Virus record (IMG/VR): IMGVR_UViG_3300037337_000038
Span: 1-27,669 of that record
DNA length: 27,669 nucleotides
Direction: 5' to 3' (one strand)
Origin: a virus
In this document: piece by piece, positions 1 through 27,669 of the stretch
How the letters are laid out: each line of letters starts with the position of its first letter
How positions within the stretch are numbered: the first letter of the stretch is position 1
Notes under the pieces: generated by a model
Databases searched by the model: none
Told to the model about the DNA's origin: nothing
Seen by the model: the letters and a program-made list of their open reading frames with translations, nothing else
Position numbers and translations under genes: made by a program

Positions 1-16
1 GGGCTGATTTAAGCGT

Positions 17-54
17 AAAAAAAGGACCTGGCCGATGAGCCAAGTCCTTTTTTT
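17..54 (-). terminator. Rho-independent terminator of the tRNA at the attachment site
   Basis: An A-run, a stem of nine pairs with one mismatch (GGACCTGGC against GCCAAGTCC around a six-base loop) and a T-run make a hairpin that can act on both strands. On the minus strand it sits 13 bases after the CCA end of the tRNA fragment, so it is probably the original terminator of that host tRNA gene. Confidence 0.8.
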
Positions 55-66
55 ATAACGATGTGT

Positions 67-114
67 TGGTGGGAGATGCAAGTTTCGAACTTGCGACCCT
101 TGCAGTGTGAATGC
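67..114 (-). other. 3' part of a tRNA-Val(CAC) gene; prophage attachment-site copy
   Basis: Read on the minus strand this stretch has the 3' half of a tRNA: anticodon loop with CAC, anticodon-stem 3' strand TGCAA, five-base variable loop, a perfect T arm (GCAAG, loop TTCGAAA, CTTGC), a seven-base acceptor strand ATCTCCC, discriminator A and encoded CCA. The 5' half is missing: the anticodon-stem partner fits for only three of five pairs and no GGGAGAT acceptor strand follows to the right. Tyrosine-recombinase phages commonly integrate at the anticodon loop and leave such a 3' fragment at the end away from int. The Val assignment rests on the CAC triplet placed by loop geometry. About 106 bases of unassigned DNA (115-220) follow before the first phage gene. 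Confidence 0.7.
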
Positions 115-220
115 GTGTGGGGGCCAAATTATCAGAGGGTTTACCAATGAGCGGCACTATTGTGGATGGCTTGAAAAGGTGCTGAATTGCACCAAATTAC
201 ACCGAAATTTACACAGGCCC

Positions 221-709
221 CTATCGCGGCCAGGCCTTTTGCAGTGTCATTGCGTCTGAGGCGTGCCGATCAGCCGTTGCTGCCATGTCTTGATAAGCTG
301 CGCTGCACTCTCCGAATAGCTCGGTTGAGTTTGTGGCGTACTGATCGACGGCATCTCGGGTAAGCGAGGGGATTCGACGACTGATTGCGGCGAGGTCGTC
401 GCGCAAGCCGTCATTAATAAGACGGGCAGTAGCAGCATCAGCCGAAAGTTTGGTTTCGCGTTTCTTGGCTTCATCTTGTGCTTTCGTTACTTTGGCTTGC
501 AGAGCTTTTTCCACGGCTCGTGCCGCTTCGCTGGCTTGCAACGTCGCATTTGCTTGCGACAACTTGTCGGCGTCCCATTTTGATTTTGCTCGGTCGTAGC
601 CAATAGCCTGGCGTGACGTGTCGAGCGTGTGCACGCCCAGCAGCAGCGCGGCCACCAGCGCGCCGTACAGCAGCCAGCGGCCCGGGTTTAGCCACATCAG
701 CGCGCTCAC
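221..709 (-). CDS. Rz-like i-spanin (inner-membrane lysis protein)
   Basis: This 162-residue protein has an N-terminal signal anchor (about residues 12-28, LLYGALVAALLLGV) followed by a long, charged, Ala/Lys/Glu-rich segment likely to be coiled coil, the layout of lambda Rz and DUF2514-type spanins. It would sit in the inner membrane and reach across the periplasm to an outer-membrane partner so that the two membranes fuse in the last step of lysis. The start is GTG, overlapping the endolysin stop (GTGA), which indicates translational coupling; an in-frame ATG four codons later is an alternative. A lipoprotein gene is nested inside it in another frame, as in lambda Rz/Rz1. It is the last gene before the attachment site. 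Confidence 0.85.
   Translation of the reverse strand: MSALMWLNPGRWLLYGALVAALLLGVHTLDTSRQAIGYDRAKSKWDADKLSQANATLQASEAARAVEKALQAKVTKAQDEAKKRETKLSADAATARLINDGLRDDLAAISRRIPSLTRDAVDQYATNSTELFGECSAAYQDMAATADRHASDAMTLQKAWPR
247..474 (-). CDS. Rz1-like o-spanin lipoprotein, nested within Rz
   Basis: This 75-residue protein begins with a basic n-region (MKPRNAK), a hydrophobic stretch and a lipobox ending LLMTAC, so Cys24 should be lipidated and the product anchored in the outer membrane. The mature part is rich in Pro, Ser and Gln, as usual for Rz1 proteins. It lies wholly inside the Rz-like gene in a different frame, the same genetic architecture as lambda Rz/Rz1. With the Rz-like protein it should form the spanin complex that disrupts the outer membrane. 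The -3 position of the lipobox is Met rather than the commoner Leu, with Leu at -4, so signal peptidase II cleavage is likely but not certain. Confidence 0.85.
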   Translation of the reverse strand: MKPRNAKPNFRLMLLLPVLLMTACATTSPQSVVESPRLPEMPSISTPQTQPSYSESAAQLIKTWQQRLIGTPQTQ

Positions 710-1164
710 GCCAGCGCCTGTATGCCCAGCTGCGCGCCGGCGTCGGTAATGGTGATGACCCGGTTGGCCATCTTTTCAGGCGTGCGGGTGGATACATGCA
801 CCCACTGTTTGCCGCGTATGCCTTCGAGGATCAGCTGGCCGATACCGAGGGTGCTGACCAGCGGCGCCAGCGTCTTGGCGACCTGGTAGGCCGTGCCGTA
901 GCGCGGGGCCACGATGTCAGCCGCGTGGCCTTGCGTATGGTCTGAGCTTGTCACGCCGCCCACGGCATGATTCAGCGGGCGGGAGCGGTAGCCGCTGGTG
1001 ACGGTGACCGGTACACCAAGCGTGCTGCGGATGCGCTCCAGCATCTCGGCCAGCAGGATCAAGCGCGGCATGATCTCGGGGGGCGGGGTGTTGTCGAGCC
1101 CAAGTTGGCGGGCTTTGTTGCTGGCCACCAGCTCGGCCAGCGTGAAGTGGGGGGATAAGTTCAC
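706..1164 (-). CDS. Peptidase M15A endolysin
   Basis: A 152-residue peptidoglycan peptidase of the M15A family. The family signature is complete: SGYRS at residues 57-61, the SxHxxGxAxD motif at 74-83 (metal ligands His76 and Asp83) and WVH at 121-123 (His123). It should cut the peptide cross-links of murein during lysis. There is no obvious signal peptide, so release through the holin is expected. The start is GTG, overlapping the holin stop as GTGA, with a purine-rich AAGGTGGG upstream. The length is normal for phage M15 endolysins. Confidence 0.92.
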   Translation of the reverse strand: MNLSPHFTLAELVASNKARQLGLDNTPPPEIMPRLILLAEMLERIRSTLGVPVTVTSGYRSRPLNHAVGGVTSSDHTQGHAADIVAPRYGTAYQVAKTLAPLVSTLGIGQLILEGIRGKQWVHVSTRTPEKMANRVITITDAGAQLGIQALA

Positions 1165-1370
1165 GATCCCACCTTGTCTTGCTTAACTAGCCGCCCAAGT
1201 ACCCCAAGACTTAGCAAAGACAGCGTCACCCATTGCACAACATTGTCCGGGATGCTGGCTTTTAGGTCCTCAGGAATAAAAAGCCAAGCACCTTGAATTG
1301 CGCCAGCCAGGGTCATGGCCTGCACGCTCAGCATGCGCCAGCACTCACGCCAGTTCGAGACCGCTTGCAT
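1161..1370 (-). CDS. Phage holin, small membrane protein
   Basis: A 69-residue protein with two hydrophobic segments (about residues 14-32 and 44-61) and charged ends, finishing with a basic tail. It lies directly upstream of and overlaps the endolysin gene, the usual place of a holin. It would form lesions in the inner membrane that release the endolysin. The ATG overlaps the end of the upstream gene by one base. Exact family membership cannot be decided by eye; the call rests on size, topology and neighbours. Confidence 0.75.
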   Translation of the reverse strand: MQAVSNWRECWRMLSVQAMTLAGAIQGAWLFIPEDLKASIPDNVVQWVTLSLLSLGVLGRLVKQDKVGS

Positions 1371-1666
1371 TACTTACCCCCTTTGATTTGCACGGATCGG
1401 AGCAATTCGTTCATGCGCGCTTGCTCAGCCTCAATCGCACCTAGACGAAAGTTCTGCATGGCGTTTTCAGATGCCACGTTGACCAAGGCTGCGTTCCCGG
1501 CCTTGACGGTGACTTGCAGCTCTGTCACTGCGATAGTCAACCCTTGGACGTTGAAGTAAAGGCCCGCAATCATGAGAGAGCCCACAGCGGCAGTGCAAAG
1601 CAACCCCCAAAGCGGAATCTTAAAATCGACCGAGATTCTTGCGCCGCTGTCTTCTGGAATGGTCAT
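1370..1666 (-). CDS. Small membrane protein of the lysis cassette, function unknown
   Basis: A 98-residue protein with a short cytoplasmic N-terminus, one clear membrane segment (about residues 19-40, LWGLLCTAAVGSLMIAGLYF) and a C-terminal half that looks helical and possibly coiled-coil (about 55-90). It abuts the holin gene by one base and has GAAAG before its ATG. Phage lysis cassettes often carry an extra one-helix protein that acts as antiholin or second holin; that role is an inference from position. No specific family is recognised. Confidence 0.7.
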   Translation of the reverse strand: MTIPEDSGARISVDFKIPLWGLLCTAAVGSLMIAGLYFNVQGLTIAVTELQVTVKAGNAALVNVASENAMQNFRLGAIEAEQARMNELLRSVQIKGGK

Positions 1667-1702
1667 CTTGACTTTCTTTTTTAATCGGTGGTGTGCTGGC
1701 GT

Positions 1703-2038
1703 TTAAATATGCCCGGCGTCAAATGGATTGAGCAGGGGTTTGAACCAGCTTGCTAGATTCAACCGCCACCCGCTGCCAGTGTTGATGTGCCGCTTCAAAC
1801 GCGAGGTCACGGTCAGCTCTTGCGGTATTTCAAGAAACAGCAGCGTCATCACAGACACATTGACAAGCGCATCCAGCAGGTAGCCAATTACCAAGATCGG
1901 ATACCCCAGCGTGAGCGCTGTCTTGTTCAGTAAGCCTTCGTCACGCGCCTGCTTTAAATTCATCACGGCCAAGAAAAACAGCCACAACGCATAAGTAATC
2001 CCAAAGCCAAACAAGGCCAAGTACAGCAGCTCAAACAT
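1703..2038 (-). CDS. Hydrophobic membrane protein, function unknown
   Basis: A 111-residue protein when started at the ATG at 2038, which follows AAGGCAGCC, a good ribosome-binding site; a longer reading from a TTG at 2086 is less likely. Two hydrophobic regions (about residues 2-26 and 39-70) are followed by a basic C-terminus. It overlaps the preceding gene by eight bases, so the two are probably translated together. It sits between the retroelement and the lysis genes, so a lysis-related role is possible, but the sequence does not show one. Confidence 0.7.
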   Translation of the reverse strand: MFELLYLALFGFGITYALWLFFLAVMNLKQARDEGLLNKTALTLGYPILVIGYLLDALVNVSVMTLLFLEIPQELTVTSRLKRHINTGSGWRLNLASWFKPLLNPFDAGHI

Positions 2039-2297
2039 GGCTGCCTTGCGCCGTCTCACCAGCAAAATCAGCCTTGATAAAGCCAAAAGCGGTAATCGCC
2101 GTCAGGTCTTCAACGTCTTCCCAAACAGGCGCAATAACCACGCCGTCGTAACCCGGCTGGCCGTAGCCTTCGGGCCGCACGGCGGTGTCTTGCTGCTGCG
2201 TCATCGAGCCGCGCAGGCGCTGCATGAATGCGGCGTGTGCTGGCGTGCCTGCAATGGCGTCCAGATCGGCGCGGGTGTTAATGACAGTGGATTGCAT
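2031..2297 (-). CDS. Conserved small phage protein of the tail-fibre region, function unknown
   Basis: An 88-residue acidic soluble protein. It contains INTRADLDAIAGTPAHAAFM and a later YGQPGYDG...PVWEDVEDL segment, a pattern that seems familiar from small proteins downstream of tail-fibre genes in other phages (from memory, unverified). The ATG has GGAG eight bases upstream. Its start overlaps the end of the reverse transcriptase gene by 20 bases and its stop overlaps the next gene, so it is in the same leftward operon. A tail-fibre assembly or cargo role is possible but unproven. Confidence 0.7.
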   Translation of the reverse strand: MQSTVINTRADLDAIAGTPAHAAFMQRLRGSMTQQQDTAVRPEGYGQPGYDGVVIAPVWEDVEDLTAITAFGFIKADFAGETAQGSHV

Positions 2298-3264
2298 GTT
2301 GTTTCTCCAAGTGGTTAAAGAGGTTGCACGTGTCGGCGTGGGCTGCGTGGCCCTTCCAAGACGCTAAAAATCGGGTCAAGCCGTCTTCGTCGCCAAGCCG
2401 CTTGAGGCGGGCGATCTTGCGTTTGGCGGTGGTCACGGATTGCTTGCGCAGCAGCTTGTGGCGCGGCCAAATGCGGTAGCCCAAGAAGTTGATGCCCCGC
2501 TGAATGGGCGCTACATGCCAATGGCTGATGCGCATACCCAGCCGGTCTAGGCTGAACTGCTGAATGTCCTCAAACCAGTCGCGCAGCTCGTAGGGGTTGC
2601 TGGACAAAATCACGATGTCGTCCATGTAGCGTGTCCACTCTTTTGCGCCCAGTTTGAAGTGAATGAATCGGTCGGTTTCGCCGCCGTAGACGTTGGCAAA
2701 GAGCTGGCTTGTCAGGCTACCGATGGGCAGGCCAAAGCCGGTGCGCGGCACCATGGCGGCAATCAGCTCATTGGTGGCGCGGCATGATATTTTGCGGTCG
2801 ATGAGTTCATGCAACACAGCGAGGTTGACGCTGGGGAAAAACTTGCTGTAATCCGTTTTGAGAAAATGCGTAGCCCCCGTGCGCCGAAGACCCGACTGCA
2901 CATGCCGCACCCCCGCATGCGTGCCCATGCCGGGGCGGCAGGCGTAAGTGCCTGGTAGCAAGGTTCTTTCAAAAATGGGGCCGATGACATTGACAAGCGC
3001 GTGTTGAGCCAGCCGGTCTTTGAAGTCGAGTGCTGAGATAAGACGCGCTTTTGGCTCATAAACGGTGAACTGGCGGTACTCGCCCTGCACCCATGCGCCG
3101 CTCAAGATTTCGTCACGCAACAGGCGTAGATTGGACTCGGCATACTCTTTGAATTCGAGGTAGCCCCACGTCATGCGCTTGGCGCGCGCGGTGTTGGCAT
3201 ACGCTAAGCGCAGGTTGTCGATGTCGGCCACTTGCTCGATCAATTGCTTGTACTTTTTACCCAT
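2278..3264 (-). CDS. Diversity-generating retroelement reverse transcriptase
   Basis: A 328-residue reverse transcriptase of the DGR group. Visible motifs, numbered from the ATG at 3264: the palm motif with catalytic aspartate (KTDYSKFFPS, 136-145), the DGR-typical LPIGSLTSQ (179-187), where group II intron and retroviral enzymes have a different sequence, YMDD catalytic box (213-216) and a thumb-proximal FLGYRIWP (260-267). There is no maturase, endonuclease or RNase H domain; the length suits DGR enzymes such as Brt of BPP-1 (about 330). It would copy the TR RNA into cDNA with errors at adenines, working with Avd. ATG at 3264 is preferred over TTG at 3279; GGGGG precedes it. It lies 176 bases downstream of TR. 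Confidence 0.95.
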   Translation of the reverse strand: MGKKYKQLIEQVADIDNLRLAYANTARAKRMTWGYLEFKEYAESNLRLLRDEILSGAWVQGEYRQFTVYEPKARLISALDFKDRLAQHALVNVIGPIFERTLLPGTYACRPGMGTHAGVRHVQSGLRRTGATHFLKTDYSKFFPSVNLAVLHELIDRKISCRATNELIAAMVPRTGFGLPIGSLTSQLFANVYGGETDRFIHFKLGAKEWTRYMDDIVILSSNPYELRDWFEDIQQFSLDRLGMRISHWHVAPIQRGINFLGYRIWPRHKLLRKQSVTTAKRKIARLKRLGDEDGLTRFLASWKGHAAHADTCNLFNHLEKQHAIHCH

Positions 3265-3560
3265 GGCACACCCCCACAAAGCCGGACACGACTTTCACCC
3301 GCTTGCGCTGGCTACTCGTCGTTTTTCCGAACCCCCAAAGGTGTTTGCCGAAGCAGGACCACACGGCTGACCACATATAAGTTGGCCGGCCTGCCAAGCC
3401 GTGGCATTGGCAGAGCGCTTTAAATACCGATTCAATGTCCTCACAGACGCCGCGAGCAGAGATGTTGCTGTTCGAGTTCGTGGGCGAGTTGTTCCAGTTC
3501 GAGCAGCGGGAACCGGAGTTCGCGCCATTGTCCCAGTTGCCCCCGAATAGCACGGCGTTG
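3265..3560 (-). ncRNA. DGR template RNA: TR plus spacer to the RT gene
   Basis: Between the avd stop and the RT start are 296 bases without a credible protein gene: the 119-bp template repeat followed by a 176-base spacer. In BPP-1 the TR RNA, with flanking avd and spacer sequence, is the substrate bound by RT-Avd for cDNA priming, and the spacer here is of comparable size. The reading frame that runs through it translates TR in the VR frame but has no ribosome-binding site or sensible protein beyond it. RNA ends cannot be set from sequence. Confidence 0.8.
3441..3559 (-). repeat. DGR template repeat (TR)
   Basis: It aligns without gaps to 4000-4118 (offset 559), with 109 of 119 positions identical. 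All ten differences fall on T of the plus strand, that is A of the template in coding sense (3466, 3472, 3477, 3478, 3492, 3498, 3499, 3520, 3531, 3538). The template codons involved are seven AAC and one GAC, the codon type favoured in DGR templates since A changes at the first two positions reach many residues. The repeat starts right after the avd stop codon (TAA at 3561-3563). Confidence 0.96.
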
Positions 3561-3941
3561 TTACCCATGTGGCCCCCTGCGTTTGTGCTGTTGCACCCAA
3601 GCGCCAAGCATGCGCCCCACCTCGGCGATCAGCGTCTGCGCTGTCTCGACTTGGTGAGAGGTGATGCCCTTGACCTGGCTGCCCAGCAAAAACCGCAGCC
3701 AAAATCGCAGATGGGCCAAGCCCGCGTCTGCGACGTAAAGGCGGGATACTTGATTGGACTTGCCCGCCTCTACAAACAGTTGAACCTGACCCAGCAGGCA
3801 TTGCAAAAACATATCACGCACAACGCCATGCTTGCGCGGCAGGCTTTGGGCAATCGGGTAGAGGTAAGAGATCACGGTCTCGTACTTCTCCACAATGGCC
3901 ATTTGCGCGTAGCTTTGGGCAGCGTCTTTGTCTGGGGTCAT
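3561..3941 (-). CDS. avd: Avd, DGR accessory variability determinant
   Basis: A 126-residue, mostly helical protein with a basic C-terminal end (QQHKRRGPHG). Its size, predicted helices (about residues 15-30, 38-60, 68-90 and 95-118), basic surface character and position between the variable gene and TR match Avd, the barrel-forming four-helix-bundle protein that partners the DGR reverse transcriptase and binds TR RNA. ATG at 3941 lies 40 bases after the fibre stop; only a weak AAAGCG precedes it. The stop TAA directly abuts TR. Primary sequence of Avd proteins is variable, so the call leans on context as well as on the overall pattern. Confidence 0.88.
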   Translation of the reverse strand: MTPDKDAAQSYAQMAIVEKYETVISYLYPIAQSLPRKHGVVRDMFLQCLLGQVQLFVEAGKSNQVSRLYVADAGLAHLRFWLRFLLGSQVKGITSHQVETAQTLIAEVGRMLGAWVQQHKRRGPHG

Positions 3942-3964
3942 GGTTCGCTTTAAAAAAAGAATCC

Positions 3965-3980
3965 GCAGGCTTTCGCCCGC
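3965..3980 (-). promoter_or_regulatory. DGR target-site hairpin (GAAA tetraloop) after VR; possible terminator
   Basis: On the coding strand GCGGGC-GAAA-GCCTGC makes a six-pair stem (one G-T) with a GAAA loop, directly after the fibre stop codon and 19 bases beyond the end of VR. BPP-1 has a hairpin or cruciform with a short GRNA-type loop just past its VR that increases retrohoming. A run of seven T follows six bases later (3952-3958), so the same element could also terminate the fibre transcript. Confidence 0.72.
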
Positions 3981-5279
3981 TCAGTCAAGAATCAGGTGGT
4001 CACAGACGCCGCGAGCAGAGATGTGGCTGTACGAGAGCGTGGGCGAGTTGGTCCAGGCCGAGCAGCGGGAACCGGAGTCCGCGCCATTGACCCAGTAGCC
4101 CCCGAATAGCACGGCGTTTTCCATCTGATACGTCGAGCCGCGCCCACCGGTGTTGGCCGTCCAAGCTGCACCCGCTGCGCCGCCACCAAAGTTAGACCCC
4201 CATACCCACAAGTTGCCGCTGGCCAGCATGACGCCGTAGCGGCTGGTGTAGGCCGCACGCAAGATGGTCGAGCCGGGGTCAGTGCCACCAGAAGATGCCT
4301 CAGTCGTGCCGTAAGCCAGCGCCGCAAACTCGCCGTAGTCGGGCAGGCGCTTGCCGTAGCTCATCAACACCTCAGCCGCCTCCCAGCGATTGAGCGAGCC
4401 ATAGGCGCTGCTGCCGTTGCCGCCAAACTTGACGGGTATCTTGGGCGGGGATGACCCGTCAGCAATCGTCACGTTGTATTTGCTGGTGCCATTGGTCAGG
4501 TGGTCAACACCCAACAGGTAAATGTCCGACCAAAAGCCATCAGCCACCAGTGTCATACCGCGCGGGTCAGTGCAGGCCGGGCGAAACTTCAAGTCCCACA
4601 AGCTGTATTCGTTGATGGCCGGGGTGGTGTTGCCACCCGCTTGCGCAGCCGCATTGCCGCCTGGCGCGTAGTGAAAACCGCCGATCTTGCGGCTGTTGGC
4701 TGTGGTGTAGCCCGACGGTGCGCTGAAGTTGGCATCGGCGCGGATGGTGCCGTCAGTTGCCGCGTAGATTGCATAGTCGGTGCCCGTGGTGAGCGTTGGC
4801 ATCACTACTGCTGTGGCGGTGGCGAAGGTGAGTTGGGTGCCAAGTACATCTACGCGAGTGCCGGCTTTAATCGAGACTGTGCCAGCGCCTGTTTTGGTAA
4901 AGGCTACTGAGCTGGCGTCGGCTTTAAAAAACAGCCCTGCGCCGCCGCTATTTGCAGCGATTGCATCTTTAATCAGGGCGGGCGACATACTGCGCAAAGC
5001 CGCCTCAGCACCTGCCTGCATTTCAGGCGTCGTTGCTACAGGGCCGGACGCTGAGGGCAAGCCGGTGGCTAAATTCAAAATATTTACCCAAGCGCTGTTG
5101 GCCGCATTGCGTTGCTTTAATATGCCTGCCGTGGTGTCTGGCCACCACATGTACGGGAAGGCGGTAGCGGGTGCTGTGCTGCCGCTGTTGTTGGTAACGG
5201 CTGCACCCAGCGCTAGGTTTAGGTCGGCGCGAAAAGGCGCACCTGCCGCGTTTGCAATGTCGTAATCGTGTTGAGCCAT
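3981..5279 (-). CDS. DGR variable protein: tail fibre with C-type-lectin-fold tip
   Basis: A 432-residue fibre protein. The N-terminus (MAQHDYDIANAAGAPFRADL, later WWPDTT...LKQRNAANSAWV) resembles phage tail-fibre attachment regions. Residues about 240-432 look like the formylglycine-generating-enzyme/C-type lectin fold used by DGR targets: RWEAAEVLMSYGKRLPDYGE echoes the family's GkrLPTEAEWE signature, followed by GNLWVWGSN and the terminal GSRCS...ARGVCDH motif. The last part is VR, so the variable residues should line the receptor-binding surface, as in Mtd of BPP-1. AGGAAAG nine bases before ATG is a good ribosome-binding site. It follows the J-like tail-tip gene, suiting a receptor-binding protein. 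The receptor is unknown. Confidence 0.93.
   Translation of the reverse strand: MAQHDYDIANAAGAPFRADLNLALGAAVTNNSGSTAPATAFPYMWWPDTTAGILKQRNAANSAWVNILNLATGLPSASGPVATTPEMQAGAEAALRSMSPALIKDAIAANSGGAGLFFKADASSVAFTKTGAGTVSIKAGTRVDVLGTQLTFATATAVVMPTLTTGTDYAIYAATDGTIRADANFSAPSGYTTANSRKIGGFHYAPGGNAAAQAGGNTTPAINEYSLWDLKFRPACTDPRGMTLVADGFWSDIYLLGVDHLTNGTSKYNVTIADGSSPPKIPVKFGGNGSSAYGSLNRWEAAEVLMSYGKRLPDYGEFAALAYGTTEASSGGTDPGSTILRAAYTSRYGVMLASGNLWVWGSNFGGGAAGAAWTANTGGRGSTYQMENAVLFGGYWVNGADSGSRCSAWTNSPTLSYSHISARGVCDHLILD
4000..4118 (-). repeat. DGR variable repeat (VR)
   Basis: The diversified copy of TR, covering residues 388-427 of the tail-fibre protein. Relative to TR, coding-sense changes are A to T, C or G only. 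Residue changes in order are Asn-Tyr, Asp-Val, Asn-Asp, Asn-Ala, Asn-Thr, Asn-Leu, Asn-Tyr and Asn-His. The 25 bases at the coding-sense 3' end are unchanged and GC-rich (GCTCGCGGCGTCTG), as expected of the initiation-of-mutagenic-homing segment. Sequence identity stops at 4000, after which VR and TR diverge. Confidence 0.96.
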
Positions 5280-5300
5280 GGCGATGCTTTCCTTTTTTAT

Positions 5301-7892
5301 TTAAACGGGTACCAGCGCGTCAACGCGCAGCTGGCTGATGCTGATGTTGTTTTGACTACTGCCGCTGACAAGGTCAAGCCGAAAGCGCAGTGCCCGGCAG
5401 CTAAAGTCACCGACAAAAAACGGTGTGTACGGCCCCCACACTGGCGTGCCCGCTGGGTCGTCATCCGTGGTGCTGGCCAGCAGGGTGGCGTCGCAATCAT
5501 TGACGACGTCGCCGTCCATCGGGCCCCAGTAGTCGCATAGCGACAGGCGCGAGTCAATCAGATCAACGGCCACGAAGCTGCTGGCGCGCAGGGTGCTTAA
5601 GATGCGCCGGGTGGCAACGCTGCCAAGGTCCATCACGGCGTTAAAGGCGTAGCTGCCGGTGGCCAAAATGCCGCCGAGACCGTCAATGTCGCCCAGGCTG
5701 TCGATGGCGTCGGCTGAATCAATCGGCGTGGTGCCGTCTAGTTGTATGCCGCCAGACACCAGCGTGACGTTGGTTTTGACGCCGGTAAAGTCGGGGTGCT
5801 GAATGCTGGTGGCCACTGTGCTAAAGCCAGTGATCAAGCCCTGCGTAGCCACAAAGCTAGCAATGCCAGCGCTGTAGTTGCCGGTGCTGTCGACCGCCTT
5901 GGCCATGTAAGTGCCCTCAAGCAGCGGCACCAGGGCGTTGTTGGCATCGCCGTTGAAGTCGTCCAGCACCACGCCGTCAGTCCAGACAGCGGCGGTTTTT
6001 AGCTGTGTGTGTCGGATCTGAATGCGCCCGCCAATGCGGACATCAAGGTCAGGATGCAGCGTCCAGCTGGCCAAAGCAAAACCGGCTGACTTGTGGACGC
6101 TGAAATTGATGATATTTGCCGGGGGTGCAGTCAGGCCCGCCAACTCTTGCGTGGTGGTGGCGGTGTACGCGCCACGCACGCCGATGCTGTTTTCAGCGCG
6201 CAGGCGAAATTCATAAATGCCGGGCGCAAGGTCGTCAATGTCAATGCTGGTGCCTGCAGTGCGTGGCAGCAGCTCCCAGGCGGCATCCGTGGCCAGTTTG
6301 TATTCGGGCAAATAGGCCAGCACAAACACATCAGGAGCGGCGGCCCAGCTGACCACGGCGCGGGCCTTGACGCCTGCGCTGCCGGTGGTCCTGTACAGCG
6401 CCTCAACGACGGCCGGAACGCCTGGCATGCCGACGTCAAAGGGGTTGGGCAGGTTGGTGTCGGGTGCCGGGTCAACCACCGTTTGGTTGCCGCTGTTCCA
6501 GGCGTAGCTGGCAGCGGTTTCTTCTTGCAGCACTACGTCGATGCCGCCTTCGGCTGAAAACTTCCACTCCAGCAATTTAAATTCTTTGGCTGCCCAACCC
6601 AACTGCGGGAAAGTCAGCATGACGGTGTCAAGCGTGGCCAGGCGCATGGCGCTTAGCTTCAGGGTGGTCTCGACCGTGATGCCCTGGCGGCTGCGCTCAA
6701 GCGTCAGCTTGGCAATGCGCTGGGCGGTGGCGCTGCTGGTGGTGTAGGGCAGCGCCATGTCGCGCCAGATCACGCCCGAGTCTTGCGCGGCATAGGTGCT
6801 GTTGGACTGGCCGGGGTAGTCGGTCGGTTTCCAAAACTGCGCCGGGTCGACAAAGGTGCCGCGCACGGCATTGAACAAGTCGCGCCGGGTAATGCGTGGC
6901 CGCACCCGCACCGGGCCTGCCAGGTCGCTGGCAGTTAACGTGACTGCTGGGGCGCTGTAGGCGCCGGCGTGCAGGCGGTAAGTGCCTGCGCTCCACACCA
7001 CATGCCCGTGCATGGCGCTGAGCATGCCCTCCATGATGCCACGTGGCGCGTCGCCCAGGTCCAACACGCCGTTGCAGGTGTAGCGCGGCTCAGTGCCCTC
7101 AAGGGTGTTGACCAGCTCGTCGCAGACATTGGCTGCGGCAATCAGCAGCGGCGTGTCGACTTCGCTAGCGTCGGCCTGCAGGCCTGCAGCGGCGGTGATG
7201 TAGTCGCGCACGGCCAGCGCCGGGTTTTGGCTCCATGCAGTCAGCCCGGTGCGGGGGTCAAACAACTTTTTGCCACGGACGATGGCTTTGACGTTGGGGA
7301 TGCCGGTGGGGAATACGTCTTGGCTCCACTGCATGCGCAGCACTAAGTAAGCCACGCCTGACAGGCGGTGTGCGGCTGTCCAGCCGACGTTGGCCGCCAC
7401 CAGGTCAGCATCTGCCGCGTCGCCCGGGTTGCCTCGGTGCACGCTGACGCGCACCGCGCCGGCATACGGGCCGCTGGCCACGTCGCCCAGGTTGGGCAGG
7501 GCCAGGTCGTTGAGGTAAACGGTTTCAACTGCGTCAATTTCATGGCCCGCTAGCGGGATAACTAAAAACAGCGTGCCGTTGCTCTCGCCGCTGATGCTGG
7601 CAAACACCAGCGGGCCGCTGACCATGGCGCGGCCATAGACGATGGTGCGGTTGGCGGCGGCGCTGCGCACCACTTGGTCTCGCCCCTCGGCCCTGGCTGT
7701 GAAGCCGGCTGAGCTGTTGCTATTGGAGCCGCGCCCGCCAATGGCACCACCCAGCACGCCACCAACAACACTTGCTACGCCTGCCGTGATGACCGCTGCT
7801 GTAAAGGCCGACACAGCAAACGCACTTACAGCATACGCAGCTGCGGCTGATCCTGCGTAGCTGGCGGCTGCGGCAATGACAACAACAGCCAT
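5301..7892 (-). CDS. J-like tail-tip / host-specificity protein
   Basis: An 863-residue tail-tip protein in the position of lambda J, last of the morphogenesis genes before the fibre. The N-terminus is a long Ala/Val-rich hydrophobic region followed by Gly-rich residues (GGVLGGAIGGRG), often seen in this family. The middle (about 70-450) looks like the phage tail tip hub region (DUF/putative phage tail family, with VYLNDL and RDYITAAAGL), and about 490-590 and 600-680 resemble fibronectin type III domains (APDVFVLAYLPEYK..., IYEFRLRAENSIGVRG). The C-terminus (about 790-863) looks like a beta-sandwich. It should close the tail tube and carry the fibre. ATG directly abuts the previous gene's stop. 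Confidence 0.85.
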   Translation of the reverse strand: MAVVVIAAAASYAGSAAAAYAVSAFAVSAFTAAVITAGVASVVGGVLGGAIGGRGSNSNSSAGFTARAEGRDQVVRSAAANRTIVYGRAMVSGPLVFASISGESNGTLFLVIPLAGHEIDAVETVYLNDLALPNLGDVASGPYAGAVRVSVHRGNPGDAADADLVAANVGWTAAHRLSGVAYLVLRMQWSQDVFPTGIPNVKAIVRGKKLFDPRTGLTAWSQNPALAVRDYITAAAGLQADASEVDTPLLIAAANVCDELVNTLEGTEPRYTCNGVLDLGDAPRGIMEGMLSAMHGHVVWSAGTYRLHAGAYSAPAVTLTASDLAGPVRVRPRITRRDLFNAVRGTFVDPAQFWKPTDYPGQSNSTYAAQDSGVIWRDMALPYTTSSATAQRIAKLTLERSRQGITVETTLKLSAMRLATLDTVMLTFPQLGWAAKEFKLLEWKFSAEGGIDVVLQEETAASYAWNSGNQTVVDPAPDTNLPNPFDVGMPGVPAVVEALYRTTGSAGVKARAVVSWAAAPDVFVLAYLPEYKLATDAAWELLPRTAGTSIDIDDLAPGIYEFRLRAENSIGVRGAYTATTTQELAGLTAPPANIINFSVHKSAGFALASWTLHPDLDVRIGGRIQIRHTQLKTAAVWTDGVVLDDFNGDANNALVPLLEGTYMAKAVDSTGNYSAGIASFVATQGLITGFSTVATSIQHPDFTGVKTNVTLVSGGIQLDGTTPIDSADAIDSLGDIDGLGGILATGSYAFNAVMDLGSVATRRILSTLRASSFVAVDLIDSRLSLCDYWGPMDGDVVNDCDATLLASTTDDDPAGTPVWGPYTPFFVGDFSCRALRFRLDLVSGSSQNNISISQLRVDALVPV

Positions 7893-8342
7893 TTAGCCGA
7901 TCCTCCACGCGTGAGTAAAGCCTGCGTGTTCCAGCGGCACATGCGCTAGGCCTTGCGGCTGCAGCGCCGCGCCACTAGCGCCTAAGCACACGCCTAGGTG
8001 CTCTCCATCGGCGTCGGTGTAAATCAAAACGTCGCCGCGCCGGGCCAGCAGCGGCAATACGCTGGAGGCGCCAAGCGTGACGTCAACTGCATCGGCCAGC
8101 GTGGGTGCCATGGCGGCAATGGTGCGCAGCTTTTGCAATGTCGTGGTGTAGCCTGCAAAACGTGGCCACAAGTCCACACCCGTAACCGCAGCCACGCAGG
8201 AGCAGCTAAAAGTTAAACAGTCATGCTGGCCCAGCCGGTAGGGTTGGTGCTGGGCGCTGGCCACCACGGCGGCCAGGCGTTCGGGCCAGTCGTGCAGCCT
8301 TGTCATGAGCGGTGCGGGCGTTTGCGTGATGGGCGTTTGCAT
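7893..8342 (-). CDS. NlpC/P60-like tail-tip peptidase (gpK-like, DUF6950-like)
   Basis: A 149-residue protein with a QHDCLTFSCS motif (Cys about residue 42, in the place of the NlpC/P60 DC nucleophile) and a later GEHLGVCLG that could supply the histidine. It precedes the J-like gene, where lambda-like phages encode gpK, a tail-tip murein peptidase domain. It may help assemble the tail tip or open murein at DNA entry. Start: ATG at 8342 forms TGATG with the upstream stop; the TTG one codon earlier is unlikely. Family assignment is by motif and position, not by search. Confidence 0.72.
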   Translation of the reverse strand: MQTPITQTPAPLMTRLHDWPERLAAVVASAQHQPYRLGQHDCLTFSCSCVAAVTGVDLWPRFAGYTTTLQKLRTIAAMAPTLADAVDVTLGASSVLPLLARRGDVLIYTDADGEHLGVCLGASGAALQPQGLAHVPLEHAGFTHAWRIG

Positions 8343-8896
8343 CAATAACCCCAGCGCAAGTTTTTTTCAGCCATCTGCGGCACAAAGTCAAAGCCTTTGT
8401 CGGTGGGGTCGGTTTGTGCCTGGTCGGCGCTGTTGTAGCGGCGCACCCGAGGCCGGTCCCAGTCCGCCAGGCGGCTTTCGGCGCTGACGGTGATGGTGCC
8501 GGTTGCGCCCAGCTCGATGTCCATCGTGTCCATGCGGCCGCTAAACAGCAGCACCGGGTCGGGCACCACGGCGTGGCCGTCTGTCAGCGGTGCAAACCAT
8601 ACCTTGACGCTGCGGCCCTGGTACTGCTGGCCCAAGGCAATGCTGATGTTGGCCGCGTCCACACCGGTCAAGGTAAAGCGCAAGCTGCGCGCCTCCAAGG
8701 TCATGCCCTCGCCAACCGGCTCAATGCCGCCAACGCGGCCAATGCCGATCCAGTCAAAGCCGTTCCAGGGCAGCGTCACGGCGCTGTTGTTGCAGCGTAA
8801 AAAGCCGCTGGCAAAGTCCATCTCGACAAACGCCACGCCCAGCACGCGGCCATCAGCAACGGCGTTTTGGGCGGCAGTGGTGAGGGTGCGCGGCAT
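8342..8896 (-). CDS. Minor tail protein, DUF2163-like, in the gpL position
   Basis: A 184-residue protein rich in beta-strand patterns. Segments such as VAFVEMDFASGFLRCNNSA, LRFTLTGVD and VKVWFAPL...LLFSGRMDTMDIE are typical of tail-tip proteins annotated as DUF2163 or baseplate-hub-like (the repeated phrase 'sGrid' type strand). It lies between a Dit-like gene and the NlpC/P60-like gene, the place of lambda gpL. It should be part of the tail-tip ring that seats the J-like hub. Its ATG overlaps the previous stop by one base and its stop overlaps the next ATG as TGATG, so it is translationally coupled on both sides. Confidence 0.7.
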   Translation of the reverse strand: MPRTLTTAAQNAVADGRVLGVAFVEMDFASGFLRCNNSAVTLPWNGFDWIGIGRVGGIEPVGEGMTLEARSLRFTLTGVDAANISIALGQQYQGRSVKVWFAPLTDGHAVVPDPVLLFSGRMDTMDIELGATGTITVSAESRLADWDRPRVRRYNSADQAQTDPTDKGFDFVPQMAEKNLRWGY

Positions 8897-9501
8897 TAAA
8901 AGGCCTCCGTAGCGGCGAGGCTGAAGCTGTCAAGGCTGGGCGCGCGAGTCGTCCAGCGGCTGGCGTCTTCGTCGAGCATAAAAGTGGCCAGGGGCCGCGT
9001 GGTGCTAATGACGGCGTTGTCGCCCGGGCTGGCCCGCATCGGTGGCTCAAAGCTCAGCGTGGCCTCGCCTGCGCCGTTGCTGGCCGCGTCTGCCGCCAAC
9101 AACTTGAGCTCGCCATTGACGCCGATGTAGTCACCGGCCAGCAAAATGCCTGCCGTGCTGGGTGTCCAGCCGTCAGTGACTATGGTGGTGCCGGCTTGCG
9201 CTGCGCCGTTGACCCGTGGCGTGCCTGTGGCCACGCCGCGCACAGCCTTGACGCCAAGCGGCCAGACGGTAAAGCGGTTGCTGCGGCCACGCAGTTGGGC
9301 CAAAAACGTGCGCATGGCGGCGGCGTCAGCCTCGCTCAGGCTGTCAAAGCTGCAACTAAAACGCCAGCGTGCGCCGGGCATTTCCAGCGTTTGCACAGAC
9401 TGATTCAAAGGGCTGGCAAAGGTTTGGGTATTGCTGATCAGCGCCCACTCTAGCGAGCTGGGCGCGGCGCGGCTCAACGTCGGCCAAGCAAAGGTGGTCA
9501 T
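8896..9501 (-). CDS. Minor tail protein, distal-tail-like
   Basis: A 201-residue protein directly after the tape measure gene, where tailed phages encode the first tail-tip ring protein (lambda gpM, siphophage Dit). The N-terminal half (FASPLNQSVQTLEMPGARW, then LSEADAAAMRTFLAQLRGRSNRF) is a recognisable pattern of phage proteins in this position; the C-terminal half (AGDYIGVNGELKLL) looks like a beta domain. No enzymatic motif is seen. ATGA overlap with the tape measure stop indicates coupled translation. A tail-tip structural role is likely from position and fold impression; the exact family is not certain. Confidence 0.7.
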   Translation of the reverse strand: MTTFAWPTLSRAAPSSLEWALISNTQTFASPLNQSVQTLEMPGARWRFSCSFDSLSEADAAAMRTFLAQLRGRSNRFTVWPLGVKAVRGVATGTPRVNGAAQAGTTIVTDGWTPSTAGILLAGDYIGVNGELKLLAADAASNGAGEATLSFEPPMRASPGDNAVISTTRPLATFMLDEDASRWTTRAPSLDSFSLAATEAF

Positions 9502-11585
9502 GCAAAGACCCCGCCGGCGCGGCTGCTGCGCAATATTTCGGCCTTGGCCAGGTCAGCGGCGGTGCGCATGGCGGCCATGATGCTGGCCTGGTCGCTGCGG
9601 CTGTCAATGTTGATGTTTTGGATGATGGTGACGCCGCTGCCCGCCGACTGACCGCGTGCCAGGTCAATGACCCTTTCTTGCGGGTGCAAGATAGCCGGGA
9701 AACCGCCCTGACCGTCAACCCCGCCGATGCGCGGGCCATTGCCCGTGCTACCGCCACCGGCAAAACTGAAGTCTTTAAACAAGTTGCTGAAAAAGTTGCC
9801 AACGCCAGACTTGCTCGCGTCGCCGATGGCGTTGGCAAAAGGTTCGGTGACTTGCTTGCGCACAATGATGCGGGCAATGTCTTTGCCAATACCGTCTAGC
9901 ACGTCGCGCAAGCCTTTGCCGTTGACAATTGCGTCTTCAAACGCACTGCTGAAGGTCAGGCCAAGTTCTTCTGCAAAGTCTTTGGCTTTTTCGGTTTTTT
10001 CGGCCACCAAGTCAAGGCGGGAGGTGACGGCTTGTAGGTACTGCTCTTGGTTGATACCGGCCGCGCCTGCAGTGTCAATAAAGCGCTGATACTCGTCAGT
10101 CAACAGTGCAACGTCGGCGCGTTGCTTTTCAAGGATCGCGCTGGGTGTGGCGTCTAGCAGCGTCTTGAGGCGGGCCTGGTAGGCCTCATTGGCTTTGTTG
10201 ACAGCATCGCCTTCTTGCATCGCCAGGTCGCGGCCCATTTTGACGCGCTCTTCACTGGCCGACGCGGTTTGTTTGATCAGGTCCAGCTCAGTGGCCAGCG
10301 CTTGCAGCTTGGCCTGCTGCACCGGGCTGACGGTGAGCCGGCCCTGTTGAATATCAGCCAGCAGCTGCTCAGTGGCGCTCAAATCTTGGGTTTTTTCAAT
10401 CTGCTTTTGCAGGTTGTCCATGAAGCGCTTGAAGTCGGCGTCGGGGTCTTTGCCGGCTGCGGCTGCGGCTGGAATGCCGGGCGCGCTTGGTTTCATCGCG
10501 GCTACTTGTGCGGCAACGCTGCCTGGGTCACCCAGCAGGCGTGAGTCTTTAAATTTGCGCGCCGACATTGTGCCGATGCCCAAAATGCGAGCCTGAAATT
10601 TTTCCAGCTCAATGCGGGCTAATTTAGAATCCTCTTGCACAGCTGAGCTGATGGCGTTGAATTTTTTGAAATCAAGCCTGGCGAGCGCTGCGTAACCTTC
10701 CGCAACACCGACGATTGCTTTGCCAACCTCCTGAAAAACAAAAATAAATTCTGAAACCACTACAGTGACGGTCTGAAAGACAAGAACCAACCCATTAATG
10801 GCCGCTTTGATCAAGAACGTGGTGGCCTCTATCAGCACTTGACTTTTGGAAAGCTCAACAAACTCGTCTGAAAGGTCATTAAGCGTGGGAAGCAACTCAG
10901 ACGCAGCAGTATTGGCCAGCCCCTTTATAGACGCTGTAATGCGGGTCAGGTTGTCGTTAAACTGCTCGGCCGCTTTGGCGGTTGTTGTGTCCAGAACAAG
11001 GCCGAGCTGGCGCGCCTCATCTGTCATCGCCTGCAGGCCGTCAGCGCCGCTGTTCAGAAGTGGTATAAGTTGCGCGCCAGACCGGCCAAAAATGTTGACA
11101 GCCAACGCGGTTTTTTCTGCACCATCTTTAAAGCCGGCAAATTTGTTGGCAATTTCAGTTAAAACCGCATCAGAGGCTTTCAGGGAGCCGTCAGAATTTT
11201 TGACGCTAATGCCCAGCGCGTTAAAGCCCTCAACGGCAATGCCAGTGCCGGCGGCTGCGTCTGACATGTTTTTGGTCATTTTGACCAGCGCTGAACCCAG
11301 CTCTTCGTTGCTGACGCCGGACAGATCGGCGGCAAAGGAAAGGGCCGACAGACTTTCAACCGTTGTGCCGGTTTGCTGTGCCAGCTTGGACATCTCGTCC
11401 ATCGCGTCAATTGAGGCTTTGACCAAATACACACTGGCTGCGGCCGCAGCCACAAATGCAACACCAATGGCCGCGCCCATTTTTTTGGCTTCTTTTTGCA
11501 GCGATTTGAAATTTCGCTCTGCCTCGTTAAAACCTCTGTCGGTGTCGTTTTGCGCGCTGATTTTGATTTTTACGTCGTTTGCCAT
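9498..11585 (-). CDS. Tail tape measure protein (gpH-like)
   Basis: A 695-residue, largely helical protein that sets tail length and is ejected with the DNA. The N-terminus (NDVKIKISAQNDTDRGFNEAERNFKSLQ) is typical of tape measures, followed by a hydrophobic Ala-rich stretch (about 37-55), a conserved TTVESLSALSFAADLSGVSNEE region and a second hydrophobic segment (about 264-300). A coiled-coil/Ala-Gln-rich middle leads to a Gly-rich C-terminus (FAGGGSTGNGPRIGGVDGQGG). It follows the G/T chaperone genes, as in lambda. At roughly 0.15 nm per residue the tail would be near 100 nm; this is an estimate from family behaviour, not a measurement. Confidence 0.9.
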   Translation of the reverse strand: MANDVKIKISAQNDTDRGFNEAERNFKSLQKEAKKMGAAIGVAFVAAAAASVYLVKASIDAMDEMSKLAQQTGTTVESLSALSFAADLSGVSNEELGSALVKMTKNMSDAAAGTGIAVEGFNALGISVKNSDGSLKASDAVLTEIANKFAGFKDGAEKTALAVNIFGRSGAQLIPLLNSGADGLQAMTDEARQLGLVLDTTTAKAAEQFNDNLTRITASIKGLANTAASELLPTLNDLSDEFVELSKSQVLIEATTFLIKAAINGLVLVFQTVTVVVSEFIFVFQEVGKAIVGVAEGYAALARLDFKKFNAISSAVQEDSKLARIELEKFQARILGIGTMSARKFKDSRLLGDPGSVAAQVAAMKPSAPGIPAAAAAGKDPDADFKRFMDNLQKQIEKTQDLSATEQLLADIQQGRLTVSPVQQAKLQALATELDLIKQTASASEERVKMGRDLAMQEGDAVNKANEAYQARLKTLLDATPSAILEKQRADVALLTDEYQRFIDTAGAAGINQEQYLQAVTSRLDLVAEKTEKAKDFAEELGLTFSSAFEDAIVNGKGLRDVLDGIGKDIARIIVRKQVTEPFANAIGDASKSGVGNFFSNLFKDFSFAGGGSTGNGPRIGGVDGQGGFPAILHPQERVIDLARGQSAGSGVTIIQNINIDSRSDQASIMAAMRTAADLAKAEILRSSRAGGVFA

Positions 11586-11587
11586 GT

Positions 11588-11938
11588 TTATTGCACCATT
11601 CCGGCCCGCTTGGCGCTGGCCATGATTTCTTCAATCGTTAAATCTTGCGGCTCGGGTGGGGTGTCGGCGCTGTCGGCCAGGTCTTGCCACAAAGCCGGCG
11701 CAAAGTCGTGTGGGGCCCACAGTCGGCCGCGCTCAGGGGCCTGCAGCGGCCCATTTGCCAACGCTGCCAGTACTGCACCCAAGCCAGCCCATTGCGCCGC
11801 TGGTATGGGCTCTTGGTTGTGCAGCGCGTAGTGCTGGCCAAACTCTTGCGCAGTCATGATTTGTCCCAAGTGCTGCACGCTGACTCCCATTTTTTGTGCC
11901 AGCCTGAGTGCAAACCGAAGCTCAGGCTGGCGGGCTAG
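11588..11938 (-). CDS. T part of the G-T tail chaperone, expressed by -1 frameshift
   Basis: This is the downstream half of a gpG/gpGT-type tail assembly chaperone. It is open from the slippery site at 11938-11944 to the stop at 11588, giving 116 residues after the shift, so the G-T fusion would be 237 residues. An ATG at 11890 would give a 100-residue free protein (MGVSVQHLGQ...), but it has no good ribosome-binding site and 16 in-frame codons precede it. The T domain of lambda contacts the tape measure and recruits tail tube subunits; the same is inferred here, since the tape measure gene is next. The sequence (FGQHYALHNQEPIP, then a Trp/Pro-rich part) resembles DUF4035-like T proteins. Confidence 0.85.
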   Translation of the reverse strand, partial: LARQPELRFALRLAQKMGVSVQHLGQIMTAQEFGQHYALHNQEPIPAAQWAGLGAVLAALANGPLQAPERGRLWAPHDFAPALWQDLADSADTPPEPQDLTIEEIMASAKRAGMVQ

Positions 11939-11944
11939 TTTTTT
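11898..11944 (-). promoter_or_regulatory. -1 programmed ribosomal frameshift signal (G/GT)
   Basis: In coding sense the G frame ends GCA AAA AAC TAG, giving the canonical heptamer A-AAA-AAC (11938-11944) immediately before the G stop. Six bases later comes a perfect 11-pair stem, GCCAGCCTGAG with CTCAGGCTGGC (11898-11908 and 11921-11931), around a 12-base loop. Slippage by -1 enters the T frame without interruption. Confidence 0.92.
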
Positions 11945-12300
11945 GCTGTGTCGGCCTGGCTAAAACCACTGATACGCCAAGCGACGTTAAAAAGTGCAAT
12001 CGCCTGATTGGCGTGTTTGGCGCCAAACACCTGCCATTGCTGCTGTGTAAACACCGGCTGGTCGTCAGCGTCAAGCACCGTCATGGCCAGCAAGACCGGC
12101 AGGACGGCGTGAACACCCGAGCGGTCAGATTCGCCATCAACAGATTTTTTAGGGGCGGCGGCAACAACGCTGGCTTGCAGGTCCAGGTACTCTGTCAGCA
12201 GCAGGCCGCGCACCACCACCTCGCCGCCCAGGGCTTCGACCTCAACCGTTTCTTTGGGCAGTACAGGGGTGGGTACGTCTTGGCGTTTGATAACAGCCAT
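11935..12300 (-). CDS. Tail assembly chaperone gpG-like
   Basis: A 121-residue protein between the tail tube and tape measure genes, the place of lambda gpG. It is an acidic-to-neutral helical protein with a beta-like start (PTPVLPKETVEVEALGGEVVVRGL). Together with the -1 frameshifted G-T form it would coat and hold the tape measure during tail assembly, the two forms being made in a fixed ratio. Its stop codon TAG follows the slippery heptamer directly, so most ribosomes end here. The start is ATG, six bases after the tail tube stop region, in the same operon. Confidence 0.88.
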   Translation of the reverse strand: MAVIKRQDVPTPVLPKETVEVEALGGEVVVRGLLLTEYLDLQASVVAAAPKKSVDGESDRSGVHAVLPVLLAMTVLDADDQPVFTQQQWQVFGAKHANQAIALFNVAWRISGFSQADTAKN

Positions 12301-12305
12301 GGCGT

Positions 12306-12950
12306 TTAGCTCGCGTAGGCGGTGATGGGACCCGTGAGGTTAAAACTGGTGGGTGTCGTCACCGCGCCGCCGGTTGAGCCACCAGGGGCCAGTAGCGCAC
12401 TGGGGTAGCAGTCAAAATAAACCTTGGCCCCGCTGGAAAACGTCAGACGGATAGACCGCGTGGCCTTGGCGCGTGAAGCCTTGGCCAGCTCAATGAGCGC
12501 CGCGTCCGAGGTGTCCCACAAGTTGCCAAAGCTGTAAGACAGCGCGCTGAAGGTGCCGGGGATTTGCTTTTCCGTGTCGTCGTGAATGGTGGTGACAGTG
12601 ATGGCTGCTGCTTCGCCGCCAGAGCTGTTGACGTCTTGAATGGTGGCCGCAGCTGCGCCAAAAGTGACCAGCTGCGCGTTGCCACTGGCAAAGGTGCCGT
12701 ACAAGGTGCTGTCCTCGCCTTTGAGCTCGTAAGTGCTGGTGGTGATGTTGGCCACTTCCACCACTTTGTTGTCAAGCTCGGACATGCCGGTCATGCCGGA
12801 CAGCTTGACCACTTGGCCATTGGTAAAGCCGTGGGCTGCCCGGGTGACCACTGCCGGGTTGGCCTTGGTGATGGACGTGATCGGTACGGCTGCAGCAAGA
12901 ACGGTTTGCACCGACACGCCGACTTTGGACCAGACATTGATAACAGGCAT
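12306..12950 (-). CDS. Major tail tube protein (gpV-like)
   Basis: A 214-residue protein with the features of siphophage tail tube subunits: an N-terminal VWSKVGVSVQTVL region, a central part that looks like an inserted beta domain (about residues 27-95, with AAHGFTNGQVVKLSGM), and a core strand-rich part with FSALSYSFGNLWDTSDAALIELAKASRAK. A final VTTPTSFNLTGPI segment is typical of tube proteins. The AAHGF-containing insert resembles small Ig-like or ubiquitin-like inserts seen in several phage virion proteins. AAGGAAATC before the ATG is a good ribosome-binding site, fitting a highly made structural protein. It sits between the U-like and G-like genes, as in lambda. Confidence 0.85.
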   Translation of the reverse strand: MPVINVWSKVGVSVQTVLAAAVPITSITKANPAVVTRAAHGFTNGQVVKLSGMTGMSELDNKVVEVANITTSTYELKGEDSTLYGTFASGNAQLVTFGAAAATIQDVNSSGGEAAAITVTTIHDDTEKQIPGTFSALSYSFGNLWDTSDAALIELAKASRAKATRSIRLTFSSGAKVYFDCYPSALLAPGGSTGGAVTTPTSFNLTGPITAYAS

Positions 12951-12979
12951 GATGATTTCCTTTTGCGATTATTTTGCGA

Positions 12980-13414
12980 TTAAAGTGACACACCCGGCGC
13001 ATTGCCAGCGGTGTAATAAGTGCCGGTGTAAGTCAGCGTGGCAACGCCCGCGGGCTTGTCGAGCGTGTCGACCATCTCAATGCCAATGCTTTGCAGCTGC
13101 AACGCTTTGGCGCTGCCACCTAGCGTGGCATCGTTGAGCACGGGCTCAACCTCTTCAATGATTTGGTCGAGCACGTCGTCCAGGCTAGCGGTGGCCTTTG
13201 CCACGCAGCGCACCGTGAGGGTGAGCTGGCGTTCCAAAATCTGGCTGCCCAGGGTGGCGTTGGTAATGGCCTCGTCGTCGGTGTTGATCAGCAAGCAAGG
13301 CAAGTCGGCGTCGCGCAGGGTGTACAGGCGGCTTTGGTAAACGCGGCTGCCGGTGGTGGCCAGGCCAGTCAGGGCGGCGGCGGCGGCCTCTCGGATGCTG
13401 CGGCGGGCGTGCAT
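12980..13414 (-). CDS. Tail terminator, gpU-like
   Basis: A 144-residue protein in the position of lambda gpU, immediately upstream of the tail tube gene. The start (MHARRSIREAAAAALTGLATTGSRVYQSRLYTLRDADLPCLLI) is the usual pattern of tail-terminator or tail-completion proteins: a helix followed by strands around RVY and LPCLLI. The rest (RQLTLTVRCVAK, IIEEVEPVL, TLTYTGTYYT) also fits the mixed alpha/beta fold. It would cap the tail tube and join it to the head. Its ATG overlaps the stop of the FII-like gene by one base (TAATG). Confidence 0.8.
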   Translation of the reverse strand: MHARRSIREAAAAALTGLATTGSRVYQSRLYTLRDADLPCLLINTDDEAITNATLGSQILERQLTLTVRCVAKATASLDDVLDQIIEEVEPVLNDATLGGSAKALQLQSIGIEMVDTLDKPAGVATLTYTGTYYTAGNAPGVSL

Positions 13415-13686
13415 TACACGGCCTCCAGCTGCAGCGTGCTGACGCCGGTGCCGTCGTCTGTGTAGTCGCGCACCGTGAACGATTCAGCACCCACCACCAG
13501 CGCCAGGGCGCGAGGATCCGCCGGGACGCTGGCGGTGGGGAGCTGAAACTCGATGCCCGTGCCGCCCAGCGCGTCAAACGCATCGCGCGGGGTTTTGAGC
13601 AAAATGCCCAGCACCGGGGCCGCACCCAGCACCGCACTGACGGCAAAGTCAGTAAAAAACGGGGTGAGGTCTTCGGTGAAGGGCAT
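13414..13686 (-). CDS. Head-tail joining protein, gpFII-like
   Basis: A 90-residue protein between the capsid and the tail terminator genes, where lambda has FII. The features FFTDFAVSAVLG, a short region on LGILLKTPRDAFDALGG, and SFTVRDYTDDGTGVSTLQLE fit the small beta-rich head-tail attachment proteins (Phage_attach type). It would form the ring at the bottom of the connector that receives the tail. Start ATG at 13686; the capsid gene stops 44 bases upstream. It is shorter than lambda FII (117 residues), so the N-terminal extension is reduced. Confidence 0.78.
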   Translation of the reverse strand: MPFTEDLTPFFTDFAVSAVLGAAPVLGILLKTPRDAFDALGGTGIEFQLPTASVPADPRALALVVGAESFTVRDYTDDGTGVSTLQLEAV

Positions 13687-13730
13687 GGTTTGCTCTGGCT
13701 AGGCTGGTGCTGGTGCTGGCTGTTGGGCTG

Positions 13731-15572
13731 TTAAGCCGTCAATGCGTCGACCATGGTCGCGAACGACTCGATGTTGCGCACGGCCACGTCGACGTCTTGC
13801 AGGGCCACTACGCGCACCGTGCCGGCGGTGCTGCCGGTGTACGGGTCGACCATGATGTCCAGGCTGCCCCACATGCCAATCATCAGGTCTGCAAAGTTGC
13901 CAAACAGGATGGCCGAGCAAACGCCGCTGCTGGTGCCCTTGGTCAGGTTGCTGGGCACGGCGTTGGTGACGCCAACGTTGTAGCCGTTGATCGGCGTGCT
14001 GCCCAGGTCCCACACCGGCGCGCCGTTGGTGGAGGCAAACTTTTGCGTGGTTTTGAGCTTGCCGCGCATTTTGACGTTGGTCAAATAGCCCAGCGTGCCA
14101 ATGTCGGCATTGCCCACGGCAACGTTGGTTTCCAGGTCGATCATGTTGGGCCAAGTCGGTGCCAGGCCGTTGGTGCCGCCGATGACGGACGGTGTGATCA
14201 GCGTGAGCAGGCCAGACGGCTGGTTGCTGGCGCCGCTGCCGCTGATGGCGGCTTGCTGCACGGCCAGGCCGAGCACAGTGGCCAAGTCTTGGTTGACCAT
14301 GGCCTCAACGTCGATACTGGACTGCAGCGTCAGGCGGCGGCTGATGTCGGTAAACGCGCCAACCGTCTTGGGTGACATGGTGACTTGACCAACCGTCTGT
14401 TGGGACTCGGTGGGTGCGCCGTTTTCGGCCACCCAGTAGGCGGTGGCCGCGCCGGTCTGCTTGGGGATGGCGATCTGCCCCACCAGGCCGGTCAGCATGC
14501 GGGCACCCATGCGGTCAATCACCATGGCGTTTCGGAACAGGTCGATAAAGCTGCCGCTGAGCAGATCAGTGGCCACCAGGTTGCCGCCAGCGGTGGGCGT
14601 GCCGACCAACAAGTCGCGTTTTTGCACGTCGCTTGGCATAAAAAAGCCACGTGCCGCTTTGCCCATCTTGGTGGCTACAGCGCCAGAGGCCTCAAACTCA
14701 AACGCGGCGGCGCGCTGGGCAGCGGCGTCGCTGGGGTTGGCCAGGGCGTGGATGGCGCGCACCACGCTAAAGCGGCGGGTTTCGGCCGTGCTCATGCCGA
14801 TGTCGCTTGTGGGCACGGGCTTGGTGGACAGCGCACGAATGGCCTCGACCTGGAATTGCTCGACCGTGTGGCCGGCCTGGATGGACTTCATGGCCATCTC
14901 GGCACCGCCGGGCATAGTGGCGGCGATTTTGCTGATCTCGGCGGGGTGGTTGCGCTGAACTGGGGTTTCGATAACGGTAACGGTGGCTTCTGTGGTCATG
15001 GTTTTTTCCTGAAAAGTTGGGGGGGTAGGGAGCAAAGGGGCGGCGTCAGATGCCAGGCTGCGGCCTACACCGACGGATGCATCAGCGGGGACGCTGACAA
15101 GAGATACTTCAAACGGTTCCCAGTCGGTGACGCGGTAGGTTTCCACACCATCCGCTGTTTCGACCAGCACCGCTTTATGGACCATGTAGCCAACGGACAC
15201 GCTTCGGCGTATGCCGCCCAGCACGTCTTGCCACACTTCCTCTGCTCGGGCGCTTTTCCCAAAACGCACCACGGCACGGGCCACACGGTCCGCACCGATT
15301 TCTACAGATTCGACAACGCCCACCACGTCTTGCGTGTTGTGGTCGCATAACAGGTTGGCACCGCCACGCAAGCGCTTGCTGCGCATGGCGCTGGCGGTGC
15401 AATCTAAAATTTCTATGCCCCAGTAGCGCTCGTAAGCCAGCTCGCTGGCAAATGCCAGGGTGGCGGTGCGGGCGGCCTCGTCAATTGCATTGCGCTCGAC
15501 AGCAAAGGCGCGCTCAACACGGCCACCGGCAATGTGGCGGGCCAGATTTGGGGGGATGTGCGGTTGGGGCAT
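13731..15572 (-). CDS. Fused prohead protease and HK97-fold major capsid protein
   Basis: A 613-residue polyprotein. Residues about 15-180 look like an HK97-type prohead protease (LLCDHN with candidate catalytic His, GIRRSVSVGY with candidate Ser, WEPFEVSLVSVPAD near the end). A Pro-rich linker (PLLPTPPTF) is followed by a delta-domain-like helical part (about 192-280) and the HK97 capsid fold (about 320-613, with TAGGNLVATDLL, IPKQTGAATAYWVAENG, ISRRLTLQSSIDVEAMV, VALQDVDVAVRN). ATG at 15572 is chosen because homology-like sequence begins there; no clear ribosome-binding site precedes it. An ATG at 14999 has a strong site and would give the 422-residue capsid part alone. Confidence 0.9.
   Translation of the reverse strand: MPQPHIPPNLARHIAGGRVERAFAVERNAIDEAARTATLAFASELAYERYWGIEILDCTASAMRSKRLRGGANLLCDHNTQDVVGVVESVEIGADRVARAVVRFGKSARAEEVWQDVLGGIRRSVSVGYMVHKAVLVETADGVETYRVTDWEPFEVSLVSVPADASVGVGRSLASDAAPLLPTPPTFQEKTMTTEATVTVIETPVQRNHPAEISKIAATMPGGAEMAMKSIQAGHTVEQFQVEAIRALSTKPVPTSDIGMSTAETRRFSVVRAIHALANPSDAAAQRAAAFEFEASGAVATKMGKAARGFFMPSDVQKRDLLVGTPTAGGNLVATDLLSGSFIDLFRNAMVIDRMGARMLTGLVGQIAIPKQTGAATAYWVAENGAPTESQQTVGQVTMSPKTVGAFTDISRRLTLQSSIDVEAMVNQDLATVLGLAVQQAAISGSGASNQPSGLLTLITPSVIGGTNGLAPTWPNMIDLETNVAVGNADIGTLGYLTNVKMRGKLKTTQKFASTNGAPVWDLGSTPINGYNVGVTNAVPSNLTKGTSSGVCSAILFGNFADLMIGMWGSLDIMVDPYTGSTAGTVRVVALQDVDVAVRNIESFATMVDALTA
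14997..15010 (-). promoter_or_regulatory. Internal ribosome-binding site and ATG for free capsid protein
   Basis: Within the protease-capsid reading frame the coding strand reads AGGAAAAAACCATG, a strong Shine-Dalgarno at good spacing from the in-frame ATG at 14997-14999 (residue 192). It lies exactly at the domain border after the Pro-rich linker. It decides a second start giving a 422-residue capsid precursor. Confidence 0.75.
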
Positions 15573-15593
15573 GCCGCTACTGTCGCGGCGGTA

Positions 15594-15623
15594 GTGTCTT
15601 GTTTTCAAGGCAAAAGACAAGAC
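15594..15623 (-). repeat. 30-bp dyad element, copy 1, upstream of the capsid gene
   Basis: Identical over 30 bp to 19983-20012. In coding sense it contains arms GTCTTGT and ACAAGAC around an inner TTT/AAA pairing with one bulged base. Its end lies 21 bases before the protease-capsid ATG. A run of repeated GCGCAAAAAA-type sequence (15626-15658) lies just upstream, between it and the previous gene. Confidence 0.85.
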
Positions 15624-15659
15624 ACGGCGCAACTTTTTTGCGCGTGTTTTTTTTGCGCT

Positions 15660-15974
15660 TTACCGGCCTAAAAAAAGAATGTCTTGCTGGCGGCGCTTGC
15701 GGCTGCGGGGGCGGTGCATGGGCGTGTGCTGCACCCAGGTAAATGGCCTGGAGCTGCCGCCTGTGGCGGGGGGGTGCGGTTGCCCGCCGGTGTTTACCGC
15801 CGCCGACAAAATATCAGCACCATTGGTGGTGGCGCTGGAAAAGTCAGTCGATGCAACGCCGCCAGTATCAAAAACAACTAGGTCAAAGACTCCACCATCA
15901 AACGTGTCCGCTGCGGTGGTGTCGTCAAAGACTACATTGTCAAAGACTAGCGGGTCAAATAGTGGCGCTGCCAC
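15660..15974 (-). CDS. Small protein with FD repeats, function unknown
   Basis: A 104-residue protein beginning with an acidic repeat of Phe-Asp pairs (FDPLVFDNVVFDD, then FDGGVFDLVVFD), followed by a low-complexity Ser/Thr/Gly part and a very basic C-terminus (HRPRSRKRR). Start is GTG at 15974, six bases after AGGG. It is the last gene of the accessory virion block before the capsid gene. The pattern of repeated xFDxxVFD is seen in small phage virion-region proteins, but no function is known to me. The basic end could be a local composition effect. Confidence 0.65.
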   Translation of the reverse strand: MAAPLFDPLVFDNVVFDDTTAADTFDGGVFDLVVFDTGGVASTDFSSATTNGADILSAAVNTGGQPHPPATGGSSRPFTWVQHTPMHRPRSRKRRQQDILFLGR

Positions 15975-15977
15975 GGG

Positions 15978-16124
15978 CTACCCTGCGATCAATTCAGGCT
16001 CGTTGCCCGCGTGCATCCATGACGCGTACTCTTGATAACGATTGTCGTTATCCTCATACGGGCAGGCCAGCACAAACCCATCGGGAAAATGGATGTCTCC
16101 ATTCGTGCTGTTGACCCGGTACAT
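15978..16124 (-). CDS. 48-residue protein coupled to the upstream virion gene, function unknown
   Basis: A short gene whose ATG overlaps the previous stop as TGATG, so ribosomes finishing the 310-residue gene can restart. The product begins MYRVNSTNGDIHFPDG and continues LACPYEDNDNRYQEYASWM, a pattern like the small proteins that follow phage fibre genes (fibre assembly or XkdW-like). It is soluble and acidic. The stop TAG lies three bases before the next GTG start, making a tight cluster. The function is a guess by neighbourhood only. Confidence 0.68.
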   Translation of the reverse strand: MYRVNSTNGDIHFPDGFVLACPYEDNDNRYQEYASWMHAGNEPELIAG

Positions 16125-17056
16125 CAGTAATCCGTTTCCATGTAGATGCCGGCCACGTCAATGCCAACAGCCAGCGCCGTTGCGTTGTTGGTGCGCCATA
16201 TCTGGTGGCCCATCAATGTGGTGCTGGTTGGCAGGCCCGTGCTGATCGTGCCCGTGGCGACGGCACCCGTATTCAGCCGCAGCACGCGATAACTGATATT
16301 GCCTGAAGATGCGGAGCTGAACATAGCCAGCTCGTAAGCGTCAGCCGACAGGGTAGCCGCCGGGAAATTGACGCCCAAGTCAATCGCCGTGGTCGTGGAA
16401 GCGCCAGCGCAATAAAAATGCAGGTTGGTGCTGGTCGATAATTGCGCCACGCCGACGCTGTTGACCAACGTGTTCGGCTCTACGTTGGTTGGTGCGGCAG
16501 TGGTTGAGGACAGCCCTACAAACATTCGCGCACCTGACACGGTAGCCGGGTCAGACACGCCAAAACGGGCGCGGTAATGAAACCCGCCCAAGCCGCCGCC
16601 TGCGCCGGTGGTAAATTTATTCTGTCCTTCACGAATGCCTGACAAGGCCGCTGGCAGCGCAATAGATACATAACCCAAGCGCGTCATGCGCGTCAGCAGA
16701 CTGGTCGTTGCGACAGTCCTTGCTGCAGCCGTGCCTGTTGCCGTCATCTCGCCCATGCCGAACACGCCGGGTACGGTGGTGGCGTTTCCGGGGGGCATCC
16801 ACACCGCAACTTTGTTGCCGCCCAAGTGCGGTTGCAACGCCGTGTCCAGGCCGCTTGGGCCGATTTGAGACAACATCATCCTGCCGCCAATGTCCTGAGC
16901 GAATACGCCCAAGTTACCCGCTGCGGGGACGGGCGGCGCGAAAGCAGGAAGCACAATCTCTGAATCAATGATGTGTTCATTGTTCCAGCGCGTGACCGAC
17001 ACCTGCTTGGTGCCGTCGTTCGTGCCGGTGGCGGTGTAATTGTGCTTGATACCCAT
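16124..17056 (-). CDS. Putative virion surface/fibre-like protein
   Basis: A 310-residue protein with no enzymatic motif. Its N-terminus (HNYTATGTNDGTKQVSVTRWNNEH) matches the start pattern of phage tail-fibre-like and appendage proteins, in which a conserved WN(x)EH follows a beta strand. The remainder is Gly/Ala/Thr-rich, predicted beta, and ends in a part like a lectin or jelly-roll sandwich (FHYRARFGVSD...ARMFVGLSS). It lies with three small genes between portal and capsid, not beside the tail-tip genes, so a capsid decoration or head-fibre role is possible. Start ATG at 17056, three bases from the previous gene. Confidence 0.68.
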   Translation of the reverse strand: MGIKHNYTATGTNDGTKQVSVTRWNNEHIIDSEIVLPAFAPPVPAAGNLGVFAQDIGGRMMLSQIGPSGLDTALQPHLGGNKVAVWMPPGNATTVPGVFGMGEMTATGTAAARTVATTSLLTRMTRLGYVSIALPAALSGIREGQNKFTTGAGGGLGGFHYRARFGVSDPATVSGARMFVGLSSTTAAPTNVEPNTLVNSVGVAQLSTSTNLHFYCAGASTTTAIDLGVNFPAATLSADAYELAMFSSASSGNISYRVLRLNTGAVATGTISTGLPTSTTLMGHQIWRTNNATALAVGIDVAGIYMETDY

Positions 17057-17059
17057 GGT

Positions 17060-17458
17060 TTACACACCAAATGCGGTGACGGTCAACGATGTGAAGTTGC
17101 AAGTCTGCGATGCAGCAATCGAGGCGTTCGTGACAATCATGTCAGTGCCCGTAGTGCCTACCGTGCCTTGCAGAACGCACACCGTACCGCCCGATTGAAA
17201 GATACGGAAACTCAGCGCTGTGCCGCCTGCCGATGCGTTGGCACTGGCTACAGCCGAGGCTGTGAGTACCGCCGATGCAGCAACACCAAACTGTGATGCG
17301 TTGCCAGCGAATGTCACCAGCAAACCAGCAGGGTCAGCTGCTGCAACGTTGGCCGGGACAGCGCCGGAATAGATGCGAATGACCGCGTTAATACCAATCG
17401 TGGTATTGAGTTGCGACATTTGCGATGTACGCGCGGCGACTGAATATTGAATAGCCAT
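17060..17458 (-). CDS. Small virion-region protein, function unknown
   Basis: A 132-residue Ala/Ser/Thr-rich, beta-patterned protein (MAIQYSVAARTSQMSQLNTTIG...VIRIYSG). The order of conserved-looking segments resembles small phage proteins placed beside capsid genes. Start ATG has GAGG eight bases upstream and follows the portal stop directly. It could be a decoration protein or a fibre adaptor for the next gene. No family is recognised with certainty. Confidence 0.68.
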   Translation of the reverse strand: MAIQYSVAARTSQMSQLNTTIGINAVIRIYSGAVPANVAAADPAGLLVTFAGNASQFGVAASAVLTASAVASANASAGGTALSFRIFQSGGTVCVLQGTVGTTGTDMIVTNASIAASQTCNFTSLTVTAFGV

Positions 17459-17461
17459 GGT

Positions 17462-19408
17462 TTATACCTCGTAAGTTGTGACGGTTTGTACAATTTCATC
17501 GTTGGAGTCGCGCTCGACTTTTTGCACGGCGCGGGTCGGGTGGCTGCTGACGACAGTGACCAGCGGCGCTGGCATGGCCGCCTCAAAATTGACGGTGGGT
17601 GCTTCGACACTGACGTTGACAATCGGGGCGAGCTGCTCGGGGACGTTGATGGTGACTTGCATGTTTTCCTCAATGGCGCGGATTTTGTCGGCATGGGCGC
17701 TAGCAATCTTTTCAACGGCCGCGCCGAGGCTGTCAAAAATTTGCCGGCTGTCCAGGCTGATGTTTTGCGCGGGCAGGTTGATGACGGGCGCCGGTGCCTC
17801 GCGCGTGGCTTGCGCGGTGATGGCGGCCATCATGGCGTCCAGGCTGCGAGCTTGTTGCTGGCTTTGCTGCAAGGCCAGATCTTTGGCGGCGGGTTCCGGT
17901 GGGGGCGGTGCGGGCGCGGCGCCTGCACTGTTTGCGCCGGGCATGGCGTCGTAAGCGGTGAGCTGCACGCCGTACAGTTTGGCCATCTCTTGCGCGGACT
18001 TGATGGCTTTCAGCGTGTCTTCGAAGTCGTAGCCCATGGCGGCGCTCAAATCTTGCGGGGCCATCAGGCCGGCTTTGACGCTGAGTATTTTTGCTTCCAT
18101 GTCGCTTTTGGGGTCCACCCATTCCCAGCGGCGCGGCTGCCATTCGTGCTTGGCAAACTTGGCGGCCTTGGCGGCTGGCAGGGCCGAGCCGTTGGGCATG
18201 GTGATGGCGCCCGACAGCAGCGCCATTTGTAGCCAAGCCTGAAACACCGGTTCCATAAAGCAGCCGATGAACCACTGCTGGTCGGCCATCCACCTGTCGC
18301 GCTCTTCCAGCGTGCCGCTGCGGATGCTGGAAAAGCTCACGCCTTCCAGGTCATTGGCCAGGCTGTGGTAGGCCACACGCCAGCCGGTGGCGATGCGTTG
18401 CAGCATGGTTTTTGCAAACGGGCTGAACACTTCGTTGGGGTATTTGCTGTCGTGCGCCTGGTAGCTGTAGCCAACGGGTAGGGTGTCGTACATGCCGGGT
18501 TGGCTCGGGCTGATGTTGATCGCGTCTGCGCCGCTGCCTTCAATGCCGCCGCTCGGCGGTTGCCCGCTGGCGTCCTCGCTTTGCTTAAAAAAGCCGTAGT
18601 GGTTAGCGCCGTGTTCTGCCGCCAACAAGGCCGACAGCATGAAGTTGCCGAGGTGGTGCAGGCTGAGCATGCCGGGGGCCATCCACGGCACGCCGCGCAT
18701 TTGCTCGGCGCGCTCAATTTTAAATTTATGCAGCAGCTCGGTGGCCGCTACACGTATTCGGCGGCGGCCGGTGCGACTGCCGTCGTTGGGGTGCGACTCA
18801 AACAGGTGCAGCGCCAGTGGGCGACGGTAGGTGTCGACCTCGACGCCCATGATGACGGTGTTGCCGCCGTAGCTGCCGTTGTAGGCGGTGTCGATGCGGT
18901 CAACGTCGATAATTTGCAGGGCAAAGTTAAAGCGGTTGCGCGCGTCGGTACCGCGCACCATGCGAACCAAAAACTCACCATCTGCGGGCAGGCTGCCGGT
19001 GATGCTTTCACAGAGGTCGCGCAACTGCAACTGGCCGGTAACGTCGCACACGCTGGACCATTCGTCCCAGGCTTTTTCAATCGCGTCATTGGCCATGGCG
19101 TCTTCTTTGCCGGGCGCGTCTTCGACCTTTGCCTGCAGACGGATGCCGGCCGGGCCAATTAAATTGTTTTCGACCATGCCCCTGAACTTTTTGGCGTAGT
19201 CGTTGTTGCTGGCCAGCTGGCGGCCGCGTTTGCGCAGGTTGTTGAGGTCGGCGCGCAGCTCTTCATTGATGCTGCTTTCGGTAGCAAACCAGTCGGCGCT
19301 GAGCCGGTCAATACGGGCGCCGTCAAAGCGGCGCAGCTGCAGGCCGGCAGCGGGGGCGCGGCCGGTCAGGTTGCGCCACAGTTGCGCGGCTTTTGTAAAT
19401 GGTTTCAT
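17462..19408 (-). CDS. Portal protein, lambda gpB family
   Basis: A 648-residue portal subunit; twelve copies form the channel for DNA packaging and the site of tail joining. The sequence shows lambda-family portal features: N-terminal region with LRADLNNLRKRGRQLASNNDYAKKF, then VENNLIGPAGIRLQAK, WDEWSSVCDVTGQ, DGEFLVRMVRG, IDVDRIDTAYNG and the stretch around RGVPWMAP and GWRVAYHSLANDLEGVSFSSIRSG. The C-terminal quarter (about 500-648) is Ala/Pro/Gln-rich, with a likely coiled coil and no clear fold. Lambda gpB is 533 residues, so an extra C-terminal extension is present here. ATGA overlap with the gpW-like gene. Confidence 0.93.
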   Translation of the reverse strand: MKPFTKAAQLWRNLTGRAPAAGLQLRRFDGARIDRLSADWFATESSINEELRADLNNLRKRGRQLASNNDYAKKFRGMVENNLIGPAGIRLQAKVEDAPGKEDAMANDAIEKAWDEWSSVCDVTGQLQLRDLCESITGSLPADGEFLVRMVRGTDARNRFNFALQIIDVDRIDTAYNGSYGGNTVIMGVEVDTYRRPLALHLFESHPNDGSRTGRRRIRVAATELLHKFKIERAEQMRGVPWMAPGMLSLHHLGNFMLSALLAAEHGANHYGFFKQSEDASGQPPSGGIEGSGADAINISPSQPGMYDTLPVGYSYQAHDSKYPNEVFSPFAKTMLQRIATGWRVAYHSLANDLEGVSFSSIRSGTLEERDRWMADQQWFIGCFMEPVFQAWLQMALLSGAITMPNGSALPAAKAAKFAKHEWQPRRWEWVDPKSDMEAKILSVKAGLMAPQDLSAAMGYDFEDTLKAIKSAQEMAKLYGVQLTAYDAMPGANSAGAAPAPPPPEPAAKDLALQQSQQQARSLDAMMAAITAQATREAPAPVINLPAQNISLDSRQIFDSLGAAVEKIASAHADKIRAIEENMQVTINVPEQLAPIVNVSVEAPTVNFEAAMPAPLVTVVSSHPTRAVQKVERDSNDEIVQTVTTYEV

Positions 19409-19959
19409 GGGCCAAACCTGACGTAAATGCGGCCTTTTCCGGGCATGCCTGCTGCCGCATCGCTGGCGGCGTCTTCGGCCGCTACGTCGCGCCTGAGTCG
19501 GTCGCGCAGCGTCAGCAGCTCGGGCATGGGAATGTATTTGATTTTGCGACCGGCAATCTCGTACTCAGCCGTGGCGCTGGTGGCGCGGCCTTCAAGGGTG
19601 GCGTTAACAGCTTCGAGCATGCGCCTAGCCTGGCTGCGGGCGTCTTGTGCAGTGCCAAAAGCTGGCGCAATGGTGATGCGGCCAGTGCCGGTGGTGTAGA
19701 CCTCACCCGACTTGCTGACGCTGGCGCGCAAGCTGTAGTCCCCAGCCGTCCAGCTGGCCGTGGTGGCCGCGCTGACGTTGACCAAATGGTCATCACCCTG
19801 CGCACCTGCGCTGAAGGTGATGCGCTGGGCCGCGTTGACCAGCGTGTAGGTGAGCGCCCAGCCTTCGCTGGCAGGGTAGTCGGCCAGCGTCTTGAGCCAC
19901 TTGGCGGTGTCACCAGCGATCAGGCTGGCGGGTTCGGTGGTGTGAATTGGGGGTGCCAT
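19405..19959 (-). CDS. gpW-like head-tail joining protein with N-terminal extension
   Basis: A 184-residue protein between terminase and portal, the place of lambda gpW. Its C-terminal part, about residues 108-165 (RRMLEAVNATLEGRATSATAEYEIAGRKIKYIPMPELLTLRDRLRRD), fits gpW: a helix, a short hairpin and a second helix. Lambda gpW has only 68 residues; here about 100 N-terminal residues form an added beta-rich domain (LTYTLVNAAQRITFSAGAQGDDHLV...WTAGDYSLRASV) seen in related phage proteins. gpW stabilises DNA in the head before tail joining. ATG at 19959 has no clear ribosome-binding site; the 30-bp dyad element lies 23 bases before it. Confidence 0.78.
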   Translation of the reverse strand: MAPPIHTTEPASLIAGDTAKWLKTLADYPASEGWALTYTLVNAAQRITFSAGAQGDDHLVNVSAATTASWTAGDYSLRASVSKSGEVYTTGTGRITIAPAFGTAQDARSQARRMLEAVNATLEGRATSATAEYEIAGRKIKYIPMPELLTLRDRLRRDVAAEDAASDAAAGMPGKGRIYVRFGP

Positions 19960-19982
19960 GCGTGTAGATGGTCATGCCTGTG

Positions 19983-20012
19983 GTGTCTTGTTTTCAAGGC
20001 AAAAGACAAGAC
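19983..20012 (-). repeat. 30-bp dyad element, copy 2, upstream of the gpW-like gene
   Basis: Identical over 30 bp to 15594-15623 and at nearly the same distance (23 bases against 21) from the next ATG, again a start codon without a clear ribosome-binding site. It sits between the Mor-like gene and the gpW-like gene. Confidence 0.85.
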
Positions 20013-20018
20013 GGTTTT

Positions 20019-20372
20019 TTATGCTGCCGGGTCGTTTTTAATGATGTGCCACAAACGCGGCGCGCTGAGGCTGTACCTGCGCATCAACAGGGGCACGCGC
20101 TCGCCCGCCTGAAAATCCCGCCGGATGGCGGCGTTGCGAGCACTCAGCGTGCCGCCCCGGCGCTGCACATAGACCCGGTCACCACCCCACTTGTCGCGAG
20201 TTTCTTTTTCAACCTGCGCGGCCAGCGCGCCATTGAAAGCCGGCGCCAGCGCAATGACACGCGCCAGAATGTCGCCCACCAAGTCGTCGCACACGGGCTC
20301 CCATGCTGTGACGGGCTTGCTTGTGGGCTTGGTGTGGGTGACTTCTTGGGACTGCAAGATTGTGGCTACCAT
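20019..20372 (-). CDS. Mor-like transcription activator family protein
   Basis: A 117-residue protein whose second half matches the Mu Mor/C activator family: KWGGDRVYVQRR is the dimerisation-strand region (the family's GG...YIPK), followed by a C-terminal helix-turn-helix (SARNAAIRRDFQAG, then LLMRRYSLSAPRLWHIIKN). Mor-type proteins bind dyad sites upstream of phage promoters and recruit RNA polymerase. It is unusual here, encoded in the packaging/head operon between the large terminase and gpW-like genes and overlapping the terminase stop by seven bases. One possible target is the dyad element that begins seven bases after its stop and recurs upstream of the capsid gene. The family call is by motif; target sites are inference. 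Confidence 0.8.
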   Translation of the reverse strand: MVATILQSQEVTHTKPTSKPVTAWEPVCDDLVGDILARVIALAPAFNGALAAQVEKETRDKWGGDRVYVQRRGGTLSARNAAIRRDFQAGERVPLLMRRYSLSAPRLWHIIKNDPAA

Positions 20373-22396
20373 GAGGTTCTCGCTTGTTGGCTACGGCGGG
20401 GGCGCTGTAGTAAGGGGGTAGGCTTCGGGCTGCTGACTTGGGCGGCCAGATCTGCTGGGCTGTCTAACTTGTCGGCGGTGGGCGCTGGCTGGTTGAACAG
20501 ATCTGGCTCGCGCGGGGCGGTGCGCTGCTGGCGTTTAGACCAGCTGCCCTCCTTAAACGTTGGCAGGCCCAAGTAGCAGGCAGCGGCGTAGGCGTAGACC
20601 ATGCAGTCAAGTGCCTCGTTGCGCTTGTGGTTTGGCTTGAACCATTCCAGCCGGGCGTGGCCTTTGACGTATTTGGTGACCAGGCGCTCAGCCGTCATCT
20701 GCTCAAATTCGTCGGTTTCCTTCAGGTCAGCGGGCAGGTGAATGTAGCCGCTGCCGGGCTCTGACAAGCGCAAGCGGCCATACAGCAGGTGCTTAATGGT
20801 ATCGGTACCGACCTGCCAAAGCTTGAGACCGCGCGGCTGTGTTTTGCCGCGCCAAGTGACATCGACGGCGCTGGGCTTGCCGAGCGGTGCTTTTTGTCCA
20901 ACGCTGGAGCCTTTGATGGCCAGCACATGAGCATGGGCATGGGCGCGGCAGTACACGTACACGGCTTGGGTGTTGTGGCCGCCGGTGTCGATGCAGGTGG
21001 CTTCGATCATCAGGGTTGAGCCGCTTTGGTGCGGCAGCGCGGTGCGGCGTATGCGTGTCAGCTCGGCCCAAGGTGAGCCTTCGGCGGCTTCTTCAAGGTT
21101 TGGGTCGCCGTAAATAATGTGGCGCTGTACCAGCCAGCTTTCTTCGCCCCGGCCCCAGGCCCAAATGCGCGCCTCAAGGCGGTCGGGCTGGGTGTCGACG
21201 CCCATGGCCAGCAGCAGGCCGCGCATGGGGACCACGGCCAGCTCGTAAGGCTCGGCCCGGCGGGCCAGCTCGTGGTGCTGAACCTTGTCGCCCTGCTCTT
21301 CCCAGGTCTCGGCCAAGCGGGTGTTGATGAAGGCGCGCAGCTTGGTCTGGTCGCCCTGATTGGCAGCGGTGCGGGCGTCAACCCATTCGCTGACCAGCAC
21401 GGACCAGCTCAGCCAACCCAGTGGGCTGTACAGGCTATTGAGGTGGTAGCCGCGCATGTGGGCGCGGGTGTCGGGACGGGTGGCCACCCACGCACCACAG
21501 CGCAGCATACCGGGTTTGTTGTGCTCGGCAATGCGCACGCCGCAGCTGCTGCACACATAGTGCGCGGTGTGTGGCTGGGCGTGGCCGTCTTGGTCTTTGT
21601 CCCAGTGCAGGCCGTGGGCCTTGCCTGCGCCCCATTCGAGCGCCTGCATGTGGCCACAGTCTGGGCAGGGCACTTCAAAATAACGCTGGTCGGTTTTTTG
21701 AAACGCGGCCTCAATGCGGCTGAAATCTTTGGTGGTGGGCGTGCTGGTTTTTAGGCGCTTGCGCCGGGCAAAGGTGGACTGGCGGGCCTCGGCCAGGCTG
21801 ATCGGGTCGCCCTCGCCATCAACGTCGTGCGGGTAGGCGTCGATCTCATCAAAGAAAATATCGCGTATCGGCATTGACCGCAAGCCTGCAGCACTGTTGG
21901 CTCCGGCCAGGGCCAAAAAGCCGCCCGCATATTCCTTCAGCAGCGTGGTGTTGGCGTCGTCGCGTGAGCGGTTGTCGCGCACCTTTTTGTGCAGCGCGGG
22001 GGACTCTTCAATCATCGGCGTCAGGCGCTGTCGGCTGTAGCGCTTGGCAGTGTCAATCGTCGGCTGCACCACCATCACCGGGCCGGGCTGCAGGTCAATC
22101 AGGTAGCCCAGCCAGTTTCCGCCGATGGTGGTTTTGCTGGTCTGCGCGCCCCACATCAGCACGACCTCTTCAACGGAGCTGTGCGCGCTGAGCGCGTCTT
22201 GCGGCTCGCGCGCATAGGGCGTGCGACTGACCCTATACGGGCCAGGCTCGCTCGAATCTTTGGCCGACAGGTTGCGCCGCAACTCAGCCCACTCGGTCAC
22301 CGTCATGCGCGGTGGCGGAACCAAATATTCAGCCAGCAGCGTGCCGACCAGATCGGCGGCCCGGGCCTCGTGCGTGGGGAGGTCGCGGGCGCTCAT
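20366..22396 (-). CDS. terL: Terminase large subunit, lambda gpA family
   Basis: A 676-residue packaging motor and nuclease of the GpA family. The ATPase shows an adapted Walker A (WGAQTSKTT, 82-90), a Walker B with catalytic Glu (IFFDEIDAYP, 180-189) and a Zn-finger-like pair CPDC...CSSC (about residues 245-285). The C-terminal half holds the nuclease region with acidic residues (MGVDTQPDRLEARIWAWGRGEESW, the first nuclease Asp, and later KRNEALDCMVYAYAA with another). It cuts concatemeric DNA at cos and drives it into the prohead. Length is close to lambda gpA (641). ATGA overlap with the small subunit gene. Confidence 0.95.
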   Translation of the reverse strand: MSARDLPTHEARAADLVGTLLAEYLVPPPRMTVTEWAELRRNLSAKDSSEPGPYRVSRTPYAREPQDALSAHSSVEEVVLMWGAQTSKTTIGGNWLGYLIDLQPGPVMVVQPTIDTAKRYSRQRLTPMIEESPALHKKVRDNRSRDDANTTLLKEYAGGFLALAGANSAAGLRSMPIRDIFFDEIDAYPHDVDGEGDPISLAEARQSTFARRKRLKTSTPTTKDFSRIEAAFQKTDQRYFEVPCPDCGHMQALEWGAGKAHGLHWDKDQDGHAQPHTAHYVCSSCGVRIAEHNKPGMLRCGAWVATRPDTRAHMRGYHLNSLYSPLGWLSWSVLVSEWVDARTAANQGDQTKLRAFINTRLAETWEEQGDKVQHHELARRAEPYELAVVPMRGLLLAMGVDTQPDRLEARIWAWGRGEESWLVQRHIIYGDPNLEEAAEGSPWAELTRIRRTALPHQSGSTLMIEATCIDTGGHNTQAVYVYCRAHAHAHVLAIKGSSVGQKAPLGKPSAVDVTWRGKTQPRGLKLWQVGTDTIKHLLYGRLRLSEPGSGYIHLPADLKETDEFEQMTAERLVTKYVKGHARLEWFKPNHKRNEALDCMVYAYAAACYLGLPTFKEGSWSKRQQRTAPREPDLFNQPAPTADKLDSPADLAAQVSSPKPTPLLQRPRRSQQARTSW

Positions 22397-22944
22397 TGTG
22401 CTTTCTCCCTGCCCGCCAGGCGGTTGCTGTTTTGCACGGCGGCCATGCCTTCAAGGGCGCGGTACAGCTCAGCCTGCAGCAGCTCATGCACCTTGGCCGC
22501 GTCAGTTTCAGCCGCCAAAATAGCCGACAGCCTGGACGGGATCTGCAGCAAGTTGTCGCGCGTGGAAGTGAAGGCAGCGGCCAGCACGGCTTTGACGGCG
22601 TCGACGCGGATCAGCAGGCCCTGCTGCTCGGCCAACTTCAGCTCAGCCATCTCGGCATCAGCGGCTTCGCGGCGGTTGCGGCTGAGCGTGTAGCCATCAG
22701 GTGTGCTTACATCGGCGGCGGCGTTTTGTGCAAGAGCATGCAACAGAGACGGCTGATCTGGTGTGGGTGTGGCCGACACACGCGCCCGGCTGTTGGCCTT
22801 CCACTGAATATCGGCCACCGCGGGATCAATTAGCCCGTTAACCAGGCTGATGCGCTGCGCTTTCACAGCTTTTCCCACGGCCACCTTCGAGCAACCCCGG
22901 TGCCGCGCATACTGCGCCTGAGTCATCAAGTTAACTTTCGCCAT
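22393..22944 (-). CDS. terS: Terminase small subunit, Nu1-like
   Basis: A 183-residue protein just upstream of and overlapping the large terminase gene (ATGA). The N-terminus (VNLMTQAQYARHRGCSKVAVGKAVKAQRI) is a winged helix-turn-helix like that of Nu1, which binds the cos site. The remainder (about 90-175) is helical and would oligomerise or bind the large subunit. The ATG at 22944 is chosen since AAGAGG lies eight bases upstream; the TTG one codon earlier is not needed. The order small then large subunit is as in lambda. Confidence 0.88.
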   Translation of the reverse strand: MAKVNLMTQAQYARHRGCSKVAVGKAVKAQRISLVNGLIDPAVADIQWKANSRARVSATPTPDQPSLLHALAQNAAADVSTPDGYTLSRNRREAADAEMAELKLAEQQGLLIRVDAVKAVLAAAFTSTRDNLLQIPSRLSAILAAETDAAKVHELLQAELYRALEGMAAVQNSNRLAGREKAQ

Positions 22945-23065
22945 CAAATAACCTCTTCAGTAAACTAATTGCCATCCAAATAACTAGCGCGATTTCGGGC
23001 TCTTTTAGACCCGTATCGGCGGGGTCTGTGGAAGTACCTAAACCGGGGGGAGTGTGGGTGGTCAT
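22931..23065 (-). CDS. 44-residue small protein between tail Z and terminase genes
   Basis: A short gene found by reading the gap: its ATG overlaps the tail-Z stop as ATGA and it ends TAA 14 bases into the small terminase gene. The product begins MTTHTPPGLGTSTDPADTGL and ends with one short hydrophobic segment, IALVIWMAISLL, and KRLFDGES, so a membrane-anchored micropeptide is possible. Both junctions are those of an expressed operon gene, though the peptide has no known family. It also carries the ribosome-binding site of terS inside its last codons, so its translation could open or block that site. Confidence 0.55.
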   Translation of the reverse strand: MTTHTPPGLGTSTDPADTGLKEPEIALVIWMAISLLKRLFDGES

Positions 23066-23658
23066 TTGTTAAACTTCGCGGTGAAGAACTTGATGTCGTT
23101 GTCGATAAGGTCTGGCAGGCGGGCGTTGATCAGGGCGACGACGCTGCGGTTGATGCGCTTGGTGTTGAACATGCTGGCTACGTCGATGGTGCTGACTGCC
23201 TTGATCGGAAGTCGCTTGTCACCCGTGCGAATGAACACCGTGCGACCCTTGTTGCCAATGAACGCACCCCTTATGATCTTGCTGCCGCCTTTGCGTTTGA
23301 TCTTGAAGCGCAGCTGATTACCGGTGCCTTCCTTGACTCGCTTGCGTTGCTGGGCCAGCGTGACAAACTGCTCGATGAAGCGGATGACGTTGGCGCTTCG
23401 CTTGCGGCCATCACCCCCGATCAACGCCGCCGATATGCCGAACTTGCCTTTGGCATTGGCACGCTTGACCTTCAGGCGCTCGCGTACATAACCGGCCTTG
23501 ACCGCAAACTCCGAAGTGATCTCCTTCTGCATTCGCGTCTTGGCTAGCGCCACCGTCTTGTTGATGGCCGAAGCCAGCGCCTTGTTGGCAATGTCTTGTT
23601 GCAACCCGGCTAGGCGCTTGGCTACATCCGGGAAGTTGGTCTTGATGTTTATTTGCAT
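23062..23658 (-). CDS. Minor tail protein Z (GPZ)-like
   Basis: A 198-residue basic protein that fits the minor tail protein Z family (lambda gpZ, tail completion): NIKTNFPDVAKRLAGLQQDIANKALASAINKT at the start, a TRMQKEIT region, and a C-terminal stretch with VALINARLPDL and a final FKKF-like basic end. In lambda Z lies between FII and U; here it is upstream of the terminase genes, so the module order is rearranged. It would act at the head-proximal end of the tail, where it may help DNA position. AGGGG eight bases before ATG is a good ribosome-binding site. It overlaps the previous gene by ten bases. Confidence 0.85.
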   Translation of the reverse strand: MQINIKTNFPDVAKRLAGLQQDIANKALASAINKTVALAKTRMQKEITSEFAVKAGYVRERLKVKRANAKGKFGISAALIGGDGRKRSANVIRFIEQFVTLAQQRKRVKEGTGNQLRFKIKRKGGSKIIRGAFIGNKGRTVFIRTGDKRLPIKAVSTIDVASMFNTKRINRSVVALINARLPDLIDNDIKFFTAKFNK

Positions 23659-23996
23659 GGGGTGACCCCTGCATCAGGTTCAGGCGTTGGCACCGGCGGC
23701 CAGACGGCGCAGGCATTGACGCCAAACTTGACCATGTACCCAGCTATTTCATGGGTGATCATTGGCATCGCGAAAGGTGTGCCCACCACATGCCCACGCT
23801 CAAAGGCGTAGAAGCGGTTGGCTTCCCCACGCAGGCCTGCACGGACATGGGCAAAGGCATCGTTGCCAATGTCCACCGCCTTGGCTTTGATCATGCCGTA
23901 CACCTCGGGCATGTTGCGCTTAATGGTGTTGATCAATGCGGTCACATCGGCTTTTTCAATTGCCGCCACTGCGTTTGAAGTTTTCGAAGTGTCCAT
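23649..23996 (-). CDS. Small soluble protein, function unknown
   Basis: A 115-residue protein starting at the ATG at 23996, which has AAAAGG nine bases upstream; reading back to 24077 would add 27 residues with an odd composition and is rejected. The centre, MPEVYGMIKAKAVDIGNDAFAHVRAGLRGEANRFYAFERGHVVGTPF, looks like a small alpha/beta protein seen near phage terminase genes. The end is Pro-rich (WPPVPTPEPD). It is the first gene of the leftward packaging/structural operon in the window, with a ten-base overlap onto tail Z. No catalytic motif is seen. Confidence 0.75.
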   Translation of the reverse strand: MDTSKTSNAVAAIEKADVTALINTIKRNMPEVYGMIKAKAVDIGNDAFAHVRAGLRGEANRFYAFERGHVVGTPFAMPMITHEIAGYMVKFGVNACAVWPPVPTPEPDAGVTPCK

Positions 23997-24142
23997 ACTG
24001 TCCAACCTTTTCTTTAGAAGTAATGAGGTAACCGGGTAAGCCCGCGAGCGCGAGCGCGTGTGCACCTGCCCACACACACATCACGCACATTGGGTATCTA
24101 CGGTGGGCAATGCAGCAGCTCCAACTCAGTCAACAGAGAAAT

Positions 24143-24159
24143 AGCTACTGCCAGCAGCT
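24143..24159. repeat. Imperfect 17-bp palindrome, REP-like
   Basis: AGCTACTG, one central base, then CAGCAGCT: arms match at seven of eight positions. Short palindromes of this AGCTxCTGGC type are familiar to me from intergenic DNA of Rhodoferax/Polaromonas-like genomes (recollection, unverified). It may alternatively be an operator. Confidence 0.35.
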
Positions 24160-24312
24160 CTATACAAACCGCTGGCCACCGTGGACACCTGTCCGTTTAA
24201 GTCATAGGCCCATGCACTGACTTCCCCGCGTTCGCGCCGCAATGGGGGCGCAGCGCACCTCCCAGCCCTTCGGGCACACCACTGCCAATCTTGCGTCTGG
24301 TGGTGTTTGCAG

Positions 24313-24335
24313 CACGGCGCGTTTGTTGCGCCGTG
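24313..24335 (-). terminator. Stem-loop downstream of the primase/helicase gene
   Basis: CACGGCGC and GCGCCGTG form a perfect eight-pair stem around a seven-base loop, nine bases after the primase/helicase stop. There is no T-run, so it may be a transcript 3'-end stabiliser or part of a weak terminator. Confidence 0.45.
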
Positions 24336-24344
24336 ACCTGTTGG

Positions 24345-27005
24345 TCAAAACGGCACATCATCAGCATCCTGTATAAATTTTTCAGCCGCACTCAACGGCC
24401 CCACGTCCGTTGCTTGACGTGGTGTTGGCGCGCAAGGTGGCGCATCTTCTTGCGGCTCGATAAGAGGCCACAAAGCGGGCTTGACGTAACCCCAAGCCCT
24501 GGTGCCATTAATCTGTTTTTTGCCGCGCTCCCAGCCCTCGTGGTGCAGCCAGGCGCGTATCTGTCCTTCAAGCCCGGCGTTGCTTTTGGCGGCATCAATA
24601 CCAAGGGCCATCGTGAGCTGTGAAATCGTCACAAATTCGGTCAAAACATTGACTGACGCGCCAGGCCCGGTCGGTGCCGTTGGTCGCGTCAGGATGTGCA
24701 TCATCTCGCTCCACACGGCCGTTTCGACTACACGGCTTTCTTGCATCGGCACAAACAGCCGCGCCTCGTCTTGATGCGTGGGTGTGTAAGCAACGCCCTC
24801 TTTGTAAAGCGCATAGGCCTCAGCAAACAGCTGGTCACGCATGCGCGCTACCCAAGGCAGGTTGATGCGCTTGCGGACTGGGACCGGCCAGAAGCGACGG
24901 TTGCCGGTGCGATCTTTTAAATACGTGTTGAGGTTGGTGGTGCCCACCAGCACGCACTGGCGCGGGTACGGCTCCACCACCCGGCCATAGCTGGGCCGGT
25001 AGCGGTCGACCTTGGCCGAAATAAAGGCCTTGATCAGCTCAATATCAGCCTTGCCAAAGCCAGACAATTCGGCCAGCTCATAGATCCAAATGCCCTGCAC
25101 TTGCTCCTGGGCGTCTTTGCCGCGCGACACGTCAAAATGCGTGTCGCTGTAAAACTCAGTACCGCCCAGCACCTCGACCAGTGTTGACTTGCCTAGCCCG
25201 CCCATGCCTTCCAGCACCGGACAATAGTCAAACTTGCAGCCGGGTTGCATCACGCGGTACACCATGCCCAGCAGCCAGTAGCGGCCGACCAGGCACAGGT
25301 ATTCGTAGACCGGCGCTGGCAATGACTCAGGCGTCTCACCCAGCGCATACACCAGCCACTTGTCAATACGCGTCAGGCCATCATGGGCCAGGCTTGCCAG
25401 GTACAGCTTGATCGGGTGAAACGGCGCGCCATGGGCCACGGTTTCAATCGCCTCCATCATGGCCATGCGCGCTATGCTGGGCAGGCCGTAATAGGTGGTC
25501 AGGTAGTTGCCCATCAGCAAATCGACCGCGCCGGTAATGGCGCCCTCCTTGCCATGCAGCCAGGGCCACGCTTGGCGCGCTTCGATGTTGTTGCTTAGCT
25601 CATTTAGACCCAGGATGTTGGCCAGCTTTTCGTCATGCGTCAAAATGGCAATGACCATTTTTCGAGAGGTCAACCAACGGCCTTTGTCGACGTCGTAATA
25701 CGGCTTGAGCCACCACGGCAGTTTTTTATTTTCGGCATCCCCGCCATCTGCAGCTTCAGCGGGGCCACCGATTTTTTTGCCATTACCACCACCGCCACCC
25801 TTGCCAGCGCCACCACCAGCCGCTGCTGCCGCCGCGTCATCGGCTTGAGGCAGAGATTGCGTACGGCCAAAAAACCCAAGCACCTTGTGAGCGTCCCAGC
25901 CATCGGTTTCGATTGCATCGGCGCAGTCCCAGCCATCAGGTGCCACCAGAGGCTCAGGGATTAGCAGCAGGCTAACGGTGCAGCCGTGCGCATCACGCAG
26001 CAACGCGCCTATGCCCAGCATGGCCGACATGCCAGGTTGTTTGTGGGCGGGTAGCAGCGGTTTCATGGCCTTGGCCATGTCTAGCGCCGCATCATCCAGG
26101 CACTGCGCTTTTTCCGCCGCCGTCAACGGCTCGCGCTTGCCATCGCAGTCAGGCCACAGCAGCACCGTGCAGCCTGCCAGCCAGTCCCACAACGCCTTCT
26201 TCCAGGCCTTGCAGCCGCCAGGCCAACTGGCCACCAAGTACACGCCGGGCATGGACGCCTCAAGCAGCGCGTGCAGCATGTCGGCTTTGCGCTCACCCTC
26301 GACCAGCACCACCGTGCGCATGCCTGGCTTGGTTTGCGCGGGTATGTACAGAGGGCGAGGTTCGTCCCACTGCTTCCAGGTCCAGCGGCTGGCACCGTCT
26401 TTGGCGCTGGTGCACCAGGTGTAGGGCAGGGTTTCTTTGCCGCCATCGCTCGTTTTAAAGCGCACCACATAACCAAGCAGTTGCCCATCGAGCCGGTAGG
26501 CTGCGGTGTGGGTAATGTCACTCAGGGCGCGGAAAGGGTGCTTGAAAGTAGCGGGTGGCGCGTGCGGCGGTACCGGCATCATGGTGACCCAGCCCTCCGG
26601 CTCGGCGCGTGGCTTGCTGGCAGGCTCGGGCGGCGGTGCTGGTGCTGGCCTGGGCTTATCCGCAGCGCCGTCACGCGCAGGCTGCACGCCGGCCACGTCT
26701 TCCAGCCCATAATCTCGCGACAGTTGCACGGCCGCCTTGCCATTGTCCAGGCCATGCATGGCCGCGTACAGGCTGATCAGGTCGCCACCCTTTTCTTCGG
26801 CTGCAAAATCAGCCCAACGGCCATTGGTCAAGTTCACGCAGCAGCTGCTGCCGCCGCCGCCTTGAAGGGAGCCACACACATACTCGTGCCCACGCTGCAC
26901 ACCACCCGGCAGCCAGGCCGGCACCAGCGAGTCAGCACGGCTTAGCAGCGCATCAGCCAGCGCCGTGAAGTTAATCGGCGGCAGGGGTTCGCGGTTATCA
27001 GCCAA
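24345..27005 (-). CDS. Primase-helicase of the VirE / phage P4 alpha-like type
   Basis: An 886-residue replication protein. The N-terminus (about 10-110) with CCVNLTNGRWADF, then EEKGGDLISLYAAMHG, looks like a Toprim-associated zinc-free CHC2-like fold of VirE proteins; about 150-340 contains the DUF3987/Toprim-like part (VLVEGERKADMLHAL, then WPDCDGKREPLT). A Gly/Ala linker (about 390-410, AAAAAGGGAGKGGGGG) leads to the helicase: Walker A GMGGLGKST (about 598-607), an ELAEL Walker B-like motif, and a sensor region (VLVGTTNLNTYLKDRTGNRRFWPV). It should prime and unwind DNA at phage replication. Start is TTG at 27005, two bases after the regulator stop; no ATG serves. A P4-family comparison is by architecture. 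Confidence 0.85.
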   Translation of the reverse strand: MADNREPLPPINFTALADALLSRADSLVPAWLPGGVQRGHEYVCGSLQGGGGSSCCVNLTNGRWADFAAEEKGGDLISLYAAMHGLDNGKAAVQLSRDYGLEDVAGVQPARDGAADKPRPAPAPPPEPASKPRAEPEGWVTMMPVPPHAPPATFKHPFRALSDITHTAAYRLDGQLLGYVVRFKTSDGGKETLPYTWCTSAKDGASRWTWKQWDEPRPLYIPAQTKPGMRTVVLVEGERKADMLHALLEASMPGVYLVASWPGGCKAWKKALWDWLAGCTVLLWPDCDGKREPLTAAEKAQCLDDAALDMAKAMKPLLPAHKQPGMSAMLGIGALLRDAHGCTVSLLLIPEPLVAPDGWDCADAIETDGWDAHKVLGFFGRTQSLPQADDAAAAAAGGGAGKGGGGGNGKKIGGPAEAADGGDAENKKLPWWLKPYYDVDKGRWLTSRKMVIAILTHDEKLANILGLNELSNNIEARQAWPWLHGKEGAITGAVDLLMGNYLTTYYGLPSIARMAMMEAIETVAHGAPFHPIKLYLASLAHDGLTRIDKWLVYALGETPESLPAPVYEYLCLVGRYWLLGMVYRVMQPGCKFDYCPVLEGMGGLGKSTLVEVLGGTEFYSDTHFDVSRGKDAQEQVQGIWIYELAELSGFGKADIELIKAFISAKVDRYRPSYGRVVEPYPRQCVLVGTTNLNTYLKDRTGNRRFWPVPVRKRINLPWVARMRDQLFAEAYALYKEGVAYTPTHQDEARLFVPMQESRVVETAVWSEMMHILTRPTAPTGPGASVNVLTEFVTISQLTMALGIDAAKSNAGLEGQIRAWLHHEGWERGKKQINGTRAWGYVKPALWPLIEPQEDAPPCAPTPRQATDVGPLSAAEKFIQDADDVPF

Positions 27006-27007
27006 GC

Positions 27008-27400
27008 TTAGGCACCCGTCAGTACGCGGCGCAAGGCGGCGTTTTCTTCCCGCAGCTCACGATTTTGCTTCTCGGTCTGACTTTCAAGCTGGCGGGCGCT
27101 ACGCGGGTCAAAGCCGCAGTCTTGCAGCATCCACAGCAGCGGCGCATGGTTGCCGCACAGCAGCATCAGCTTTTTAAACTTGGGCCAGCAAACCCCCTCA
27201 GTGCCGTTTTGCCAGCGGCTAAATTGCGCCTTGTCGGCACCCATGGCCAGCTGCAGCGTCTTGTCAAACTCAAAGCCCGCCAGCTCGGCACACAGCTCCA
27301 GCGCATTGCCCAGCGACTTTTTGCGTGCCAGCTCGTCAAAGTTAACGGACACCGGCAGCGCCGCCTGGGTGGCTTGGTTTAAACGGCTCTTGTCACTCAT
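27008..27400 (-). CDS. Phage transcriptional regulator with HTH and coiled coil
   Basis: A 130-residue protein starting at the ATG at 27400 (GAGAGG eleven bases upstream); a GTG three codons earlier has too short a spacer. Residues about 50-85 (DKTLQLAMGADKAQFSRWQNGTEGVCWPKFKKLMLL) make a lambda-repressor-like helix-turn-helix, and about 105-128 (QTEKQNRELREENAALRRVL) a short coiled coil for oligomerising. It could be a Cro or CII-type control protein for early genes. The two adjacent palindromes in front of it fit a self-operator. It is the first gene of the leftward replication operon and is followed by the primase after two bases. Confidence 0.8.
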   Translation of the reverse strand: MSDKSRLNQATQAALPVSVNFDELARKKSLGNALELCAELAGFEFDKTLQLAMGADKAQFSRWQNGTEGVCWPKFKKLMLLCGNHAPLLWMLQDCGFDPRSARQLESQTEKQNRELREENAALRRVLTGA

Positions 27401-27412
27401 GGTGGTCACAAC

Positions 27413-27431
27413 CTCTCAACATTGTTGAGAG
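27413..27431. promoter_or_regulatory. Operator-like palindrome 1
   Basis: A perfect 19-bp palindrome (CTCTCAACA, T, TGTTGAGAG) with half-sites CTCAAC and GTTGAG facing inward over three bases. It lies 12 bases upstream of the regulator's ATG, overlapping its ribosome-binding site (GAGAGG), so binding could block early transcription or translation. Confidence 0.75.
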
Positions 27432-27450
27432 CAGTTGAGTGGCTCAACTG
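27432..27450. promoter_or_regulatory. Operator-like palindrome 2
   Basis: Directly next to palindrome 1 is a second one (CAGTTGAG, TGG, CTCAACTG) with the same hexamers in everted order. Together they give four half-sites in 38 bases between divergent genes. A-rich runs (27455-27487) follow. Confidence 0.72.
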
Positions 27451-27562
27451 CCCAAAAAAAAGCACACTGAATGCATGCAAAAAAAATCAACCCAAAAGAC
27501 GAGCGCGCCAGCCTGCAGACAATGGCGGTCTCACCCAACCATAGCCACTGAAAGGGGCACCC

Positions 27563-27669
27563 ATGAACAAAGAACAAACCGAAGTCATCAACGTGGTTCA
27601 AGAGGTATTGCGCCTGCTGACTGTGTCTGTTGGGGCACTGAATCCAGCAGCAGCCGGTCAATTTGCGAA
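27563..27669 (+). CDS. N-terminus of a rightward gene, cut by the window edge
   Basis: An ATG eight bases after AAAGGGG opens a frame that continues past the window end: MNKEQTEVINVVQEVLRLLT, then VSVGALNPAAAGQF. It is divergent from the regulator gene and should be an early right-hand gene of the prophage. Only 35 residues are visible, too few to name it. Confidence 0.65.
   Translation, partial: MNKEQTEVINVVQEVLRLLTVSVGALNPAAAGQFA

Follow-up and report, generated by a model that had tools for sequence, protein, structure and literature searches.

Organization of the DGR cassette

The DNA analyzed here, called the window throughout, is the whole 27,669 bases of the IMG/VR record IMGVR_UViG_3300037337_000038. 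A diversity-generating retroelement (DGR) lies on its minus strand between positions 5279 and 2278, arranged as mtd with the variable repeat, hairpin, avd, template repeat, structured RNA and reverse transcriptase (RT), which is the order of the BPP-1 cassette. The following features were annotated:

3981..5279, minus strand: mtd-like target gene, 432 aa, with an N-terminal adaptor, Mtd second domain and C-terminal C-type lectin domain
4000..4118, minus strand: VR (variable repeat), 119 nt, close to the 3' end of mtd
3981..4021, minus strand: IMH-like target-site region, the VR 3' tail plus 19 bases, where the VR and TR sequences separate
3965..3980, minus strand: hairpin GCGGGC-GAAA-GCCTGC, immediately 3' of the mtd stop codon
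3561..3941, minus strand: avd (accessory variability determinant), 126 aa
3441..3559, minus strand: TR (template repeat), 119 nt, between avd and the RT gene
3281..3416, minus strand: structured RNA segment between TR and RT, Rfam RF03022 Phage_DGR
2278..3264, minus strand: DGR reverse transcriptase, 328 aa when counted from ATG 3264 (first codon of the ORF, TTG at 3279)
67..99, minus strand: probable attachment site, a 33-nt tRNA 3' end GGGTCGCAAGTTCGAAACTTGCATCTCCCACCA at the phage edge

An original prediction made from the sequence had described a complete DGR in BPP-1 order on the minus strand, and each part that it listed was recovered. The structured RNA segment, missing from that parts list, matched the Phage_DGR model of Rfam with 107.9 bits (gathering threshold 50) over its full length of 1–127. 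Translation of the RT probably starts at ATG 3264, because the alignment to BPP-1 brt begins at residue 6 of the ORF. The element is a complete and well-preserved BPP-1-type DGR, which confirms the prediction as to DGR identity and gene order.

The reverse transcriptase belongs to the BPP-1 clade

The RT shares 59.9% identity with BPP-1 brt and matched phrog_1423 (E 5e-107). When compared with solved structures, the best match by far was the BPP-1 RT 8ub7 (E 6.2e-134, 450 bits), whereas any other solved RT scored at most 56 bits. Both WTRYMDDIV and IGSLTSQ motifs are present, and RVT_1 was the sole domain found in a Pfam search. No maturase domain was recognized, the group II maturase model of NCBIfam reaching 88 bits and hence remaining below its cut-off of 300.

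For phylogenetic analysis, a tree of 34 RTs was used, including two annotated group II RTs and without retron RTs. The window RT grouped with those of two IMG/VR contigs, L002 and L003 (100/100), within a clade that also holds BPP-1 (100/100). The two group II RTs and one further RT from a MAG (L094) were placed beyond a 100/100 branch. Another RT, L097, labelled 'other', has a very long branch and came out among the DGR RTs that are more distant; its placement is unsure. Motifs, Pfam, NCBIfam and the tree thus agree on a DGR-type RT with YMDD box and IGSLTSQ motif and without intron maturase, as had been proposed. The tree itself had been suggested as a check, placement with group II introns counting against a DGR; the window RT was found in the BPP-1 clade, apart from the group II RTs.

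The target gene encodes a modular Mtd-like protein

The mtd-like ORF matched the Pfam domain mtd_2nd (E 9e-30) and phrog_11262 (E 2e-126), and residues 116–432 of its product matched the solved Mtd structures 1yu0–1yu4 with E values of about 1e-122. Judged by this homology, the VR would lie in the C-terminal C-type lectin domain of an Mtd-like fold. The eight VR codons that differ from TR correspond to residues 344, 346, 350, 357, 359, 364, 366 and 368 of BPP-1 Mtd, and all eight carry adenines in the BPP-1 TR. The accessory protein was recognized by Pfam bAvd (E 7.4e-32) and NCBIfam DivGenRetAVD (110.8 bits, cut-off 80), and matched the solved BPP-1 Avd 4dwl with an E value of 3.3e-53.

The match to BPP-1 Mtd does not extend to about the first 115 residues of the window Mtd, of which the initial 70 show resemblance to segments of tail fibres from marine phages. 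Across relatives the N-terminal parts of Mtd are of many kinds, mostly unrelated to one another. An exchange was observed in L002, where a nearly identical cassette carries another Mtd N-terminus (window 4932–5279 versus L002:1–406), with the break near window base 4931. Modularity of targets and a wide distribution of DGRs among phages have been published before (PMC8144416).

Differences between TR and VR are confined to template adenines

TR and VR align without gaps over 119 nt with 10 mismatches, all 10 located at TR adenines. Since adenines make up 26 of the 119 TR bases, such a distribution has a hypergeometric probability of 5e-8. A search with a pattern in which the TR adenines were opened to N returned two copies in the window, namely TR and VR, with 0 expected by chance; a second VR was sought in the window by the same search, and none was found. 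In IMG/VR, the exact pattern gave no further TR/VR copies beyond those in L002/L069, L003/L071 and L070.

The pattern extends to the relatives. In 90 distinct related TR/VR pairs (window relatives L002–L073, L085 and L178–L247), 1245 of 1323 mismatches were located at TR adenines, 11 of them being N in the VR. Adenines of AAC codons were changed in 52–59% of cases, a rate similar in size to those reported for the BPP-1 RT (PMC12875486).

The hairpin behind VR is conserved among relatives

The IMH-like region contains GTCTGTGACCACCTGATTCTTGA, which is the same in BPP-1, while the flank of TR differs there (GTCTGTGAGGAC). The hairpin of the window, with its 6-bp stem and GAAA loop, begins 20 bases after VR. 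A hairpin was found in 47 of 50 distinct flanks, in most of them at +18 to +24 after VR; three of the 47 are located elsewhere and may be due to chance. The hairpin is conserved across about 45 relatives. Loops are mostly of the GRNA type (GAAA, GACA, GGCA and the like), and stems change in sequence while pairing is kept, as seen in GCGGGC/GCCTGC of the window and L002 versus GCAGGC/GCCTGC of L003. In BPP-1 the hairpin promotes homing, with a loop consensus of GRNA (PMC3240598).

VR has been renewed between closely related contigs

The IMG/VR contigs L002 and L003, which stem from other assemblies, encode RTs 99% and 98% identical to that of the window. Their TRs are identical to the window TR base for base. 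The VRs differ from that of the window at 16 and 19 of 119 bases, respectively, and 15 of these 16 and 18 of these 19 differences are located at TR adenines. Outside VR the two contigs differ from the window by 2.2% in the RT gene and by 2.9–3.7% in avd. One non-adenine change, T to G, is common to the L002 and L003 VRs and was not seen in the window.

Contigs with identical TRs and divergent VRs are what mutagenic retrohoming predicts. Because TR is identical while VR diverges at template adenines, with RT and avd only 2–4% different, recent activity of the DGR in this lineage is well supported by comparison of these contigs. The original prediction had marked activity as an inference and had named a lack of A-biased VR variation between related strains as evidence against it; in L002 and L003, VR varies at adenines and TR is fixed, which speaks for an active system. 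The three contigs constitute a clean natural experiment, the template being unchanged in all of them while the target is still changing.

Alternative explanations

Three other readings of the locus were considered. In one of them the RT is of a non-DGR type (group II intron, retron or abortive infection) and stands beside a chance or duplicated repeat. NCBIfam did rank the group II model first and returned no DGR RT model; however, 88 bits is far from a cut-off of 300, and the 450 bits obtained with the BPP-1 RT compare with 56 for the next solved RT. The tree sets the group II RTs apart, and the adenine-only mismatches, Avd and the Phage_DGR RNA also contradict a non-DGR RT, which we regard as exceedingly improbable. 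A group II intron identity is ruled out by scores and tree, and a retron identity by scores. Nor is the TR/VR difference readily explained by an ordinary gene duplication followed by selection for surface change, in which retrohoming has no part. The changed residues are situated in the lectin that binds the receptor, a place in which change is expected to be selected for, but the changes track template adenines and not codons generally, and do so at 1245 of 1323 mismatches over the 90 pairs. Selection acting by itself would be blind to the base present in the other copy, making an origin of this kind very unlikely indeed.

More weight is due to the view that the locus is a relic, its parts having been kept after retrohoming had stopped, so that the TR/VR differences are old. 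The support for activity comes from sequence comparison, and L009, a relative of the window, has a template which lost most of its adenines, so that loss of function may occur in the clade. On the other hand, RT, avd and mtd of the window are all open reading frames, and the RT differs from that of L003 at 22 of 987 bases, which alter few residues. The TR is the same in three contigs whose VRs are 13–16% different, and the window TR still has its 26 adenines. A relic is therefore distinctly improbable, and the DGR of this lineage is best regarded as recently active.

A secondary class of changes and two unusual relatives

Among changes at bases other than adenine, T to G was by far the most frequent. 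Within the 90 pairs, T to G accounted for 46 of 77 typed non-adenine changes; it occurred in 34 of the 90 DGRs and often turned TCC into GCC. Within the tract bounded by the outermost adenine changes, T was changed 36 times, 30 of them to G (p = 9e-10 against one third), and a more distant clade gave 8 of 12. The excess would be explained if dC were preferentially inserted wrongly, in keeping with a report that C is misincorporated in excess at adenines in E. coli (PMC12875486); selection or shared ancestry is a possible source as well. In another DGR clade, C to T was considered as a second error class and rejected: 27 changes were counted, and since just 3 of them lie between the outermost adenine changes, most are tract-edge differences.

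Two relatives have an unusual structure. The copy that occupies the TR position of L009 (L009:5715–5833) has just 7 adenines and a TR-type flank, and is itself changed where the TRs of relatives have adenines. A mutated cDNA may have been inserted at TR, or TR may have been overwritten by a copy of VR. A fragment of a T7-like phage, L070, contains the C-terminal part of Mtd with a VR (L070:6505–7527), 90% identical in DNA to window 3985–4907. Other genes occupy the places of avd, TR and RT, and no hairpin was seen by eye. The target in L070 is an orphan lectin in an unrelated, RT-less T7-like phage. At somewhat less than even odds, we tentatively suggest that the RT of this clade leaves a second signature, T to G from wrong dC insertion at any base, and that natural accidents of the retrohoming cycle account for the hypermutated template of L009 and the captured lectin of L070.

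The DGR is carried by a putative temperate lambda-like siphophage

Several virion genes bear on the type of phage. The portal protein matched TIGR01539 with 331.6 bits versus 172.7, the terminase is of the gpA type with GpA ATPase and nuclease, and a lambda-like tail tube protein is encoded too. The J-like tail tip matched the central tail fibre J (phrog_31, E 9.8e-85), and genes for a tape measure and a distal tail protein are also present. As a set, these virion genes mark a lambda-like siphophage. In contrast to lambda, protease and capsid are fused in a single gene. The description of the phage as lambda-like, given beforehand, holds loosely: portal, gpA terminase, tail tube and J-like tip agree with it, and the fused protease/capsid gene does not. 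At 221–709 an Rz-like spanin gene was noticed that encloses, in a different frame, a further ORF (247–474) with a lipoprotein-like signal (LLMTAC), an arrangement as expected of an Rz/Rz1 pair.

Homology of the window with L002 and L003 stops at base 66, beside the tRNA 3' end, where all three contigs diverge. Beyond the junction, the window and L002 enter different terminator-like sequences and L003/L071 enters a tyrosine integrase gene. In L071, a near-identical relative, the integrase gene matched PF00589 (E 1.8e-20); the window contig, a fragment, contains no integrase gene. Window bases 1–65 are probably host DNA with a terminator-like repeat. A temperate phage is supported, because three contigs diverge exactly at the tRNA 3' end and one of them runs into an integrase gene. 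The relatives and the junction thus argue for lysogeny, in line with the earlier term prophage. The simplest reading would be that two of the copies were integrated, each in a different host, and that the third was excised or circular.

As regards the host, a MAG labelled Bordetella carries a related RT and portal on one contig, which makes a host within the Burkholderiales likely. When used as a host clue, the tRNA 3' end was not found in any of 399 genomes from the order to which this MAG belongs. No close phage was found in INPHARED; a match to a Variovorax phage covered just 1% of the window.

Proposed function and comparison with known systems

We propose that the window carries a complete, recently active BPP-1-type DGR, that the phage is a temperate lambda-like siphophage and that its host probably belongs to the Burkholderiales, and assign this reading a probability of about 0.96. 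By analogy with BPP-1, a complex of RT and Avd would copy the TR-containing RNA with frequent errors at adenines. The mutated cDNA would then replace VR at the 3' end of mtd and leave TR unchanged; the IMH-like region and the hairpin that follows it presumably direct this replacement. At least eight residues of the lectin tip of the tail fibre would change, and the phage should thereby be able to bind host receptors as these change. Reverse transcription, homing route and effect on host range are all modelled on BPP-1.

The likeness to the BPP-1 cassette (mtd-avd-TR-brt) includes gene order, homology of Avd and Mtd over their functional parts, the lectin residues that are diversified, the IMH sequence and the GAAA hairpin. 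Beyond the RT gene, both phages have a tRNA 3' end as attachment site, a probable one in the window; for BPP-1 this tRNA is tRNA-His. BPP-1 is a podovirus and is classed as Rauchvirus, whereas the virion genes of the window point to a lambda-like siphophage. The two systems further differ in the first about 115 residues of Mtd, which form another domain in the window, in the length of TR/VR (119 nt versus 134 nt annotated in BPP-1) and in the hairpin stem (6 bp versus 8).

Of the 67 viral and 2 genome relatives, almost all that have sufficient flank carry a TR/VR pair with a spacing of about 530–585 bases. The IMG/VR relatives (L002–L068, L178–L247) share the cassette, with TR/VR of about 112–131 nt and mismatches almost only at template adenines; their RTs are 53–99% identical to that of the window in the L002–L068 set. 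Two tandem mtd-like targets before one RT were seen in L062 and L068, judged from long repeats 1129 bases apart. The prophage-like region in contig CAMDCO010000002.1 (L072) of the MAG mentioned above is related in RT (75% identity), portal (68%) and a GACA-loop hairpin; it has another Mtd N-terminus, and its host label, Bordetella parapertussis, is uncertain.

That the element is undescribed had been put forward as an inference and is weak, as the best-studied DGR is closely related to it and over 30,000 DGRs have been catalogued (PMC8144416); its kind is known from BPP-1 and from dozens of IMG/VR relatives. The picture of what DGRs are or do is unchanged. The BPP-1 group gains an environmental lambda-like phage, with relatives close enough for cis elements, error spectrum and exchange of the tail adaptor to be read from nature.

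Follow-up and report, generated by a model that had tools for sequence, protein, structure and literature searches.

A complete BPP-1-type diversity-generating retroelement beside siphovirus-like tail genes in a 27,669-base virus record

The DNA analysed here, a virus record of 27,669 bases (hereafter, the window), almost certainly carries a complete, probably active diversity-generating retroelement (DGR) of the BPP-1 type. We observed the full anatomy of such an element, homology of its parts to those of Bordetella phage BPP-1, TR–VR differences that fall on template adenines only, and a TR that stays constant among sibling phages while their VRs diverge. The parts are all encoded on the minus strand, in the order target gene with VR, hairpin, avd, TR, Phage_DGR RNA and reverse transcriptase (RT):

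3981..5279, minus strand: Mtd-like target gene of 432 aa, with a match to the BPP-1 Major Tropism Determinant over residues 116-432
4000..4118, minus strand: VR, codons 388-427 of the target; 10 differences from the TR, all at template A
3985..4007, minus strand: IMH, the target-site element at the VR 3' end, GTCTGTGACCACCTGATTCTTGA, 23 nt identical to the BPP-1 VR
3965..3980, minus strand: hairpin GCGGGC[GAAA]GCCTGC, with a GRNA loop, directly 3' of the target stop codon
3561..3941, minus strand: Avd, 126 aa; match to the Bbp7/Avd structures 4dwl and 8ub7
3441..3559, minus strand: TR, AAC-rich, 26 A in 119 nt; identified by the direct-repeat match and by identity in siblings
3281..3416, minus strand: Phage_DGR RNA (Rfam RF03022, 107.9 bits), the spacer between TR and RT
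2278..3279, minus strand: DGR reverse transcriptase, 60% identical to BPP-1 Brt; PHROG 1423

Based on protein comparisons, the target matches BPP-1 Mtd with an E-value of about 1e-121 and 62% identity over residues 116-432, and the VR lies at the 3' end of the gene, in the Mtd-like C-type-lectin domain. The first ~115 residues gave no match to BPP-1 Mtd in the searches run; they match other phage families, some of which are annotated as tail. The RT reading frame, which opens at TTG 3279 and has its likely start at ATG 3264, is intact and contains YMDD and GSLTSQ motifs. In DGR-clade RTs an SQ motif replaces QG, and the window RT has SQ at this place; among solved structures, the BPP-1 DGR RT (8ub7) is closest to it. 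The avd gene lies between target and TR, and the TR is followed by the spacer RNA and brt, which is the BPP-1-type order.

The TR and VR form by far the longest direct repeat in the window, as an independent repeat search also found, and the TR is the downstream copy, outside the target gene. An ungapped minus-strand alignment of 3441-3559 with 4000-4118 has 119 columns and 10 differences, all of which fall on an A of the coding-sense TR (which has 26 A and 93 other bases); the VR has four T, four C and two G there. The recomputed counts are those given in the initial annotation, whose by-hand chance of near 2 in 10 million for ten hits on A corresponds to a binomial value of 2.5e-7; the exact hypergeometric probability is 5.0e-8. 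Its count of eight recoded codons (seven AAC, one GAC) also holds, whereas its statement that two other Asn codons remain has to be raised to three if the repeat's own first codon is included (AAC at TR positions 1-3, AAT at 31-33 and AAC at 70-72). The limits of the 119-nt repeat are the points at which non-A mismatches start, so that the adenine-only pattern applies inside the repeat alone. Directly 3' of it, mismatches involve G, G, A, T and further bases, which marks the boundary expected between the IMH at the VR end and the IMH* at the TR end, past which the TR diverges, and is no counter-evidence.

Near-repeats of 119 nt are hard for short-read assembly, and mixing of reads from the two copies could in principle have produced such a pair. 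This is very unlikely, because mixed reads would not confine the differences to A, TR and VR each keep a distinct 3' boundary, and independent contigs share the anatomy; on these three grounds we rejected an assembly artefact.

The adenine signature recurs among relatives. A search with the RT recovered 67 viral loci and 2 genome loci, the latter being the only RT relatives among the GTDB contigs (a MAG labelled Bordetella parapertussis and a Gallionellales MAG). Over 61 loci, with the window included and near-duplicates not collapsed, 815 of 902 TR–VR mismatches (90%) fall on template A, a base that accounts for 22.4% of the template, and mismatches are at template A alone in 23 of the 61. 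In the VR of one locus (L028, 4196-4314) all seven N bases sit on template adenines, which suggests a mixed sequenced population at precisely these DGR sites. Another locus (L068; 2358-2473, 3487-3602 and 4037-4152) has a tandem pair of target-gene copies, both with VRs that differ from the single TR mostly at A, and one TR may thus serve two targets.

Two sibling phage contigs allowed the comparison proposed in the initial annotation, namely whether related phages have a conserved TR and VR differences at A sites. L002 shares 95.2% DNA identity with the window over 4868 nt and L003 shares 96.6% over 4254 nt. The TR is letter-for-letter identical in all three (all 119 nt), whereas the VRs differ at 15 (window and L002), 18 (window and L003) and 16 (L002 and L003) of the 26 template-A sites, compared to 1, 1 and 0 of the 93 other sites, respectively. 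At least one of the three VRs is changed at 21 of the 26 template adenines, and all three non-A bases are used as replacements (T 16, G 13, C 10). Together with the complete DGR anatomy, in which every element was found in order, this comparison supports the reading of the window as a DGR, as the initial annotation had proposed.

The sibling comparison also bears on the idea that a gene was simply duplicated and one copy then drifted, with the adenine pattern due to chance or to selection on binding-site codons. Positive selection on Asn codons could focus changes on the first and second positions of AAC. Nevertheless, the chance of the pattern is 5e-8, it is repeated in the 61 loci, DGR RT and Avd genes adjoin the repeat pair, and the TR, which is non-coding for the target, is identical among siblings. 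Duplication with drift or selection alone is therefore extremely improbable, and the TR/VR comparison among siblings refutes it.

By analogy with BPP-1, the DGR would work as follows. The TR and spacer RNA would be transcribed from the minus strand, and an RT–Avd complex would copy the TR into cDNA with misincorporation opposite adenines. Guided by the IMH and hairpin, the cDNA would then take the place of the homologous VR in the 3' end of the Mtd-like gene and leave the TR as it was. The AAC-rich template would put the randomised residues on the face with which the C-type-lectin domain binds, and phages with altered receptor binding could result. Priming, cDNA integration, present activity and receptor switching are all modelled here on BPP-1.

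In phage DGRs, a hairpin/cruciform with a GC-rich stem of 7-10 bp and a GRNA loop is located 4-34 bp after the VR (PMC3240598). The GAAA loop and the position of the window hairpin fit this pattern, but its stem, with 6 bp including one G-T pair, is shorter. Folded alone, the 6-bp hairpin was no better than shuffles (z -0.55), and since single-sequence folding was not significant, we turned to a comparison among loci. When a hairpin was defined as a GRNA loop on a stem of 6 bp or more 3' of the Mtd gene, 27 of the 40 distinct loci with an RT had one (the other 13 lacked a recognisable GRNA hairpin), compared to 0 of 11 loci without RT and Avd (Fisher p 5e-5). A looser search (any 4-nt loop, slightly longer stretch) added a GCAA hairpin in the RT-less L117 and in two further RT-bearing loci, as well as a weak candidate in the RT-less L100. 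Stem sequences vary among loci while the pairing is preserved. Hairpin presence therefore tracks RT presence, and the comparison lends support to the window hairpin.

Mtd relatives (n = 80) comprise 52 with an RT, 13 whose sequence is too short for a call, and 15 that have at least 2 kb of downstream sequence but no RT; in the latter 15, a profile search that recovered its positive controls found none either. Loci whose Mtd gene has a VR-like end, with neither RT nor Avd in 2 kb or more of downstream sequence, are L072/L076 (one contig; 7390-7527), L085, L089, L093, L100, L117, L123, L125, L128, L130, L141, L144 and L146, and no hairpin was found in them except in L117 and, weakly, L100. The whole DGR cassette was apparently lost (or never present) in these loci, leaving a frozen VR. 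The nearest RT-less relative, L072/L076, has an Mtd 90% identical to that of the window, its next gene begins within ~8 nt of the Mtd stop codon, and its VR differs from the window TR at 12 sites, nine of them template A. In L105 (4001-5000) and L142, the Mtd gene is followed by a perfect GAAA hairpin and by an Avd match, but by no RT, which looks like partial DGR decay. L009 has intact RT, Avd, Mtd and Phage_DGR RNA, and its TR (4715-4839) has only 8 A in 125; compared to the window TR there are 28 differences, 19 of them on template A. It may be that mutagenised cDNA, or the VR, was copied over this TR (a burned-out DGR); alternatively, L009 may be an assembly chimera. We tentatively propose, as a possibility that is less probable than its negation, that in the Mtd family hairpin, avd, TR and RT form one removable unit, which either follows homologous Mtd genes or is cleanly missing there and leaves a frozen VR behind, and that a DGR can erase its own TR adenines, as in L009. 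Literature searches on DGR loss and on TR self-targeting brought up no paper with a 'remnant VR' or 'self-targeting', although this does not prove absence.

Relatives without an RT or with a decayed cassette show that loss is common in the Mtd family, and the window DGR could likewise be a formerly active element that is now inert, with the adenine-only signature as a fossil of past retrohoming. We consider this unlikely, because the window has an intact RT, Avd, RNA, IMH and hairpin, the repeat shows no A-independent TR/VR drift, and the VRs differ between siblings that are 95-97% identical.

Upstream of the target lies a siphovirus-like gene set (gpJ-like central tail protein, distal tail, tape measure, major tail, portal, head and terminase), and holin, endolysin and Rz-like genes lie downstream. 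Because the target N-terminus has no detected BPP-1 Mtd match and the target lies beside a tail gene like lambda gpJ, the Mtd receptor-binding head and its DGR look like a module set on another tail. ARAGORN found no tRNA in the window; a stretch at 70-115 (minus strand), GCAAGTTCGAAACTTGCATCTCCCACCA, resembles a tRNA 3' end and is possibly an attachment site, by analogy with the one BPP-1 has at the end of tRNA-His. Two direct repeats of 42 nt each (15582-15623 and 19971-20012; 88% identical) both contain the palindromic-looking GTGTCTTGTTTTCAAGGCAAAAGACAAGAC; one lies near the start of a head gene (13731-15632), the other a short way upstream of the gene at 19405-19959.

This kind of cassette is already well described, so that the window adds one further complete DGR and leaves the known DGR mechanism unchanged. 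It places an Mtd-DGR module beside siphovirus-like (gpJ) tail genes, beyond BPP-1-like phages, and provides a comparison set of three nearly identical phages that share a TR and have three different VRs, plus relatives without the cassette. The cassette-less Mtd genes with a frozen VR and the adenine-poor TR of L009 are more interesting than the window DGR itself: if the cassette is removable and capable of self-erasure, the window would be one of several intact members with which gain, loss and self-erasure become measurable.

Among known systems, Roux et al. 2021 (PMC8144416) catalogued DGRs from IMG metagenomes (31,007 RTs), many of whose targets are tail proteins. The window DGR belongs to the same class and is not known to differ from these; because the data source overlaps, it or its siblings may already be in that catalogue. 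The mtd genes of phages S-CBS3, S-CBS1 and P12026 encode C-terminal domains homologous to that of the window (37-45% identity). Gene 17 of LR745707 and LR745708, both named Escherichia phage T7, matches the Mtd C-terminus at 58-59% identity; these two records look like laboratory chimeras. The BPP-1 DGR (AY029185) has the same order of mtd with VR, bbp7/avd, TR and brt, and shares with the window the RT (60% identical), homologous Avd and Mtd, the identical 23-nt IMH, a GAAA hairpin, an AAC-rich TR and the Phage_DGR RNA. The window differs from BPP-1 in the N-terminus of its Mtd (about residues 1-115), in its TR core sequence, in a hairpin stem of 6 rather than 8 bp, and in a target that adjoins a gpJ-like tail gene, in a phage of which 20 kb gave no megablast match to phage records.

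Follow-up and report, generated by a model that had tools for sequence, protein, structure and literature searches.

The locus examined here raises the question of how the tail protein encoded between the tail tube and tape measure genes of a phage is made, and in particular whether its second part, T, is translated as a gene of its own or is reached by ribosomes that change frame at the end of gene G. The window, meaning the whole stretch of 27,669 nucleotides (27.7 kb) of IMG/VR record IMGVR_UViG_3300037337_000038, is a tailed-phage fragment catalogued as a virus record. Following the analyses below, we consider it very probable that two forms of the tail assembly chaperone, G and GT, arise through a programmed -1 ribosomal frameshift.

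The G and T frames and their neighbourhood

The minus-strand gene order includes terminase, portal, protease-capsid, head closure, tail terminator, tail tube, G, T, tape measure and distal tail protein genes, with the G/T pair flanked by the tail tube and tape measure genes. The features concerned are as follows.

12306..12950, minus strand: tail tube (major tail) protein, directly upstream of G (phrog_584, E 1.9e-38; PF08813, E 1.3e-20)
11935..12300, minus strand: gene G, tail assembly chaperone, 121 aa, ending ...TAKN-stop (phrog_344, E 1.4e-10; tail tube and tape measure neighbours)
11588..11938, minus strand: T frame (-1), 116 codons and a stop after the slip, predicted GT fusion of 237 aa (phrog_337, tail protein, E 3.5e-5)
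11588..11890, minus strand: ATG-bounded ORF of 100 aa from the ORF list, the likely T of an annotator, with no Shine-Dalgarno motif found before it
9498..11585, minus strand: tape measure protein, 695 aa, directly downstream of T (phrog_8462, E 1.5e-69)

G belongs to a tail assembly chaperone family by its match to phrog_344, and a Pfam search with G gave no family above the cut-off. The T domain falls in the minor tail protein T family, through phrog_337 for the T of the window and through the Pfam family Minor tail protein T (PF06223) for its relatives; PF06223 hits were obtained for 10 of 19 aligned family members (best 3.6e-18), and the window's own T protein had no match in that search. 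When the predicted 237-aa fusion was compared with phrog_14766, a PHROG tail family, residues 25-168 were aligned; the aligned part spans the junction (121/122), and the spacing in the profile is nearly the same. This alignment suggests that continuous products are already known among relatives.

Two other features of the fragment were observed. At 13731-15632 (minus strand) a single 633-aa frame encodes a fusion of prohead protease (PF04586) with major capsid protein (PF05065), and a diversity-generating retroelement (DGR) lies at 2278-5279 (minus strand), with repeats that differ at 10 positions, all of them template A bases (10/10). Its parts are:

2278-3279, minus strand: DGR reverse transcriptase (PF00078)
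3281-3416, minus strand: Phage_DGR RNA (Rfam)
3441-3559, minus strand: DGR template repeat
4000-4118, minus strand: DGR variable repeat, at the end of the Mtd-like gene
3981-5279, minus strand: Mtd-like gene

A slippery heptamer and a perfect stem at the end of G

Sequence comparison establishes the site, the frame, the stem and the identity of the genes. Across the site the minus strand reads GCC GAC ACA GC[A AAA AAC] TAG CCC GCCAGCCTGAG cttcggtttgca CTCAGGCTGGC, with the heptamer in brackets, and is divided as follows.

11944-11938, minus strand: slippery heptamer A_AAA_AAC, the final two sense codons of G
11937-11935, minus strand: G stop TAG, abutting the heptamer and forming the first 3 nt of the spacer
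11937-11932, minus strand: spacer TAGCCC, 6 nt from heptamer to stem
11898..11931, minus strand: stimulatory stem-loop, arms 11931-11921 and 11908-11898, 11/11 complementary, loop of 12 nt

The heptamer is of the X_XXY_YYZ type in the zero frame of G, placed at the 3' end of this gene with T in the shifted frame, and the stem is conserved and starts within the 5-9 nt usual for a stimulatory structure. The first-pass annotation had described A-AAA-AAC immediately 5' of the G stop, the stop itself in the spacer directly after the heptamer, and a perfect 11-pair stem six bases downstream, all of which are borne out by the letters above. As it had also stated, the -1 frame runs into the T frame; it reads ...TAKN-LARQPELRF... 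and remains open as far as 11588. Its expectation that automated annotation would call T as a separate 100-residue gene agrees with our finding that the ATG-bounded ORF is the sole start-bounded one in that frame.

The hairpin of the site is the only perfect one with 11 bp and a loop of 3-15 nt in the window, where order-1 simulations predicted 0.15; in the same simulations the chance of such a hairpin beginning 4-9 nt past a given point was about 3e-5. The 58-nt segment at the site has a folding energy of -24 kcal/mol (z -2.86 versus shuffles). An Rfam search gave no match at the frameshift site.

Only two in-frame A_AAA_AAC heptamers were found among the genes of the window. The other, at 8366-8360 (minus strand), lies 18 nt before the stop of ORF 8342-8896, and the -1 frame there is open into the next gene. 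We rejected it as a frameshift site because it is absent in distant relatives, a close relative has AAA AAT in its place, and the gene downstream, which overlaps, has its own start.

Conservation among relatives

Relatives were gathered by IMG/VR searches with G and with T. The last T search used the motif M-[TS]-x-x-E-F, which is well downstream of the slip site, and this search consequently did not select for the heptamer. In every IMG/VR relative in which both genes were matched, T was in the -1 frame of G. The heptamer was found at a constant place in 81 distinct T loci, 63 of them below 85% identity; among the distinct T loci checked, one (L128) showed no slippery heptamer, and another (L084), with only a short G frame upstream, is a doubtful member. 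The 63 sites carry A_AAA_AAC (50), A_AAA_AAA (6), A_AAA_AAG (4) or G_GGA_AAC (3). In 46 of them the heptamer runs straight into the G stop, which is at +3 in 5 others and 15-60 nt off in 12, so that a stop directly after the heptamer is the rule in this family and not peculiar to this phage. In one sub-lineage (L020-L023, L030, L033-L035) the G stop is 21 nt past the heptamer and the stem is a different one (GCCCC/GGGGC); stop position and stem have thus changed together.

Four relatives (L126, L048, L119 and L026) have a -1-frame stop directly 5' of the heptamer, and the fusion could therefore be made only at or just after the heptamer. In a fifth, L074, the -1 frame is likewise open from the heptamer only, but the contig begins there. 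In the window the -1 frame opens just 15 nt 5' of the heptamer and contains no start codon before the ATG at 11890, and the T residues coded 5' of this ATG rank among the most conserved of T. In 14 close relatives the T frame here has 13 of 25 residues invariant and no stops, versus 6 invariant residues in each of the other frames, which do contain stops. T residues coded after the heptamer but ahead of the first start codon are conserved, and frameshifting is the only way to reach them.

The stem is conserved as well. Pairing is kept in 95.5% of stem cells across 12 close relatives, compensatory changes occur at two stem pairs (U-A/G-C and G-C/C-G), and the covariation score was reached by no shuffle. 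A minority of relatives have no clear stem. Together with the family matches and the synteny, the 63 distinct relatives support the reading of G/GT as a -1 frameshift that the first-pass annotation had proposed.

Alternative explanations

T could be a separate gene, translated by re-initiation at the ATG at 11890 past the G stop, the heptamer and stem being incidental. In favour of this, a T-frame ATG 44 nt past the G stop opens the 100-aa ORF. However, only 13 of 63 relatives have ATG at that place as their first start codon, and in 59 of 63 a Shine-Dalgarno motif is lacking ahead of the first T-frame start. It would also leave unexplained the 16 T residues 5' of the ATG (LARQPELRFALRLAQK in the window) that are conserved among relatives, and the alignment of the fusion with phrog_14766 over the junction, and we regard a separately started T as very unlikely. 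Even less credible is a change of frame by RNA polymerase, rather than the ribosome, slipping on the A run. The site does have six A in a row, but this is a short run for transcriptional slippage; moreover, the X_XXY_YYZ register is kept in relatives, three of which have G_GGA_AAC and no long homopolymer, and a covarying stem downstream at the usual spacing suits ribosomal slippage.

The hairpin might also be a by-product of a conserved peptide, RQPELRFALRLA, with complementary codons, in which case the heptamer would act without a stimulator. This peptide is indeed strongly conserved in close relatives, but when the T peptide of the window was recoded at random with synonymous codons, less than 1% of trials reached the fold of the window and about 0.2% gave a stem of 11 bp, the stem of the window being stronger than such recoding predicts (z about -2.8 to -3). 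Folding exceeded the same null in most of the 63 relatives, with a mean z of -2.25 and 36 of them at or below about -2, although these sequences are related and the tests are not independent. The alignment also shows that the U-A to G-C pair swap leaves the encoded residues unchanged on either side (CCT/CCG and AGG/CGG). We therefore think it very improbable that the stem is a coding by-product, and we retain programmed ribosomal frameshifting as the explanation of this locus.

Proposed mechanism and known systems

In the proposed mechanism most ribosomes would make G (121 aa) and halt at UAG. A minority would be delayed by the hairpin of 11 bp that lies 6 nt ahead; their tRNAs, first paired with AAA and AAC, would shift to AAA AAA, and reading would go on in the -1 frame to give the 237-aa GT, a product that we infer from the reading frames. 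By analogy with lambda, G may coat the tape measure protein, while tail tube subunits may be recruited by the T domain. The slippage, its rate and these chaperone roles are those expected from homologous phages in which they have been tested. The general mechanism and role of G/GT have been reviewed (PMC5009743), and in an HK97-like chaperone cluster two tested sites gave 6 and 7% frameshifting (PMC3711429).

Tblastn of the window's G and T, and of the G of two relatives, against isolated phages gave no match, nor did the G alignment retrieve a relative from bacterial genome contigs. The T of one relative matched 143 records of isolated phages, including HK97 gp13/gp14 and Burkholderia phages KS9 and Bcep176. 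HK97 shares the order tail tube, G, GT, tape measure and the -1 shift, its gp14 record reading 'translated due to a -1 frameshift', and the T domain is detectably related to gp14 through intermediate sequences. No X_XXY_YYZ heptamer was found near the HK97 G stop, which implies a slip site of another type. KS9 gp11/gp12 and Bcep176 69/69', the latter named in its annotation as lambda G and T equivalents, are annotated as two-piece joined products and have A_AAA_AAA and A_AAA_AAG as their sites, but there the G stop is 33 nt past the heptamer and not directly after it as in the window. Phage lambda resembles the window in arrangement, direction and inferred role, and Pfam Minor tail protein T is matched by relatives of the window's T. 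The lambda heptamer is G_GGA_AAG, in contrast to A_AAA_AAC in the window.

Published sets have the stop farther away on average, at 26 nt for SEA-PHAGES and 36 nt for the Xu set (PMC10885494). The stop-adjacent heptamer is a lineage trait that is already precedented, as AAAAAAC immediately 5' of the stop of the chaperone gene has been described in Acinetobacter phage Loki (PMC5313236). Loki gp12/gp13 and IME_AB3 are likened to our locus by description, and the description considered here mentions no stem.

Heptamer, stem and the G:GT ratio

In Escherichia coli the heptamer A_AAA_AAC has a low efficiency, whereas A_AAA_AAG is strong (PMC4066793), and given this low efficiency the frameshift rate in the host of this phage could be low. 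The stop in the spacer may plausibly tune the G:GT ratio. The four A_AAA_AAG representatives, two of them a similar pair, have a mean stem energy of -13.6 kcal/mol, versus -23.5 kcal/mol for A_AAA_AAC; the link of this heptamer with a weak stem has p 0.004 by energy and p 0.10 by z-score, with n=4 representatives and p values that ignore relatedness. Downstream folding is weak or average in L025, L026 and L119, which carry A_AAA_AAG. This hints, from few and related sequences, that heptamer and stem are balanced against each other. Perhaps, and we offer this tentatively as a possibility below even chance, this wide, mostly uncultured lineage combines a strong stem with a weak heptamer (A_AAA_AAC or G_GGA_AAC) to which the zero-frame stop is fused, its members with the stronger A_AAA_AAG having weaker stems, so that heptamer, stem and termination at the stop are co-tuned for one G:GT ratio.

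Significance

The site is a real, conserved and ordinary programmed frameshift of a known kind, in an arrangement well known from tailed phages. Recognising it gives the correct reading of a recoded gene, which ORF callers would break in two and shorten, and assigns this gene to a large family of mostly environmental phages sharing the same signal. The 63 diverged natural sites, in which the stop is mostly fixed and the stems and heptamers are variable, would form a useful series for learning how each of these elements sets the frameshift rate.
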